A stretch of 64,000 bases of DNA from positions 2,170,001 through 2,234,000 of the forward strand of contig NZ_JAGJBY010000002.1 of the NCBI RefSeq assembly GCF_020010905.1. The letters run 5' to 3'. Below are positions 1 through 64,000 of the stretch, piece by piece. Below the pieces are notes generated by a model that was given only the letters and a program-made list of their open reading frames with translations, searched no databases and was not told the origin of the DNA. Source of the DNA: Streptomyces acidiscabies. GTDB lineage: Bacteria > Actinomycetota > Actinomycetes > Streptomycetales > Streptomycetaceae. The position numbers and the translations under genes are program-made. The stretch's first letter is position 1. Every line of letters begins with the position of its first letter.

Positions 1-108
1 GTGCGGCGGGTGCGCGTGCCGGTGGCGTACTCCGATGTCGTCCTGCGGGAACTGCTGGCGGCCCGGCCGCCGTGGCATGTCGAGAGCGTGCGGAAGGATG
101 ACGTCTGA
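1..108 (+). CDS. ABC transporter ATP-binding protein, C-terminal end (partial)
   Basis: The first 35 codons visible in frame 1 end at a TGA (106-108) that overlaps the ATG of the next gene by one base (TGATG). The residues (VPVAYSDVVLRELLAARPPW, then HVESVRKDDV) resemble the tail of an ABC exporter ATPase, and coupling to a membrane-protein gene supports that. No Walker or signature motif lies inside the window, so the ABC assignment is inferred from context. Confidence 0.45.
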   Translation: MRRVRVPVAYSDVVLRELLAARPPWHVESVRKDDV

Positions 109-782
109 TGGGGGCCGTCGTGCGGTACCAGGCCGCCCTGCTCGTACGGTCCCAGCGGTGGTTGCCGCCGGTGCTGCTGTACGCCGTCTTCCTGGGCGTC
201 GGCGTGCAGGGCGGGCAGCCGCTGCTGGACTCCCTCGGGTACGCCGCCGCCGCGCTGTTGCCGGTCGCGGCGTGGCTCGTACGGATCTGCGTCGGCAACG
301 AGCCCGCCGCCGCGCGGAGCGTCGTCGCGGCGGCGGTGGGGCCCGGGCGGGCGCACCTCGGGGCCGTCCTCGTGGGCGGGGGAGCCGCCGCCGGGATCGG
401 GCTGCTGGGGACGCTCGTCGTGACGTGGATCAGCGCTCCCGTCAGCTCGGACCATCAGCGCCGGGTGCCGGTGCTCGACGCGGCCGGAGCGGGGGCGCTG
501 GCCGCGCTGACCTGCGCGGTGCTGGGTACGGCGGTGGGGGTGATCAGCGCGTGGCCGGTGCTGCGGTCGCCGGGGAGGGCGGTGCCCGCGCTGATGCTGG
601 GCGCGCTGCTGGCGCTGGTGGTGAGCGGGTCGCCCGCGCAGGCGGCGGTCAGCGGGTTGGTCACGGGGTCGCGGGAGGCGGTGGTGCCGGTGCCGGTGGT
701 GCCGTTGATCGCTGCGGGAGTGGTGTCGGCGGGGGTGGTGTGGGGGGCGTGTTGGCTGGTGTCGCGGAGGGCGGGGGAGTGA
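108..782 (+). CDS. Integral membrane protein, probable ABC exporter permease
   Basis: A 224-aa hydrophobic protein with about six predicted membrane segments (roughly residues 19-35, 45-65, 85-110, 125-150, 160-178 and 190-215) and almost no hydrophilic domain. Its start codon overlaps the stop of the preceding gene, as is typical of ATPase/permease pairs in Streptomyces drug- or peptide-export cassettes. No family-specific motif is recognisable, so the substrate is unknown. The gene after it lies on the opposite strand. The 127 bases between them (783-909) are GC-rich and show no convincing element. Confidence 0.65.
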   Translation: MGAVVRYQAALLVRSQRWLPPVLLYAVFLGVGVQGGQPLLDSLGYAAAALLPVAAWLVRICVGNEPAAARSVVAAAVGPGRAHLGAVLVGGGAAAGIGLLGTLVVTWISAPVSSDHQRRVPVLDAAGAGALAALTCAVLGTAVGVISAWPVLRSPGRAVPALMLGALLALVVSGSPAQAAVSGLVTGSREAVVPVPVVPLIAAGVVSAGVVWGACWLVSRRAGE

Positions 783-909
783 AGGGGTGGGTGGAGGCGG
801 TGAGTTGAAGCGGGGCGGGGGCTGAGGCGGAGGCCTGAGACTGACGGCCGTCCCAGCCGGAGGCGCGACCCCGGGCGTCAGCCTCGGGTCCTCGCGCCGC
901 CCCGGGCCC

Positions 910-1041
910 TCACCCCGAGCACGCCGACCGCTGCGCCTCCTGCCACTCGCACACCGGGCACAGCGTGATCCCCTTCTGCGTCGCCGGGTACTCCGTCGGC
1001 TCCCGGCACAGCACGCACTCCGCGTTCGGCGTCTCGCTCAT
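910..1041 (-). CDS. 43-aa zinc-ribbon miniprotein
   Basis: A short gene starting at the ATG at 1041. The protein has two CxxC knuckles, ECVLC near residues 8-12 and LCPVC near residues 27-31, spaced as in a minimal zinc ribbon, plus a final Cys at residue 41. Its start is only five bases after the stop of the polysaccharide-deacetylase gene, so the two are probably co-transcribed. Such tiny CxxC proteins are common in Streptomyces and mostly uncharacterised; zinc binding is inferred from spacing only. Confidence 0.65.
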   Translation of the reverse strand: MSETPNAECVLCREPTEYPATQKGITLCPVCEWQEAQRSACSG

Positions 1042-1046
1042 GTTCT

Positions 1047-1925
1047 TCAGCCTACGGCCGCCCTGATCTGGTCGGAGACCTTCACGAAGCGGTACCCCTT
1101 GCGGCGGAGTTCCGGGACGATCGTGCGCAGGGCGCGTTCCGTTGTGGGGGCGGCGCTGCGGGTGCAGTGCATGACGACGACGGAGCCAGGCTTGACCCCG
1201 TCCAGGACCTGGCGGGCCACCGCGTCCGCGTCCGTCGCGAAGGCGTCGCCGCTGATGACGTCCCACTGGACGGCCGTGACGCCGGTCGCGTTCAGGGCGC
1301 GCAGGGCCGTCTTGTCGTAGCAGCCGCCGGGGAAGCGGAAGTAGGGCATCGCGTGCGGGACGCCCGCCTTGCGGAAGGCGGCGTACGCCTTCTCCACGTC
1401 GCCGCGCATGTCCGCTTCCGGGACCGTCGGCAGGCCGTAGCAGTCGGCGGTGAACGCGTGGTGGCTGTACGAGTGGTTGGCGACCTCGAAGAGGGGGTCG
1501 CGGCCGATCGAGCGGGCCTGGTCGGGGTACTCCTCGGCCCAGCGGCCCGTCATGAAGACCGTCGCGGGGATCTTCAGCGAGCGGAGGGTGGCGATCAGCG
1601 CCGGGTTGTCGAAGTGTTCGCCCCGTGCCGCGCGGGGGCCCTGGTCGGAGGTCATGTCCGCGTCGAAGGTGAGGGCGACGGTGCGGGCCTTGCGGGGGGC
1701 GTGTTCGAAGACCGGGGTCAGGCCCGAGGGGGCGGCGGCGAGGGTGGGGGGTGGGGAGAGCGAGGGCGCGGCTGCGGGGGACGGTGGCGCGGAGGAGGGG
1801 GCGCGTTCCGGGGCCGAGGACGGGGGTGTCGTCTTCGTGGTGCCGCATGCCGTGAGGGCGGCGGCGAGGACGCAGGCGGTGGCGAGAGCGCGTACGGGAG
1901 TGATCACCGTAGGAAGGTATGACAA
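1047..1925 (-). CDS. Polysaccharide deacetylase (NodB homology) lipoprotein
   Basis: A 292-aa protein. Residues 1-27 form a lipoprotein signal with lipobox LTAC, followed by a Pro/Ser-rich linker to about residue 70 and then a NodB-type carbohydrate esterase 4 domain. Visible motifs are TFDAD (motif 1, metal-binding Asp), NHSYSHH (motif 2, metal-binding His pair), RFPGG (motif 3), QWDVISGD (motif 4) and VMHC (motif 5, His). Family members remove N- or O-acetyl groups from peptidoglycan or other polysaccharides at the cell surface. The motifs are intact, so it should be an active metal-dependent esterase anchored to the outer face of the membrane. The substrate cannot be told from sequence. 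Confidence 0.88.
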   Translation of the reverse strand: MSYLPTVITPVRALATACVLAAALTACGTTKTTPPSSAPERAPSSAPPSPAAAPSLSPPPTLAAAPSGLTPVFEHAPRKARTVALTFDADMTSDQGPRAARGEHFDNPALIATLRSLKIPATVFMTGRWAEEYPDQARSIGRDPLFEVANHSYSHHAFTADCYGLPTVPEADMRGDVEKAYAAFRKAGVPHAMPYFRFPGGCYDKTALRALNATGVTAVQWDVISGDAFATDADAVARQVLDGVKPGSVVVMHCTRSAAPTTERALRTIVPELRRKGYRFVKVSDQIRAAVG

Positions 1926-2025
1926 TCACACCGAGCGTCGGGGGTGCCGCTCCGAGGGGGTCACTCAGGTGGGCCGGGCCCGTCGCGAAAAAGGGGGGCC
2001 GAGGATTCCCCGGCCCCCGTCGCAC

Positions 2026-3381
2026 CTACCGCCAGGGGCCCGTCACGGCGAACGTCGTCCCGGGCGTGTAGCAGTTGACGTACATCGTCCGCCGGTCCGG
2101 CGAGAACGTGACCCCCGCGAATTCGCCCCACTCGGGCTTGTCCGGCGTACCGATGTTCTGTCGGCCGCGTGCCATCGCGTACACCTCGCCCTTCCGCGTC
2201 ACCCCGTACACGTGCTGCGCCCCGTCGCCGTCCTCGCACACCATCAGGCCGCCGCTCGGTGCGAGGCAGATGTTGTCGGGGGACTCGCCGGGGAGCTGGA
2301 TGTCCGTGTCCGGGCCGAAGACGAGTACGAGGGTGAGGCGGCGGTCGGCCGGGTCGTACCGCCAGATCTGGCCGAAGTGGTCGGCGGCGGAGCCCTGTGC
2401 GGAGTGGGCGAACGAGGAGACGAAGTAGACGCTTCGGCCTCCCCAGTAGCAGCCCTCCAGCTTCTGGGCGTGGGTGATGCCCTTGCGGCCGTAGTCCTGG
2501 AGGCGGGTCGGCGTCGAGACCGCTTGGGGGTCGGGGACGTCCACCCACTCGATGCGGTCGAAGGTCGTGCCGGGGGTCTGGATCGAGGAGAGGTCCGGTA
2601 CGTCGGGGACGCGCATCGCCTGGAGGCGGCCTCCTGCGTGCAGTGAGCCCCGGCCGGACAGGGGTTTTGCCGGGAGGAAGCGGTAGAAGAGGCCGAAGGG
2701 GTGGTCGAACGCGTCCTCTGTTTCGTACACGGCTCCTGTGTACGGGTCGATCGCCACGGCCTCGTGCTGGAAGCGGCCCATTGCTGTGAGGGGGGTTGCG
2801 CCGGTGCGGTGGGGGTCCGCCGGGTCCACCTCGAAGATGTAGCCGTGGTCCTTCGTGTAGCCGTTCGTGCCTGCCCTGTCCTCCGTTTCCTCGCAGGTCA
2901 GCCATGTGTTCCACGGGGTGGGGCCGCCTGCGCAGTTCACTGCCGTGCCAGCGATCGCCACGCGTTCCGTGAGGACGTCTCCGTGCGGGGAGAGGGTCAG
3001 AGCTGTGCAGCCTCCCTTGCCCTCGGGGTCGTACGTCAGGCCGTCCACCGTCGGGACCGGGTGTTTTGCCGTGACCCTGTTCTCGTGGTTGCGGACCAGG
3101 TGTACGCGGCCTGCTCTGCCCTGGAGGGCTGTCATGCCGTCGTGGTTCGAGGGGACGATGCCTTCGCCCGAGCGGAGTTGGTCGCCCTCCCTGGAGAGGA
3201 CGCGGTAACGGAAGCCTCGGGGGAGGTCTAGGAGGCCGTTCGGGTCGGGGATCAGAGGGCCGTAGCCGTGGTGGCCGATGGGGTCCGCTGCGGCTGTGCC
3301 GGCGAACAGATCGGTGAGGGTGCCGGTGAAGAGGACGCCTGCGGCGCTGGTGCGCAGCAGTTGGCGGCGGGTTGTGGACAT
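2026..3381 (-). CDS. PhoX-like (DUF839) secreted phosphatase-family protein
   Basis: A 451-aa protein starting at the ATG at 3381 (MSTTRRQLL), preceded by an AGGAAGG ribosome site; an upstream in-frame start 14 codons earlier lacks this support. The N-terminus is a twin-arginine signal (RRQLLRTSAAG, then a hydrophobic stretch ending near TAAA). The body has the DUF839/PhoX features: a VPSNHDGM-like stretch, LVRNHE, NCAGGPTPWNTWLTCEE, a GRFQHEA segment and a C-terminal GEFAGVTFSPD. PhoX enzymes are Tat-exported calcium- and iron-dependent alkaline phosphatases. The relatives most common in Streptomyces are annotated only as DUF839, so phosphatase activity is inferred. Confidence 0.85.
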   Translation of the reverse strand: MSTTRRQLLRTSAAGVLFTGTLTDLFAGTAAADPIGHHGYGPLIPDPNGLLDLPRGFRYRVLSREGDQLRSGEGIVPSNHDGMTALQGRAGRVHLVRNHENRVTAKHPVPTVDGLTYDPEGKGGCTALTLSPHGDVLTERVAIAGTAVNCAGGPTPWNTWLTCEETEDRAGTNGYTKDHGYIFEVDPADPHRTGATPLTAMGRFQHEAVAIDPYTGAVYETEDAFDHPFGLFYRFLPAKPLSGRGSLHAGGRLQAMRVPDVPDLSSIQTPGTTFDRIEWVDVPDPQAVSTPTRLQDYGRKGITHAQKLEGCYWGGRSVYFVSSFAHSAQGSAADHFGQIWRYDPADRRLTLVLVFGPDTDIQLPGESPDNICLAPSGGLMVCEDGDGAQHVYGVTRKGEVYAMARGRQNIGTPDKPEWGEFAGVTFSPDRRTMYVNCYTPGTTFAVTGPWR

Positions 3382-3423
3382 GCGGGGGCCTTCCTGTTGG
3401 CGGACAGGGGCGGTACGACGCAT

Positions 3424-3925
3424 GTGTCTATCAGGATGATCGCCGCGCGGGAATAAGGCGTGTCCGGCCCGGGGGGTGTGCTGTGGTCCCGGGCCGGACG
3501 GTTGGGGGCTCCCAAGGGGGTGCGGGGAGTTCGCCGTGGGAGGGTGCGGGTGGGTGTGTGGCTGGTCGCGCAGTTCCCCGCGCCCCTGAGGGCGTTGAGG
3601 TGAGCCGTGTCTTCAAGTGCTCGGTGTCTCCCGTGCCCTAAAGATTGCGCAGTTCCCCGCGCCCCTGAAGGGCATGGAGTACCCGCGTTCCCCAGTGCGC
3701 GGCGTTCCCCGCGCCCTAAAGACTGCGCAGTTCCCCGCGCCCCTAAAAGACACGGCCCCCGTGCTCGGCCTGGAACCCCGCGCCCCTAAAAGACACGGGG
3801 TTCCCTGCGTTCTCAAGTGCGCTGTGTCTTCCGTGTCCTGCGAAGACACCCCCGCACCCGCGCCGCCACGTTCACCGCGCTTCCCTCAGCCCGGCAAGGT
3901 GCCCCCCCCGCACCCCTTGAATGCT
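3424..3925. repeat. Intergenic stretch with several copies of a GC-rich repeat
   Basis: This 500-base gap contains no convincing gene. It carries at least three copies of the core GCGCAGTTCCCCGCGCCCCT: within 3560-3587 (preceded by GGCTGGTC), 3647-3666 and 3725-3744. Degenerate copies occur around 3690-3720 and 3771-3790. The copies are separated by short related spacers ending in AAAGAC or AAAAGACAC. Further copies occur near 21520 and, inverted and interrupted, near 23510-23575. This is a widespread Streptomyces intergenic motif, often found downstream of genes; its function is not known to me. Confidence 0.7.
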
Positions 3926-5419
3926 CTAACTCACCGTCGACATCTTCACCGGCTCCGTCCCAACCGCGCTGTGCCTCTCCGCCCAACTCTCCAGAGCTGT
4001 GCGGCACGCGTGGTCCAAGTGGTGCAACCCCGAAAGGTCCAGCTCCACCGGACGGTCCTGCGGCAACGACTCCAAGCTGTCCAGGATCTTCGGCAGGCGG
4101 AGGAATGTTGCGTTGCCCGACAGATACGCCTGCACCGGCCCCGCCCCCTTGTCCACCACCTCCAGCTTGATGTGCGACGCCTCCCAGGCGGTCTTCGCGA
4201 CCGCCAGGGCCAGGCCGATGAGGACGCCCTCGAACATGCTCACCGCGACGATGGAGACGGCGGTGACGACGAGGATCAGGGCCTCGCCCCGGTGCTCGCG
4301 CCAGAGGGACACGATCGCCCGGACCGGGACCAGCTTCGCGCCCGCGTGGACGAGGATGCCGGCCAGGGCGGGGATGGGGATGTACGCGAGGAGGTCGGGG
4401 AACAGGGCGGCGAACAGCAGGAGCCAGACCCCGTGCAGGACGCGGGACGCCTTCGTGCGGGCGCCCGCTTGGACGTTCGCCGCGCTGCGGACGATGACCG
4501 CGGTCATGGGAAGAGCCCCGAGGGCGCCGCAGATCGTGTTGCCGACCCCCTGCGCCATGAGCTCCTTGTCGTACTCGGTACGCGGACCGTCATGGAGCCG
4601 GTCCACGGCGGCGGCGCTGAACAACGACTCCGCGGACGCGATCAACGTGAACGCGACGACCGTACCGAGGAGCCCGATGCCGGCGAGTTCGCCGAACGCG
4701 CTGAGCGAGGGCGGCTGGATGGAGTCCAGCAGACCCTTGACCTCGACGGTGGCGACCGGCAGATCGAGGACGAGCGCGGCGGCCGTCGCGAGCCCGACGG
4801 CGGCCAGCGGACCGGGCACCGTACGGACCTTGGCCGGCATCCGCTTCCACAGGACGAGGACGGCGATGGTTCCCGCGCCGAGCGCCAGTGAGGACAGCGC
4901 GGTGGTGGAGCCCGCCGCGTCCACGAACGCCTCGGGCAGCCCGGCGATCTTGCCGAGCCCCGACTCGGGAGCCTTCGTACCGATGAGCGAGTACAGCTGG
5001 CCGGCGATCAGGACGAGACCGATTCCGGCCAGCATCCCCTCGACGACGGAGACGGAGATGGCCCGGAAGTACCGGCCCAGCTTGAGCGCGCCCATGGTGA
5101 TCTGGAGCGCGCCCGAGGCGAGGACGATGACGCCGAGCGCCGGGAGGCCGAACTCCTGGACCGCCTCGAAGACGAGGACGGTGAGCCCGGCGGCGGGACC
5201 GGAGACCTGGAGGCTTGAGCCCCGCATGAGTCCGGTGACGATCCCGCCGACGATGCCGGTGATCAGGCCGAGTTCGGCCGGCACCCCGGAGGCCACGGCC
5301 ACGCCCACGCAGAGCGGGAGCGCGACCAGGAAGACCACCAGGGAGGCCGCGAAGTCCTCCTTGAGGTGCGGGAAACGGGATATGCGGGTGTTCTGAGGAG
5401 TGGTCATCGGGCCGCTCAC
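3926..5419 (-). CDS. SulP-family anion transporter with STAS domain
   Basis: A 497-aa protein. The N-terminal 400 residues form the SulP membrane domain, with the characteristic GPAAGLTVL and DLPVAT-like stretches and about 10-12 helices. A short C-terminal STAS domain lies at about residues 405-490 (VELDLSGLHHLDHACRTAL). The chosen GTG start at 5419 overlaps the carbonic anhydrase stop as GTGA; an ATG at 5407 is an alternative. SulP proteins move sulfate, bicarbonate or other anions. Because the gene directly follows and is coupled to a beta-carbonic anhydrase, bicarbonate is the likeliest substrate (inference). Confidence 0.87.
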   Translation of the reverse strand: MSGPMTTPQNTRISRFPHLKEDFAASLVVFLVALPLCVGVAVASGVPAELGLITGIVGGIVTGLMRGSSLQVSGPAAGLTVLVFEAVQEFGLPALGVIVLASGALQITMGALKLGRYFRAISVSVVEGMLAGIGLVLIAGQLYSLIGTKAPESGLGKIAGLPEAFVDAAGSTTALSSLALGAGTIAVLVLWKRMPAKVRTVPGPLAAVGLATAAALVLDLPVATVEVKGLLDSIQPPSLSAFGELAGIGLLGTVVAFTLIASAESLFSAAAVDRLHDGPRTEYDKELMAQGVGNTICGALGALPMTAVIVRSAANVQAGARTKASRVLHGVWLLLFAALFPDLLAYIPIPALAGILVHAGAKLVPVRAIVSLWREHRGEALILVVTAVSIVAVSMFEGVLIGLALAVAKTAWEASHIKLEVVDKGAGPVQAYLSGNATFLRLPKILDSLESLPQDRPVELDLSGLHHLDHACRTALESWAERHSAVGTEPVKMSTVS

Positions 5420-5997
5420 AGAGCCTGGAAGCGGTCGGCGGCGACGTCGTGCTCCTGCACGGCGCCGGTGTGGACCTCGTAGTACCAGCCGCGCACGGTC
5501 AGCCGTCCGTCGGCCACCCGCTTCTCGACGCAGGGGTAGGACCGCAGCCGCAGGAGCTGCGCGAGGACGTGGTTCTGGACCGCGCGGGCGACGGTCGGAT
5601 CGGACGGTTCGGTCGCGTCCGGCTCGTCGGCGGCGTGCGCCAGCCAGTCGCGGACGGCCGGGACGCCGTTCAGGTCGTCACCCCGTACGAGCGCGCCGAC
5701 CGCGCCGCAGTGCGAGTGACCGCAGACGACGATGTCGCGGACGCCGAGGACCTCCACGGCGTACTCGATGGTCGCGGCCTCGCCCGAGGGGGCGCCGGTG
5801 CCGTACGGGGGGACGATGTTGCCCGCGGTGCGCAGCTCGAAGAGCTCGCCGGGACGGGCGCCCGTGATCAGGGCGGGGACGACCCGCGAGTCGGAGCAGG
5901 TGATGAACAGGACCTGAGGGGACTGGCCTTCTGCGAGCTTGGCGAACTCCTCAGGGCGCTGTCCGAACGTACGGGCGTTGTCGATGAGGGGCTGCAT
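5416..5997 (-). CDS. Beta-class carbonic anhydrase
   Basis: A 193-aa zinc enzyme interconverting CO2 and bicarbonate. The beta-class signature is complete: CSDSR with zinc ligand Cys34 and the Asp36/Arg38 dyad, and HSHCGA with zinc ligands His94 and Cys97. Length is normal for the family. The ATG at 5997 follows a strong AGGAGG site. Its stop overlaps the start of the SulP transporter, so the pair forms a CO2/bicarbonate uptake and hydration unit. It is cytoplasmic, with no signal peptide. Confidence 0.93.
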   Translation of the reverse strand: MQPLIDNARTFGQRPEEFAKLAEGQSPQVLFITCSDSRVVPALITGARPGELFELRTAGNIVPPYGTGAPSGEAATIEYAVEVLGVRDIVVCGHSHCGAVGALVRGDDLNGVPAVRDWLAHAADEPDATEPSDPTVARAVQNHVLAQLLRLRSYPCVEKRVADGRLTVRGWYYEVHTGAVQEHDVAADRFQAL

Positions 5998-6081
5998 GTT
6001 CTGGTGACTCCTCCTGGCGCGCGTGGGGGCGCGTCGGACGTGCAGGACAGGGTGGGGAACTGCTCTGTTCTGCCCGCTCTC

Positions 6082-6489
6082 TCAGCAGCGGAAGACCTGG
6101 AGGGCCGCTGGAGAGTGGCTCGCCGAGGATCTCGACGGGCGATGGCGGTCCGCACCGGGCAGACCTGCCGGGTGCGCGCCCGCGGGATCCTGCGCCTTCT
6201 GCACGCGCTCGGGCTCGGAGGGAGCCGAGTCGGCGGTCAGAGTGGCGCGGCTTCGGTCGCGGGTGTGCAGCGGGCTCGCAGGCCCCCCGGACCGGTCACA
6301 GTCGCGGGACGTGACTTTGATGTCGCGCAGCGCGAGGCCCAGGGGATGCATTCCGGGCTGAGCTTTGGCCTGTGCGTGACGGGCTGTGTGCGCGTGTGCG
6401 AAGGGGGAGGCGCCGGTGAGGAAAGGGATCGCGAGCAGGAACGCCGCGATGAGCGCCATGCCCGTCCAGGCCCTCCCACCTCGGAACAT
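6082..6489 (-). CDS. Small secreted protein of unknown function
   Basis: A 135-aa product starting at the ATG at 6489, with a strong GAGGGGGG ribosome site. Residues 1-35 look like a Sec signal (FRGGR, then a hydrophobic ALIAAFLLAIPFLTG core ending near AHAHT). The mature part is polar, Arg/Ser/Pro-rich, with one RDIKVTSRDCDRSGGPA segment. I recall similar short secreted proteins in other streptomycetes, but no function. Codon bias and the ribosome site support a real gene; the low-complexity tail leaves doubt. Confidence 0.5.
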   Translation of the reverse strand: MFRGGRAWTGMALIAAFLLAIPFLTGASPFAHAHTARHAQAKAQPGMHPLGLALRDIKVTSRDCDRSGGPASPLHTRDRSRATLTADSAPSEPERVQKAQDPAGAHPAGLPGADRHRPSRSSASHSPAALQVFRC

Positions 6490-6560
6490 GCGCCCCCCTC
6501 GAAGTATCCGCACCTCTAGTCAGTGCCAACTGTTGGTCAATGACTGGTCAAGAAACACGG

Positions 6561-6588
6561 TAACCCTGCAAAGAGCTTTGCAGGGTTA
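6561..6588. promoter_or_regulatory. Perfect 13-bp-arm inverted repeat
   Basis: TAACCCTGCAAAG (6561-6573) and CTTTGCAGGGTTA (6576-6588) are exact reverse complements separated by two bases. The element sits 72 bases upstream of the small secreted protein gene and about 85 bases after the zapE stop; both genes are on the minus strand. The near-zero loop and modest GC content suit a dimeric-repressor operator better than a GC-rich terminator, but a terminator role for zapE cannot be excluded. Confidence 0.55.
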
Positions 6589-6674
6589 ACTCCGCGTTTC
6601 GAGCGGGAGACCGCCTCAAAAAAGCGGTGCGGATGACGGGAACTGGCCCTTGACAGGCCGAGGGTGACTGTGGA

Positions 6675-7769
6675 TCAGAGCTCGGCGAGCCGCTTCGCGT
6701 CACGCGCGAGGGCGGTGAGGCGGGAGATGGCACGGAAGTACTTCTTGCGGTACCCGCCGTTCAGCATCTCCTCGCTGAACAGCTGGTCGAACGGCAGCCC
6801 CGAGGCCAGGACGGGCACCTCACGGTCGTACAGCCGGTCCGCGAGAACCACGAGACGCAGCGCCGTCGACTGGTCCGGGACCGGGCCGACGTCCGTCAGG
6901 CACACCGCCTTCAGGCCGTCCGTCAGCGCGCCGTAGCGGCTCGGGTGGACCTTCGCGAGGTGGTCCAGGAGAGCAGGGAACGCGTCGAGGGAGGCGCCCT
7001 CGGTGGCGTACGCGGCCTTCGTGACGACCTCGTCCCCGTACGGCGCCGGCGCGTCCGGCAGGCCGCGGTGGCGGTAGTCCTCGCCGTCGATGCGCAGCGC
7101 GCGGAAGTGCGCGGACAGGCCCTGGATCTCGCGCAGGAAGTCGGCCGACGCGAACCGGCCCTCGCCGAGCTTGCCGGGGAGCGTGTTGGAGGTGGCGGCG
7201 AGCGCGACGCCCGCCTCGACCAGCTTGCCGAGCAGGGTCGACACGAGAACGGTGTCGCCCGGGTCGTCCAGCTCGAACTCGTCTATGCACAGCAGGCGGT
7301 GGCCCGACAGGGTCTTCACGGTCTGCTGGAAGCCGAGCGCGCCGACCAGGTTCGTCAGCTCGACGAACGTCCCGAACGCCTTCAGGGACGGCTCGGCCGG
7401 GGTCGCGTGCCACAGGGAGGCGAGGAGGTGGGTCTTCCCGACGCCGTAGCCGCCGTCCAGGTAGACGCCCCGGGGACCGGCGGGCGCCTTGGGCCTGGCC
7501 TTCCCGAAGCCGAAGAACCCTCGTCTGGCGGTACCCGTCGCGTGCGCTCCGCCGAGGCCCTCCGCGAACGACTCCAGGACGGCGACGGCCTCCGGCTGGC
7601 TCGGCTGGTTCGGGTCCGGGAGGTACGTCCCGAAGCGCACCGAGTCGAACCGGGGTGGCGGGACCATCTCGGCGACCAGGCGGTCCGCGGGGACGTGCGG
7701 CTCGCGCGTGCACAGGGAGACGGGCGCGACGTGGGCCATCGGTTCGATGCCGGAGCTGGTGGAGGACAC
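6675..7769 (-). CDS. zapE: ZapE/AFG1-like cell-division ATPase
   Basis: A 364-aa P-loop ATPase of the AFG1/ZapE family. Key features are the DGGYGVGKTHLLASLWH Walker A region, the LLCIDEFELDDPGD Walker B region, and the ATSNTLPGKLGEGRF sensor segment. In E. coli ZapE interacts with the Z-ring; the actinobacterial role is inferred from homology. The GTG at 7769 (SSTSSGIEP...) is preferred because the conserved family N-terminus begins just after it; the ATG at 7808 would add 13 unlikely residues. It is divergently transcribed from the reductase gene. Both starts lie within 40 bases, so at least one transcript is probably leaderless. Confidence 0.85.
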   Translation of the reverse strand: MSSTSSGIEPMAHVAPVSLCTREPHVPADRLVAEMVPPPRFDSVRFGTYLPDPNQPSQPEAVAVLESFAEGLGGAHATGTARRGFFGFGKARPKAPAGPRGVYLDGGYGVGKTHLLASLWHATPAEPSLKAFGTFVELTNLVGALGFQQTVKTLSGHRLLCIDEFELDDPGDTVLVSTLLGKLVEAGVALAATSNTLPGKLGEGRFASADFLREIQGLSAHFRALRIDGEDYRHRGLPDAPAPYGDEVVTKAAYATEGASLDAFPALLDHLAKVHPSRYGALTDGLKAVCLTDVGPVPDQSTALRLVVLADRLYDREVPVLASGLPFDQLFSEEMLNGGYRKKYFRAISRLTALARDAKRLAEL

Positions 7770-7806
7770 GGTTACCCATGCTAAAGGGCGTGTAAGACTG
7801 CCAGGC

Positions 7807-8601
7807 ATGCGACGCCTGTTCCCTGTGACCGATCAGACAGCCACCGCTGAGGAGTGGAGCCTCGACGAACTGGCGGACGCGTACGCGTATCCGTCTTTTT
7901 CTGATCTTTCTGAAAAAAGCGGCGTGTGGCTGCGCGCCAACATGGTCTCCACCCTCGACGGCGCCGGCCAGCACGACGGCCGCTCCCGGCTCATCTCCGG
8001 ACCCGCCGACATGCGGATCTTCGGTACGTTGCGGGGTCTCGCCGATGTCGTCGTGGTCGGCGCGCAGACCGTACGGCAGGAGGGGTACCGGCCCGCCGTC
8101 GCGCGGGAGGCGTTCGCCGCACGCCGGGCCGCCGCCGGGCAGGCGCCCGCGCCCGCCGTCGCCGTCGTCTCCGCCAGCCTCGATCTCGACTTCACGCTGC
8201 CGCTGTTCACCTCGCCGCTCGTGCCGACGCTGGTGCTGACCGGCGCCGGGGCGGATCCCGTGCGGGTCGCGGCGGCGCGCAAGGCGGGTGCCGAGGTGCT
8301 CGTCGCCGGGGACGGGGTGGGGGTGGACCCGGCGCGGGTGCCCGCGGTGCTCGGGGAGCAGGGCTTCGTACGGCTCCTCACCGAGGGCGGGCCCCGGCTG
8401 CTCGGGCAGTTCGTCGCCGCCGGGGTGCTTGACGAGCTGTGCCTCGCGCTCTCGCCGATGCTCGCCGCGGGGGGCGCCCAGCGCATCACCGACGGGCCCG
8501 CGGTCGAGGTTCCGCGCCGCTTCGCACTGACGTCCCTTTTGGAGGAGGACGGGTTCCTCTTCGGGCGGTATCAAAGGGGAGAGAGGGGTTCCGGAACGTG
8601 A
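7807..8601 (+). CDS. RibD C-terminal-like pyrimidine reductase family protein
   Basis: A 264-aa protein with the dihydrofolate-reductase-like fold of the RibD C-terminal domain: WLRANMVSTLDGAG at the N-terminus, ADVVVVGAQTVRQEGY, and the LLTEGGPRLLGQFVAAGVLDEL motif typical of RibD reductases. No deaminase domain is fused, so it is a stand-alone NADPH-dependent reductase with an unproven substrate. Upstream, TTACCC (7772-7777) and TAAGAC (7793-7798) are plausible -35/-10 elements that end eight bases before the ATG, implying a leaderless mRNA. Confidence 0.85.
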   Translation: MRRLFPVTDQTATAEEWSLDELADAYAYPSFSDLSEKSGVWLRANMVSTLDGAGQHDGRSRLISGPADMRIFGTLRGLADVVVVGAQTVRQEGYRPAVAREAFAARRAAAGQAPAPAVAVVSASLDLDFTLPLFTSPLVPTLVLTGAGADPVRVAAARKAGAEVLVAGDGVGVDPARVPAVLGEQGFVRLLTEGGPRLLGQFVAAGVLDELCLALSPMLAAGGAQRITDGPAVEVPRRFALTSLLEEDGFLFGRYQRGERGSGT

Positions 8602-8780
8602 GTCCGACACCCCGGAGCTGTCAAAAAGGCGGAATGTGTCGTTCCGTTTAGCTTCGGGTGGGCAGACTAGGACTCGGCAGAACCCGTGCGAGCACGGGGA
8701 AGGATGGTTTCCGCAGGGCCACGGACGGCCTTCGGAGGAGTGAGGGCCACGGGGGTCCTCGAAGGAGAAGCGGGGTACTG

Positions 8781-9254
8781 GTGTTCACAAGCGTTCTGAT
8801 GATCGAGAAAGCTCTGACGTCCGCCGACGTGGAGTTCGTCACGACCCTGCACGGCGACGAGACGGTCACCTTCCACGTGCTGCTCCAGCCTCGCGGGGAC
8901 CAGGCGGACCGGCTGCTGCGCGCCATCGACGACATCGCCCTCGGCGAGATCGAGGAGGCGGTGCGGGAACGGGAGACGCCCGAGGGGGAGGCCGCGCGCA
9001 CGGTGGGGGAGCGGGCGCTGGAGGTGTCGCTCACCGCGCTGCGCTCCGCGGGGAGCACGGCGGTGGGAACCCTGGTCGAGGACCATCCGTTGGACGCGCT
9101 GAGGGGGGTGGTCGAGGAGGTGGGTGCCGACGAGGTGATCGTGCTGACGGATCCGCACTATGTGGAGGAGTTCTTCCACCGTGACTGGGCCTCGCGGGCG
9201 CGGCACAAAGTGGGGGTGCCGGTGCTGAAACTGTTCTCCCACAGCGACGCGTAG
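8781..9254 (+). CDS. Conserved 157-aa actinobacterial protein (often mislabelled IGPS)
   Basis: Starts at GTG 8781 after a GAAGGAGAAG site ten bases upstream. The sequence (FTSVLMIEKALTSADVEFV, a ...LLQPRGDQADRLLRAIDD... segment, EVIVLTDPHYVEEFFHRDW, RARHKVGVPVLKLF) is a highly conserved Streptomyces protein. I recall it being annotated as indole-3-glycerol phosphate synthase. That label is not supported: there is no TIM barrel and it is far too short. The alternating beta/alpha pattern and DPHYVE near the end look like a small UspA-like domain (inference). It lies just upstream of murC on the same strand. Confidence 0.8.
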   Translation: MFTSVLMIEKALTSADVEFVTTLHGDETVTFHVLLQPRGDQADRLLRAIDDIALGEIEEAVRERETPEGEAARTVGERALEVSLTALRSAGSTAVGTLVEDHPLDALRGVVEEVGADEVIVLTDPHYVEEFFHRDWASRARHKVGVPVLKLFSHSDA

Positions 9255-9322
9255 GGGCTGACGGGCTTCGCTAGGGTTGGGGTCGATTGACCTGTTCCGG
9301 TTCGACCTCTGGAGTACCCCTC

Positions 9323-10759
<1,437 letters not shown>

Positions 10760-10760
10760 C

Positions 10761-11168
10761 ATGGCGTACGACGTCGAGAAGACCGACGAGGAATGGCGCG
10801 CTGAGCTGAACCCGGAGGAGTACGCGGTGCTGCGGCAGGCCGGTACGGAGCGGGCGTTCACCGGGGAGTACACGGACACGAAGACGGTGGGCGTGTATGC
10901 GTGCCGCGCGTGCGGCGCGGAACTGTTCACGTCGGGCGAGAAGTTCGAGTCCCACTGCGGCTGGCCGTCCTTCTTCGACCCGAAGGACACGGAGGCGGTG
11001 GAACTGATCCAGGACCGGTCCCTTGGGATGGTCCGCACGGAGGTGCGGTGTGCTCGGTGCGGGTCGCATTTGGGGCATGTGTTTGAAGGTGAGGGATATG
11101 CGACACCGACGGATCAGAGGTACTGCATCAATTCCATCTCGCTGCGGCTGACGGCTGCGGAGGACTGA
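10761..11168 (+). CDS. msrB: Peptide-methionine (R)-S-oxide reductase
   Basis: A 135-aa enzyme reducing methionine-R-sulfoxide in proteins. The structural zinc site has Cys48/Cys51 (CRAC) and Cys97/Cys100 (CARC). The catalytic nucleophile is Cys122 in RYCINS. The SHCGWPSFF motif (residues 64-72), including Cys66 as a possible resolving Cys, is intact. The full single-domain length is normal. It starts one base after the murC stop and is presumably co-transcribed. A strong hairpin follows. Confidence 0.95.
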   Translation: MAYDVEKTDEEWRAELNPEEYAVLRQAGTERAFTGEYTDTKTVGVYACRACGAELFTSGEKFESHCGWPSFFDPKDTEAVELIQDRSLGMVRTEVRCARCGSHLGHVFEGEGYATPTDQRYCINSISLRLTAAED

Positions 11169-11186
11169 GGCTTTTCCTGGGTGGGG

Positions 11187-11216
11187 AAGGGTGCGATGGT
11201 GGGGCACCGCACCCTT
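11187..11216 (+). terminator. Terminator-like hairpin after msrB
   Basis: AAGGGTGCG (11187-11195) pairs exactly with CGCACCCTT (11208-11216) around a 12-base loop, 18 bases after the msrB stop. The 196 bases from here to the end of the convergent SARP gene contain no gene and no other clear element. Confidence 0.6.
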
Positions 11217-11412
11217 TCGCATCAGATTTGGAAGACCCGCTCGAAGCAGGGCATGCAAATCGTGATGAGGTAAAGCAGGGTGTTCAATTCCCCTCCTGCG
11301 TGGTTCTACTCTGGCCCTGCCGAACGGCAGTATGAAAGTAGTAGCAGGAGATGATCACGAACGGCAAACCGGAACCTCTGTCAGGTTTTTGATATTTCAG
11401 TTCCGGGTCGCC

Positions 11413-14400
11413 TCAGGTTCCGCCGGGACTGTCTGTCTTCTGTGCCCCGCGCAGCTTCGCCAGGCTTTCCCGTGCCTTCGCGGCTTCGCTTGCCGCTCCC
11501 GTCCGCTCGGTCAGGGTGATCGCCTCGACGAGGTGGGCCTCGGCCGCTTCCATCTGCCCCAACTGCTGTTCGGCCAGGGCGAGTCCGTGCAGGGCCTGGG
11601 CGGCTTCGCTGGTGGCCCCCACGCTGTGGGCCATCTCCAGAGCGTGGCGGTGCCGGTCGGCTGCCTCGGTGAAACGGCCTGCCGAATGCAAGGCTTCTCC
11701 CATTGCGCGCAGGGTGTCAGCGGCATTTCGGCGATCTCCGAGCCGGCGGAAGGTGCTGAATGAATCCTGGTACAGGTCGAGTATTTCGGTGAGGTCCTGC
11801 GGGGATTCCATGGTGGCGGCGAGATTCGCTTGGGTGGCGGCTTTTTCCCAAGGGATCTTCATGTCGCCGAAGATGCGGAGGGATTCCTGGAGAAGATCTC
11901 GGGCGACGCTTTTCTTTCCGATGTGAAGGTTCAAGTCTGAAAGATTGTTCAATGTGCGCGCGTATCGACGCATGTCCATCGACCTTCGGAACCCGGCCAG
12001 TGCAGCGTCGAAACTCTCCTTGGAGTCCTCGAAGTTCCCCATGTAGAGATGGGTGATGCCCAGATTGCTATGGCATCGGGCAATTTGCCACTCATCTCCC
12101 GTTGACTCGTGCAGTGTCAGTGTCCGGCACTGGTGGGAGAGGGCCTGCGGCAGTTCGCCCAGGTGCCAGTACAGGATGCCCAGCTGGTGGAGTGCCTCCG
12201 CGCTCGCCTCGGTGTCGGTGCGGGTGTCTGCGTTGTTCAGGGCGCGGGTGTAGGCGGTGCGTGCTTCCTGGTAGCGGTTGCAGGCCGTCAGGGCGTTGCC
12301 CAGGTCGATCAGGGCGTGTGTCTCTCTGTGCGCGTCCTGCGCCGCACCCCAGTGCTCGGCGGCAGCCGCGTGCATGCGCCATGCCTCGGTGGAGTGGCCC
12401 TCGTCGTCGAGGAAGGCGGCGAGGGCGCTCGCGAGGAGGGCCGCCTCGCGGGGGTGGCCGGTGGTGCGGCAGTGGCGTTCGGCGGCCATGAGGCCGATGC
12501 GTTCGGCGGCGAGCCAGTCGCGGGCGGCGGCGGAGTCGGCCCAGGACGGGAGCCGGCGGCCGGCGAGGCGGGCGCGGTCGGTGCGCAGACGGCGGGGGTA
12601 GGCGATGCGGTCGGCGGAGTCGGCGGCCTGGAGGCAGAAGTCGAGGAGTCGGGAGACCGCCTCCGCACGGTCGGTGTCCGACTCCTCGGACATGACCAAC
12701 GCGCGCGCGTATTCACCGAGAAGATCATGAAGTGTGAAGCGTTCGGTGGCGGGTTCCTGAATGAGGTGAGAGTCGAGGAGTGATTCCAGAATGTCCTCGG
12801 CGTCGTCCAGCGGAAGATCGGCGAGGGCGGCCACCGCATATGCGTCGATCGTCGGCCCGAAACGGAGTCCGAGAAACCGGAACACTTTCTGATGCCCGGA
12901 TTCGAGCGCACGGAACGAAATTTCGAACGCGGCGGCGATCTCTCCACCTGTTCCGTCCCGGATCTCCCGTAATCGGCCCGGGCTCTGGGTGAGCCTGCGC
13001 AGCAGGTGCGCGGTCGTCCAGGTGGGGCGGGAGGCGAGGCGTCCCGCGACGAGTTCGATGCCCAAGGGGAGATAGCCCGTGAGCCTGACGACATCGGCCA
13101 CCTCGTTGGTCTGCCCGGTGCGTTCCCCGCCCGCCACCGAGCGGAAGAGGGCCACGGCGTCGCCCGCCGGGAGGACGTCCAGTTCTATGGAGTGCAGGCC
13201 CGGCAGGCCCGTGAGGCGTCTGCGGCTGGTGACGAGGACCAGGGAGGGGGAGGGGCCGGGGAGGAGGGAGCGGAGTTGGGCCGCGTCGCGGACGTCGTCG
13301 AGGATCACGATCGCGCGGCGGTCGCTGAGGAGGCCGCGCCACAGGGTCGCCAGGCCGTCGAGGTCGCCGGGGAGGGAGGAGGCGGGGACGCCGAAGGCGC
13401 GGATCAGGGTGGTCAGGGCCGAGGTCTCGGTCAGGGGGTGCTGGCCGGGGGCGTGGGTGCGCAGGTCGAGGTGGACGAGGCCGTCCGGGTAGCGCGGGGT
13501 GAGGTGTTCGGCGGCGTGCAGGGCGAGCGTCGTCTTGCCTACGCCCGCCATGCCGGACACCGTCTGGAGGGCGATGACATGCCGGGGCGCGGCCGTGGCG
13601 GCGTACCGGACGATGGCCGCCAACTCCCGCTCCCGGCCCACCAGTTCGGCGTGGCTCGGCAGGGTGTGGGGTGCGGAGACGGCCGGCTCGGGGCGGGCCG
13701 GCAGGCTCTCGACGGGGGCGCCGCCGAGGATCAGGCGGTGCAGGCGGGTGAGCGCCTCGCCCGGATCGGAGCCGAGATCCTCGGCGAGCCGGCGCCGTAC
13801 GGAGTCGTACACGCGCAGCGCGTCGGCGAGGCGTCCGCAGCCGTAGGCCGCTGTCATCAGGCGGGCGGCGAGGGCCTCGTCGGTGGGGTGGTCGTCGGAC
13901 AGGGCGGTCAGGTCGGGGACCAGGTCGGCGTAGTGGCCCGCCCGGAGTTCGACGTCGGCGCGGGTGAGGCGGGCGGCGAGGCGGCGCTCGGCGAGGATGC
14001 CGCGGACGTGTTCGGGCCACAGCCCCGGCAGCCCGGCGAGCGGCTCGCCGTGCCAGAGGGCGTCGGCCTCGTCCAGGAGGCGCAGGGCCTGCCGGTCGGC
14101 GCCCCGGTCGGCGAGCGCGCGGGCCTGCGCGGCGAGGTTCTGGAACCGGTGGCAGTCCACCCGCTCGGGGTCGAGGTCCAGGGTGTAGGAGTGGGTCCGC
14201 GGCACCAGGTACTCGTCGGAGCCCAGGTCACGGAGCCTGCGGCGGATCCGGGCGACGTAGGTGTGCAGGTTCGCGCGCGGCCGTGCGGGTGCGCTGCCGT
14301 CGCCCCACAGCCGGTCGACCAGGGTGTCGGCGGGGACGGGCCGTCCCGCGTCGAAGGCCAGCGCGGCCAGGAGGATGCGTTCTTTCGCGGAGCCGAGTGC

Positions 14401-14460
14401 GTCGATCTGTCGGTCTGCGTGCAGTTCCACCGGCCCCAGCACGCGAATCCGTAAGTCCAC
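11413..14460 (-). CDS. AfsR/SARP-family transcriptional activator (SARP-BTAD-NB-ARC-TPR)
   Basis: A 1,015-aa regulator. Residues 1-95 form an OmpR-like winged-helix SARP domain (RIRVLGPVEL, ARIRRRLRDLG). Residues 100-245 are the bacterial transcriptional activation domain. An NB-ARC ATPase follows with P-loop GMAGVGKTT near residue 303, a VILDDV Walker B and LVTSRRRL. TPR-type helical repeats occupy about 680-1000. Family members activate secondary-metabolite genes and use ATP binding as a switch. Two TTA codons are present, codon 3 (14454-14452) and codon 497 (12972-12970), predicting dependence on the bldA tRNA. It is divergent from a STAND/TPR gene across an unusually AT-rich 145-base region. 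Confidence 0.92.
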   Translation of the reverse strand: MDLRIRVLGPVELHADRQIDALGSAKERILLAALAFDAGRPVPADTLVDRLWGDGSAPARPRANLHTYVARIRRRLRDLGSDEYLVPRTHSYTLDLDPERVDCHRFQNLAAQARALADRGADRQALRLLDEADALWHGEPLAGLPGLWPEHVRGILAERRLAARLTRADVELRAGHYADLVPDLTALSDDHPTDEALAARLMTAAYGCGRLADALRVYDSVRRRLAEDLGSDPGEALTRLHRLILGGAPVESLPARPEPAVSAPHTLPSHAELVGRERELAAIVRYAATAAPRHVIALQTVSGMAGVGKTTLALHAAEHLTPRYPDGLVHLDLRTHAPGQHPLTETSALTTLIRAFGVPASSLPGDLDGLATLWRGLLSDRRAIVILDDVRDAAQLRSLLPGPSPSLVLVTSRRRLTGLPGLHSIELDVLPAGDAVALFRSVAGGERTGQTNEVADVVRLTGYLPLGIELVAGRLASRPTWTTAHLLRRLTQSPGRLREIRDGTGGEIAAAFEISFRALESGHQKVFRFLGLRFGPTIDAYAVAALADLPLDDAEDILESLLDSHLIQEPATERFTLHDLLGEYARALVMSEESDTDRAEAVSRLLDFCLQAADSADRIAYPRRLRTDRARLAGRRLPSWADSAAARDWLAAERIGLMAAERHCRTTGHPREAALLASALAAFLDDEGHSTEAWRMHAAAAEHWGAAQDAHRETHALIDLGNALTACNRYQEARTAYTRALNNADTRTDTEASAEALHQLGILYWHLGELPQALSHQCRTLTLHESTGDEWQIARCHSNLGITHLYMGNFEDSKESFDAALAGFRRSMDMRRYARTLNNLSDLNLHIGKKSVARDLLQESLRIFGDMKIPWEKAATQANLAATMESPQDLTEILDLYQDSFSTFRRLGDRRNAADTLRAMGEALHSAGRFTEAADRHRHALEMAHSVGATSEAAQALHGLALAEQQLGQMEAAEAHLVEAITLTERTGAASEAAKARESLAKLRGAQKTDSPGGT

Positions 14461-14605
14461 CAGCGTCCCCGTCCGACGGTCGGTCTGCGCTTCGGAGTGG
14501 ACAAGAATCGCACGTGACAGATAAGTAGCGAAATATGAAAGATAGTTGATCTGAAAATGGCCAATTGTTGTGCGCTTTCTTTTGGAATCTGGGTAGCTTC
14601 GGCAT
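14461..14605. promoter_or_regulatory. AT-rich divergent promoter region between two regulators
   Basis: These 145 bases separate the SARP and STAND genes. The segment from about 14510 to 14600 is markedly AT-richer than anything else nearby (for example GCGAAATATGAAAGATAG). A -10-like TAGCTT (14594-14599) lies six bases before the STAND ATG, which would give a leaderless mRNA. The low GC over a short control region may ease melting or reflect regulator sites; no 11-bp-spaced SARP heptamers were obvious. Confidence 0.5.
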
Positions 14606-14613
14606 ATGCCGAA
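14598..14613. promoter_or_regulatory. Perfect 16-bp palindrome spanning a start codon
   Basis: TTCGGCATATGCCGAA reads identically on both strands. It begins inside the putative -10 element of the STAND gene and its centre contains that gene's ATG (14606-14608). A dimeric protein bound here would block both RNA polymerase and, in a leaderless transcript, sit at the transcription start. Confidence 0.5.
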
Positions 14614-16933
14614 CTGCGAGACCGTGCGAGAACTGCGGGCGGCCCTGGAGGCGGCGGCCGTACGACCCGGCGTGCTACGCGCGTTGCTGGCGGAGTTCGC
14701 CGGGGAGCTGCCCGACTCCGTGCTCGACGACCTCGGTCAGCTGGCCGAGACGCTCGCCCGCAGCACGGCCGGGTCACCGGAACGGGCCCGCGAACTGCGC
14801 GACCTGCTCGGCACCGTCCGCGCGCCCCAGGTCCAGAACACCATCGGCACCTCCGCCCGGCTCACCGGCCCCGTCGTCCAGGCTCGCGACGTCTCCGGCG
14901 GAATCCACTTCCACGCCCCGGCCGCCCTTGCCGTACCCCGCCAACTCCTCCCGGTCCCCGGGCACTTCGTCAACCGGGACGGTGAACTCGCCGAACTGGA
15001 GGGGCTGGTGGCGGACGGCGGACCCGTCACCGTCGTCGTGAGCGGCCCCGCCGGGATGGGGAAGACGACCCTCGCCCGGCGCTGGCTGCTCGGCCGGGCC
15101 GAGGAGTTCCCCGACGGGCAGGTGTACGCCGACCTGCGCGGCCACTCCCCGGAAGGCCCCGCGAGCCCCGGCGAGTTGCTCCTCGGACTGCTGCGCTCCT
15201 TCGGTCACGACCAGGTACCGGCCGACCTCAACGGCCGTATGACGCTGTGGCGTTCGGCGACGGCGGGGCGGCGGATGGCGCTGCTGCTCGACAGCGCGCT
15301 CAGTGCGGCGCAGGTACGGCCGCTGCTGCCGGGGTCGGCCGTCGCCGTCACCGTGGTGACGAGCCGCAACCGCCTGACCGGACTCGGCCCCGAGGGCGCC
15401 TCCTTCCTCGAACTGCCCGCGCTGGCCACCCGGGAGACGATGGAACTGCTCAGCCGCCGGGTCGGCGCCGACCGCGTCCGGCGGGAACCCGAGGCCGCGC
15501 TGACGATGGCGAAAGCCTGTGCCGGCCTCCCGCTGGCGGCCTGCGTCGCGGGCGCCCGGGTCGCCGCCCGGCCGCGCCAGCCGCTTGCCGTGATGGCGCG
15601 GGCGCTCGGCGGCGACGATGAGCGCGCGCTGGACGCGCTCAGCATCGAGGGCGAGAGCGCCGTACGGGCCGCGCTACAGGAGTCGTACCGGCTGCTCGCA
15701 CCCGAACTCGCCGCCGGATACCGCAGGTTGGGGCTGCTGCCGGTGCCGTTCTTCTCCTCGGCCGTCGCCGCGGCCGTCCTCGGCGTCGGGATCGGCGACG
15801 CGGAGCGGATGCTCGACGCGCTGGTCGAGGCGAACCTGCTGGAGGACCTCGGACCCGACCGGCATCGCTTCCACGACCTGCTGCGGCTGCACGCCCGCGA
15901 GCGCGCGGCGGCCGAGGAGGGTGCCGAGGGCGTCGACCGCGCGCGGCGGCGGGCCGTCGACCACTATCTGTCCCTCGCCACGGCCGCGGAGGCGCTGCTC
16001 AGTCCCAGCCATCGCACGCTGCGCCGCGACTACGCCGGACCGCCCTCACCGGCTCCGTTCACCGATGCGGCCGGGGCGCTGCGGTGGCTCGGCGAGGAGA
16101 GCGCGCCGCTGATGGCCGTCCTGCGTGACTGCGCCCGGCGGGGGCAGGACGCGGCAGCTTGGCAGCTCACGGACGCGATGTGGCCGTATTTCTTACGGAT
16201 CAGGCCCTATGACCTGTGGATCGAGGCGCATGAGATCGGGCTCGGGGCGGCTCGGCGGGTGGGGGACCGGGATGGGGTGGGGCGCATGCTGACCTCCGGA
16301 GGGATCGCCCTCAACAACGCCGGCCGGTACGACGACGCCATCGCCTGGGCCCAGGAAGCGCTCGACCTCGCGCGGGAGGAGACGGCGGCCGGCCGGGGCG
16401 CCGCCCGGCGGGCCGAGGCACAGGCGCTCTACGGGCTCGGCCAGACCCACCGGCTCGCCGGGCGCCTGACCGAGGCCCGCCGCCACTTTGCCGAGGCACT
16501 CGCCCTGCGGGAGGAGATCGGCTACCGGCGCGGTGCCGCCCTGACCCGTATCTGCCTCGGAGACATCGCCCTCGCCGACGACCGGCCGGACGAGGCACTG
16601 CCCCACCTGCGCGAGGCACGTGCCGAACTCCTCCAGGAGGACGACCTGTACGACGCGGCCAGAGCGCTGGCGTACCTGGGCCGGGCCCATGCCCTCGCCG
16701 GTCTGCACGACACGGCGGAGAGCCAACTCCTGCGAGCCCTCGCCGAGTTCGAGGAGACCGGCTCCGTCCACTGGCAGGCGCGGACCCTGGAGATGCTCGG
16801 GCAGGGCGCGCGGGAACGCGGCGACGTGGCACGGGCCAGGGACCTGTACACCGAGTCCCTGACCCGCTATCGACCGGTCAGCGCACCGGACGTACGACGC
16901 CTGACGGACCGGCTGGAGGAGTTACCACGGTGA
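14606..16933 (+). CDS. STAND NTPase with TPR repeats, no recognisable HTH
   Basis: A 775-aa protein. Residues 1-105 are a helical region ending in TGPVVQARDVSGGIHFH, a linker type common before actinobacterial STAND modules. An NB-ARC-like ATPase follows with P-loop SGPAGMGKTTLARRW near residues 146-160, LLLDSA as Walker B and VTSRNRL; TPR-like repeats fill about 515-770. Unlike its divergent neighbour it has no SARP DNA-binding domain, so it may act as a signalling scaffold rather than bind DNA. Codon 530 is TTA (16193-16195), so translation should depend on bldA. Its 3' end overlaps the convergent 86-aa gene by 56 bases. Confidence 0.85.
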   Translation: MPNCETVRELRAALEAAAVRPGVLRALLAEFAGELPDSVLDDLGQLAETLARSTAGSPERARELRDLLGTVRAPQVQNTIGTSARLTGPVVQARDVSGGIHFHAPAALAVPRQLLPVPGHFVNRDGELAELEGLVADGGPVTVVVSGPAGMGKTTLARRWLLGRAEEFPDGQVYADLRGHSPEGPASPGELLLGLLRSFGHDQVPADLNGRMTLWRSATAGRRMALLLDSALSAAQVRPLLPGSAVAVTVVTSRNRLTGLGPEGASFLELPALATRETMELLSRRVGADRVRREPEAALTMAKACAGLPLAACVAGARVAARPRQPLAVMARALGGDDERALDALSIEGESAVRAALQESYRLLAPELAAGYRRLGLLPVPFFSSAVAAAVLGVGIGDAERMLDALVEANLLEDLGPDRHRFHDLLRLHARERAAAEEGAEGVDRARRRAVDHYLSLATAAEALLSPSHRTLRRDYAGPPSPAPFTDAAGALRWLGEESAPLMAVLRDCARRGQDAAAWQLTDAMWPYFLRIRPYDLWIEAHEIGLGAARRVGDRDGVGRMLTSGGIALNNAGRYDDAIAWAQEALDLAREETAAGRGAARRAEAQALYGLGQTHRLAGRLTEARRHFAEALALREEIGYRRGAALTRICLGDIALADDRPDEALPHLREARAELLQEDDLYDAARALAYLGRAHALAGLHDTAESQLLRALAEFEETGSVHWQARTLEMLGQGARERGDVARARDLYTESLTRYRPVSAPDVRRLTDRLEELPR

Positions 16934-17138
16934 GGCCGGAGCGGGTGCCGAGAATCCAGCCGCCGTCCTCGCCGGGCACGCAGACCAGTCCGCAGCCCGG
17001 ATAGCGCTCCAGCGTCAAACCGGTCAGGAGCCGGGCCTCGGGGAGCGCCAGTGGGCGGGCCGCGTACAGCATGTCGGCGCACTCCCGCCAGTTCTCCCCG
17101 CCGGCCGTGTCCAGCCGGACGATCAGCAGACCGCTCAT
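16878..17138 (-). CDS. 86-aa protein coupled to the GT-B-like gene
   Basis: Starts at the ATG at 17138, overlapping the stop of the upstream gene as ATGA, a strong sign of translational coupling. The product (SGLLIVRLDTAGGENWREC..., EARLLTGLTLERYPGCGLVC) resembles no family I recognise. It could be a small accessory subunit of the preceding protein. It runs convergently into the end of the STAND gene. Confidence 0.6.
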   Translation of the reverse strand: MSGLLIVRLDTAGGENWRECADMLYAARPLALPEARLLTGLTLERYPGCGLVCVPGEDGGWILGTRSGLTVVTPPAGPSGVVRPVR

Positions 17139-18370
17139 GCCGACACCTCGCCTTGTGCCGCCCGCCACAGCGGGGCGGGCAGGGGGAGGGGCGGCAGGGA
17201 CGGTGGGTGTGCGGGTTCTCCCAGATCGAGCAGTCGGTACATCACCTTCCGCAGGTTGTGGCCGAACCGGCCCGGCTCGGAGGACAGTTGGCGGGCGATC
17301 CGCGCGTAGTCGTCCGCCGGGTAGGTGGAGCGCGCGTAGGCGAGTTGGTCGGGCAGCCGGTGGGCGGCCGACAACGCCGGTGCGACGCGGGCCAGTTCGG
17401 CGGAGGGCGAGTCGGGGTCGACGTCGGCGGAGGGGAAGCGGGTCAGCAGGATGGGGACGCGGGCGGCAGTGGCGTACAGAGTCACCGAACCGTGATCCCC
17501 GAGAAGCCAATCGGCGGCGATCACCGGCGCACGCCAGTCCGCCTGCGGCGCGACGACCGCGATGCCGTGGCGGCGGGCCGTCGAGAGCCACGACCGGATC
17601 TGCCAGTCGCCGTGCCCGGACCAGACGTTGGGATGGACCAGCACGGCGATCCGGAACAGCGCGGGGTCCAGTTCGGTCAGCAGCCGGGGCAGCAGGGCGT
17701 CCAGCCGGTTGAAGATGGAGCCCGAACCCCAGGTCGAGGAGACCACCACGAGCTTCTGGCCCCGGCGCAGCCCCAGCGCCGCCCGGATTTGGGGGCGTCT
17801 GCGCAGTCCGGCCTTCAGCAGGTCGTACGAGGAGTCCCCGACCACCTCGGCGACCGGCAGCGCCTCCGGGCAGTGCCGGCGCAGCGTCCCCAGGTCGTCG
17901 CGGTGGGCCAGCGCCAGCGCCGCCGGGACGACCCGCCCGTCGTGCATCAGGTACCGCCGGCCGAGCCCCTCCACGGTCCGTGGCGCGCCGGGGTGGCGGT
18001 CGTCGTCGGGCAGGGTGAGCTTGATGTGACCCGCTCCGTGCGGCAGCCGCAGCAGCGGTCCGTCCAGCAGGTGCAGCCCCTGCGAACCGGCGGCGATCAC
18101 CAGGTCGTACCGGCCGCGTACCGCCGTCTCCCACGGGATCAGCCCCCCGTGCCGCGTCGGTACGGACCGTACCGCCCCCGGATTGAACGCGTGCGGCGCG
18201 ATCGTGAACTCGACCTGGATCCGCAGATCGGACTCCAGCAGGGGCAGGATGTCGTGCAGTCTTTTGCCGTACACCTCCGTGTGGACGACGACCAGGACAC
18301 GTTTGCAGTGCGGCAGGGTGAGCCACTGCGAAGTGCCGGTCGGGGAAACGGTTCTGGTGCTCTGGTTCAT
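17135..18370 (-). CDS. GT-B-fold-like protein (CDP-glycerol glycerophosphotransferase-like), uncertain
   Basis: A 411-aa soluble protein with two Rossmann-like halves: KRVLVVVHTEVYGKRLHDILPLL at residues 23-45, YDLVIAAGSQG, then KLVVVSSTWGSGSIF near 205 and a C-terminal ADWLLGDHGSVTLYATAARVPILL. The last segment resembles the nucleotide-binding site of teichoic-acid-type glycerophosphotransferases, where a D-S-D/H pattern binds the donor. I recall homologues in Streptomyces labelled 'translation initiation factor 2', which nothing here supports. A transferase role is inferred from fold-like features only. It is coupled to the 86-aa gene. Confidence 0.6.
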   Translation of the reverse strand: MNQSTRTVSPTGTSQWLTLPHCKRVLVVVHTEVYGKRLHDILPLLESDLRIQVEFTIAPHAFNPGAVRSVPTRHGGLIPWETAVRGRYDLVIAAGSQGLHLLDGPLLRLPHGAGHIKLTLPDDDRHPGAPRTVEGLGRRYLMHDGRVVPAALALAHRDDLGTLRRHCPEALPVAEVVGDSSYDLLKAGLRRRPQIRAALGLRRGQKLVVVSSTWGSGSIFNRLDALLPRLLTELDPALFRIAVLVHPNVWSGHGDWQIRSWLSTARRHGIAVVAPQADWRAPVIAADWLLGDHGSVTLYATAARVPILLTRFPSADVDPDSPSAELARVAPALSAAHRLPDQLAYARSTYPADDYARIARQLSSEPGRFGHNLRKVMYRLLDLGEPAHPPSLPPLPLPAPLWRAAQGEVSA

Positions 18371-18488
18371 GTGGTACCCCCGTGTTCCGTACCCGTCATG
18401 AATGTGCTCCGTCAGGGGAGGTGCCCGGGCGGTACGACGGAAACCTTGCAGGGGGCTTGCGGAAACCTTGCAGCGGCCGTTCGGGGGG

Positions 18489-19505
18489 TTACAGCAGCTC
18501 GCGCTGGACCATTGCCGACATCACCAGCATTCCCGGCAGCAGGGGGACCCAGACCGTGAGGACGCGGTAGCCCAGGACCGTTGCTGTGGCCAGGGAGAGG
18601 GGGGTGCCGTAGCCGGCGAGGGTGAGGATCAGGGCTGCGTCCAGGGGGCCTATGCCGCCCGGGGCCGGGACCGCTCCTGCTGCTGTGCTGGCTGCCAAGT
18701 AGGCGAAGGCCAGTTGGAGCCAGGAGAGGGGGAGGTTCAGGGCTGTGCCCACCGAGGCGACTATTGCCGCCTGGATCAAGGGGGCCGCCATCGCGCCTCC
18801 CCAGAGGGCTGCGACGCGGGACGGGCGGGCGTGGATGCCCTTCACGCCCCTCAGGGCCGTGCGGACGAATTCGACCGTGGGGCGGCGCAGGGGGCGGAAG
18901 GCCGCCAGGAACAGGGCCGCCGCCGCGGGGACCAGGAGGATGCCCGTCACCGCGGCCATCAGGGCCTGGCCGTTGGGGAGCAGGGCCTCGGGGCGTACCG
19001 CGTTCGGGGCCAGTATCACGAAGGCCAGGACCACCGGGGTCTTGGCCACCGCCCTCGCCAGGGAGTAGAGGGCCAGGGACGCCGTGGCCCGGGGGAGCGG
19101 GACGCCCTGGCGCTGGAGGAAGCGGAGCGTCACCGCGTGGGCGCCCAGGCTCGCCGGGAGGACGTGGTTCGCCGCGCCCGCCGCGAACTGGGAGGCCAGG
19201 AGGGGGCCCGGGGGGAGGCGGTCCAGCAGGGCGCCCTGGCGGATGAACGACGCCGCCACGCAGCCCAGGAACGTGAAGCCCGCGCCGGCCAGCAGCCACC
19301 AGGGGTCCGCGTCCGTCAGCCGCGTCGCGCCGTCACTGACCGTGTGCCAGTCCAGCGCCGCCCAGATGGCCAGGAACAGCAGCGGCAGCAGGCTGATCGC
19401 CCGGCGGACATGGCGGCTCGCGACGGGGTTCTTTCCGGCCGTCGTGGTCGTCGGGGGCGCGGCTGTCTCGTCGTACAGCGTCTTCGTGGTCGGCAGCACG
19501 GTCAC
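18489..19505 (-). CDS. UPF0104 / lysylphosphatidylglycerol-synthase-type membrane protein
   Basis: A 338-aa protein with about eight membrane helices and the family signature AGAVPAPGGIGPLDAAL near residue 275 (the PxPGGxG motif of the flippase half of MprF-like proteins). There is no cytosolic lysyl-transferase domain, so it corresponds to the membrane half alone, as in many actinobacteria; a lipid-flipping role is inferred. GTG start 19505 with AAAGGA upstream. A perfect 13-bp stem-loop lies 23 bases before the start. Confidence 0.82.
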   Translation of the reverse strand: MTVLPTTKTLYDETAAPPTTTTAGKNPVASRHVRRAISLLPLLFLAIWAALDWHTVSDGATRLTDADPWWLLAGAGFTFLGCVAASFIRQGALLDRLPPGPLLASQFAAGAANHVLPASLGAHAVTLRFLQRQGVPLPRATASLALYSLARAVAKTPVVLAFVILAPNAVRPEALLPNGQALMAAVTGILLVPAAAALFLAAFRPLRRPTVEFVRTALRGVKGIHARPSRVAALWGGAMAAPLIQAAIVASVGTALNLPLSWLQLAFAYLAASTAAGAVPAPGGIGPLDAALILTLAGYGTPLSLATATVLGYRVLTVWVPLLPGMLVMSAMVQRELL

Positions 19506-19527
19506 GGGGCGCTTCGTCCTTTCGCGT

Positions 19528-19562
19528 CGCCCCCTCCCGCGTGGGGCGTGCGGGAGGGGGCG
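19528..19562. promoter_or_regulatory. Perfect 13-bp stem-loop before the UPF0104 gene
   Basis: CGCCCCCTCCCGC (19528-19540) and GCGGGAGGGGGCG (19550-19562) are exact reverse complements with a nine-base loop. It lies in the leader or promoter of the minus-strand gene starting at 19505. Its position argues for attenuation or mRNA protection rather than ordinary termination. The rest of the gap up to 19945 shows no gene. Confidence 0.5.
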
Positions 19563-19945
19563 AGGAGCGGCGGCGTCGGTCCGGGGTGAGCGGTGGGGCG
19601 TACGAGGGGGCTCGCGCGCCCCCTGGACCGTCGCCGGTGTGGGGAGGGGATGAGGGAAAGATTCCCCTCCGGTGTGACGGTGCGGTGTCCGGGAGCCTAC
19701 GAGGTGCGGGCGGAGGGGCGACTCGGGGTGGGCCTCGGGGGTGCGTCGGGTCGGTTGGGTGAGTTCTGCCCAGGGGGACCGCCGCTCATCCCGGTACGAC
19801 GGGCCTGGCGTACTCTCTTACGGTTTCTGGGGGCGGGGGGTTCAGCGGGGTGTGTGGCGCAACTCGCCTTGACTCGGGGGGAGTCGGGGGTTCAGCGCGT
19901 TTCGCAACGTTTCTTCGGGCCGCCCGCAGCGCCCTCGGGCCCGCT

Positions 19946-20740
19946 TCAGCCCGCCCGCAGCACCTCCGGGCCCTCCTCCTCGATCCTCGCCGTCACCTCG
20001 TCCGGGAGGTCCGTGTCGGTGACGACGGTGTCCAGCCGGTCCAGCGGCGTCACCGTGAAGCGTTCCGTGGAGCCCCACTTCGTGCTGTCCGCGAGCAGCG
20101 CCACCGCGCCGGACGCGCGCAGCACCGTCTGCTTCAGCAGGACCTTGTCCGTGGAGTGGCTGGTCACGCCGTGGGCCAGGTCCCAGGCGCCGGCGCTGAG
20201 GAGGCACAGGTCGATGTTGATGCCCTCGATCGCGCGGGCGGCGAGGGGGCCGCCGGCCGCCGCGCTCGCCGGGTCGATCTCGCCGCCGGTGTGCACGATG
20301 TGGACGGACGGCAGGGCGAAGAGGGCGAGCGCGGCGTGGAGGTCGTTGGTCACGATGGTGAGGCCGGTGCGGACGGCCAGGAACGGGACGACCGACTGGC
20401 ACGTCGTCCCCGCGTCCAGGTACACGACCATGTCGTCCGCGATCAGTGACGCTGCGCGCTCGGCGATCGCCTGCTTGCGGGGGATCTCCAGGGCGGCGCG
20501 CGTCGTGCGTTCACGCGGGGGCGCGTGCCCGGCGCGTTCGGCCAGGCGTACGCCGCCCTGCACCGAGACGACCAGGCCCGTTCTCTCCAGCGCCGCGATG
20601 TCCCGGCGGACCGTCATGTGTGAGACGTCCAGCGCGGATGTCAGGTCGTGGATGCTCAGTACGCCGCTCGCTCGCAGCAGTCGCAGGAGTTCCTGGTGAC
20701 GCTGCTCGGGGATCAAGGGGGCCTTGCCCGTTGGGGTCAC
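19946..20740 (-). CDS. DeoR-family transcriptional repressor
   Basis: A 264-aa protein with an N-terminal DeoR winged helix (RHQELLRLLRASGVLSIHDL, DVSHMTVRRDIAALE) and a DeoRC sugar-phosphate sensing domain (YLDAGTTCQSVVPFL, IVTNDLHAALAL, CLLSAGAWDLAHGVTS, ALLADSTKWG). Such proteins repress carbohydrate genes and respond to phosphorylated sugars. GTG start 20740 has a GAGGAG site. It is divergent from the KDPG aldolase operon by 108 bases and is its probable regulator (inference). Confidence 0.9.
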   Translation of the reverse strand: MTPTGKAPLIPEQRHQELLRLLRASGVLSIHDLTSALDVSHMTVRRDIAALERTGLVVSVQGGVRLAERAGHAPPRERTTRAALEIPRKQAIAERAASLIADDMVVYLDAGTTCQSVVPFLAVRTGLTIVTNDLHAALALFALPSVHIVHTGGEIDPASAAAGGPLAARAIEGINIDLCLLSAGAWDLAHGVTSHSTDKVLLKQTVLRASGAVALLADSTKWGSTERFTVTPLDRLDTVVTDTDLPDEVTARIEEEGPEVLRAG

Positions 20741-20810
20741 TGGGTCTCCTCGGCTGTCTACGGCGCGCGCGTTCAGCAGCCTAGCCGTGAAATTTCCGGC
20801 GTCCTGACTC

Positions 20811-20840
20811 GTGACATCGTGTGAATCCGTGTTCTAGCGT
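20811..20840 (+). promoter_or_regulatory. Candidate promoter and operator of the KDPG-aldolase operon
   Basis: GTGACA (20811-20816) and TAGCGT (20835-20840) are spaced by 18 bases and end eight bases before the ATG, predicting a leaderless mRNA. Three CGTGW-like direct repeats (CGTGA, CGTGTGA, CGTGTT) cover the same interval and could be DeoR-type operator half-sites. Confidence 0.4.
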
Positions 20841-20848
20841 GTTCTTCC

Positions 20849-21496
20849 ATGGTAACTAAGTTTGCGGCTCTGGAGTCGATCACCCGTACGGGTGCGCTGT
20901 TGATCGTTCGGCTCGACAGTGCGGAAGAGGCGCTTGCCGTGTCCGAGGCCGCCATTGAGGGTGGGGTTCGGGCGGTGGAGATCACCTTGTCCGTGCCGGG
21001 GGCGTTGGGGGTGATTTCCACGCTGGCTTCTCGGTACGGGGATGAGGTGCTTGTGGGGGCCGGGACCGTGTTGGACGCGCAGTCCGCGTTCGCTTGTGTT
21101 CAGGCCGGGGCTCGGTTGTTGGTCAGTCCCAATCTGGAGCCCGAGATGATCGCTACGGCCAATCGGTATCAGGCGGTCACTGTCAGTGGGGCGTTCACGC
21201 CTACTGAGATCGTGCGGACGATGGAGGCCGGGGCGGACATTGTGAAACTGTTTCCGGCGGAGTTTTCTGGGGGGCCTGCGTATGTGCGGACCGTTCGGGC
21301 GCCGTTGCCGCAGGCGCCGATCATGCCTACGGGTGGGGTTACGCCGGAGAACGTCAAGGAGTGGTTCGACGCGGGGGTTGTTGCTGTGGGGGTTGGGAGC
21401 TTTGTTACGAAGGCGGCGCGGGTTGACGGTGATTATCGCCGGGTTACTGAAGCGGCTTCGGTGATGTTGCGAGCGATTGAGGGGGCTCGACGGTAG
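20849..21496 (+). CDS. eda: KDPG/KHG aldolase
   Basis: A 215-aa class I aldolase splitting 2-keto-3-deoxy-6-phosphogluconate or 4-hydroxy-2-oxoglutarate into pyruvate plus an aldehyde. The Schiff-base Lys133 lies in DIVKLFPAE, the general acid/base Glu44 in AVEITL, and GAGTVLD (70-76) and MPTGGV line the phosphate site. Length is standard. It is the first gene of a probable operon with an MFS carrier and a P-loop kinase, pointing to catabolism of a sugar acid through a 2-keto-3-deoxy intermediate. Confidence 0.93.
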   Translation: MVTKFAALESITRTGALLIVRLDSAEEALAVSEAAIEGGVRAVEITLSVPGALGVISTLASRYGDEVLVGAGTVLDAQSAFACVQAGARLLVSPNLEPEMIATANRYQAVTVSGAFTPTEIVRTMEAGADIVKLFPAEFSGGPAYVRTVRAPLPQAPIMPTGGVTPENVKEWFDAGVVAVGVGSFVTKAARVDGDYRRVTEAASVMLRAIEGARR

Positions 21497-21517
21497 TGCT
21501 TCGTCTGCGGCGCCGTC

Positions 21518-21550
21518 GTGGCTGGTCGCGCAGTTCCCCGCGCCCCTAAA
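21518..21550. repeat. Copy of the GC-rich intergenic repeat
   Basis: GGTCGCGCAGTTCCCCGCGC followed by CCCTAAAAA lies in the 108-base gap between the aldolase and the MFS gene. It matches the first unit at 3560-3587. It precedes the carrier's ribosome site, so it lies inside a probable polycistronic message. Confidence 0.7.
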
Positions 21551-21604
21551 AAGCAAAAACCCTGCTGTCCCCCTCTTCTCCTTCGTCCCCGAGGAGTTGT
21601 CCCC

Positions 21605-22897
21605 GTGCTTCAGGAATCGCTCGTCCCTACTCCCGCCAAGACCTCCCCCTCCCTCCGCCTTCGCTGGGCCTTCGTTGGCCTTCTCGTTGTTGGGGGCGTT
21701 GTCAACTACCTTGATCGGGCTACCCTCAGCGTTGCCAATACCACCATCTCCGGTGAGTTCGGGTTGAGTTCGACCGAGATGGGGTTGTTGCTCGCCGCGT
21801 TCTCCTGGCCCTATGCCATCGCCAATCTGCCTGCCGGGTATCTGGTCGACAAGTTCGGGCCCAAGAAGATGTACGCCTGGGCCGCCGGGCTCTGGTCGTT
21901 GATGACCATGGTGACCGCCGCTGCCAGCAGCTTCGGGCTTCTGTACGCCGCTCGTGTTGCGCTCGGTGTTGCTGAATCGCCGTTCTTCACCGCCAGTTTG
22001 AAGGTCAACGAGCGGTGGTTCGGTAAAGAAGAGCGGGCGTTGCCCATCTCTGTCGTCAACACCGGGTCCCAGATAGCCAACGCGATCGCGCCGCCGCTGC
22101 TCACCTCGCTGTTGATCGCCTTCGGCTGGCGGGGGATGTTTCTCGTGGTCGGGGCGCTCGGGATCTTCGTGATGCTGGTGTGGCTGCGGGTCTACCGGGA
22201 TCCGTCGTTGAGGGAACAGGCCCTGATCCGGGGGGAGGAGCTCGCCGAAGAAGTCAAGGGCGGGGAGGAGAAGGCCAGCTGGGGTGCGCTGTTCGGGCAG
22301 CGGAACACGTGGTTCATGATCCTGGGGGCGTTCGGGATCTTCTACACGGTGTGGGTGTATCTGACCTGGCTGCCCAGCTACTTGGAGACCTCGCGGGGGT
22401 TCAGCCTCGCGGAGACGGGGTGGCTGGCCTCGCTGCCGTACCTGTGCGGGATCGGCGGGGTGCTGTTCGGCGGCATCCTCTCCGGGCGGCTGGTGCGACG
22501 CGGGCTTCCGGCGGTCACGGCACGCAAGGTGCCCATCGTCGGCGGTGCCGTCCTCGCCGCGGCGGCCGTCCTGCCGGTCGCGTACGTCGACAGCACGCCC
22601 CTCGCCGTCGCGCTGCTGTCCCTCGGGTACTTCGCGGCGCAGGTGCCGATGGGGTGCCTGTGGACGCTCGCGTCCGACCTCGCGGCGCCGCACCAGGTCG
22701 CTTCGCTGGGGGCGATCCAGAACTTCGGCGGCTTTCTGGGGGCCGCGCTGGCGCCGATCGTCACGGGGGCGATTCTTGACGCGACCGGTAACAGTTACAG
22801 CCTGGTGTTTCTGGTGGGCGGGGTGTTGTTGCTGGTCGGGGGGATGTCGTACCTGTTCTTCGTGAAGGACACGCAGAGCGAGGGCGTGCGGGGATGA
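21605..22897 (+). CDS. MFS transporter, anion:cation symporter type (sugar-acid carrier)
   Basis: A 430-aa protein starting at GTG 21605 with GAGGAG upstream; an earlier in-frame start would translate the intergenic repeat and is rejected. Twelve membrane segments, with NYLDRATLSVA in the first helix, YLVDKFGPKK in the loop 2-3 motif and ARVALGVAESPFF in helix 4, mark the ACS family that includes glucarate, galactonate and hexuronate carriers. Coupled to the next gene (ATGA overlap). Substrate inferred from the aldolase neighbour. Confidence 0.88.
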   Translation: MLQESLVPTPAKTSPSLRLRWAFVGLLVVGGVVNYLDRATLSVANTTISGEFGLSSTEMGLLLAAFSWPYAIANLPAGYLVDKFGPKKMYAWAAGLWSLMTMVTAAASSFGLLYAARVALGVAESPFFTASLKVNERWFGKEERALPISVVNTGSQIANAIAPPLLTSLLIAFGWRGMFLVVGALGIFVMLVWLRVYRDPSLREQALIRGEELAEEVKGGEEKASWGALFGQRNTWFMILGAFGIFYTVWVYLTWLPSYLETSRGFSLAETGWLASLPYLCGIGGVLFGGILSGRLVRRGLPAVTARKVPIVGGAVLAAAAVLPVAYVDSTPLAVALLSLGYFAAQVPMGCLWTLASDLAAPHQVASLGAIQNFGGFLGAALAPIVTGAILDATGNSYSLVFLVGGVLLLVGGMSYLFFVKDTQSEGVRG

Positions 22898-23466
22898 GGG
22901 CCTACTTCGTCATCGGCCCCGCCGGCTCCGGCAAGTCCAGCGTCGCCCGCCTCCTCGCGAAGCTGACCGGCGCGGCCCACCTCGACAAGGACACGGCGTG
23001 CACGAGGCTGACGGAAGCGCTGCTGAAGACGGCCGGCACGGACCCCGACGACCGGGACGGAAACGCGTACTACCTGTCCACGGTAAGGGAGTTGGAGTAC
23101 CTGACACTCCTGGACCTGGCCCGCGACAACCTAGCGGTGGGTCGCCCGGTGGTCCTGGACGCCCCCTTCGGCAGCTACTTCGCGGACCCGGGTTTCCTGA
23201 CGACCACAGCGAATCGCCACGGCTGGCCTGCCGACGTCGAACCGGTCGTGGTCCACGTACGAGTTGACTCGCCCACGGCCCAAGCGCGCATCAGGGCAAG
23301 GGGTTTGGCAAGGGACGCCTCGAAGTTGGCGGACTGGCCGAAGTTCTGGACCAAGTCGCAGGCGAACCAGTGCCGTTGGGAGGGGGCAAGGCGGGTGGAG
23401 TTCGACAACAGCGGGGAAGGACTGAGTGAGGAGAGCGTACGAAGGACGCTGGACGAGTTGGACTGA
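22894..23466 (+). CDS. Small P-loop kinase/ATPase
   Basis: A 190-aa protein with Walker A GPAGSGKSS at residues 8-16, HLDKDT as the substrate-proximal Asp, VVLDAPFGSYF and an RIRARGLARD lid with arginines, as in gluconate- and shikimate-type kinases (AAA_33 group). Starts in ATGA overlap with the MFS gene. In this operon it could phosphorylate the imported sugar acid or its keto-deoxy derivative, supplying the aldolase substrate; this is inference, as no known KDG-kinase motif is present. Confidence 0.75.
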   Translation: MRAYFVIGPAGSGKSSVARLLAKLTGAAHLDKDTACTRLTEALLKTAGTDPDDRDGNAYYLSTVRELEYLTLLDLARDNLAVGRPVVLDAPFGSYFADPGFLTTTANRHGWPADVEPVVVHVRVDSPTAQARIRARGLARDASKLADWPKFWTKSQANQCRWEGARRVEFDNSGEGLSEESVRRTLDELD

Positions 23467-23508
23467 CGAGGGGGGGCTGGCCGGAGCAGGCAGGGCGAAG
23501 CCCGCCGG

Positions 23509-23576
23509 CTTTAGGGGCGCGGGGCTGTATCGATGTGCGGCTACCGCCGCGTGGGCGCGACCAGCCACGACGCTGC
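23509..23576. repeat. Inverted, interrupted copy of the GC-rich repeat between convergent genes
   Basis: TTTAGGGGCGCGGGG near 23510 and GGCGCGACCAGCC near 23557-23570 match the two ends of the repeat on the opposite strand. The AACTG core is replaced by about 30 unrelated bases including CGGCTACCGCCG. It sits between the convergent kinase and histidine-kinase genes, where a terminator would be expected. Confidence 0.55.
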
Positions 23577-23598
23577 CGCACCCGCCCCACAACCCCCT

Positions 23599-25035
23599 TC
23601 ACCCCACCGGCAGTTCCACCACAAACACCGTCCTCCCCCCCTCCTCCGTCAACCTGATCGTCCCCCCATGCGCCCGCACCAACGACCGAGCCACCGACAA
23701 CCCCAGCCCACTCCCGCCCCGATCCCGACTACGCGCCTTGTCGATCCGATAGAACCGGTCGAACACCCGCTCCCGATCCTCAGCCGGCACCCCGGGCCCC
23801 TCGTCGGCGACCCGCACACACGCCAACTCCCCTTCCACCCGCACCTCGACGGACACGGCCGTATCCACCGGCGTATGAACAGCCGCGTTGGTCAGCAAGT
23901 TGTCCAGCACCTGCCGAACCCGCTGAGGATCGAGCCGCAGAGTCAACGACGAGGGCCCCGGCAGAACCGTCAGCGGATGATCCTTGTGGCTGGCCCGGAA
24001 CGCATCGGCGGCCTGCTCAACCAGCTCGACAAGATCCCCGTCCGCCATCCGCAACGGCGCCTCCACCTCGGCGGCGTCGAGACGGGCGAGCAGCAGCAGA
24101 TCGTCCAGCAGGAACCCCATCCGCGCGGCCTCCGCACGCAGGCGGGCGAGATGGCGTTCCCGCTCCTCGGGCGCGTTGGCAGCGGCGTACTGGAAGAGGT
24201 CGGCGTACCCCCGTACGGACATGAGCGGCGTACGCAGCTCGTGCGACGCGTCCGCGACGAACCGCCGGAGCCGCTGCTCCGCCTCCGCCCGCACCGCGAG
24301 GGAGTCGTCGATGTGCTCCAGCATCGTGTTGAAGGCGGTCCGCAGCTCCTCCACCTCGGGCCCGCCGCCCCGCTTGTCGGCGCGCAGGGGCAGCCGGGAC
24401 GCGGAGTCCGTGAGGTCGTGGGAGGCGATGTTGTGCGCCGTGTGGGCCATGTCGCTGAGCGGGGTGAGCCCGCGCCGCAGCAGACGGCGGCCTATGACGA
24501 CGAGGACGAGCAGCGCGAACCCGAAGGCGACGACCTGGATCTTGACCAGGCGCTGGACGGTGTCGTCGATGTCGTCCAGCGGCGCGGCGCTGATCAGGAC
24601 GACGCCGGGCGCGACCTCGCAGGCGCGCAGCCGGTAGTCCCCGGCGTCCTCGATGTGCTCGGTGCGCAGCAGCTCCTCGGCGGAACCGCCCTGTGCCTTG
24701 GCGAGGGCGGTGAAACCGGAGATGTCGTGCGGGAGGTCGGTCGGGTCCTCGGGCTTGCGCAGCTTCGGTTCGCCGTCCTTGATGTCGTAGACGGCGTAGA
24801 ACCAGCTCCAGTACTTCTTGCCCAGCAGCGTGCCGGTGTCCGCGACGTTCTTGGACTGGGCGATCTGCGCCTGCGCGATCTGGGTGTCGAGCTGGCCGGA
24901 GAGGTACTCGCGCATGTACGTGGTCAGCGCCGTGCCGACGACCGCGAAGACGATCAGCGCGAGCGCGCCGAGGCCGAGCGCCAGGCGCGTACCGAGCCGC
25001 ATGCGCCGGTACGAGCGCCGCAGCCGCGCGATCAT
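23599..25035 (-). CDS. Sensor histidine kinase
   Basis: A 478-aa membrane kinase: helix 1 at about 16-40, an extracytoplasmic sensor to about 170, helix 2 near 172-192, HAMP, then HisKA with the phospho-acceptor His in ADASHELRTPL near residue 263 and an HATPase_c domain (DNLLTNAAVHTP N-box, VADEGPGVP G1, GGSGLGLSVARSLV G2). Starts in ATGA overlap with the response-regulator stop. Regulates through the partner below; the signal is unknown. Confidence 0.93.
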   Translation of the reverse strand: MIARLRRSYRRMRLGTRLALGLGALALIVFAVVGTALTTYMREYLSGQLDTQIAQAQIAQSKNVADTGTLLGKKYWSWFYAVYDIKDGEPKLRKPEDPTDLPHDISGFTALAKAQGGSAEELLRTEHIEDAGDYRLRACEVAPGVVLISAAPLDDIDDTVQRLVKIQVVAFGFALLVLVVIGRRLLRRGLTPLSDMAHTAHNIASHDLTDSASRLPLRADKRGGGPEVEELRTAFNTMLEHIDDSLAVRAEAEQRLRRFVADASHELRTPLMSVRGYADLFQYAAANAPEERERHLARLRAEAARMGFLLDDLLLLARLDAAEVEAPLRMADGDLVELVEQAADAFRASHKDHPLTVLPGPSSLTLRLDPQRVRQVLDNLLTNAAVHTPVDTAVSVEVRVEGELACVRVADEGPGVPAEDRERVFDRFYRIDKARSRDRGGSGLGLSVARSLVRAHGGTIRLTEEGGRTVFVVELPVG

Positions 25036-25724
25036 TCGGCGGCCTGGCGGCGCACGACGTACCCGAATCCGCGCACGGTGTGGATCAGCGGGTCGCCGGT
25101 CGCGTCCAGCTTGCGGCGCAGGCGGCTGACGACCAGCTCGACGACGTTGGACCGGCCGCCGAAGCCGTACTCCCAGACGTGGTCGAGGATCTGCGCCTTG
25201 GTGAGGACGGTGGGGGAGCGGCGCATCAGGTAGCGCAGCACCTCGTACTCGGTCGGGGTGAGGGTGAGGAGCTTGCCCGCGCGGCGGACCTCGCGGGTGT
25301 CCTCGTCCATGGTCAGGTCGGCGACCTGGAGGACCGAGCGGGTGAAGCTCGGGCCCGCCGAGCGGCGTAGGACCGTCCGGAGGCGGGCCATCAGCTCTTC
25401 GACAGCAAACGGTTTCACCAAGTAGTCATCGCCACCCCGGGTGAGCCCGGCGACACGGTCCGCGACGCCGTCGCGCGCCGTGAGGAACACCACAGGCACC
25501 ATCGTCCCGGACCGGCGCAGGCGGTCGAGCACCCCGAAGCCGTCGAGGTCGGGCAGCATCAGGTCGAGCACCACGATGTCCGGCTGGAACTCGGCGGCCA
25601 GGCGCAGCGCTTCCTCGCCCGAGTTCGCCGTCACCGCCTCCCAGCCTTCGTAGCGGGCGACCGTCGCCACGAGATCGGCGATCGGCGGGTCGTCGTCCAC
25701 GACGAGCAGGCGTACTTTCTCCAC
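25032..25724 (-). CDS. OmpR-family response regulator
   Basis: A 230-aa regulator. The receiver domain has the acidic pair in VVDDDP, phospho-acceptor Asp54 in VVLDLMLPD, and Lys104 in YLVKPF. The C-terminal winged helix (LTLTPTEYEVLRYLM, VVELVVSRLRRKLD, TVRGFGYVVR) is typical OmpR/PhoB. GTG start 25724 gives the family N-terminus (EKVRLLVVDDDP). Overlaps the kinase gene. Divergent from the ferric-reductase-like operon by about 150 bases, so that operon is a plausible target. Confidence 0.93.
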   Translation of the reverse strand: MEKVRLLVVDDDPPIADLVATVARYEGWEAVTANSGEEALRLAAEFQPDIVVLDLMLPDLDGFGVLDRLRRSGTMVPVVFLTARDGVADRVAGLTRGGDDYLVKPFAVEELMARLRTVLRRSAGPSFTRSVLQVADLTMDEDTREVRRAGKLLTLTPTEYEVLRYLMRRSPTVLTKAQILDHVWEYGFGGRSNVVELVVSRLRRKLDATGDPLIHTVRGFGYVVRRQAAE

Positions 25725-25876
25725 CCGTTCATAGTGCGGTACGCCACTGACAGGGCGAGACGTACGGATGACACTCTCCTGAGATCGATAATTAGTTGAA
25801 AGTCTTACGACAGGGTATCGACAGCTCCCGGCGGCGAAGCTCGTGTCCTGAGAACCCGATCGAGGAGTCCCAGCCC

Positions 25877-27223
25877 GTGACGACCGTCCAGCAGTCTCCC
25901 CCCACACCCGCCGCCACGGGTATCCGTCCGAAAGTCGTGGCCCGCACCGGCCTGTACGCCCTGCTCGCCGCGAACGTGGCCGCCGTCGCGTACTTCGCCG
26001 CCGACGCCGGGTTCGGCTCCAACGCGCTGATCGTGCTCGGCCGCTTCACCGGCCTGTACGCGTCCCTGTTCATGGCCTTCCAGCTCCTGCTGGTCGCCCG
26101 CCTGCCCTGGCTCGACCGCCGGATCGGCATGGACCGGCTGACCAACTGGCACCGCTGGACCGGCTTCGGCCTCCTGTGGACCCTCGTCGGGCACGTCGTC
26201 TTCATCGCCTTCGGCTACGCCGACCTCGCCGGGACGATGGACCCGGTCAACCAGATCGTCAACCTCGCCGAGACCACCGAGGGCGTCCTGCGGGCCGTCG
26301 TCGCCTGGTTCCTGATCCTGGTCATCGGCGGCGCCTCCGCCCGCTGGGCCCGCCGCCGCCTCGCGTACGAGACGTGGCACTTCATCCACCTCTACACGTA
26401 CGTCGCCGTCGTCCTCGCCTTCACCCACCAGGTCGCGATCGGTACGACCTTCACGGCCTCGTCGGCGGCAACCGCTTACTGGTACACGCTCTGGGGTGCC
26501 GCGCTCGGCTCCGTCGCGCTCGGCCGGCTGATCCTGCCCCTGTGGCGCAACTGGCGGCACCAGCTGCGCGTCTCGGAGGTCGTCCCCGAGTCCGACAACG
26601 TCGTCTCCGTGCACATCACCGGCCGCGACCTCGACAAGATGCCCGCGCAGGCCGGCCAGTTCTTCCTGTGGCGCTTCCTCACGAAGGACCGCTGGTGGCA
26701 GGCGAACCCCTTCTCCCTGTCCGCCGCCCCCGACGGCCTGCGCCTGCGCCTCACCGCCAAGGCGGCCGGTGACGGCTCGGCGGGCCTGCGCCACATCAAG
26801 CCCGGTACCCGCGTCTTCGCCGAGGGCCCGTACGGCGCGTTCACCGCGCTGCACCGCACCCGCACCGACGCGCTGCTCATCGCGGGCGGCGTGGGCGTCA
26901 CCCCGATCCGCGCCCTCATGGAGGACCTGACCGGGCACGCCGTCGTCATCTACCGGGTCGGCTCCGAGCGCGACGCGGTCCTGTACGACGAGCTGCGCGA
27001 CCTCGCGCACGCCAAGGGCGCCGAGCTGCACCTCGTCACCGGCCCGCCCGTCCCCGACCGGCTCGCGCCGCAGGGGCTCGCCGCGCTCGTACCGGACATC
27101 GCCGAGCGGGACGTCTTCCTGTGCGGGCCGCCTCCGATGATGAACGCGGTCCTCGGCACGCTGCGTGAGCTGGACGTGCCGAAGCCGCAGATCCACTTCG
27201 AACGCTTCAGCCTGGCGGGATGA
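25877..27223 (+). CDS. Ferric-reductase-like transmembrane flavocytochrome
   Basis: A 448-aa protein from GTG 25877 with GAGGAG upstream. Residues 20-225 contain six helices with histidines suited to two hemes (NWHRWTGFG, VGHVVFIAF, TWHFIHLYTYV, FTHQVAI). The C-terminal half is a ferredoxin-reductase-type flavoprotein: the FAD region is around NPFSLSAAP, the NAD(P)H pocket is GGVGVTPIRAL, and the FLCGPPPMM motif follows. It should carry electrons from cytosolic NAD(P)H across the membrane. Its operon partners are an FMN-binding protein and ApbE, so the outer-face acceptor is probably the flavinylated protein below. Confidence 0.9.
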   Translation: MTTVQQSPPTPAATGIRPKVVARTGLYALLAANVAAVAYFAADAGFGSNALIVLGRFTGLYASLFMAFQLLLVARLPWLDRRIGMDRLTNWHRWTGFGLLWTLVGHVVFIAFGYADLAGTMDPVNQIVNLAETTEGVLRAVVAWFLILVIGGASARWARRRLAYETWHFIHLYTYVAVVLAFTHQVAIGTTFTASSAATAYWYTLWGAALGSVALGRLILPLWRNWRHQLRVSEVVPESDNVVSVHITGRDLDKMPAQAGQFFLWRFLTKDRWWQANPFSLSAAPDGLRLRLTAKAAGDGSAGLRHIKPGTRVFAEGPYGAFTALHRTRTDALLIAGGVGVTPIRALMEDLTGHAVVIYRVGSERDAVLYDELRDLAHAKGAELHLVTGPPVPDRLAPQGLAALVPDIAERDVFLCGPPPMMNAVLGTLRELDVPKPQIHFERFSLAG

Positions 27224-27233
27224 GAGAAACACC

Positions 27234-27968
27234 GTGAAACGAGCAATTCCTGTTCTTGTCCTGTCCGTTGTCGGGCTGGTGCCGGTCTTCCGGTACGTGC
27301 CGGGCGTCGCGTCCTCGTCGGCCGGCAATAGCTCTGCGGCCTCTGCGCCTTCTTCTTCGGGTGTTGCGGGAACCGTTTTCTCCGGTACGACCATCCCGAC
27401 CGAGAAGGGGGACGTCCAGGTACAGATCACGTACCAGGGCGGGAAGATCAGCGCCGTCAAGATGCTGAAGCAGCCTGATCATCCGCAGACGACGGCCGCT
27501 GTGCCGAAGCTGGTGGCGGCGACGCTGAGTGCGCAGAGCGCGGACGTCGATACGGTGTCCGGGGCGACGATCACCAGTAACGGTTACAAGAAGTCGTTGC
27601 AGGCGGCGATCGATGCGCATGCGGCTTCTGTTTCTTCCGGGGCTTCTGCTGGGGCCGCTGCTCCTTCCGGGGCTTCTGCTGGGGCTTCCTCTGGGGCTGC
27701 CGCCTCTTCGTCGAAGGTCGTCGACGGGCCCACCGTCGGGACCGAGAAGGGTGATGTCCAGGTCCAGGTCACCTTCGACGGGGACGCGATCAGCGCCGTC
27801 AAGATGCTGAAGCAGCCGAACCATCCGCAGACCACGGCCGCCGTGCCGAAGCTCATTGCCGAGACGCTCGACGCGCAGAGCGCGGACATCGACACCGTGT
27901 CGGGTGCGACCATCACCAGTGACGGCTACAAGGAGTCGTTGCAGGCCGCGATCGACGCGAAGGGCTGA
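27234..27968 (+). CDS. Exported protein with two covalent FMN-binding domains
   Basis: A 244-aa protein with an N-terminal membrane anchor or signal (residues 1-27), a Ser/Ala linker, and two near-identical FMN_bind domains (about 52-128 and 166-243) joined by an Ala/Ser/Gly-rich linker. Each contains DTVSGAT (106-112 and 220-226), the consensus at whose final Thr ApbE attaches FMN by a phosphoester bond. The high identity of the two copies suggests a recent internal duplication. GTG start 27234 lies 11 bases after the preceding stop. It should shuttle electrons outside the cell membrane. Confidence 0.9.
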   Translation: MKRAIPVLVLSVVGLVPVFRYVPGVASSSAGNSSAASAPSSSGVAGTVFSGTTIPTEKGDVQVQITYQGGKISAVKMLKQPDHPQTTAAVPKLVAATLSAQSADVDTVSGATITSNGYKKSLQAAIDAHAASVSSGASAGAAAPSGASAGASSGAAASSSKVVDGPTVGTEKGDVQVQVTFDGDAISAVKMLKQPNHPQTTAAVPKLIAETLDAQSADIDTVSGATITSDGYKESLQAAIDAKG

Positions 27969-27971
27969 GCT

Positions 27972-28703
27972 GTGCACCGGGTCGAGCACGTCATGGGGTT
28001 TCCGGTCTCGCTGCGGATCGACGACGAGGAGGTTCCCGGGGGTCTCGGGGACGCCGTCTTCGACTGGCTGCGCGAGGTCGACGAGCGGTTCAGCCCGTTC
28101 AAGCCCGGCAGCGAGGTCTCGCGGTACGGGCGGGGCGAACTGTCCGACGGGGAGCTGAGCGCGGACCTCGTCGAGGTGCTCGGCCTGTGCGAGGAGTACC
28201 GGGTCGCCACGGGCGGGGCCTTCGACGTCCGGTTGCCCGGACGGGACTTCGACCCGTGCGCCGTGGTCAAGGGGTGGTCCGTGCAGCGCGCGGCCGAGCT
28301 GCTGACCGGCGCCGGGGTGCGGCGGTTCTGCCTCAACGCCGGGGGCGACGTCGTGGTGCGTGGCGGGCCCTGGCGGGTGGGGGTGCGGCATCCCGAGGTC
28401 GCCGATCAGCTGTGCGCCGTACTGGAGTTGAGCGAGGGGGCGGTGGCCACGTCCGCGCGGTACGAGCGGGGGGACCACATCATCGACGGGCGTACGGGGT
28501 TGCCGGCCGCCGGGCTCGACAGCCTGACGATCGTGGCGCCCTCGCTGACGCTGGCCGACACGGTCGCCACCGCCGCCTTCGCCATGGGGCGTGCGGGGGT
28601 CGAGTGGGCTGCCGGGCGGGAAGGGTGCGAGGTGTTCGCCGTGGTGGCGGGTGGGGAAGTGCTGCGTACCGCTGGGGTGCCTGTGGTGCCTGCGGTCGCG
28701 TGA
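27972..28703 (+). CDS. apbE: FAD:protein FMN transferase
   Basis: A 243-aa ApbE-family enzyme that transfers FMN from FAD to Thr in proteins such as the preceding gene product. Recognisable elements are MGFPVSLRI, ERFSPFKPGSEVSR, the FDPCAVVKGWSVQRA motif (usual form DPxGxxKG), LNAGGDVVV and the magnesium/FAD segment TSARYERGDHIID. It lacks a clear lipoprotein signal, so whether it acts inside or outside is unclear. GTG start 27972, three bases after the FMN-binding gene. Ends 12 bases before a strong terminator. Confidence 0.9.
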   Translation: MHRVEHVMGFPVSLRIDDEEVPGGLGDAVFDWLREVDERFSPFKPGSEVSRYGRGELSDGELSADLVEVLGLCEEYRVATGGAFDVRLPGRDFDPCAVVKGWSVQRAAELLTGAGVRRFCLNAGGDVVVRGGPWRVGVRHPEVADQLCAVLELSEGAVATSARYERGDHIIDGRTGLPAAGLDSLTIVAPSLTLADTVATAAFAMGRAGVEWAAGREGCEVFAVVAGGEVLRTAGVPVVPAVA

Positions 28704-28715
28704 ACGGGTGCGGGA

Positions 28716-28754
28716 ACGGGTGGGCCGCCGGATCGACTCCGGCGGCCCACCCGT
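28716..28754 (+). terminator. Intrinsic-type terminator after apbE
   Basis: ACGGGTGGGCCGCCGG (28716-28731) and CCGGCGGCCCACCCGT (28739-28754) form a perfect 16-bp stem with a seven-base loop just after the apbE stop, closing the flavinylation operon. Confidence 0.8.
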
Positions 28755-28880
28755 CTGTCCGGGGTGGGCGCACCGTGAGAATCAGCGGACTCGCAGGTGT
28801 GCCGCAGGAGGTTCGGGGCAGACGCCCAGCGACGCCCGCCGGATCGCGTCTCGTATGGCGAAATTCAGACAGTGGGCCCA

Positions 28881-28911
28881 TTGAAGAGATGCAACACAAG
28901 CGGTCTACACT
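28881..28911 (+). promoter_or_regulatory. Candidate promoter of the betaine-type ABC operon
   Basis: TTGAAG (28881-28886) and TACACT (28906-28911), spaced 19 bases, are the best sigma-70-like pair in the 226 bases between the apbE terminator and the ATPase gene. The predicted leader is about 60 nucleotides. Nothing else stands out in the gap. Confidence 0.4.
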
Positions 28912-28980
28912 CTCCCCGCAACGGCCCGACACGCGTCGGCAGCGGGCTGATTCGGCCAGACCCGAAGGGTGTTCGGCGTT

Positions 28981-30135
28981 TTGATACGGATAGATTCAGT
29001 CACCAAGCGGTACCCGGACGGCACCACAGCCGTCGACCGGCTCTCCCTGGAGATACCGGACCGCGCGATCACCGTCCTGGTCGGCCCCTCGGGCTGCGGC
29101 AAGACCACCACGCTGCGGATGATCAACCGGATGGTCGAGCCCAGCGAGGGCACGATCTCCATCGACGGTGTCGACACGCGTCAGCAGCCGGTCAACACCC
29201 TGCGCCGGGGGATGGGTTACGTCATCCAGAACGCCGGTCTCTTCCAGCACCGCACGATCCTCGACAACATCGCGACCGTGCCCCGCCTGTTGGGCGTGAG
29301 CAAGGCCGAATCCCGGGACCGCGCGCGGGAGTTGATGGGCCGCGTCGGACTCGACGCCACGCTCGCGAAGCGCTACCCGTACCAGCTCTCCGGCGGCCAG
29401 CAGCAGCGCGTCGGCGTGGCCCGCGCGCTCGCCGCCGATCCGCCCGTCCTGCTGATGGACGAGCCGTTCTCCGCCGTCGACCCCGTCGTCCGCAAGGGCC
29501 TCCAGGACGAACTCCTGCGCATCCAGGGCGAGTTGGGCAAGACCATCGTCTTCGTCACGCACGACATCGACGAGGCCGTGAAGCTCGGCACGATGGTCGC
29601 CGTGCTGCGTACGGGCGGCAAGCTCGCGCAGTTCGCGCCCCCGGCCGAGCTGCTCTCCGACCCCGCCGACGCGTTCGTCGAGGACTTCCTCGGCGCGGAC
29701 CGGGGCATCCGGCGCCTGTCCTTCTTCCCCGCCGCGGGGCTGGAGTTGAGCACCGGCCCGGTCGTCGCCGTCGACTCCAGCGCCGAGCAGCTCGCGGCAG
29801 CGGCGGGCGCGGGGGCGCCGTACCTCCTTGTAACGGGCATGGACGGCAAGCCACTTGGTTGGGGCGAGCCGGGCAAGCTGGTCGCGGGGCAGATCGACGC
29901 CGGTCAACTCCTGTCCTGCGGGCGCCCGTTCGTCGCCGGGACCGACTCGCTGCGGGCCGCGCTCGACTGCGCCGTGCTGTCGCCGACGGGGTGGGCGGTC
30001 GGCGTGGACGCGGAGGGGCGGGTCGCCGGGGTGGTCTCGCAGCAGGCCATCGGGGAGGCCATTCGCGGGGCGCACGAAGAGAGCGCCACCGAGGGTGCCG
30101 GCGCATCCGCCTCGGAGCCGAAGGTCCTGCGGTGA
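28981..30135 (+). CDS. Glycine betaine/choline-type ABC transporter ATPase
   Basis: A 384-aa ATPase: Walker A GPSGCGKTT, signature LSGGQQQRVGVARAL, Walker B LLMDEPFSAVD, H-loop VTHD, followed by a C-terminal extension (about 240-370) with a CBS-like segment as in OpuA/OpuC-type osmoprotectant importers. The TTG at 28981 gives the family N-terminus IRIDSVTKRYPDG and has GAAGGG 11 bases upstream; GTG 28969 is the alternative. Its stop overlaps the first permease start (GTGA). Confidence 0.87.
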   Translation: MIRIDSVTKRYPDGTTAVDRLSLEIPDRAITVLVGPSGCGKTTTLRMINRMVEPSEGTISIDGVDTRQQPVNTLRRGMGYVIQNAGLFQHRTILDNIATVPRLLGVSKAESRDRARELMGRVGLDATLAKRYPYQLSGGQQQRVGVARALAADPPVLLMDEPFSAVDPVVRKGLQDELLRIQGELGKTIVFVTHDIDEAVKLGTMVAVLRTGGKLAQFAPPAELLSDPADAFVEDFLGADRGIRRLSFFPAAGLELSTGPVVAVDSSAEQLAAAAGAGAPYLLVTGMDGKPLGWGEPGKLVAGQIDAGQLLSCGRPFVAGTDSLRAALDCAVLSPTGWAVGVDAEGRVAGVVSQQAIGEAIRGAHEESATEGAGASASEPKVLR

Positions 30136-30839
30136 GTTACTTCGACGGCTTCTTCGACATCCCCAGCGACCTCCAGCACAGCTGGCTCGGCCTCATCGGC
30201 CTCCACCTGCGCGAGGCGCTGCTCCCGGTCCTCGCCGGGCTCGTGATCGCGCTGCCGCTCGGGCAGCTCTGCGTACGGCTCAAGTGGCTGTACCCGCCGG
30301 TGCTCTGGGTGACGACGATCCTGTACGCGATCCCGTCGCTCGCCTTCTTCGTCGTCCTCATCGACTACACCGGCATGACCGAGCTGACCGTGATGATCCC
30401 GCTGACGGTCTACAGCCTCGTCGTGCTGGTCCCGGCGATCGTCGACGCGGTGCGGTCCGTGCCGCAGGAGACGCTCGCGGCGGCCACCGCGATGGGCTTC
30501 GGGCCCGTACGCCGGTACATCCAGGTGCAGTTGCCGATCGCCGTGCCCGCGATCATCGCCGGGCTGCGCGTCGCCGTTGCCTCCAGCATCTCCCTCGTCA
30601 GCGTCGGCACGCTCATCGGCAACCAGGGCGCGCTGGGGAACCTGCTGCACGACGCGAACATCTACAACCGCCCCGAGCTGGCCTGGAATTCGGTGCTGAC
30701 GTCGGCCGCGCTCGCGGTGATCGTGGACGCGCTGCTGGTCGGCCTGCGCACCCTGCTCACGCCGTGGATGCCGAAGAGCGGCTCACGCCGTCCGAGGCCC
30801 GAGACGGTTCCCGCCGCACTGGAGGACGCTGTCCGGTGA
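30132..30839 (+). CDS. Betaine-type ABC transporter permease 1
   Basis: A 235-aa permease with about five to six helices and the EAA-loop region (PQETLAAATAMGFGPVRRYIQVQLP) of OpuCB/ProW proteins. GTG start inside the preceding stop (GTGA) and a GTGA overlap with the next gene indicate tight coupling. The N-terminus reads SYFDGFFDIPSDLQHSW, typical of the actinobacterial OpuC-type pair. Confidence 0.9.
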   Translation: MSYFDGFFDIPSDLQHSWLGLIGLHLREALLPVLAGLVIALPLGQLCVRLKWLYPPVLWVTTILYAIPSLAFFVVLIDYTGMTELTVMIPLTVYSLVVLVPAIVDAVRSVPQETLAAATAMGFGPVRRYIQVQLPIAVPAIIAGLRVAVASSISLVSVGTLIGNQGALGNLLHDANIYNRPELAWNSVLTSAALAVIVDALLVGLRTLLTPWMPKSGSRRPRPETVPAALEDAVR

Positions 30840-31504
30840 ACGTCCTGCACTACATCAGCAACTTTTTCGAGAACGACGCCAACTGGAGCGGCTACGCGGG
30901 GATTCCGACGCGGCTGTGGGAGCACGTCCAGTACTCGCTGGAGGCGCTCGGGTACGCCGTCGTCGTCGGACTGCCGATCGGCCTCGTCACCGGGCACTTC
31001 GGACGGGGCGGCAACGCGCTCGCGTTCGTCGCGACGGCCGCCCGCGCGCTGCCGACGTTCGGGCTCCTCGTCCTTGCCACGATGATCATCGGCTTCGGCA
31101 TGCTGCCGGTGATGATCCCGCTGGTCATCCTCGCCGTCCCGCCGATCCTCGTCACCACGTACGAGGCGATGCGCTCGGTCGACCCGGCCCCCGTGGACGC
31201 CGCGCGCGGCATGGGCATGGGGGAGATCGGCATCCTCTTCCGCGTCGAACTCCCCGTCGCCCTCGGCCTGATCCTCAGCGGCATGCGCTCGGCGGCCATC
31301 CAGATCGTCTCGACGGCCACCATCGCCGCGTACGTCGGCCTAGGCGGCCTCGGCCGCTTCATCATCGACGGCCTCTACCAGCACGACTACGAGAAGGTCG
31401 TCGGCGGCGCCACCCTGGTCGCCTTCATGGCCCTCGCGACGCTGGGCCTGTTCTGGGCGGTGGCACGGTTCGCGGTGTCGCCGGGGGTGCGCCGAAGCGC
31501 GTAG
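30836..31504 (+). CDS. Betaine-type ABC transporter permease 2
   Basis: A 222-aa permease homologous to the previous one, with EAA region DAARGMGMGEIGILFRVELP and a helix containing IQIVSTATIAAYVGLGGLGRFI, the conserved core of OpuCB/CD proteins. GTG start overlaps the preceding stop. The operon ends here at a strong bidirectional hairpin; the cognate binding protein is encoded 5 kb downstream. Confidence 0.9.
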   Translation: MNVLHYISNFFENDANWSGYAGIPTRLWEHVQYSLEALGYAVVVGLPIGLVTGHFGRGGNALAFVATAARALPTFGLLVLATMIIGFGMLPVMIPLVILAVPPILVTTYEAMRSVDPAPVDAARGMGMGEIGILFRVELPVALGLILSGMRSAAIQIVSTATIAAYVGLGGLGRFIIDGLYQHDYEKVVGGATLVAFMALATLGLFWAVARFAVSPGVRRSA

Positions 31505-31520
31505 CAACCGGTTGCAGCAA

Positions 31521-31552
31521 CAGAGGGCGGTACCTCCCGGTACCGCCCTCTG
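31521..31552. terminator. Bidirectional terminator between convergent genes
   Basis: CAGAGGGCGGTACC (31521-31534) and GGTACCGCCCTCTG (31539-31552) form a perfect 14-bp stem with a TCCC loop, between the permease and the convergent Rid-family gene. Confidence 0.82.
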
Positions 31553-31559
31553 TGCCGTC

Positions 31560-31967
31560 TCAGACCGGCCGTACGGCGACGGCGTCGACCTCGAACAGCA
31601 TCCCCGGCAGCGCGAGCGAGGCCACGCCGTTCAGGGTCTGCGCCGGGAGGCGGTCGCCGAAGCGGGCGTGCAGGACTTTGCCGAGCGCCTGGAGCTTGTC
31701 GGCGTCGTGGTCCACGACGAACGTACCGAGCCTGACGACGTGCTGGAGACCGAGGCCGACCGCCGCGAGCGCCGACTCCAGCCGCGTGAAGGCGAGTTCG
31801 GCCTGCGTCGCGAAGTCGCCGGGGACCGGGGAGCCGGTCTCGTCGGAGGCGTACTGCCCGGCGACGAAGACGAGTTCGCCGGGCGCCGAGACGACATGGC
31901 TGTAGCCGAACGGGGTCGGGTCGTGCAGGGCCGGCGGGTTGGTGATCGTACGGACGTCGTTGCTCAT
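31560..31967 (-). CDS. Rid-family (YjgF) protein lacking the RidA arginine
   Basis: A 135-aa trimer-type protein of the YjgF/YER057c/UK114 fold (FGYSHVVSAPGELVFVAGQ, ATQAELAFTRLESALAAVG). RidA enzymes hydrolyse reactive enamine/imine intermediates using an Arg in a PARS motif; here the aligned stretch is PAQTLNG, so that Arg is Gln. This places it in a non-RidA Rid subgroup with unknown activity. The family assignment is firm; function is not. Convergent with the ABC permease gene; 37 bases from the conservon. Confidence 0.85.
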   Translation of the reverse strand: MSNDVRTITNPPALHDPTPFGYSHVVSAPGELVFVAGQYASDETGSPVPGDFATQAELAFTRLESALAAVGLGLQHVVRLGTFVVDHDADKLQALGKVLHARFGDRLPAQTLNGVASLALPGMLFEVDAVAVRPV

Positions 31968-32004
31968 GTCCGGGCCAACCCCCGCCGCTCGCCCGGCTAT
32001 TCCC

Positions 32005-32604
32005 TCAGCCCTCCGTACGGGCCAGCGCCTGTTCCAGGACGATCAGCAACGCGTCGCGTACCGAGCCCCGTTCGCGGGCGTCGAAGACCAGGAGCGGGAC
32101 GCCGTCCGTGACGTCCAGGGCCCAGCGGACCTCGTCCAGGGTGTGTTCGACCTTGCCGTCGAAGGCGTTGATGGCGACCGCGAAGGGGATCCGGCGGTGC
32201 TCGAAGTAGTCGACGGCCGCGTAACAGTCGTCCAGGCGGCGGGTGTCGACGATGACGAGGCCGCCGATCGCGCCCTCGACGATGTCGTCCCACATGAAGC
32301 CGAAGCGCTCCTGGCCCGGCGTACCGAACAGGTAGAGCTTCAGCGTCGGGTCGATGGTGATGCAGCCGAAGTCCATCGCGACCGTGGTCGTCGTCTTGCG
32401 CGGCGTGTGCGACAAGTCGTCGACCCCCGCCGCGACTTCGGTGATCGCCGCCTCGGTGGTGAGCGGCTCGATCTCGGAGATCGAGCCGACGGCGGTGGTC
32501 TTGCCCACCCCGAAGCCGCCCGCGATCACCAACTTCACCGGCAGCGGCGGCCGTTCGACGGCGACCGCGCCGACGGCGCTGGTGAACGGTTCAGTCGGAG
32601 TCAC
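32005..32604 (-). CDS. Conservon Ras-like GTPase (CvnD type)
   Basis: A 199-aa small GTPase with G1 GGFGVGKTT (29-37), a TTTTVAMDFGCI switch region, FGTPGQERF as G3, and AINAFDG as the G4-like element. GTG start 32604 overlaps the DUF742 gene by 14 bases. In conservons the GTPase binds the roadblock/DUF742 proteins and the membrane kinase in a complex likened to eukaryotic G-protein systems. A perfect 12-bp-arm palindrome in the coding sequence (32464-32488) is probably codon-driven. Confidence 0.9.
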   Translation of the reverse strand: MTPTEPFTSAVGAVAVERPPLPVKLVIAGGFGVGKTTAVGSISEIEPLTTEAAITEVAAGVDDLSHTPRKTTTTVAMDFGCITIDPTLKLYLFGTPGQERFGFMWDDIVEGAIGGLVIVDTRRLDDCYAAVDYFEHRRIPFAVAINAFDGKVEHTLDEVRWALDVTDGVPLLVFDARERGSVRDALLIVLEQALARTEG

Positions 32605-33019
32605 GGAGTACCCCCCGGGAGTCGGGGATGGCCCGCAGGCCATCGATAACCCTGCGCAGGACGGACGCGTCATGGATCGCGCCGGAGTCCGGTACATGCA
32701 CCGTCAGATGACCTGCCGCGCGCAGATCCTCGGCGAGGACCCGCACCACGTTCAGATGCAGCCGCAGCCGCGCCGCGATCTCCGCGATGGACTGCGGCCG
32801 ACGGCACGCGGCGATGATGTCGTGCTGTTCGAAGGAGAGCCGGTCGAGGACGGCGAGCCCGCCAGCCGTGGCCACCACCTGCGTCTCCACGGGCATCGCC
32901 CGCGCGGACGCGGCCGACCCGGCCACCCGGCCGGCGGTGACCAGGAACGGCCGCACGGCGGAGGGCGGACGCGCCGCGCCGTCCTCTCCGGCGCCCTGCG
33001 GGGTGCGCCCGTCCGCCAT
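32591..33019 (-). CDS. Conservon DUF742 protein (CvnC type)
   Basis: A 142-aa protein with the DUF742 core: VRPFLVTAGR, LSFEQHDIIAACRRPQSIAEIAARL, LNVVRVLAEDLRAAGHLTVH. The winged-helix-like segment may mediate protein or DNA contact. Third gene of the four-gene conservon, overlapping the GTPase gene. Confidence 0.9.
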   Translation of the reverse strand: MADGRTPQGAGEDGAARPPSAVRPFLVTAGRVAGSAASARAMPVETQVVATAGGLAVLDRLSFEQHDIIAACRRPQSIAEIAARLRLHLNVVRVLAEDLRAAGHLTVHVPDSGAIHDASVLRRVIDGLRAIPDSRGVLRDSD

Positions 33020-33056
33020 CTTCGCCTGCTCTTCTCTTCTGGCGTACCGGCCGGTG

Positions 33057-33563
33057 TCAGCGGGTCCGGCTCGGACGCCGGCCCTGCTGGCTCTGCTTGG
33101 CGGCGCCCACGGTGTTCTTCAGCTCAAGGACCAGCTGCGGGCTGAGCGCGCTGCCCGCCCGGTTCGCGAACACCGTCATCTCGTAGGCGATGTTGCCGAG
33201 CTTCGCCTCCTTGTCGGTGACGACGCCGAGGACCGCGCCGCTGCCGACCGAGGAGACCAGCACATGGCCGCCCTCCAGGTCGATGATGACCTTGTTCAGC
33301 CCGCCCAGACCGTAGTTGCCGGAGGCCCCGGCGGCCAGCGAGGTGATGCCGGAGACGATCGCCGCGAGCCGCTCGGAGTCCGCGTGCTCACGCAGCTCGG
33401 AGACGGCTATCAGCAGTCCGTCCGAGGACACGGCGATGGCGTCGACGACGCCCGCGGTCTCGGTGGCGAAACGATTGAGCAGCCAGGTGAAGTCGGCTGC
33501 GGCGGCCCGCAGATCGGTCGGCGTGGCCTCACCCGCGGGGGTGTCACCTGTCGACGTGCTCAC
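33057..33563 (-). CDS. Conservon roadblock/LC7 protein (CvnB type)
   Basis: A 168-aa protein with a roadblock/LC7 domain (DFTWLLNRFATETAGVVDAI, VSSDGLLIAVS, GGHVLVSSVGSGAVLGVV), a likely GTPase-activating or scaffold partner of the Ras-like protein. GTG start overlaps the stop of the sensor gene by four bases; 37 bases separate it from the DUF742 gene. Confidence 0.92.
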   Translation of the reverse strand: MSTSTGDTPAGEATPTDLRAAAADFTWLLNRFATETAGVVDAIAVSSDGLLIAVSELREHADSERLAAIVSGITSLAAGASGNYGLGGLNKVIIDLEGGHVLVSSVGSGAVLGVVTDKEAKLGNIAYEMTVFANRAGSALSPQLVLELKNTVGAAKQSQQGRRPSRTR

Positions 33564-36178
33564 TGCTCGGCTCCTTCCGGAAGGTGTTTCTGGTGGTGCA
33601 TGGGGTTCCGGTCGTCGGTGGGGGGTCGGCGGCTCGGCACATCGTCGTGCGTAAACGCTTTCTGTTTCGTTTCCGGACCATTCTCTCCGGAACGGACCCC
33701 TCCGGTGAAGGGGGCCGTGGTCTCCGCCGTATCGGCGTTCGCACGCGCCACCGCCTCCTCGAACTCGTCCAGCGTGTCACGGACGGCGTCCGCGTCGGCG
33801 GGACGGGAGGCACGCGCGCCCTGCTGCGCGGCGGCGTCCACGGTCGTCCGCAGGGTCGCGCCCCGCACCCGCCGCTTGAGCGGCCTCGGACCGTCGGCCG
33901 GTACGGGCTCCTCCGAGCGGGCCCGGGGGATGAACGGGGCGGGGGCCTCGGCGGGTTGAGTGGTACGGCGGGGCAGCGTGGGGTCTTCGGCACCGGCTTC
34001 GGTGAGTGGTGAAGTCCGGTCGGGAGACGCGCCGTTGAGGCCGGGCGCGTCGAGCGGGAGCGGGGTCGTGGAAACCGGCTCCGCGCCATGTCCGTCGTCC
34101 GTCCCCACAGACCTCTCCGTGCTCGTTCGTCCCGCCTCCCCGGCACCTGCCCCCGAACTCCCGCGGGAAACCAGGGGCCCCGGCGCGACCACCGGCGGCT
34201 CCTCGCCGCTCAGCGTCAGCAACAGCGTCGACGGCAGCGCCACTTCGGCGGTGAGACCGCCACCGGGCGTACGGGAGAGGGTGACCTCGATCTCCCAGCG
34301 CCGCGCGAGGGCGCCGACGACGAACAGGCCGAGCACCTTCGTCGGTACGAGGTCGAGCCGCTCGCGCCGCACCAGCCGGGCGTTCTCCTCGGCCAGCCGC
34401 TCGGCGCTCATCCCGAGCCCGTGGTCGACGACCGTGATGGACGCGCCCTCGGAGTGCGTGCGGACGGCGACCTCGACCGGCGAGTCGGCGGGCGAGAACG
34501 ACACCGCGTTCTCCAGGAGTTCGGCCACCATCAGCGTGAGGTCGCCGATGATGTCGGGCTCGATCATCACCTCGGACGCGGCCCGCAGTTCGACGCGCTG
34601 GTACCCCTCGATCTGCCCGAGCGCGGCCCGCACGACGTTGGTGAGCGCGGCCGGCCCCGAGTCGAGGACGGTCTCGCGGATCCCGGCGAGCAGCATCAGG
34701 CTGTCGGCGTTGCGGCGCAGACGGACGGCGATGTGGTCGATGGAGTAGAGGCGTTCGAGCAGCGCCGGGTCGGTCTCGCCGCGCTCCACCGCGTCGATCA
34801 GCGTGAGCTGACGGGTCGTCAAGTTGCTGACGCGGCGCCCCACGTTGCCGAACATCTCGGCGACGTTGCGACGGCTGAGGACCTGACGCTCCAGCAGCGC
34901 GGCGGCCGTCGTCTGGACGTTGTTGAACGCCTCGGCCAGCTCACCGATCTCGTCGTTCGCCGTGACCGGCAGCTCACGCAGGCGCGGCGAGCCGCTCTCC
35001 TCCGCGTCGTCGTCGGCGACACGCGCCAGCTCCCGCCCGGCGACGTCCGCGACCTCGCGCGCGGCGCCGGTCAGAGCCAGCACCGGCCGGACGACCGAGC
35101 GCCGGACCAGCACCGAGAACGCGATCCACAGGATGAACCCGATCACCGCGAGGTTCAGCAGCAGCGTGACGCGCCAACGGGCGCTGCTCGCCGCGTCGTC
35201 GGCGCGGTCGGCGATCTGGCCGATCAGGGAGTCGGTGATCTTCAGCCGGTTGTCGGCCTGTTGCTGGTAGTCGCCGTACGCGCTCAGCGCCTGGCGCAGC
35301 GAGGTGCGCAGCGCGGCGGTCGTCGTCGCCTGCAACGAGCTGGGGTCGACGGAGAGTTCGGCGTAGTGCTGGTCGATGGCGGCCTGCGCCGTGTTGTGCT
35401 CGATGCCGCCGAGCTCGTCGGACTGCGCGGCGGTCGCGAACCGGTTGAACCGGTCGGTCTGGTATGTGTACACCTCGTAGGCGCCGACCGCGCCGGTGAA
35501 CTCGATGAGCGCGTTGCTGTCCCCGGTCAGCGCCGAGAACACGCCCGTCTCGAAGGCGCCGTGCGCCGCGTCCGCGCGCAGCAGGGAGTCCAGCAGGTTG
35601 CCGGTGAACGTCGTCGCCAGTGCCGAGTTGCGGTCCAGGCCGAGGCCGTCGATGAGGGCGCGCGCCGCGCCCGTGTACGCCGGGTCGATGTTGTCGGCGG
35701 GCAGATAGCCCTGCTCGATCGTCGACCTGAGCCCCCCGAGGCCCTCGATCTCGCGCAGCGCCTGGGACTCGCCGGCCGGCAGCCGCCCGCCGAAGGCGTC
35801 GCGCACCGTCGTCACCTGGTTGTCCACCTTGACCTGCGCCACCCGGTAGGGGTCGGCCGAGGGGGTGCCGCCGTCGAAGGACGCCTCGTGACGCACCGAC
35901 AGCAGGATCGCCTGCTGGTGCTCGGCCTCCACCAGCGAGACCAGCTTGGCCACTTGGGCGCTGTCGCGCACCAACTGGGCGGCTTCCTCGGCCCGTTGGG
36001 ACTCCTGGAGCAGGTCCGTGATCACGTACGTCAGCAGGACGGCGATCACCGCGAGCGGCAGGCCGACGAGGACGTTGAGCTTGCGCTGGAAGGGCCACCG
36101 GTCGGCGAGGGCCCGCAGCCCACGAGGGCCGGGCGCTGGGGCCGGCCGGGTGGGCGCGTCCACCTCGTTCGTGGACAC
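33560..36178 (-). CDS. Conservon sensor histidine-kinase-like protein (CvnA type)
   Basis: An 872-aa protein from GTG 36178, four bases after an AGGAGG site; an earlier in-frame start at 36220 is not favoured. Features: a cytosolic Pro-rich tip, helix near 33-55, a long extracytoplasmic nitrate-sensor-like (NIT) region, helix near 340-360, HAMP, a dimerisation helix (LSRRNVAEMFGNVGRRVSNL) and an HATPase_c domain (LLENAVSFSPADSPVEV, VVDHGLGM). It has no classical HisKA His motif, as is usual for CvnA. The C-terminal 200 residues are low-complexity and Pro/Ser/Arg-rich. Confidence 0.9.
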   Translation of the reverse strand: MSTNEVDAPTRPAPAPGPRGLRALADRWPFQRKLNVLVGLPLAVIAVLLTYVITDLLQESQRAEEAAQLVRDSAQVAKLVSLVEAEHQQAILLSVRHEASFDGGTPSADPYRVAQVKVDNQVTTVRDAFGGRLPAGESQALREIEGLGGLRSTIEQGYLPADNIDPAYTGAARALIDGLGLDRNSALATTFTGNLLDSLLRADAAHGAFETGVFSALTGDSNALIEFTGAVGAYEVYTYQTDRFNRFATAAQSDELGGIEHNTAQAAIDQHYAELSVDPSSLQATTTAALRTSLRQALSAYGDYQQQADNRLKITDSLIGQIADRADDAASSARWRVTLLLNLAVIGFILWIAFSVLVRRSVVRPVLALTGAAREVADVAGRELARVADDDAEESGSPRLRELPVTANDEIGELAEAFNNVQTTAAALLERQVLSRRNVAEMFGNVGRRVSNLTTRQLTLIDAVERGETDPALLERLYSIDHIAVRLRRNADSLMLLAGIRETVLDSGPAALTNVVRAALGQIEGYQRVELRAASEVMIEPDIIGDLTLMVAELLENAVSFSPADSPVEVAVRTHSEGASITVVDHGLGMSAERLAEENARLVRRERLDLVPTKVLGLFVVGALARRWEIEVTLSRTPGGGLTAEVALPSTLLLTLSGEEPPVVAPGPLVSRGSSGAGAGEAGRTSTERSVGTDDGHGAEPVSTTPLPLDAPGLNGASPDRTSPLTEAGAEDPTLPRRTTQPAEAPAPFIPRARSEEPVPADGPRPLKRRVRGATLRTTVDAAAQQGARASRPADADAVRDTLDEFEEAVARANADTAETTAPFTGGVRSGENGPETKQKAFTHDDVPSRRPPTDDRNPMHHQKHLPEGAEQ

Positions 36179-36473
36179 CGGGCCTCCTTCATGGCGGGTG
36201 GTGCACCGCGCGCGACGCACACGGATGGCCGGTTTCGATCGGTCCCCGATTCTGTCCGACTCCGATCGAGCCGACGACCGATGCGTACCGCTGGATGACC
36301 GATGGGTGATCGACGCCGACTGCGGCGAGGCTATCGCTTCTGTGAAGGGACGGGCACATCGCCCTGGGTCAAGAATCCATTACGAAGCGACGCCGACCAC
36401 AACCAGCCACGTACACAAGCGGAACGACAAGCGGAGCCCGGGAAATCGACGGGTATCGTTTACACAACTTCTC
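36179..36473. promoter_or_regulatory. Divergent intergenic region, sensor side
   Basis: About 295 bases between the conservon sensor gene and the promoter of the binding-protein gene. No coding region is convincing. It presumably contains the minus-strand promoter of the conservon, but I see no clear -35/-10 pair. Confidence 0.3.
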
Positions 36474-36503
36474 TTGACTGCCGAAGAACTGGCTGGCTTG
36501 GAT
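36474..36503 (+). promoter_or_regulatory. Candidate promoter of the betaine-binding-protein gene
   Basis: TTGACT (36474-36479) and TTGGAT (36498-36503), spaced 18 bases, predict transcription from about 36510, immediately before a hairpin in the leader. Confidence 0.45.
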
Positions 36504-36522
36504 CGAGAGACCTCATTCGAGG

Positions 36523-36549
36523 GACCCCCAGGCGCGTCGCCGGGGGGTC
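36523..36549 (+). promoter_or_regulatory. Leader hairpin before the binding-protein gene
   Basis: GACCCCC (36523-36529) pairs with GGGGGTC (36543-36549), with an inner GGCG/CGCC stem (36531-36534, 36538-36541). It would form at the 5' end of the mRNA starting near 36510 and lies 45 bases before the start codon, so it could act as an attenuator or stabiliser. Confidence 0.45.
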
Positions 36550-36594
36550 TTCAGGCGTATCGCCTCCTCTCCCCCCAAGTCGGAAACGGGAACA

Positions 36595-37551
36595 GTGACT
36601 TCTACCGCCCATCCCCGCAGATCCCTCCGTCAGCACCCCGGCGCGGCAACGGCCGTGCTCGCCGCGGCGACGGTCCTGCTGGCGGGATGCAGCTCCGACG
36701 ACACCAGCAGCAACCCGCTCGACGGGGGCGGCTCGGACGGCAAGTCGGTCGTCGTGGGGTCGAACAACTTCGCCGAGAGCACGCTGCTCGCCGACATCTA
36801 CGGCGAGGCGCTCAAGGCCAAGGGGATCAAGGTCTCCTACAAGCCCAACATCGGCAGCCGCGAGACCACCTACGGCCTGCTCAAGAACGGCTCGATCCAC
36901 GTCCTGCCGGAGTACAACGGCTCGCTGCTGGCCTACCTCGACGCCAAGGCCACGCAGACCTCGCTGGAGACCGTGAACGCGGCGGCCAAGGCCAAGCTCG
37001 ACTCCAAGCTGACGCTCCTGGAGTCCTCCCCGGCCGAGGACAAGGACTCCGTCACGATCAACTCGGAGACCGCGGCGAAGTACAGCCTCACCGCGGCCTC
37101 GACCCTCGCGGACCTCAAGGACATCGCCCCCGACCTGATCCTCGGCGGCTCGCCCGAGTTCCAGACCCGCCACCAGGGCATGCTCGGCCTGGAGTCGGAG
37201 TACGGGCTGAAGTTCAAGTCCTTCAAGGCACTTGACGCGGGTGGCCCGCTCACGCAGGCGGCGCTGAAGAAGAACACCGTGCAGGCGGCGGACATCTTCA
37301 CGACCGACCCGACCATCCTCAAGGAGAAGTTCGTCGTCCTCCAGGACCCGAAGAACCTCTTCGGCTTCGCGAACGTCACGCCGCTCGTCTACAAGAGCGC
37401 GCTCTCCTCGGAGGGCGTCGCCGCCCTCAACGCGGTCTCCGCGAAGCTCGACACGAAGACGCTCCTCAGCCTCGACCTCCAGGTCCAGCTGGAGAACAAG
37501 GACCCACTGGACGTCGCCAAGGCGTGGCTGAAGACTGCCGGCCTGGACTGA
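36595..37551 (+). CDS. Betaine-type ABC transporter substrate-binding lipoprotein
   Basis: A 318-aa lipoprotein: signal with lipobox LAGC (Cys near residue 31), a Ser/Asp/Gly linker, then an OpuAC/ProX-type binding domain (SVVVGSNNFAESTLLADIYG, GLLKNGSIHVLPEYNGSLLAYL, LGGSPEFQTRHQGMLGLE). It is the expected partner of the ATPase and permeases at 28981-31504 but is separated from them by the Rid gene and the conservon. GTG start 36595; ribosome site weak. Overlaps or abuts the lyase-like gene downstream. Confidence 0.9.
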   Translation: MTSTAHPRRSLRQHPGAATAVLAAATVLLAGCSSDDTSSNPLDGGGSDGKSVVVGSNNFAESTLLADIYGEALKAKGIKVSYKPNIGSRETTYGLLKNGSIHVLPEYNGSLLAYLDAKATQTSLETVNAAAKAKLDSKLTLLESSPAEDKDSVTINSETAAKYSLTAASTLADLKDIAPDLILGGSPEFQTRHQGMLGLESEYGLKFKSFKALDAGGPLTQAALKKNTVQAADIFTTDPTILKEKFVVLQDPKNLFGFANVTPLVYKSALSSEGVAALNAVSAKLDTKTLLSLDLQVQLENKDPLDVAKAWLKTAGLD

Positions 37552-39119
37552 CCCGCTTGGACACCACCGACCTGACCCGGGTGCCCGCCTCGCGCGCGGA
37601 CACCCGGGTCGTTCTCACCGGATCCTCCCTCACCGCACGGGAGTTGATCGCCCTCGCGGACGGCAGCGCGCCCCTGGACGTCGCCCCCGAGGCCCGCGAA
37701 CGCGCCGTACGCTCCTGGCTGACGGCCCGTCAACTGGCTTCCGCCGGACGGCTGTACGGCCGCGCCACAGGCGTCGGCGCCAACCGCTCCGTCCCCGTGG
37801 CCACCGCAGACGAACAGGCCCACAACCTCCGCCTCCTGCGCAGCCACGCGGGCGGCGCGGGAGCGCTGCTGCCGGCCCGCCAGATCCGCGCGATGCTCGC
37901 GATCCGCGCGAACCAACTCCTCGCCGGGGGTGCGGGAATACAGCCCGCGATCATCGATGCGCTCGTGGAGGCGTTGCGGCTCGGGGTGCATCCGGCGGTG
38001 AACGAGTACGGGGGGTTGGGGACCGGGGATCTGACGGCGTTGGCGCAGACGGGGCTGACGCTGATAGGTGAACGGCCGTGGATCGGGGGCGGGTTGGAGG
38101 GTGAGGGGGGTTTCGGGGCGGGCTCGGTGTCGGGGGCCGTGATCGAAGAGGCGGCGGCCCGGCCGGAGTTCGCCGACCATCCCGCGCCCGTCGCCCTTCA
38201 ACCCGGCGATGCTCTTGCCCTGTTGAGCAGCAACGCTCTTGCCCTTGCTCAAGCCGCCCTTGCCTGGCGTGAGTTGGACGTTCTGCTGCGGGCCACTCAT
38301 GTCGTCGCCGCACTTTCTCTCGCCGCCGTGTCCGGGTCGGCCGAGGCGTATGCCGCTCCCGTGCATGCGTTGCGGCCGTACGTCGGGGCCGCGCGCGCTG
38401 CCGGGGAGGTGCGGCGGCTGCTGGGGTGGCCGGATGTGCCGGTCGTGGCCGCGCGGCGAGTGCAGGACCCTTATGGGTTCCGGGCGTTCCCGCAGGTGCA
38501 TGGGTGTGCGCTGGACGCTGGGGACCGGGTGCGGGAAGTCGTCGAGGTCGAGGTCAACTGCCCGTCCGAGAACCCCTTGGTGGACCCCGACGCGCTCACC
38601 GCCTACCACCACGGCGGGTTCTTCGCGGCGCCCCTCGCGCTCGCCCTGGACGGCCTGAACCTGGCCCTGCTGAAGACGGCCCAGCTCTCCACCGCCCGCC
38701 TCTCCGCGCTCGGCCACCCCGAACTCACCGGCCTCGCCCCCTTCCTGGCGGACGGCCCGGCGAGCAGCTCGGGGACGATGATCCTGGAGTACACGGCCAA
38801 CTCGGCGCTCGCGGAGCTGCGTTCACAGGCCGTCCCCGCCTCCTCTGGGCACGCCGTGGTCTCCCTCGGCCTGGAGGAGGCCGCGAGCTTCGCGGGCCAG
38901 TCCGCGCGCCAGTCCCTGCGGGCGGCGGACGCGTACACGACCCTCGTCGCCTGCGAACTGGTCAGCGCGGTCAGGGCACTTCGGCTCCGGCCGACCCAGC
39001 CGCCGACCCCGGCCTTCACGACCGCCTCGGCCGCGCTGCCGACCGGCACGGACGACCGGCCGCTCACGGCGGACATCGCGGCGGCGGCCGAACTCCTCCC
39101 GACGCTGGCCGAGTTGTGA
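37524..39119 (+). CDS. Aromatic amino acid lyase family protein with altered MIO triad
   Basis: Up to 531 aa. Fold hallmarks are present: LYGRATGVG (Tyr78 equivalent of the catalytic Tyr in YGxNTGFG), the long helices, and ...NCPSENPLVD... and FAGQSARQSLRAA. The MIO-forming ASG of histidine and phenylalanine ammonia-lyases is replaced by Gly166-Thr167-Gly168 in YGGLGTGDL. Either Thr makes a modified prosthetic group or the enzyme has a different chemistry. Start uncertain: GTG 37524 overlaps the preceding gene by 28 bases; TTG 37557 and GTG 37578 are alternatives. Coupled to the betaine-binding-protein gene. Confidence 0.85.
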   Translation: MAEDCRPGLTRLDTTDLTRVPASRADTRVVLTGSSLTARELIALADGSAPLDVAPEARERAVRSWLTARQLASAGRLYGRATGVGANRSVPVATADEQAHNLRLLRSHAGGAGALLPARQIRAMLAIRANQLLAGGAGIQPAIIDALVEALRLGVHPAVNEYGGLGTGDLTALAQTGLTLIGERPWIGGGLEGEGGFGAGSVSGAVIEEAAARPEFADHPAPVALQPGDALALLSSNALALAQAALAWRELDVLLRATHVVAALSLAAVSGSAEAYAAPVHALRPYVGAARAAGEVRRLLGWPDVPVVAARRVQDPYGFRAFPQVHGCALDAGDRVREVVEVEVNCPSENPLVDPDALTAYHHGGFFAAPLALALDGLNLALLKTAQLSTARLSALGHPELTGLAPFLADGPASSSGTMILEYTANSALAELRSQAVPASSGHAVVSLGLEEAASFAGQSARQSLRAADAYTTLVACELVSAVRALRLRPTQPPTPAFTTASAALPTGTDDRPLTADIAAAAELLPTLAEL

Positions 39120-39125
39120 GCTGAG

Positions 39126-39156
39126 TTGTGGCGCACCCCTCGGCGTGGGGTAAGGT
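39126..39156 (+). promoter_or_regulatory. Candidate promoter of the intergenic RNA
   Basis: TTGTGG (39126-39131) and TAAGGT (39151-39156), spaced 19 bases, precede the structured region and lie just after the lyase stop. The stretch ACCCC...GGGGT between them could also fold. Confidence 0.4.
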
Positions 39157-39159
39157 TCG

Positions 39160-39304
39160 ATCACGAGCTGGCCGCCGAACAAGGCGGAACAGAACGCGCG
39201 TTGGTGGTCCAAGGAAAGACGTCCCGCTTCCTGCGGGGAGATGCAAGTGCAAGGCTTGCCCGGCGCTCAAGAAGAGAACCCGTCCCGGTTGGGGCGGGTT
39301 TTCT
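39160..39304 (+). ncRNA. Candidate structured small RNA with tRNA-like hairpins
   Basis: About 145 bases ending in an intrinsic terminator and carrying four consecutive hairpins: CCGCC/GGCGG (39172-39187), TTGG-TGGT-CCAA (39201-39212), CCCGC-TTCCT-GCGGG (39223-39237) and GCAAG-TGCAAGG-CTTGC (39243-39259). The last one matches a tRNA T-arm (5-bp stem, 7-base loop, one change from TTCAAGG). It is preceded by a five-base variable-loop-like GAGAT and followed by GGCGCTC. The anticodon-like loop has only five bases, so a normal tRNA is unlikely. A transcript is inferred, not shown. Confidence 0.4.
39277..39304 (+). terminator. Intrinsic terminator with T-tract
   Basis: AACCCGTCCC (39277-39286), loop GGTT, GGGGCGGGTT (39291-39300), one G-T wobble, followed by TTCT. 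U-tract terminators are uncommon in Streptomyces, which supports a defined RNA 3' end here. Confidence 0.78.
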
Positions 39305-39374
39305 GCTGTCTGCGTGAGCGAGGCCGAGAAAATCCGGAAGCGCATCCGGAACCCGCCGCCTAATCTCCTCCCCG

Positions 39375-39782
39375 ATGAACAGAAGACGCCAGAAAAAGCT
39401 CACCCGCCGCCTGATGAGCGCGGCTTGGGGCGAGAACGGCTCCCGGGTCGCCGCGCTCCTGAAAGCCGGCGCCGACCCCCGGGCCCGAGATGCCGAGGGC
39501 ACCACGCCCCTGTACGCGGCGAGCGTCCACGGCAACACCGAGGCGGCCCGGCACCTCCTGGCCGCGGGCGCTCCGCCGGACGAGGAGAGCGCGGGCCTCG
39601 GCGCCGAGGGAACTCCCCTGTGCGCAGCCGCCAGTTGGGGCCACACCGAGACGGTGCGCGTCCTCCTCGCGCACGGCGCGGACCCCGGCCTCCGGGAGGA
39701 CCACGGCACCGGCCTCACCCCGCTGGAGTGGGCGAGGGCCGGGAACCACGCCGAGACGGTCGCCGCCCTGTCGGAGGCGTGA
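39375..39782 (+). CDS. Ankyrin-repeat protein
   Basis: A 135-aa protein with three to four ankyrin repeats (GADPRARDAEGTTPLYAAS, HGNTEAARHLLAAGA, GTPLCAAASWGHTETVRVLLAHGADP, GLTPLEWARAGNHAETVAAL). Basic N-terminus (NRRRQKKLTRR). Such small cytosolic repeat proteins mediate protein contacts; partner unknown. Starts 70 bases after the terminator of the candidate RNA. The 133 bases after it (39783-39915) hold only the next gene's upstream region. Confidence 0.85.
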   Translation: MNRRRQKKLTRRLMSAAWGENGSRVAALLKAGADPRARDAEGTTPLYAASVHGNTEAARHLLAAGAPPDEESAGLGAEGTPLCAAASWGHTETVRVLLAHGADPGLREDHGTGLTPLEWARAGNHAETVAALSEA

Positions 39783-39915
39783 GCTTTCCCCGCATGCGGG
39801 CACCGGCGTGGAGGAAATCACCGATTCCCGCGCCCGCGCTGGAGCCCGCGTGGACCTCTCCCCGAATCTGACGCGAGCCGTCACCCGACGCGCGCCGTCC
39901 CCGGGGAGAAACCGC

Positions 39916-41217
39916 ATGAGAACGCTTGCTGCAACACGTCGTCCCGCCCTCGTCGCCCTCCTGATCGCCGAGGCCATGAACCTGCTCGACGCGACCGTCG
40001 TCCAGGTCGCCGCCCCCGTCGTCCACACCGACCTCGGCGGCCCGGTGTCGGACGTGCAGTGGTTCACCGCCGCCTACACCCTGCCCTTCGCCGTCCTGCT
40101 GGTCCTCGGCGGCAGGCTCGGTGACATCGTGGGCCGGCGCCGGGTCTTCGTGACCGGCGTCGCCGCGTTCGCCGCAGTCTCGGCGGGGTGCGCGCTCGCG
40201 CCGTCCGCCGGGGTCCTGATCGGCCTGCGCGCGGTGCAGGGCGCGGCGGCGGCAGCCGTCGTACCGCAGACCGTCGGGCTCATCAAGGCGATGTTCAGCG
40301 GGCCCGAACTGCCGCGCGCGCTCGGCTGGATCGGGCCGGTGATGGGGCTCGCGGGGGTGTGCGGGCCGCTGCTCGGCGGGGTGCTGACGCATACGGTGTC
40401 CTGGCGGGCCGCGTTCCTCGTGAACGTGCCGCTCGCGGTGGCCGTGCTCGTCCTCGCGCGGGCGCTGCCCGAGGACCGCGTTCCGGCCGGGCCCGGTCTC
40501 GATCTCACCGGCACGGGGCTCCTCGCCCTCGGGACCGGGTTGGTCGTGCACCCGTTGATCGGTGTGTCCGGGGTGAGTTGGGGGTCGCTGGCTGCCGGGG
40601 CCGTCGTCCTGGCGGTCTTCGTCCTGCACCAGCGCCGTACGCCGAAGCCCCTGCTGGAACCCAGCCTGTTCACCCAAAGGGCTTTCCCCGCCGCCCTGTT
40701 CACCTCCACGGCCTTCTTCGCCGTGACCGGCGGGCTGACGACCGTCGTCGTGCTCCATCTCCAACTCGGCCTCGGCAGAGGCGTCCTGGCGTCGTCCCTG
40801 GCCCTCGCGCCCTGGTCCCTCGGACTCGCCGTGGCCTCCTGGGCGGCCGGTGCGCACCTCGTGCGGCGGTACGGGCGGCGGATGATGCCCGTAGGGCTCG
40901 GCGTGCTGATCGCCGGGGTTCTGGGGGCACTTGTGGTGCCGTTGCCGGTCGGGCTCGCGGTGGTCGGGGTCGGGGCGGGGTTGTTCACGCCCGCGTTCTT
41001 CACGCTCGCGCTGTCGTCCCTGCGGCCTCAGGAGACGGGGTCGGCGGCGGGGCTGCTGAACGCCGTGCAGCAGCTCGGGGCGACGCTCGGGGTCGCGGTG
41101 CTGGGGCGGGTGTATCTCGACGGGACGTTCGAACTCGCCTTCCTCGCCGGGGCGTTGGTGATCGGCGTGAGTGCGGTCGGGGTGTGGGGGATGGGCTCAG
41201 CGACGCGGCGGGCGTAG
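39916..41217 (+). CDS. MFS drug-efflux-type transporter (DHA2/EmrB-like)
   Basis: A 433-aa protein from ATG 39916 with GGGGAG upstream. Begins RTLAATRRPALVALLIAEAM; motif LDATVVQVAAPVV in helix 1, GRLGDIVGRRRVF in the loop 2-3, LRAVQGAAAAAVVPQ in helix 4, and VMGLAGVCGPLLGGVL as the motif C of antiporters. It probably has 14 membrane segments. Convergently overlaps the broken Lrp gene by 21 bases. Confidence 0.88.
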   Translation: MRTLAATRRPALVALLIAEAMNLLDATVVQVAAPVVHTDLGGPVSDVQWFTAAYTLPFAVLLVLGGRLGDIVGRRRVFVTGVAAFAAVSAGCALAPSAGVLIGLRAVQGAAAAAVVPQTVGLIKAMFSGPELPRALGWIGPVMGLAGVCGPLLGGVLTHTVSWRAAFLVNVPLAVAVLVLARALPEDRVPAGPGLDLTGTGLLALGTGLVVHPLIGVSGVSWGSLAAGAVVLAVFVLHQRRTPKPLLEPSLFTQRAFPAALFTSTAFFAVTGGLTTVVVLHLQLGLGRGVLASSLALAPWSLGLAVASWAAGAHLVRRYGRRMMPVGLGVLIAGVLGALVVPLPVGLAVVGVGAGLFTPAFFTLALSSLRPQETGSAAGLLNAVQQLGATLGVAVLGRVYLDGTFELAFLAGALVIGVSAVGVWGMGSATRRA

Positions 41218-42111
41218 GGCCAGGGACGGGCTCGCCCACTTGAGGGTGCGCAGGACCGGGCCCGCCTCCAGGGCGTCGATCGCGTCCAGGGCGCCCAGTC
41301 TGCGCGTGAGGTAGTGGTGGAGGTCGGCCGGGTCGCGGCACAGGGCCTGGGCGACCAGGCTCGTGGGGCCGGTGGCCGAGGCGAGGAACGCCAGCTCGTC
41401 GTGGGCCGACAGGGCCGACGCGACCTCGTCCACGCGGGACGGGCGTACCGACAGCCACAGCAGGGCGCGGGTCGCCACGCCGAAGTGCGCCGCGTCGATC
41501 TCCACGTCGAAGAACAGGCCGCCGCCCGCGCGGAGTTCGGCCAGACGGCGAGCCACGGTGGCCGCCGTCCAGCCGGTCGCCCCGGCCAGGTCCGCGAGGG
41601 AGGTGCGGCCGTCCTGCATGAGCGCTGCGAGCAAGTCCCGGTCGGCGTCGGTGATCTGACGGGGAGTCGCCTCCGACTCCGGTTCCCTCAGGGCCTGTTG
41701 CTGGTCGGCGTCCAGGGTGTCCGCGCTGCGGCGCCAGTTCGCCGGGCCGCCGACGTACGTGTGCAGGAGCAGGTGCGCGGAGACCGAGGTGACGCCGGCC
41801 GTGCGCGGAACGTCGTGCAGGAGAAGGGAGTTGGTGTCCTGCGCGTCCGTCGGGGCGTGGACGACCGCCACGATCTCCGTGCCGCCCGAGACCAGCTTCA
41901 CCCACGACGTGTCTCGCCTGCGGACCAGCGCCGCCGCGAGGTCGCGTACGGAGGCCGGTGTCGCCGTCAGCCGTAGCAGCCACTGGGTGCGGCCCGCCGT
42001 GTGCGGGTCCGCCAGGCCCACCACCCTGAGACCCGGCCTCCTCCCGCAGCCGCCGGTAGCGGCGGGCCACGGTCTGTCCCGAGACGCCGAGCACCTCCGC
42101 GATCCGGCTGA
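41197..42111 (-). pseudogene. Lrp/AsnC-family regulator, C-terminal fragment (disrupted)
   Basis: The larger part of an AsnC-type regulator with two HTH/ligand halves: LSRIAEVLGVSGQTVARRYRRLREEAG at the 5' end, then RTQWLLRLTATPASVRDLAAAL, a second HTH (DRDLLAALMQDGRTSLADLA, TVARRLAELRAGG) and an effector half. Two lesions: the reading frame shifts by one base near 42029-42033 (an extra base between REEAG and LRVVGLAD), and the 5' end is cut off at 42111 by an insertion sequence. The missing N-terminus lies at 43913-43985. It was probably the regulator of the adjacent MFS gene. Confidence 0.85.
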
Positions 42112-43719
42112 GCTTGAAATTTAACCTTTGTTAGCTTTCATCCTGTTTCGTTCGGTGATGCTCTCGGGGCGTCTGGTCGTTTTGCCCACGTCGTGACGGG
42201 TGGCCGGGTGTCGGTTCTTCGAGCCAACTGGCCTTCCTGGTCCTGGCGTTGAGGGTTTCGGTGCGCGGGCCGGGCAGTGCAGGTGCGGGCGGAGGTTGCG
42301 AAACCCCCGGCGGACGCGGGCCGGGGTGAGCCGGGACGGCGCGACTGGCTTCTCCCAGGGGCGGCGGAGGTCGGCGGCGGCCTCGCGCAGGAGCCGGAGC
42401 TGAGTGTGGGCGGCGATCACGATCCAGGTCCAGCGGTCTGCGGCCTGGGGAGTCCGTAGTTTCGGGCGGGTCCAGCCGAGTGTCTGCTTGATCATCCGGA
42501 AGGTGTGTTCCAGGTCGAAGCGGCGAAGGAACACCTGCCAGCGCAGGTCAACGTCCGCGCCGGTCATGCCGGTCTTCGAGGACCACAGCCAGACCGGGAG
42601 GGGGTCCTGGCCGCCGGGCAGGTGGTCGACGGAGAGACGGATCTGGGTGCCCTCGATGACGGGGAGTTCGCCGGTGTGGTCGATCCAGGCGGAGCGGGTG
42701 GTCAGCTTGGGGTGGAGACGGTCCCAGGCCATGGCCATCGCGGTGCCGTAGCGGTCGGTGACCTGCACCGTCTCCGCGTCGGGCTCGCCCCAGGTCTCGG
42801 GCTTGGCGAAGCGGAACTCCTTGCCGTGCTTCGGCGGCCTCCCGCCCTGGGGATAGGTCTGGGCGTACTCCTTGAGGGACGGGGTCGGGTGGCGCATCAC
42901 CCGGTCCGTGCGCATCCGCCCCAGCACTTCGACCGGCAGGCCGGCCAGGAGGTAAGCCATGCGCGGGGCGTCGTAGCCGGCGTCGAAGACGATGAGGATG
43001 TCGGGGTCCTCCGGCTCCCACTGGCCGCCCTCGATCAGGCCGGTCACGACGCGGCGGACCTGGGCGGCGGTGACCTCGGCCACATCGTCGTCCGGGCCGA
43101 GACGGAGTGCGTCCAGCAGCTGGCACCACGAGGTGCGACCGGTCTCCAGCGCGGCGACGAACGAATACGGCCAGCCGGGAACGAACTGATCGCTGGAGCG
43201 TCCCGAGCGTCCGTAGACGTGACAGAACAGCCGCTCCGGACAGCACGGCGCGTCCGGCCGCAGCCAGTGCGTCACGTCGACCGCCAGGACGAGGCGGTTG
43301 TCGGCGGCCTTGGGCTGCGGCAGGATCGCCAGCGCCCGGCGCAGCCCGGCTTCGTCGATGTTTCCGCTGTTCAGCGCGTCGTAGAGGGCGCCGTGCCCGC
43401 GCCGGTGCTCGGCCAGGAGCGTGAGGCCGACCGGTGACGTGACGGGCCCGTTCTCGCAGAGCATCGCGTCCGCGAGCTCGAACAGGGTGTCACCGCGTCG
43501 GGTCAGGCACGCGTAGAAGTCTTCCCGGAAGTGTGACGTGAAGTCGAACGCCTCACGCCGGGCACCGTCGTCGAGCACACTCACCCCTGCGGCCTTCGTA
43601 TGAATCTGTTTCCTTGGCGGAACGCAGGATCATGCGAAGGCCGTCCGCCTGTCCGGCGAATCCACAGGTGAGTGACCTCGTACGACGCGCTGTTCGAGGC
43701 CAGAGGTTAAAGAACAAGC
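42112..43719 (-). mobile_element. Insertion sequence copy 1 (1,608 bp)
   Basis: Ends GCTTGTTCTTTAACCT (transposase 5' side) and GCTTGAAATTTAACCT (3' side) are 16-bp terminal inverted repeats with three central mismatches. Flanked by the direct repeat TGA (42109-42111 and 43720-43722). Same length and same encoded protein as the copy at 57719-59326, which is in opposite orientation. Inserted inside the Lrp gene, exactly at the end of a MITE-like element. Confidence 0.92.
42121..43584 (-). CDS. DDE-type transposase of IS copy 1
   Basis: A 487-aa transposase. Residues suited to the RNase-H-like DDE triad are in LVLAVDVTHW (first Asp), ILIVFDAGYD (second Asp) and the C-terminal RRFDLEHTFRMIKQTLGW stretch (Glu of the Y/HxxxE-type motif). 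It resembles the large Streptomyces DDE transposases of the IS4/IS701 superfamily. The C-terminal tail is Pro/Arg-rich. The stop TAA lies in the terminal repeat. Identical in sequence to the second copy's protein, so one transposed recently. Confidence 0.9.
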   Translation of the reverse strand: MSVLDDGARREAFDFTSHFREDFYACLTRRGDTLFELADAMLCENGPVTSPVGLTLLAEHRRGHGALYDALNSGNIDEAGLRRALAILPQPKAADNRLVLAVDVTHWLRPDAPCCPERLFCHVYGRSGRSSDQFVPGWPYSFVAALETGRTSWCQLLDALRLGPDDDVAEVTAAQVRRVVTGLIEGGQWEPEDPDILIVFDAGYDAPRMAYLLAGLPVEVLGRMRTDRVMRHPTPSLKEYAQTYPQGGRPPKHGKEFRFAKPETWGEPDAETVQVTDRYGTAMAMAWDRLHPKLTTRSAWIDHTGELPVIEGTQIRLSVDHLPGGQDPLPVWLWSSKTGMTGADVDLRWQVFLRRFDLEHTFRMIKQTLGWTRPKLRTPQAADRWTWIVIAAHTQLRLLREAAADLRRPWEKPVAPSRLTPARVRRGFRNLRPHLHCPARAPKPSTPGPGRPVGSKNRHPATRHDVGKTTRRPESITERNRMKANKG

Positions 43720-43722
43720 TGA

Positions 43723-43912
43723 GAGCCTGTGTCGCATCCCCGGTCGGATAGCGCACGTCGTCTGGTGCGTGGGATCGCAAGGCGCCGGAGCGCCCGCGTG
43801 GCGGAGCCACGTGGGCGTTTCGGCAACGCGGCTGGGGGTCCCCCCTGCTCGCAGAGCTTGGGGGAGTGCGTGCCAGGCGGCGCGCGCCCGGCCGGGGATG
43901 CGACACAGGCTC
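43723..43912. mobile_element. MITE-like element copy 1 (190 bp)
   Basis: Terminal inverted repeats begin GAGCCTGTGTCGCATCCCC and extend about 21-24 bp at both ends. The interior is GC-rich with a near-perfect hairpin around CCCGCGTGGC/GCCACGTGGGC and no gene. A copy about 98% identical, in opposite orientation, lies at 59330-59520. The GAG ends and T-N-A flanks resemble IS5/IS1031-group elements, so it may be a deletion derivative moved in trans (inference). It separates the IS from the Lrp N-terminal fragment. Confidence 0.85.
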
Positions 43913-43985
43913 TGGAGGGGGCCCGGCCGTCGAGGTGCAGTGCGTGCACGAGGGCGCGGTCGAGGTCGTCGAGCATGCGGCTCAT
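43913..43985 (-). pseudogene. Lrp/AsnC-family regulator, N-terminal fragment
   Basis: Starts at ATG 43985 and encodes SRMLDDLDRALVHALHLDGRAPS before running into the MITE. Joined to the fragment ending at 42111 this restores a normal AsnC helix-turn-helix (RAPS-SRIAEVLGVSGQTVARR). It shows the order of events on the chromosome: one gene, split by MITE plus IS. Confidence 0.85.
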
Positions 43986-44009
43986 CCTCGCGGGGGGCAC
44001 TCACGCCGT

Positions 44010-44028
44010 AAACTGGGGAAACCCGTTT
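44010..44028. promoter_or_regulatory. Candidate operator upstream of arsR/mgtA
   Basis: AAACTGGG and CCCGTTT form an imperfect inverted repeat around GAAA, 35 bases before the ArsR start. The position suits autoregulation by the ArsR protein. Confidence 0.4.
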
Positions 44029-44062
44029 CAGTAACACGTCAGCGCACAGGAGGTCGGCAGCC

Positions 44063-44404
44063 GTGGCGTTCGAGGACCCCTCCACCGAGATGCTCACGCA
44101 GGCCGCCGAGCACTTCGGGCTGCTGGCGTCCCCGGCCCGCCTGCACATCGTGTGGGCGCTGGCCCAGGGCGAGAGCGACGTGACGGGCCTCGCGGAGCGG
44201 GTGGGCGGCGCGCTGCCCGCCGTCAGCCAGCACCTGACCAAGCTGAAGCTCGCCGGCCTCGTACGCTCGCGCCGGGAAGGCCGCCGCCAGGTGTATTACG
44301 TCGACGCCCCCGACGTCGTCGACGTCGTCCGCCTGGTCCTCGGCCGCCTGAACGACCGCGCCGAGGGGGCCGACGTCCCGATCCCCCGCCTCCGTGGCCT
44401 CTGA
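44063..44404 (+). CDS. ArsR/SmtB-family metalloregulator-like repressor
   Basis: A 113-aa winged-helix protein (LTQAAEHFGLLASPARLHIVWAL, ALPAVSQHLTKLKLAGLVRSRREGRRQVYYV). No clear ELCVCDL-type Cys metal motif; the equivalent is ESDVTGLAERV, so the inducer may not be a thiophilic metal. GTG 44063 has GGAGG nine bases upstream. Overlaps the P-type ATPase gene, which it probably controls. Confidence 0.9.
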   Translation: MAFEDPSTEMLTQAAEHFGLLASPARLHIVWALAQGESDVTGLAERVGGALPAVSQHLTKLKLAGLVRSRREGRRQVYYVDAPDVVDVVRLVLGRLNDRAEGADVPIPRLRGL

Positions 44405-47213
44405 GGAGACGGACCCGGGGGAGGAGACGGGGTCGCGCAGAGACGGCATGGGGGAGGGTGTTCCGGGCGACGGCGAGGCCCCGCACGGCGGCGGTGTGAA
44501 GCGGTCAAGCGGCGATGGTGCGGCCCTGCTGGGCCCGGCGGTCAGCGATGCCGCGTCGGTGGTCCCGGCGGTCGGCGCTCCGATCGCACCCGCCTCACCC
44601 GCCGGCCCCCCGGACCCCGCCGACGCCACCGCCCTCGAAACCCTCCGGCGCCTCGGCACCCGCCCCCGGGGCCTCACCGAGGACGAAGCCGTCGTGCGCC
44701 TCGCCGAGTACGGCGAGAACACGCTCCCCGAGACCTTCCCCGTCGACTGGCCGCGCCTCCTCCTCGCCGGGGTCCGTGACCCCTTCACCTGCGTGCTGCT
44801 CTGTCTCGGCCTCGTCTCCGCGCTGGTCTCCTCCTGGGGCACCGCGACCGTCATCCTCGCCCTCGTCGCCGTGAGCTGTGTCCTGCGCGCGAGCGGGGAG
44901 CGGCGGGCGGACCGTTCCGTGGCCGCGCTGCGCGACCTGGTCGCTGGTACCGCCACGGTCGTACGGAGGCCGGGGCCGGACGAGACGCCGGGGAGCCGGG
45001 AGGTGCCGGCGGCCGAGCTGGTGCCGGGGGACGTGATCCGGCTGGGCCCGGGCGACCTGGTGCCGGCCGACGTGAGACTGCTGCGGGCACGCGGGCTCAC
45101 CGTGCACCAGGCGGCGCTGACGGGGGAGTCACAACCGGTTGCGAAACACGCGGAGGGGGCGGCGCCGGGGCTCGCGGGCGAGGCGGAACAGGACCGCACC
45201 GCCCCCGCGAACGCGGCGCCCCCAGCTGCCGTCGCCTCCGGGAACCCCGCGTCCCTCTCCACCACCGCCCCCGCGAACCCCGCCCCTTTCACCGCCCCCC
45301 ACCTCTGTTTCCAGGGCAGCGACATCGCCTCCGGCACCGCCACCGCCGTCGTCCTCGCCACCGGCGCCCGCACCCGCTTCGCCGCCGCCCACGCGCCCCC
45401 CGCCCGCCCCACCGGAAACGCTTTCGACAGGTCCGTACACGGCATCTCCTGGGTCCTGATCAGGTTCATGCTGCTCACACCCCCACTCGTGCTGATGGCG
45501 AACGCCGCCCTGCGTGACCGGGGCCTGGAGACGCTCCCCTTCGCGGTCGCCGTCGCTGTCGGGCTCACGCCCGAGATGCTGCCGGTGATCGTCACGACGT
45601 GTCTCGCGCGCGGAGCGACCCTGCTGGCCCGCTCCCACAACGTGATCGTCAAGCGGCTTCCGGCGCTGCACGACCTCGGCGCCGTCGACGTGCTGTGCGT
45701 GGACAAGACGGGCACGCTCACCCAGGACCGCCCGGTGCTGGAGCGCGGCATCGGGACGGACGGCGGCGAGGACGACGACGTCGTGCGCTGGGCCGCCGTA
45801 CAGGCCTGGTGGACGCTCCAGCTCGCCGAACTCCCCGCCCCGGACGCCCTCGACGAGGCGCTGTTGGACGCGGCGGGCGCGGTGGGGGAGGAGTACGACG
45901 GGGTCGACGCGGTGCCGTTCGACCCACAGCGGCGGATCGCGACGGCGGTCGTACGGGGCCGACGTCCCGGCACGCACCTGCTGATCACGAAGGGCGCGGT
46001 GGACGACGTCCTGGCCCGCTGCGACCTCACGGAAACCGAACGCAAACGGTTGCTGAAACTCGCGGCGACCGAGGCGGACGACGGCCTGAGGCTGCTGGCC
46101 GTCGCGACGGCCGAGCGAACCGCCCGCACCCGCCTCTACACGCCCGCCGACGAACGCGCCCTGACCTTCCGCGGCCTCGTCGCCTTCCGCGACGCCCTCG
46201 CGCCGAGCGCGGCCGAGGCGCTGCGGGGACTGGCCGCGCGCGGCGTCTCCGTACGGGTCCTGACGGGCGACGCGCCCGGTACGGCGGCCCGTGCCTGCCG
46301 GGACCTCGGCCTGGACCCCGGCGAGCCGGTGACGCTCGGCGCCGACGGTGACGTACCCGAAGCAACCGTTTACTCCTGTTGCACCCCGCAGGACAAGGCC
46401 CGCATCGTCGCCGCCCTGCGCGAGCGCGGGCACACGGTCGGCTTCCTCGGCGACGGCGTGAACGACGCGCCCGCGCTGCGTGCGGCGGACGTCGGGATCG
46501 CCCCGCGGTCGGCCTGCGCGGTGGCCCGCGAGAGCGCGGACGTGGTGCTCGGCGAGAAGGAGCTGACGGCCGTCGGGCACGCGGTCACGGCGGGCCGGTA
46601 CAGCAGCGGCAACATCGCCTCGTACCTGCGCGTCACGCTCTCCTCGAACCTCGGCAACGTCCTCGCGATGCTCTCTGCCGGCCTGTTGCTGCCGTTTCTG
46701 CCGATGCTCCCCGCGCAGGTCCTCGTGCAGAACCTGTGCTTCGACGCGGCGCAGCTCGCCTTCGCGTACGACCGCCCCTCCGCGTCCGTCCTGCGCCGCC
46801 CGACCGTCCTGCGCCCCCGCGCCTTCCTCGCCCTGATCACCGGCTTCGGCGCGCTCAACGCGGTCGCCGACCTCACGACCTTCGGCATCCTGGCGTACGG
46901 GCTGCGCGGCTCCGACGAGGTGGACGACGAGGCGCTCTTCCACTCCGCCTGGTTCACGGAGAACCTCCTCACGCAGGCGCTGGTGATGATCCTGCTGCGG
47001 GCCGGGCGGCACGCCGTACGCGGGGGCCGGCGCCCGGGGCCGGTCGGCTCGGCGGCGGCGGTCCTGGTCGGCGTCGGCCTCCTCCTCCCGCCGAGCCCGC
47101 TGGGAGGCGCCCTTGGCATGACGGGGCTGCCGCTGCCGTACTACCTGATGCTGGGGGCGGTGCTGCTGCTGTACGCGCTTGCGCTGAGGCCGCTGGCCCG
47201 GCGCCAGCCGTAG
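44394..47213 (+). CDS. MgtA-type magnesium-translocating P-type ATPase
   Basis: Up to 939 aa. P-type hallmarks: TGES in the actuator domain, phosphorylation site DKTGTLTQ (Asp437), KGAVDDVL in the N-domain, MTGDAP-like VLTGDAPGTAARAC and GDGVNDAPALR in the P-domain. Ten membrane segments with GLTPEMLPVIV in helix 4 match the magnesium-importing P3B group (MgtA/MgtB). The N-terminal 75 residues and an Ala/Pro-rich insertion of about 50 residues after the TGES region are unusual. GTG 44394 overlaps arsR by 11 bases; ATG 44448 is an alternative start. Confidence 0.9.
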   Translation: MASEETDPGEETGSRRDGMGEGVPGDGEAPHGGGVKRSSGDGAALLGPAVSDAASVVPAVGAPIAPASPAGPPDPADATALETLRRLGTRPRGLTEDEAVVRLAEYGENTLPETFPVDWPRLLLAGVRDPFTCVLLCLGLVSALVSSWGTATVILALVAVSCVLRASGERRADRSVAALRDLVAGTATVVRRPGPDETPGSREVPAAELVPGDVIRLGPGDLVPADVRLLRARGLTVHQAALTGESQPVAKHAEGAAPGLAGEAEQDRTAPANAAPPAAVASGNPASLSTTAPANPAPFTAPHLCFQGSDIASGTATAVVLATGARTRFAAAHAPPARPTGNAFDRSVHGISWVLIRFMLLTPPLVLMANAALRDRGLETLPFAVAVAVGLTPEMLPVIVTTCLARGATLLARSHNVIVKRLPALHDLGAVDVLCVDKTGTLTQDRPVLERGIGTDGGEDDDVVRWAAVQAWWTLQLAELPAPDALDEALLDAAGAVGEEYDGVDAVPFDPQRRIATAVVRGRRPGTHLLITKGAVDDVLARCDLTETERKRLLKLAATEADDGLRLLAVATAERTARTRLYTPADERALTFRGLVAFRDALAPSAAEALRGLAARGVSVRVLTGDAPGTAARACRDLGLDPGEPVTLGADGDVPEATVYSCCTPQDKARIVAALRERGHTVGFLGDGVNDAPALRAADVGIAPRSACAVARESADVVLGEKELTAVGHAVTAGRYSSGNIASYLRVTLSSNLGNVLAMLSAGLLLPFLPMLPAQVLVQNLCFDAAQLAFAYDRPSASVLRRPTVLRPRAFLALITGFGALNAVADLTTFGILAYGLRGSDEVDDEALFHSAWFTENLLTQALVMILLRAGRHAVRGGRRPGPVGSAAAVLVGVGLLLPPSPLGGALGMTGLPLPYYLMLGAVLLLYALALRPLARRQP

Positions 47214-47247
47214 GACAACCGCACGCCGAGCGCCGCCCCACCCCGCC

Positions 47248-48861
47248 TCACCCGTACGTCAGGTTCGAGCACGGATTGTCGTCCGCCGAGCGCGCGTCCG
47301 CGGCGACCTGGGACGGTACGGACGTCGGCGTCGGCGAGGCGGTGCCGGCACCGGCCGACCCCGCGTAGTCGTCGCCCAGGACGACGTTCAGGGCCGGGCC
47401 CTGGATCTGCTCCAGCCGGGCGCCGGGAAACGCCGCAGCAACCGTTTGCGCACTCTTTTCCAGCCCCGGCCCGTACTGCACGACCGTCGTCGCGTGGGCC
47501 TGGCTGGCGGCCGTCGCCGTACCCGTCACCGTGAACCCGGCCGCCGTGAGCTTCGCCGCGCCCTTGGCCGCGAGCCCGGAGACCGTCGTGCCGTTGTAGA
47601 CGGCCACGTCGATTCCCGCGCCGGACACGGGAGTTGGGGCCGGTGTCGGGGCTGCCGCCTTCTTCTTGCCGCCCGCGTTCTGGCCGTCGATCGTCCGGTC
47701 CTCCTTCAGCGCCGACCACAGCGCGGACGCGTCCGGCTCGACGATCGCGACGCGCGCACCCTCGTAACGCCAGGGCACGGTAACGAACTTGGTGTTGTGC
47801 AGGTCGACGTCCTTGAGGGACATAGCGAACGAGATCAGCTTGTCGGCGGAGCCGAGCCCGGGGTCGACGGTGAGCGACTTGGTCGCCGCCTCGGCCAGCG
47901 GGAGCAGGTTCGTCGGGGACAGCCCCTTCTCCTTGATCTGCTTCAACAGGCTGGCCACGAACGCCTGTTGCCGCTTGATCCGGCCTATGTCGGAGCCGTC
48001 GCCGATGCCGTGCCGGATCCGGACGTAGTCCAGCGCCTTCTGCCCGGAGACCTTCTGCTCGCCCTTCGCGAAGAGGAGGTCGCCGCGCGTGGCCCGGCCG
48101 GGGCTGAGGTCCTTCTGATAGATGTCGTTGGGCAGGCACACGTCGACCCCGCCGACCACGTCCGTCAGCGACGCGAACCCCTTGAAGTCGACGACGACCG
48201 TGTGGTCGACGCGCATCCCGGTCAGCTTCTCGACGGTGTTCTGCGTGCAGGCGGGGTTGCCTTTGTCCGTCTGCCCCATGGAGAACGCCGCGTTGAACAT
48301 CGTGTTTTGCTGTTCGGCGGACCAGGTCCCGTCGGGTAGCTTGCAGGGCGGGATCGTCACCAGGGTGTCGCGCGGGATGGAGACCGCGAGGGCGTGCTGG
48401 TGGTCGGCGTACACGTGGAGCAGGAACGCCGTGTCCGAGCGGCCGATGTCGTCCTTGTTGCCGCCGCCGAGCGCCGCGTTGCCGTCGGTGCGCGCGTCCG
48501 AGCCGATGACCAGCACGTTCTCGCCGGCCGTGTCCTCGGGGCGGTTGTCGGAGAGGCCGCCCGCGTCGAACGTGTTGATGTCGCCGTCGAGCTTCAGGTA
48601 CAGCCAGCCGGCGCCCGCGCCGAGGAGGACCAGCAGGGACAGGACGATCGTGAAGGTCAGGCGTATCCGGCGGGAGCGTGAACTCTTCCCCGCGCCCCTG
48701 CCTCCTCCCGTACCCCTGCCCCGCCCCGCGCCTCTGCCCGCGCCGCTCCCGCCGCCCACGCCCGTACGGCGCCTGCGGTCCGGCTGCGGCGGCGCTGAGC
48801 GTCTGCCGCCGCCGGTGCGATGGCGCGGCGGCGGTGCGCTGCGGCTGCTGGTGACGGTCAT
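47248..48861 (-). CDS. LCP-family (LytR-CpsA-Psr) ligase with LytR_C domain
   Basis: A 537-aa membrane protein from ATG 48861 with GAGGGC upstream (GTG 48873 also possible). A basic Gly/Arg-rich cytosolic N-terminus (to about 68), a helix (about 70-92), an LCP domain with [29 protein letters not shown] and [25 protein letters not shown], and a C-terminal LytR_C domain after an Ala/Pro linker. LCP enzymes transfer polyprenyl-linked glycopolymers to peptidoglycan on the outer face. Convergent with mgtA. Confidence 0.93.
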
Positions 48862-48962
48862 CGGCGCCCTCACTGTGTCTCGCCCTGGGTTGTACAGTTG
48901 CGCAATGTAGCAACCTTCCGGGGTGCGACTCCGACAAGGCTCGACGAAAGAGAGATCAGGTC

Positions 48963-49262
48963 ATGCTCCGCAACGGACTGGAACCCTGGCACCTGTTGAT
49001 CGTGGCGATCGTCGTCATCGTGCTCTTCGGCTCGAAGAAACTGCCTGATACGGCGCGTGCGCTCGGCAAGTCGATGCGCATCCTGAAGAGCGAGGCGAAG
49101 GCGATGAAGGAAGAGAACCCCGCGAACCCCGCGACCCCCGAGAGCCCCGCGGAGCCGTCCGGCTCGGTGGCCGCGTCGGCCGTGACCCCCGCACCCCCGG
49201 TCCAGCCGACGACGGTGACCACCGCGTCGGAGGCGGCGCGGACGCAGGCGCCGGCCGCCTGA
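48963..49262 (+). CDS. tatA: Sec-independent translocase subunit TatA
   Basis: A 99-aa protein: an N-terminal helix ([17 protein letters not shown]), the [27 protein letters not shown] amphipathic helix typical of TatA/E, and an Ala/Pro-rich tail. It forms the pore of the twin-arginine export pathway. It stands alone, without tatC, next to the LCP gene. Streptomyces often carries more than one TatA-like gene. The 148 bases after it contain no gene. Confidence 0.9.
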
Positions 49263-49410
49263 CCGGCCGTCCGGAGGGAAAAACTTCGTAAACGGTTACT
49301 GCGCGTCTTTCGAGGCCGTGACATGCCAAGGCCGGTGCGAACCGCTGTGCGTGGCAGCGGGCCGCACCGGCCGGTGTCTTGCTGTGCGCCGAGGCGCGCC
49401 GGTCACGGCA

Positions 49411-49914
49411 TCAGGCGGGCTCCCCGGCCCCCTTGGGAAGCAGCGCCTCCGCGGCCGAACGGGACTCCTCGCGCCGCTGCCGCCGGGTGCGGCGCGGCTC
49501 CTGGTCGGGCAGCCAGCCGAAGGCCATGCTGCTGCCGATCAGGCCGCACAGCAGGCCGATCATGAACCCCCCGATGTTGGAGGTCACCCAGGTGCCCACG
49601 GAGAGCAGCACGGCGGTGATCGAGTAGAACAGCCGCTGTGCCGGGTTGAACAGGATCAGCAGGCCGCACAGGATCATGAGCGACGGCAGGAGGTATCCCG
49701 CCAGTCCCTGCATGCCGATGTGCAGGATCACCGGCAGCGGCGCCTTCATGGTGATGAGGATCTCGGCGCCGCCGAAGGTGAGCAGGACCCCGCCCACGAA
49801 CGGCCGGCGGCCTCGCCACTGACGGAAACGCTGCCGCGCCGGCGCCTTGGGAGCCGGCTCGGCGGACGCGGCCGTCCCTGGCTCGGGTACGGCCGGCGGT
49901 TCGTGCTGGGTCAC
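49411..49914 (-). CDS. DUF6114 membrane protein
   Basis: A 167-aa protein with a Pro/Ala-rich cytosolic start, four helices (around 40-60, 68-85, 95-110, 112-130) including PFVGGVLLTFGGAEILITM and NIGGFMIGLLCGLIGSSMAFGW, and a basic tail. It is the usual partner of DUF6230 proteins in Streptomyces. Function unknown. Starts four bases after the DUF6230 stop, so the two form an operon. Confidence 0.85.
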   Translation of the reverse strand: MTQHEPPAVPEPGTAASAEPAPKAPARQRFRQWRGRRPFVGGVLLTFGGAEILITMKAPLPVILHIGMQGLAGYLLPSLMILCGLLILFNPAQRLFYSITAVLLSVGTWVTSNIGGFMIGLLCGLIGSSMAFGWLPDQEPRRTRRQRREESRSAAEALLPKGAGEPA

Positions 49915-49918
49915 TGGA

Positions 49919-50593
49919 TCACGTCCCCGGGCATCCGCTGGTGGAGAACTTCATGCGCAGGTCGGGCAGTTTGAAGACGGCCGCGGTCGCGCCGTAGTTG
50001 TGCTGGTACAGGTTCTCGATGGTGACCGTCCTGGCCTGCTGGCCGTAGACACCCTCCGGGCCCTTGAAACCGGGAACCCGGTCGAAGGTGCTGGAGTCGC
50101 GGCCGATCTCGATGTCGTTGAACGAGGCGTTGCCCATGATCTCGTCCGAGTCGATCGCCAGGTTCTCCACCTCGACCTTCTTGCCCTTGTTGCCGGCCGT
50201 CAGGATGAGCTGGATGCCGCCGAGGTCGACGGACTGGCACATGTTGGTGAGCTTGCCCTTGCCGATGACCGAGGTCACGACGAGGACCGAGCCGTCCGTG
50301 TCCCCCTGGTTCGGGCTGTTCTCGATCATGTGGTCCAGCCCGCCGTACTGCTCGAAGCCCGTGCCTTCGAGAAGGTCGGCCTTGACGACGAACGGCATGC
50401 CGGAGATCGCGAACTGGACGCCGAGGACGCCCTCCGCGGTCAGGACGGCGAGCGTCGCGGCGGCGATGGTGGCGGGGACCGCGAGGATCGCCGCCCGGCG
50501 CCCGCGGACCCTGCCGCGTCTTTCGGTGGTACCGCTACCCGGACTTCCGGGTGTGTTCTCGGCGGACGGTGTGACGTCCGGGGACGAGGCCAT
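49919..50593 (-). CDS. DUF6230 exported/membrane-anchored protein
   Basis: A 224-aa protein from ATG 50593 with GGGAG five bases upstream. Basic N-terminus (TERRGRVRGRRAAIL), one membrane helix (about 35-57), and an extracytoplasmic domain (VLGVQFAISGMPFVVKADLLEG, NMCQSVDLGGIQLILTAG, DIEIGRDSSTFDRVPGF) ending in STSGCPGT. Two Cys could form a disulfide. Conserved with DUF6114; role unknown, though surface localisation is likely. Confidence 0.85.
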   Translation of the reverse strand: MASSPDVTPSAENTPGSPGSGTTERRGRVRGRRAAILAVPATIAAATLAVLTAEGVLGVQFAISGMPFVVKADLLEGTGFEQYGGLDHMIENSPNQGDTDGSVLVVTSVIGKGKLTNMCQSVDLGGIQLILTAGNKGKKVEVENLAIDSDEIMGNASFNDIEIGRDSSTFDRVPGFKGPEGVYGQQARTVTIENLYQHNYGATAAVFKLPDLRMKFSTSGCPGT

Positions 50594-50886
50594 GTCTGCT
50601 CCCATGGGCATTAGTACATGCAGGTTGCTTTGTGGCGCGTTGTCCTGGCGCGGACAGCGGCTGCCGTGCACGCTCCCCACAACTCCCGGAAGTCGTACGG
50701 TCGTTCTCGTTACGCGGCAGTAGCCAAGCCAGGAAGTTACCGATGGTTACAACTACGGGTCAAGGGAGTTGTGGAAAAAGGGTGTTCATTGTGCGCCGTC
50801 CATGGATCACGGCGCCACCTGTGGTGCACCGCTCACAGCCATGATTTTCTGACGGTGCGTCAGATCATCAACTTCTGTCCGATGCC

Positions 50887-51825
<939 letters not shown>

Positions 51826-51844
51826 CCTGATCCGACCGGGGCGT

Positions 51845-52744
51845 TCACCTGCGCCTCAACCGCGTGAACAGGGCGGTGCCGCCGGCGAGTACGAGGATCG
51901 CCGCGGCGCCGCCCGCCAGCATGGGGGCGGAGGGGCCGGAGTCGGTGGTCTTCGCCACGGGGGTGCTGTCGGGGGTCGCGGCGGCGGGCACCGGGGTGAC
52001 GGCGGGCGCGGAAGCCGTGGCCGGGCTGGGAGTCGGGGTCGGTTCGGGTTTCGTCGCCGGTGCCGAAGCCTCCTGCCCTGAAGGCGCTTTCTGCCCCGAA
52101 GCAGCCTCCTGCTTCGCCGCCCCCGGGAACACCACGTCCGAGCACGAGTAGTACGTGTCCGCCGTACTCGTGTTCTGCCAGATCGTGTACAGCACCTGCC
52201 GCCCCGTCCGGTCGGCCGGCAGCTTCGCGCTGAACCGGTAGGCCCCGCCCGTGAGTTGAGGGTCCTTGACGACCGCGAACGGCTCCGACGGCAGCTCGGA
52301 CCAGGTGAGCGGCTTCGTCGGGTCGTACCCCGGTTTCGTCAGGTACAGCTTGAACGACCCGGTGTGCGGGATCGTCGACGCGTACGTCATCCGCAGCGTC
52401 GCCCCCGGCCGCAGCTCCGTCGCGGGCCAGTCGTCGCGCGCCAGGTCGAGCCCCTTGTACGCGGGAAGACCCCCGCTGCACAGCTCGCCGTCCGGGATCG
52501 TCTGCCGGTCGCGTCCGTCCACGCCGGCCACGCGCAGGTTGTCCCACGCCGCGAAGGACGCGCCGTTCGCCTTCACCGCCGCGCGGCAGGCCGCCGTACC
52601 GGCGTTCGCGCCGCCCTCGGGGGAGCAGGCGAAGACGCGGCTCACCGGGGTCGTGGGGGCGCCGTGCGCGGCGGCGGGTCCGGCGGCGACGGCCAGCGTG
52701 CCGAGCACGGCCGCCGTGAGCGGGACGAGACGGTGACGGAACAT
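51845..52744 (-). CDS. AA10 lytic polysaccharide monooxygenase with C-terminal anchor
   Basis: A 299-aa protein. Signal peptide 1-26 ends in AAA, leaving His27 as the mature N-terminus (HGAPTTPVSR). Together with His127 (IPHTGS) it forms the copper histidine brace; Phe206 (CSDVVF) is the axial residue. Catalytic domain 27-210, then a Pro/Ala/Thr linker and a C-terminal helix (about 275-292) with LRRR. Such enzymes oxidatively cleave chitin or cellulose; the specificity is not readable here. Most AA10 enzymes are free or carry a binding module, so the tail anchor is unusual. ATG 52744 has GGAGG upstream. Confidence 0.9.
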   Translation of the reverse strand: MFRHRLVPLTAAVLGTLAVAAGPAAAHGAPTTPVSRVFACSPEGGANAGTAACRAAVKANGASFAAWDNLRVAGVDGRDRQTIPDGELCSGGLPAYKGLDLARDDWPATELRPGATLRMTYASTIPHTGSFKLYLTKPGYDPTKPLTWSELPSEPFAVVKDPQLTGGAYRFSAKLPADRTGRQVLYTIWQNTSTADTYYSCSDVVFPGAAKQEAASGQKAPSGQEASAPATKPEPTPTPSPATASAPAVTPVPAAATPDSTPVAKTTDSGPSAPMLAGGAAAILVLAGGTALFTRLRRR

Positions 52745-53122
52745 GAGGGAACGCCTCCTCGGGAACGGCTGCACCGGGCATGTACGGCTGCCCGGGCGCC
52801 CGCGTTCAGTCGCTGCCCTGATCAGCAGAGATGCCGTCGGAAAACACTTTCCGTTCTTTTGCCGAGAGTGGGGAGCAAACCGGACATCCGCTCCCCAACT
52901 GTCCCTGGAAATGGGGTTCTCTCGACGTGATCTAGGGTTTCCCCTGTATCCGGATGACCTTCTCTTTGCCTATCGTTCGACCACAGCCGACCCACAGGTA
53001 ACCCCGAAACCGGTCGGCCGACCCGCCTGGCCCGCCATCGCGCGCTCCTCGACGCACTCCCCGCCGCTTCGACGCCGAAGCGAACTCGACCGTCGCTCCC
53101 GCCCCTGTGCCCGGAGCCGGCC
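52745..53122. promoter_or_regulatory. Divergent intergenic region between LPMO and subtilase genes
   Basis: About 378 bases with no convincing gene. TAGGGT (52933-52938) is a reasonable -10 on the plus strand for the protease, giving a leader of about 175 nucleotides; no good -35 is seen. Confidence 0.3.
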
Positions 53123-54916
<1,794 letters not shown>

Positions 54917-54968
54917 CGGATCGTCAACTCACGTGAGACCGCGAGGGGTTGACCTCGCCTCATGACGA

Positions 54969-55012
54969 ACGGCGGACCGGCCGGTGTGGATGGACACCGG
55001 CCGGTCCGCCGT
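54969..55012 (+). terminator. Strong terminator after the protease gene
   Basis: ACGGCGGACCGGCCGGTGT (54969-54987) and its exact complement arm (54994-55012) form a perfect 19-bp stem with loop GGATGG, about 50 bases after the protease stop. Confidence 0.85.
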
Positions 55013-55075
55013 CATGACGTTTCCGGAAACGTTTCTTTCTCCGCAGCCTCCGGGGCCGTCCTCACGCGGTCGCCC

Positions 55076-55723
55076 TCACGAAGCCACCCTTTCGGGCGAC
55101 CCCAGGACCCGCACGCCCCGGTCCGCCTTCGTGTCCAGCGCGGGCAGCAGCCCCGGTACGGCGATGCTCGGCAGGATGTGCGTCCACAGCACCGACAGCC
55201 GCTCGCCGAGGTCCGCGCGCCCGGACAGCGCCCGGGACATCAGCTGGATCCCGCTGAAGCAGCCGACGAGCAGCTCCACCGTCTGCCGGGGCTGTACCGT
55301 CGGCAGCAACTCCCCCCGGTCCCGGGCCTGTTCGAGCAGGTCCTCCAGCCGCTGGGACCACTGCCGGTACGGCCCTCCGTGATCGATGCGGGCCGGCGCC
55401 TCCTGGTCGACCGCGAGGCGGATGCTCCCTCTCAACAAGGAACTGGTCAGCAGGCGTTGGCCGACGACGAACGTCATGTCGACGATCTCCTGGAGCTTGC
55501 ACGCCTGTGCCGGGACGCTCCCGAACGGCACCTGCTCGCCCAGCACCGCCTGCGCCAGCGCCTCCTTGGACGGGAAGTGGAAGTACAGCGCGCCCTTGGT
55601 GACGGCGGAGCGCTCCAGGACCATGGCGATGGTGGTGGACGTGTAACCGTGCTCGTCGAAAACCTCACCGGCCGCTTCCACGATGGCTTGGCGCGTTCTG
55701 ATGGCGCGCTCCTGTTTAGCCAT
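55076..55723 (-). CDS. GBL-receptor-type TetR regulator (ArpA/ScbR family)
   Basis: A 215-aa TetR protein with the receptor-family N-terminus AKQERAIRTRQAIVEAAGEVFDEHGY, the HTH TTIAMVLERSAVTKGALYFHF, and a ligand domain with the conserved Trp (YRQWSQRLEDLL) that packs on the lactone ring in ArpA/CprB-like receptors. Divergent from the AfsA homologue, the classical arrangement of a GBL receptor and synthase. It should repress the shared promoter region until a GBL binds (known for the family). Confidence 0.9.
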   Translation of the reverse strand: MAKQERAIRTRQAIVEAAGEVFDEHGYTSTTIAMVLERSAVTKGALYFHFPSKEALAQAVLGEQVPFGSVPAQACKLQEIVDMTFVVGQRLLTSSLLRGSIRLAVDQEAPARIDHGGPYRQWSQRLEDLLEQARDRGELLPTVQPRQTVELLVGCFSGIQLMSRALSGRADLGERLSVLWTHILPSIAVPGLLPALDTKADRGVRVLGSPERVAS

Positions 55724-55815
55724 AAGAGCCCCTCCGCGGGACCGAGTTGGCCGATCCCGCGATCGTGTGTCTGTTCGGCCCGATCATAGGATGCCGTCGA
55801 CTGATCTCATTGATG

Positions 55816-55835
55816 CCAAACCGGTCGCCTCGTAC
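55816..55835. promoter_or_regulatory. Candidate GBL-receptor operator (ARE-like half site)
   Basis: CCAAACCGGTCGCC contains AACCGGTCG, a half of the autoregulatory elements bound by ScbR/ArpA-type receptors as I recall them. It lies in the 179-base gap between the receptor and AfsA genes, which also contains the -10-like TAGGAT (55787-55792). The other half is weak. Confidence 0.4.
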
Positions 55836-55902
55836 TCTAACGTTCGCTGTGGGGACGATTCACCGTCCGCCGTGGCTCATGGGTGACCGCAGGGAGGATG
55901 CG

Positions 55903-56820
55903 ATGACCCGACCGCGGCAGTCTGCTGACACCCCGTCCCTGACGGCAACCGTCCCTCGCCAGTTCGTCCACCGCGCAGCCCTCGCCGAAACGTTTCTCAC
56001 CGGCTGGGAGCGCACCGAGGCCGACCGTTTCACCGTGTGCGCACAGTGGCCCCGTGCCCATGGGTTACACGTGTCCCCGGACTGGTGCTCCTACGACCCC
56101 TTGCTCGTGGTGGAGACGGTCCGTCAGGCCGGCACCCTGATCATGCACACCGAGTACGGCGTCCCGCTGGACCGGCAGTTCGTGCTCAACGCCTTCGAAG
56201 TCACCACGGATCCGCACCGGTTGGAGGTCGGGCCGGTGCCGGCCGAGCCGACCGTCGAACTCGACTTCACCGAGGTGCGCTACCGGGGCGGCCAGCCTGC
56301 CGCCTGCCGCTACTCCGCCCGCGTCCTGTGCTGCGGGGAGCAGGCCGCGACCGCCGACGTCGCCTTCACCTGCGTCGGCGAGGCCGTCTACCGCAGGCTG
56401 CGCGGCGGCCGGACGCCCGGCACGGTGACGGCCGTTCCGCTGCCGCCCGGGCTGCCGCCGCAGGTCGTGGACCGGGCACTGCCCACCGACGTCGTCCTCG
56501 CCCTCCCCGGCCTCGATCCGGGGGCGCCCGGCGGGAGTTGGCAGCTCCGGGTAAATACCGCACACCCCGTTTTCTTCGACCATCCGCTCGATCACGTCCC
56601 CGGGATGCTCCTGCTGGAGGCGGCCCGGCAGGCAGCCCGGTTCGCTCTTCCGGGCAAATATGCCCCCAGCGCATACCGGGCGGTCTTCCACAGGTACGCT
56701 GAGCTGGACGAACCCGTCTGGATCGAGGCTCGCGACGAAGGCGGCGGACACCTCCAAGTCGTCGGCGTGCAACGGGAGTCGGCAGTCTTCGAGTGTGGGG
56801 TCGACGCCGCCGCAGGGTGA
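55903..56820 (+). CDS. AfsA/ScbA-type gamma-butyrolactone biosynthesis protein
   Basis: A 305-aa double hot-dog protein from ATG 55903 with AGGGAGG five bases upstream. Typical sequence: VPRQFVHRAALAETFLTGW, DPLLVVETVRQAGTLIMHTEYGVPL, and the second repeat NTAHPVFFDHPLDHVPGMLLLEAARQAA. AfsA homologues condense dihydroxyacetone phosphate with a beta-ketoacyl thioester to begin GBL synthesis. Codon 55 is TTA (56065-56067), predicting bldA dependence. Flanked by two receptor-type regulators; no reductase or P450 for GBL tailoring is in the window. Confidence 0.92.
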   Translation: MTRPRQSADTPSLTATVPRQFVHRAALAETFLTGWERTEADRFTVCAQWPRAHGLHVSPDWCSYDPLLVVETVRQAGTLIMHTEYGVPLDRQFVLNAFEVTTDPHRLEVGPVPAEPTVELDFTEVRYRGGQPAACRYSARVLCCGEQAATADVAFTCVGEAVYRRLRGGRTPGTVTAVPLPPGLPPQVVDRALPTDVVLALPGLDPGAPGGSWQLRVNTAHPVFFDHPLDHVPGMLLLEAARQAARFALPGKYAPSAYRAVFHRYAELDEPVWIEARDEGGGHLQVVGVQRESAVFECGVDAAAG

Positions 56821-56842
56821 GTTATTGTGTACAGGGGGTGAG

Positions 56843-56868
56843 AAACAAACGGCATGACCCGTTCTTTT
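56843..56868. promoter_or_regulatory. ARE-like inverted repeat before the second receptor
   Basis: AAACAAACGG and CCGTTCTTTT are complementary at 8 of 10 positions around a six-base centre. AAACAAACGG resembles ScbR/ArpA operator half-sites. It lies 25 bases before the preferred start codon, fitting control by one or both receptors. Confidence 0.5.
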
Positions 56869-56892
56869 ACCGGCCCAGGAGTGTCTCAGGCG

Positions 56893-57549
56893 ATGGCGAG
56901 GCAGTTACGCGCCGAACAGACCCGCGCGACGATCATCACGGCGGCGGCCGATCTGTTCGACCGACATGGTTACGAATCGACGAGCCTCAGTGACATCGTC
57001 GAGCACGCCCAAGTCACCAAGGGCGCCCTGTACTTCCACTTCGCGGCCAAGGAGGACCTGGCCCACGCGATCATGGAACTCCAGTCCCAGGCCTCGCAGC
57101 GCGTCGCGGGCGAGATCGACAACCGGGGCTACTCCTCCCTCGAAGCGCTGATGCGGCTCACGTTCGGCCTGACCCGGCTGTCCGTCGAAGGGCCCATCGC
57201 CCGGGCCGGGTTGAGGCTCGCGACCGGGGGAGTCGCGGTGAGACCCCCGCTGCGCCACCCCTTCTCCGAGTGGGGTGAGCTGATCAACCGCGGTCTGTCC
57301 GGCGCGGTCCGTGAGGCCGACATACACCAGGACGTCGACATCGAGGCGGTCGCGCACTCCCTGGTCTGCTTCTTCGTCGGCACCCGCGTGGTGGGCCGCT
57401 CCCGCGAGGCCTCCGGCCGGCTTCCGCGCCGGATGGCGGAGATGTGGTACGTCCTGATCCGCGGCCTCGTCCCGGTCCCGCGCAGACCGCGCTATCTGAG
57501 CCTGGCGTCGAGGCTGGAGCGGGAGATCACGGCGGCGTGCGTGTCCTGA
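56893..57549 (+). CDS. Second GBL-receptor-like TetR regulator (pseudo-receptor type)
   Basis: A 218-aa TetR protein from ATG 56893 (ARQLRAEQTRATIITAAADLFDRHGY), HTH TSLSDIVEHAQVTKGALYFHF. It belongs to the ArpA-like clade often called pseudo-receptors (ScbR2/JadR2), which typically bind antibiotics or intermediates rather than GBLs and repress antibiotic genes (family knowledge). In-frame ATG 56854 lies inside the operator and is not favoured. Ends 169 bases before IS copy 2; that gap shows no gene. Confidence 0.88.
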   Translation: MARQLRAEQTRATIITAAADLFDRHGYESTSLSDIVEHAQVTKGALYFHFAAKEDLAHAIMELQSQASQRVAGEIDNRGYSSLEALMRLTFGLTRLSVEGPIARAGLRLATGGVAVRPPLRHPFSEWGELINRGLSGAVREADIHQDVDIEAVAHSLVCFFVGTRVVGRSREASGRLPRRMAEMWYVLIRGLVPVPRRPRYLSLASRLEREITAACVS

Positions 57550-57718
57550 GCGGGGCGTACTCGCTCTGGTGGGACGCGAGTTCACGGCGCTGTTCGGATC
57601 GCGTGTGGCCTGAACCCGTTTCAGGAAGCGTTTTCGACAAGGCCGACGGGGGACAGGTGGTCGTACGGCGGGCGCGCGGGTCCGCCGTGCCGTGTGGGGC
57701 ATGGCGCGGGGGGCCTCA

Positions 57719-59326
57719 GCTTGTTCTTTAACCTCTGGCCTCGAACAGCGCGTCGTACGAGGTCACTCACCTGTGGATTCGCCGGACAGGCGGACGGCCT
57801 TCGCATGATCCTGCGTTCCGCCAAGGAAACAGATTCATACGAAGGCCGCAGGGGTGAGTGTGCTCGACGACGGTGCCCGGCGTGAGGCGTTCGACTTCAC
57901 GTCACACTTCCGGGAAGACTTCTACGCGTGCCTGACCCGACGCGGTGACACCCTGTTCGAGCTCGCGGACGCGATGCTCTGCGAGAACGGGCCCGTCACG
58001 TCACCGGTCGGCCTCACGCTCCTGGCCGAGCACCGGCGCGGGCACGGCGCCCTCTACGACGCGCTGAACAGCGGAAACATCGACGAAGCCGGGCTGCGCC
58101 GGGCGCTGGCGATCCTGCCGCAGCCCAAGGCCGCCGACAACCGCCTCGTCCTGGCGGTCGACGTGACGCACTGGCTGCGGCCGGACGCGCCGTGCTGTCC
58201 GGAGCGGCTGTTCTGTCACGTCTACGGACGCTCGGGACGCTCCAGCGATCAGTTCGTTCCCGGCTGGCCGTATTCGTTCGTCGCCGCGCTGGAGACCGGT
58301 CGCACCTCGTGGTGCCAGCTGCTGGACGCACTCCGTCTCGGCCCGGACGACGATGTGGCCGAGGTCACCGCCGCCCAGGTCCGCCGCGTCGTGACCGGCC
58401 TGATCGAGGGCGGCCAGTGGGAGCCGGAGGACCCCGACATCCTCATCGTCTTCGACGCCGGCTACGACGCCCCGCGCATGGCTTACCTCCTGGCCGGCCT
58501 GCCGGTCGAAGTGCTGGGGCGGATGCGCACGGACCGGGTGATGCGCCACCCGACCCCGTCCCTCAAGGAGTACGCCCAGACCTATCCCCAGGGCGGGAGG
58601 CCGCCGAAGCACGGCAAGGAGTTCCGCTTCGCCAAGCCCGAGACCTGGGGCGAGCCCGACGCGGAGACGGTGCAGGTCACCGACCGCTACGGCACCGCGA
58701 TGGCCATGGCCTGGGACCGTCTCCACCCCAAGCTGACCACCCGCTCCGCCTGGATCGACCACACCGGCGAACTCCCCGTCATCGAGGGCACCCAGATCCG
58801 TCTCTCCGTCGACCACCTGCCCGGCGGCCAGGACCCCCTCCCGGTCTGGCTGTGGTCCTCGAAGACCGGCATGACCGGCGCGGACGTTGACCTGCGCTGG
58901 CAGGTGTTCCTTCGCCGCTTCGACCTGGAACACACCTTCCGGATGATCAAGCAGACACTCGGCTGGACCCGCCCGAAACTACGGACTCCCCAGGCCGCAG
59001 ACCGCTGGACCTGGATCGTGATCGCCGCCCACACTCAGCTCCGGCTCCTGCGCGAGGCCGCCGCCGACCTCCGCCGCCCCTGGGAGAAGCCAGTCGCGCC
59101 GTCCCGGCTCACCCCGGCCCGCGTCCGCCGGGGGTTTCGCAACCTCCGCCCGCACCTGCACTGCCCGGCCCGCGCACCGAAACCCTCAACGCCAGGACCA
59201 GGAAGGCCAGTTGGCTCGAAGAACCGACACCCGGCCACCCGTCACGACGTGGGCAAAACGACCAGACGCCCCGAGAGCATCACCGAACGAAACAGGATGA
59301 AAGCTAACAAAGGTTAAATTTCAAGC
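57719..59326 (+). mobile_element. Insertion sequence copy 2 (1,608 bp)
   Basis: Same length, terminal repeats and transposase as the copy at 42112-43719, but in opposite orientation. Flanked by the direct repeat TCA (57716-57718 and 59327-59329). The 3' side joins directly to the MITE end at 59330. The two copies enclose about 14 kb as an inverted pair. Confidence 0.92.
57854..59317 (+). CDS. DDE-type transposase of IS copy 2
   Basis: 487 aa, identical in sequence to the protein of copy 1. GTG start 57854 follows GCAGGG. The stop lies inside the right terminal repeat. No degradation is visible, so the element is probably active. Confidence 0.9.
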   Translation: MSVLDDGARREAFDFTSHFREDFYACLTRRGDTLFELADAMLCENGPVTSPVGLTLLAEHRRGHGALYDALNSGNIDEAGLRRALAILPQPKAADNRLVLAVDVTHWLRPDAPCCPERLFCHVYGRSGRSSDQFVPGWPYSFVAALETGRTSWCQLLDALRLGPDDDVAEVTAAQVRRVVTGLIEGGQWEPEDPDILIVFDAGYDAPRMAYLLAGLPVEVLGRMRTDRVMRHPTPSLKEYAQTYPQGGRPPKHGKEFRFAKPETWGEPDAETVQVTDRYGTAMAMAWDRLHPKLTTRSAWIDHTGELPVIEGTQIRLSVDHLPGGQDPLPVWLWSSKTGMTGADVDLRWQVFLRRFDLEHTFRMIKQTLGWTRPKLRTPQAADRWTWIVIAAHTQLRLLREAAADLRRPWEKPVAPSRLTPARVRRGFRNLRPHLHCPARAPKPSTPGPGRPVGSKNRHPATRHDVGKTTRRPESITERNRMKANKG

Positions 59327-59329
59327 TCA

Positions 59330-59520
59330 GAGCCTGTGTCACATCCCCGGCCGGGCGCCCGCCGCCTGGCACGCACTCCCCCAAGCTCTGCGAGCAGGGG
59401 GGACCCCCAGCCGCGTTGCCGAAACGCCCACGTGGCTCCGCCACGCGGGCGCTCCGGCGCCTTGCGATCGCACGCACCAGACGACGTGCGCTGATCCGAC
59501 CGGGGATGCGACACAGGCTC
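59330..59520. mobile_element. MITE-like element copy 2 (191 bp)
   Basis: Reverse-oriented copy of 43723-43912, differing at about four positions (one single-base indel, three substitutions). Its left end touches the TCA duplication of IS copy 2; its right end is 34 bases upstream of the next gene's ATG. Both ends carry the GAGCCTGTGTC inverted repeat. Confidence 0.85.
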
Positions 59521-59554
59521 TGACGGGGCCGATCCGCGCGATACGGTGATCCGC

Positions 59555-60724
59555 ATGCCCCACACCCCCGCCCCGCCGGTGCTCCTCGGCGACGAACCCG
59601 GCTCCTTCCGCCGCTCCGTCCTCGCCGAACGGCACCCCGCGATCATCCGCCAGGTGCGCGAGGCGTTCCCGTACGACCCCACGGTGACCCGCGCCCTCGA
59701 CGCGCTGTCGGTCACCTGTACGGAGGGTGTCCTGGAGCCGCTCCCCTCTGACGCGCACGACCTCGACCGCTGGCGCGCCTGGGGGCTCGACGCCCTGCTC
59801 GGCACCTCCTGGTACGACGTGCCGTGGCTCTGGTCGGAGAGCTACTTCTACCGGCAACTCCTCGAAGCCGTCGGCTACTTCACCCCAGGCCCCGGCCAAG
59901 GCGTCGACCCCTTCCGCCCGTTCAAGCTGGCGGAACTCGACTCCCCGGAGACCGCCGAGGAGTTGGCCGCCCTCGACGCCCTGACCGCCCTGTCCGAGGA
60001 CGAGCGCGGCCGGGCCCTGCTGCACGGCTCCCTCTGGGGCAACCGCGCCGACCTCGGCTTCCGCCTCTCCGACGCCGGCGCCGAAGAGCGCGCCGCCGTA
60101 CCGGCGTTGGTCGCCGACGACAGCGACGCGCTGTGGGCGGCGCTGAAGGACGCGGCGAGCGTCTGCCTGGTCGCCGACAACGCGGGACGCGAACTCGTCC
60201 CCGACCTGCTGTTCCTGGACCACCTGCTGACGGAGCGTCAGATCGGGCGGGCGGTGCTGCACGTCAAGCCGTACCCGTACTACGTCTCCGACGCGACCTA
60301 CGCCGATGTCCTGGACGCCGTACGGACGTTGGTGGCGGCTCCCGGTGTCGCCGGTGCGTGCGGACGGCGGGTGTGGGCCGCGCTGTCCGACGGGACCCTC
60401 GTCGTGCGCGCGCACCCCTTCTCCGCCTCGCCGCTGGGGTACGCGGAGATGCCGGACGACCTGCGTGCCGACTTCGCGGGGGCCTCGGTGACGATCCTCA
60501 AGGGGGACCTCAACTACCGGCGCCTGGTGGGGGACCGGATGTGGCCGCCGACGACGCCGTTCGCGGACGTCACCGCGTACTTCCCGGGGGCGGTCGCGGC
60601 GCTCAGGACCCTCAAGTCCGATGTGATCACGGGGCTTTCGGCCGAGACCGAGGCGGCGTTGACGGCAACTGAGGCCCAGGAGTGGCGAATTGGTGGGACG
60701 CGGGCGCTGATCCAGGTGCGGTGA
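59555..60724 (+). CDS. ARMT1/DUF89-like damage-control phosphatase family protein
   Basis: A 389-aa protein from ATG 59555 (GTG 59546 also possible; no clear ribosome site). DUF89 hallmarks: LLHGSLWGNRADLG, the metal-binding CLVADNAGRELVPDLLFLD, VHVKPYPYYVSDAT and SVTILKGDLNYRRLVGD. Subfamily III members (ARMT1-like) hydrolyse phosphate from damaged sugar phosphates; the bacterial substrate is unknown. MITE copy 2 ends 34 bases upstream, so the native promoter may have been displaced. Convergent with the hydrolase gene, four bases apart. Confidence 0.85.
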   Translation: MPHTPAPPVLLGDEPGSFRRSVLAERHPAIIRQVREAFPYDPTVTRALDALSVTCTEGVLEPLPSDAHDLDRWRAWGLDALLGTSWYDVPWLWSESYFYRQLLEAVGYFTPGPGQGVDPFRPFKLAELDSPETAEELAALDALTALSEDERGRALLHGSLWGNRADLGFRLSDAGAEERAAVPALVADDSDALWAALKDAASVCLVADNAGRELVPDLLFLDHLLTERQIGRAVLHVKPYPYYVSDATYADVLDAVRTLVAAPGVAGACGRRVWAALSDGTLVVRAHPFSASPLGYAEMPDDLRADFAGASVTILKGDLNYRRLVGDRMWPPTTPFADVTAYFPGAVAALRTLKSDVITGLSAETEAALTATEAQEWRIGGTRALIQVR

Positions 60725-60728
60725 GCGG

Positions 60729-61502
60729 TCAGCCGTCCGTCCTCAGGAAGTCCTCCACCACCCGGATCAGCTCCAACGGCGTCTCGTCCATGGCGTAATG
60801 ACCCGCCGACGCCAGCTCGTACAACTCGGCGTTCGGGTACCACTCCAGCCACGTCGCCCGCATCAACTCCGCCGACAGCGCCGGGTCCAGGGCGCCCGTC
60901 ACCGCGAGGGACGGCACCGGCGAGCCCTCCGTGTCCGCGTGGAAGTCCTCGCGGGCCCAGGAGTCGAGCCAGGCGCGGAACGCCTTCGCGTCGCTCACCG
61001 CGAGGGAGCGGGCGACCATCCGGTCCAGCCAGGCGGCGGGGCGCGCGCCGCCGGTCGTCACGTCGAGGATCGCCCGCCGGTTCTCGGGGCGCCGGTCGGC
61101 CTCGGCGAACAGCGTCCACTGCTCCGGCGGCAGGTCGAGCCCCGCCGCGGGCACCGGCGACACGCCCACCAACCGCCGTACCCGGTCCGGGACTTGGGCC
61201 AGCAGCCGTTGTCCGATCGCGCCGCCCATCGAGTGCCCGACGACCGAGAAGCGCGCCCAGCCGAGCCGGTCGGCCAGCTCCACCAGGTCGGCGGCGGCCT
61301 CGGCGGTCGTGAACGCGCCGCCCGCGTCGCGCGCCGCGCCGTACCCGCGCAGGTCGACCAGCGCGTACTGGAACGCCGACCGGTCGAGGTCGGGCAGGAC
61401 AGGCGCGTACGCCGTGCGGTCGGCGAGCCAGCCGTGCACCGCGAACACCTTGTGGGCGCCGTCGCCGTGCAGTTCGTGGGGGAGCGTGAAGGGGGTCGTC
61501 AT
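60729..61502 (-). CDS. Alpha/beta hydrolase
   Basis: A 257-aa hydrolase from ATG 61502: KVFAVHGWLADRTAYAPVL as the oxyanion region, nucleophile in GHSMGG, acidic residue in VTGALDPALSAEL and catalytic His in ASAGHYAMDETP. No signal peptide. Substrate unknown. The 200 bases between it and the geosmin synthase gene (61503-61702) contain the two divergent promoters but no obvious element. Confidence 0.88.
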   Translation of the reverse strand: MTTPFTLPHELHGDGAHKVFAVHGWLADRTAYAPVLPDLDRSAFQYALVDLRGYGAARDAGGAFTTAEAAADLVELADRLGWARFSVVGHSMGGAIGQRLLAQVPDRVRRLVGVSPVPAAGLDLPPEQWTLFAEADRRPENRRAILDVTTGGARPAAWLDRMVARSLAVSDAKAFRAWLDSWAREDFHADTEGSPVPSLAVTGALDPALSAELMRATWLEWYPNAELYELASAGHYAMDETPLELIRVVEDFLRTDG

Positions 61503-61693
61503 GGGGTCACGGTGCGGGGCGGGAGGGGGTGGCGGCAAGAGGGCGTACGGGTCCGAAGGCAGGGGGCGTACGGCGCTCCGCGCGCTCCCTGCGTGAGTCC
61601 GCACTCCGGCGCTCGCGCAACCGTTCGGGCCGAATTCACGCGATGGTGTGATCATGTGCGGCCGTACGGATGCGCCCCGGGAGGCGTGGGTAA

Positions 61694-63898
<2,205 letters not shown>

Positions 63899-63984
63899 GA
63901 CATTCACTGAACCTTGGGGAGGCATACGGAGTCTTCTGGGGTGAGGGGAACGTCCGAACCGACTCACTACGGGGGTAGTGCCTC

Positions 63985-64000
63985 ATGACCGACACCGTTG
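63985..64000 (+). CDS. Start of a downstream gene (cut by window end)
   Basis: ATG 63985 after GGGGGTAG begins TDTV before the window ends. Nothing about its product can be read. The 86 bases between the geosmin synthase stop and this start show no clear terminator. Confidence 0.35.

Follow-up and report, generated by a model that had tools for sequence, protein, structure and literature searches.

A receptor gene, an AfsA homologue and a second receptor-like regulator lie together, close to an insertion sequence (IS), in the window (the whole 64,000-nucleotide stretch of Streptomyces acidiscabies DNA analysed here). This arrangement raises the question of whether the three genes form a GBL-type signalling module, whether a TTA codon ties signal synthesis to bldA, and whether the IS has cost the cluster its former neighbors. 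The answer that we favor, at a probability of roughly two in three, is a GBL receptor/synthase/pseudo-receptor module that has a fixed seat by cprB and the geosmin synthase gene and in which a UUA codon has been kept. The analysis shows the identity of the genes, their seat, their co-occurrence, the conservation of codon and operator, remnants of the module in other genomes, and the history of the IS.

Gene content and the nature of the two regulators

The open reading frames, strands, and coordinates of the three clustered genes were confirmed (Table 1), and the description of the locus in the initial annotation as a compact GBL-type cluster is borne out by family models and a conserved arrangement; as it also claimed, the window has no tailoring reductase next to the cluster. 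REC1, AfsA, and CprB are all intact and near full family length. Between 52000 and 64000, no Rfam match to a structured RNA was found.

Table 1. Features of the locus and its surroundings (window coordinates).
Feature	Position	Strand	Remarks
Subtilase with P-domain, upstream neighbor	53123-54916	+	also in 40/45 AfsA+ loci
ScbR/ArpA-type receptor, called REC1	55076-55723	-	215 aa, divergent to afsA; NF041196 7.1e-67
afsA promoter with predicted operator	55810-55838	+	-35 TTGATG, 17-nt spacer CCAAACCGGTCGCCTCG, -10 TACTCT
AfsA/ScbA-family putative GBL synthase	55903-56820	+	305 aa; NF041195 1.3e-101, PF03756 1e-41, two stretches
TTA (UUA) codon 55 of afsA	56065-56067	+	
CprB-type operator, predicted, before cprB	56844-56864	+	AACAAACGGCATGACCCGTTC
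CprB orthologue, pseudo-receptor-like	56893-57549	+	NF041196 2.1e-56; pI 9.43; PDB 1ui5 8.8e-100
TTA codon 5 of cprB	56905-56907	+	
IS with IS701-like transposase, outside the module	57715-59330	+	transposase 57857-59317, NF041680 3.7e-173
MITE-like repeat, inverted ends	59331-59520		
ARMT1-like protein, conserved cprB neighbor	59546-60724	+	PF01937
Alpha/beta hydrolase, variable neighbor	60729-61655	-	
Germacradienol/geosmin synthase	61703-63898	+	PDB 5dw7 2.7e-217

AfsA passes the curated cut-offs of both NF041195 (339.7 bits vs 200) and PF03756 (142.5 vs 24, in two hotdog stretches). Its start is most likely the ATG at 55903, with AGGGAGG a short way upstream, and this start makes the in-frame TTA codon 55. 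Searching with AfsA defined a group present in 45 of 392 genomes of the genus, its own included, at 58-100% identity; outside this group identity falls to 48%, with one match, sorted lower, at 51%. Throughout the group (45/45), AfsA lies directly upstream of cprB, with a gap of 63-93 bp. By family model AfsA is probably a GBL synthase, with a putative GBL or butenolide precursor as its product.

Features that separate genuine GBL receptors from pseudo-receptors were taken from parts of PMC7480387 and PMC7347384, and REC1 shows the sequence traits of the genuine type: a score above the family cut-off (NF041196, 225.3 bits vs 150), an acidic to neutral pI (6.92 in the window; group median 5.93, n=46), and both the ligand Trp and the lactone-contact Gln. 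Its best match among solved structures is AvaR1 (1.7e-56), and Gln64, Trp122, Val153, Phe156, and Gln160, the equivalents of AvaR1 Gln64, Trp127, Val158, Phe161, and Gln165, are invariant in 43 of 43 sequences. Judged by these residues, REC1 looks like a genuine receptor.

Among solved receptors the second regulator is closest to CprB, followed by AvaR1 (2.9e-25), and it shares the common synteny cprB-ARMT-geosmin synthase, as expected of a CprB orthologue. An alternative start at ATG 56854 was rejected, the alignment with CprB supporting ATG 56893. The initial annotation had missed this identity, as well as the TTA at codon 5 and the ARMT1-like, hydrolase, and geosmin synthase genes beyond. 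Across loci, CprB has a median pI of 9.78, carries Arg in place of Gln165 in 130/134, and retains Trp127 in 108/134; with this basic pI and these relaxed ligand residues it looks pseudo-receptor-like, an argument against direct sensing of the AfsA product by CprB.

Chromosomal seat, insertion sequence, and loss of genes

A CprB search at E <=1e-40 found matches in 132 of the 392 genomes; one genome with a 43% match (G276) was set aside, and identity in the remaining 131 is 67-100%. These yielded 134 cprB places, each taken with as much as 10 kb of flanking sequence in either direction, including second cprB-like copies (L160, L161, and L167). In at least 118/134 loci the geosmin synthase gene follows cprB in the same orientation, and in at least 122/134 ARMT is a neighbor of cprB, both counts being lower bounds because 18 of the stretches fall short of 15 kb; no geosmin synthase was found within the fetched stretch in 12 of the 45 AfsA+ loci. 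In a family-wide draw, CprB was confined to Streptomyces (1 of 17 genera), where 11 of the 121 genomes drawn had it. The module is seated in a widespread cprB-ARMT1-geosmin synthase neighborhood and is present in about a third of cprB-bearing genomes (45/131, or 46 if locus L120 is added, whose contig begins inside afsA; L120 is treated as AfsA- in the codon, operator, Trp127, and reductase counts, and as 'full' in the tree). One genome encodes a CprB identical to the PDB protein along 212 residues, and there the order is cprB-ARMT-geosmin synthase, with no AfsA next to cprB.

A quick unrooted tree, built with FastTree from CprB, ARMT, and geosmin synthase and covering 127 of the 134 loci (seven with too little sequence were left out), comprises a clade of 32 rows without the module and a mixed clade of 95, and presence and absence amount to 10 changes. 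This tree may reflect either (i) gain of the module in the ancestor of the larger clade, or (ii) loss from an ancestral module. Remnants in other genomes, namely a receptor without AfsA (L106, L122), a 63-aa receptor piece with an operator two mismatches off (L115), a broken AfsA (L121), and AfsA without a receptor (L062, L066), point to repeated loss. Our best reading is that the module is eroding stepwise, with CprB as the last part in many species, perhaps in S. coelicolor too.

One component missing from the window is found in relatives. In 13/45 AfsA+ and 0/89 AfsA- loci, the receptor gene is immediately followed by a reductase gene in the same orientation; among the named group loci, whose species overlap with the 45, 26 of 69 have it. 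It encodes an NAD(P)H-binding/NmrA protein (PF13460, 7.4e-21), on which no NCBIfam model scored above its cut-off. Streptomyces plasmid relatives of this protein adjoin ScbR-family genes in 4/4 places opened, one also with an ScbA-family gene, and we therefore take the reductase for a probable tailoring enzyme of BprA/ScbB-like kind. The window, in common with 32 of the 45 AfsA+ loci, has no reductase beside afsA and so falls short of a complete GBL biosynthetic cluster; its subtilase-receptor gap is 162 bp, vs about 900-1100 bp in loci that have the reductase, and the best relative of the reductase elsewhere in its genome is 45% identical.

Could the IS have caused this loss? The initial annotation placed the IS just downstream of the cluster, which is correct (it begins 166 bp after the cprB stop), and proposed that it had cut the cluster from its former neighbors, which is refuted by the synteny comparison that the annotation itself had suggested. 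S. niveiscabiei NRRL B-24457 (L171), whose AfsA is 97% identical, lacks both the IS and the reductase and has the same gene order, with an empty site at which window position 57715 aligns with 5769 and 59521 with 5772, so that the IS and the adjoining MITE-like repeat are both absent. The cprB-ARMT order in the window is that of relatives, and insertion of the IS and repeat accounts for the whole difference. Among the 134 cprB loci the transposase occurs only in the window's own, and an identical second copy of the IS lies at 42108-43723 (-); the insertion is recent. Despite the short distance to cprB, we give practically no credence to removal of neighboring genes by the IS, and reject it as the cause of gene loss. 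What stands of the proposal is that a gene is missing beside the cluster: the absence of the reductase is real, but it is older than the IS insertion and lies on the receptor side. A related alternative is that the cluster is decaying and functionless in this lineage. The reductase that 13 relatives carry is absent here, remnants of the module exist in other genomes, and the IS and repeat have inserted behind cprB; however, all three genes are undamaged, operator and TTA are kept, and 31 other AfsA+ genomes also lack the reductase and yet have AfsA and operator intact, so that we consider decay here improbable.

Conservation of the UUA codon and of the operators

The TTA that the initial annotation reported in the AfsA gene was confirmed and is widely conserved. 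In the orthologue alignment, residue 55 is encoded by TTA in 40/45 (TTG 2, CTG 2, GTG 1), as expected of a bldA-controlled gene, while TTA makes up only 5 of the 1232 other Leu codons of the group; of the 18 columns that are at least 80% Leu, residue 55 is the only one of TTA type. Among named group loci, a set that overlaps the 45 orthologues and from which L169 (an ACG row) was left out, TTA occurs at codon 55 in 57/69 (CTG 6, TTG 4, GTG 2). AfsA sequences outside the group have it at this residue in 0/51 and anywhere in the aligned part in 11/51. The five exceptions among the orthologues represent five separate changes on the tree. Selection appears to have retained the codon, as a bldA gate would require, and its persistence through deep divergence suggests a link between signal production and a developmental stage.

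At cprB, codon 5 is TTA in 86/134 loci (CTA 22, TTG 12, GTA 12, CTG 1, ATA 1) and codon 3 is AGG in 133/134, making a nucleotide-level constraint at the cprB start likely. The raw association of the cprB TTA with AfsA (40/45 AfsA+ vs 46/89 AfsA- loci) was rejected as a functional link, since nothing of it is left after correction for common ancestry (8 independent pairs, p ~1).

The afsA promoter has the majority form CATTGAAAACAAACCGGTCGsCTCGTACTCT, with TTGAAA-17/18-nt-TA..T spacing in 41/45. All 45 orthologues have an operator within three mismatches of one of two variants (33, 9, 2, and 1 loci at 0, 1, 2, and 3 mismatches), the second of which has one extra base and occurs in seven loci; shuffled upstream sequences differ from the main variant by a mean of 10.1 mismatches. 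One equally conserved 23-mer lies inside the receptor gene. The predicted cprB operator overlaps the place of the site that PMC4150764, in the part used here, puts at -47 to -21; it is within two mismatches in 45/45 AfsA+ loci, and at 0-8 mismatches in AfsA- loci (exact in 13/89). Scanning the genome at up to three mismatches, we found the afsA operator, whose own site is the only exact-scale match, at one other place (reversed pattern, 0) and the cprB operator at seven others besides its own (reversed pattern, 1). We claim no wider regulon from these patterns: two of the eight other places were opened, and both are in apparent coding frames. Neither ARMT nor the subtilase gene is preceded by an operator, and before the geosmin synthase gene the best matches have 8 and 5 mismatches, leaving control of geosmin by the module without support.

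Two further alternatives bear on what the codon and the signal are for. The TTA might owe its retention to a constraint on the DNA or RNA, as part of the block TTACACGTGTC with its palindrome ACACGTGT, rather than to bldA control. The codons that follow are also near-fixed (CAC 43/45, GTG 44/45), and by top-codon fraction the TTA column ranks only 9th of 72 conserved four- and six-fold columns, other codons being equally fixed. Yet the codons just before TTA vary freely (CAC 25, CAT 20), the block behind codon 55 persists in loci that have lost the TTA, no other rare Leu codon is retained, and the remaining 17 of the 18 conserved Leu columns use codons other than TTA. We regard a nucleotide-level reason as unlikely and a bldA gate as the likeliest explanation of the codon, although the expression of some TTA genes in bldA mutants, as described in part of PMC4932002, counts against the latter. 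The other alternative makes the AfsA product the missing ligand of CprB, with afsA and cprB as a signal-receptor pair and REC1 as just a local brake. The strict adjacency of the two genes would fit, as would the account of S. coelicolor CprB in the portion of PMC4150764 consulted: it is an orphan receptor whose crystal structure has been available since 2004, and it was released by S. coelicolor culture extract but not by SCB2. Against this, CprB has mostly Arg for Gln165, and Trp127 is lost in 17 of the 45 loci that have AfsA and kept in 80 of the 89 that do not (a difference that is non-significant once ancestry is allowed for by independent pairs, so that a functional link to AfsA was rejected). 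Moreover, in the genome with the S. coelicolor-identical CprB, no member of this AfsA group adjoins cprB, and S. coelicolor extract is active nonetheless. A direct afsA-cprB pair thus appears quite doubtful to us.

Proposed circuit and comparison with known systems

In the preferred reading, a module in a fixed seat, REC1 would bind the operator occupying the spacer in the divergent afsA promoter and repress afsA, and the AfsA product would release REC1 and so raise its own synthesis. The single UUA, kept by selection in afsA mRNA, would allow full-length synthase only with charged bldA tRNA, in late growth. CprB, with its own promoter-operator, would act as an autoregulated pseudo-receptor and second layer of control. 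In the window's lineage, which lacks the reductase, reduction may be performed by another enzyme, or the signal may be an unreduced, butenolide-type compound. The module would have been lost, partly or wholly, several times, leaving cprB behind.

More speculatively, and with odds that we put clearly against it, the circuit as a whole is translation-gated, synthase codon 55 and CprB codon 5 both awaiting bldA tRNA, and signal synthesis would have to follow a developmental checkpoint; S. coelicolor CprB would then be the circuit's last part, and the product of this AfsA lineage, or a related compound, would be sensed by CprB or by its lost partner REC1. If true, this would explain why no SCB has turned out to be the CprB ligand. 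Because CprB orthologues share the module with a synthase and a receptor of genuine type, there is a concrete compound to seek and there are strains in which to seek it, and the kept UUA offers a simple test of whether a rare tRNA times bacterial hormone synthesis. We found no description of an AfsA-cprB-geosmin synthase locus, or of an AfsA gene with a conserved TTA, in open-licence PMC articles, a weak negative.

The locus resembles the ScbR-ScbA(-ScbB) and ArpA-AfsA(-BprA) systems in its divergent receptor and AfsA-type synthase, in the operator over the synthase promoter and, in the 13 relatives that have one, in the NAD(P)-binding reductase. It differs from them in its cprB/geosmin synthase seat, in having no adjoining antibiotic cluster, in the conserved synthase TTA, and, for the window, in lacking the reductase. 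SfbR-SfbA-SfbR2 of S. filipinensis, so far as the relevant part of PMC7480387 describes it, likewise has receptor, synthase, and pseudo-receptor together, with a pI contrast between its regulators, whereas here the third member is by orthology CprB, not of ScbR2/JadR2 type, and the gene order is another. S. coelicolor CprB, as covered in part of PMC4150764, is an orthologue (71% identity between the window and the PDB-identical locus) with the same operator place and ARMT-geosmin synthase neighbors, but it has no AfsA or receptor beside it, and its codon 5 is CTA where the window has TTA. The avenolide receptor AvaR1 shares with REC1 the five residues listed above, and according to the section of PMC7347384 drawn on here its Thr131 contacts the C10 hydroxyl of avenolide. 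In REC1 the Thr131 position is Leu in 43/43 and the Thr108 position is Ala in 29/43, so REC1 is probably not an avenolide receptor.

The standard case of a conserved TTA gene is adpA. As in the conserved TTA genes of Streptomyces treated in the part of Chater 2013 (PMC4255298) that we draw on, the TTA here is kept across orthologues of a regulatory gene; in the stretch of Table 2 of that article from 5970 to 6156, 6071 (cprB) does not appear, and afsA, which has no S. coelicolor orthologue beside cprB, could not appear in a TTA gene list based on that species. Set against these systems, the module looks, from its sequence, like a GBL receptor-synthase-pseudo-receptor variant that recurs in one chromosomal seat and whose synthase UUA is apparently kept by selection.

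Codon conservation in cprB and AfsA

AGG was codon 3 in 133 of the 134 cprB genes, and codon 5 ended in TA in 121 of them; read together, the conservation at these two codons points to constraint at the nucleotide level on the start of cprB. Residue 223 of AfsA was encoded by GTT, a valine codon seldom used in genes as GC-rich as AfsA, in 43/45 AfsA genes (0.956).

Flanking genes and mobile elements

The ARMT1-like gene (PF01937) was retained between cprB and the geosmin synthase gene in 122 of 134 loci. The upstream subtilase gene was found in 40/45 loci with AfsA directly upstream of cprB, compared with 24/89 of those without, an excess that is probably a clade effect. The two copies of the IS701-like element, separated by 15 kb, are identical, and each abuts one end of a copy of a ~195-bp repeat with inverted ends, which may be the target of the element. 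At least seven further near-full-length copies of this repeat occur elsewhere in the genome.

A second AfsA-family locus

The same genome carries another AfsA-family gene (locus L169), divergent to which lies a ScbR-family regulator. Beside this AfsA-family gene are genes for an Asp/Glu racemase-like protein, a fatty acid desaturase, and an FAD enzyme resembling cytokinin dehydrogenase.

Coordinates of the features discussed
Feature	Position
IS701-like element, copies	42108-43723; 57715-59330
Subtilase gene	53123-54916
cprB start	56893-56910
ARMT1-like gene	59546-60724
Second AfsA-family gene	G000 C2:3565074 (L169:9694-10617)
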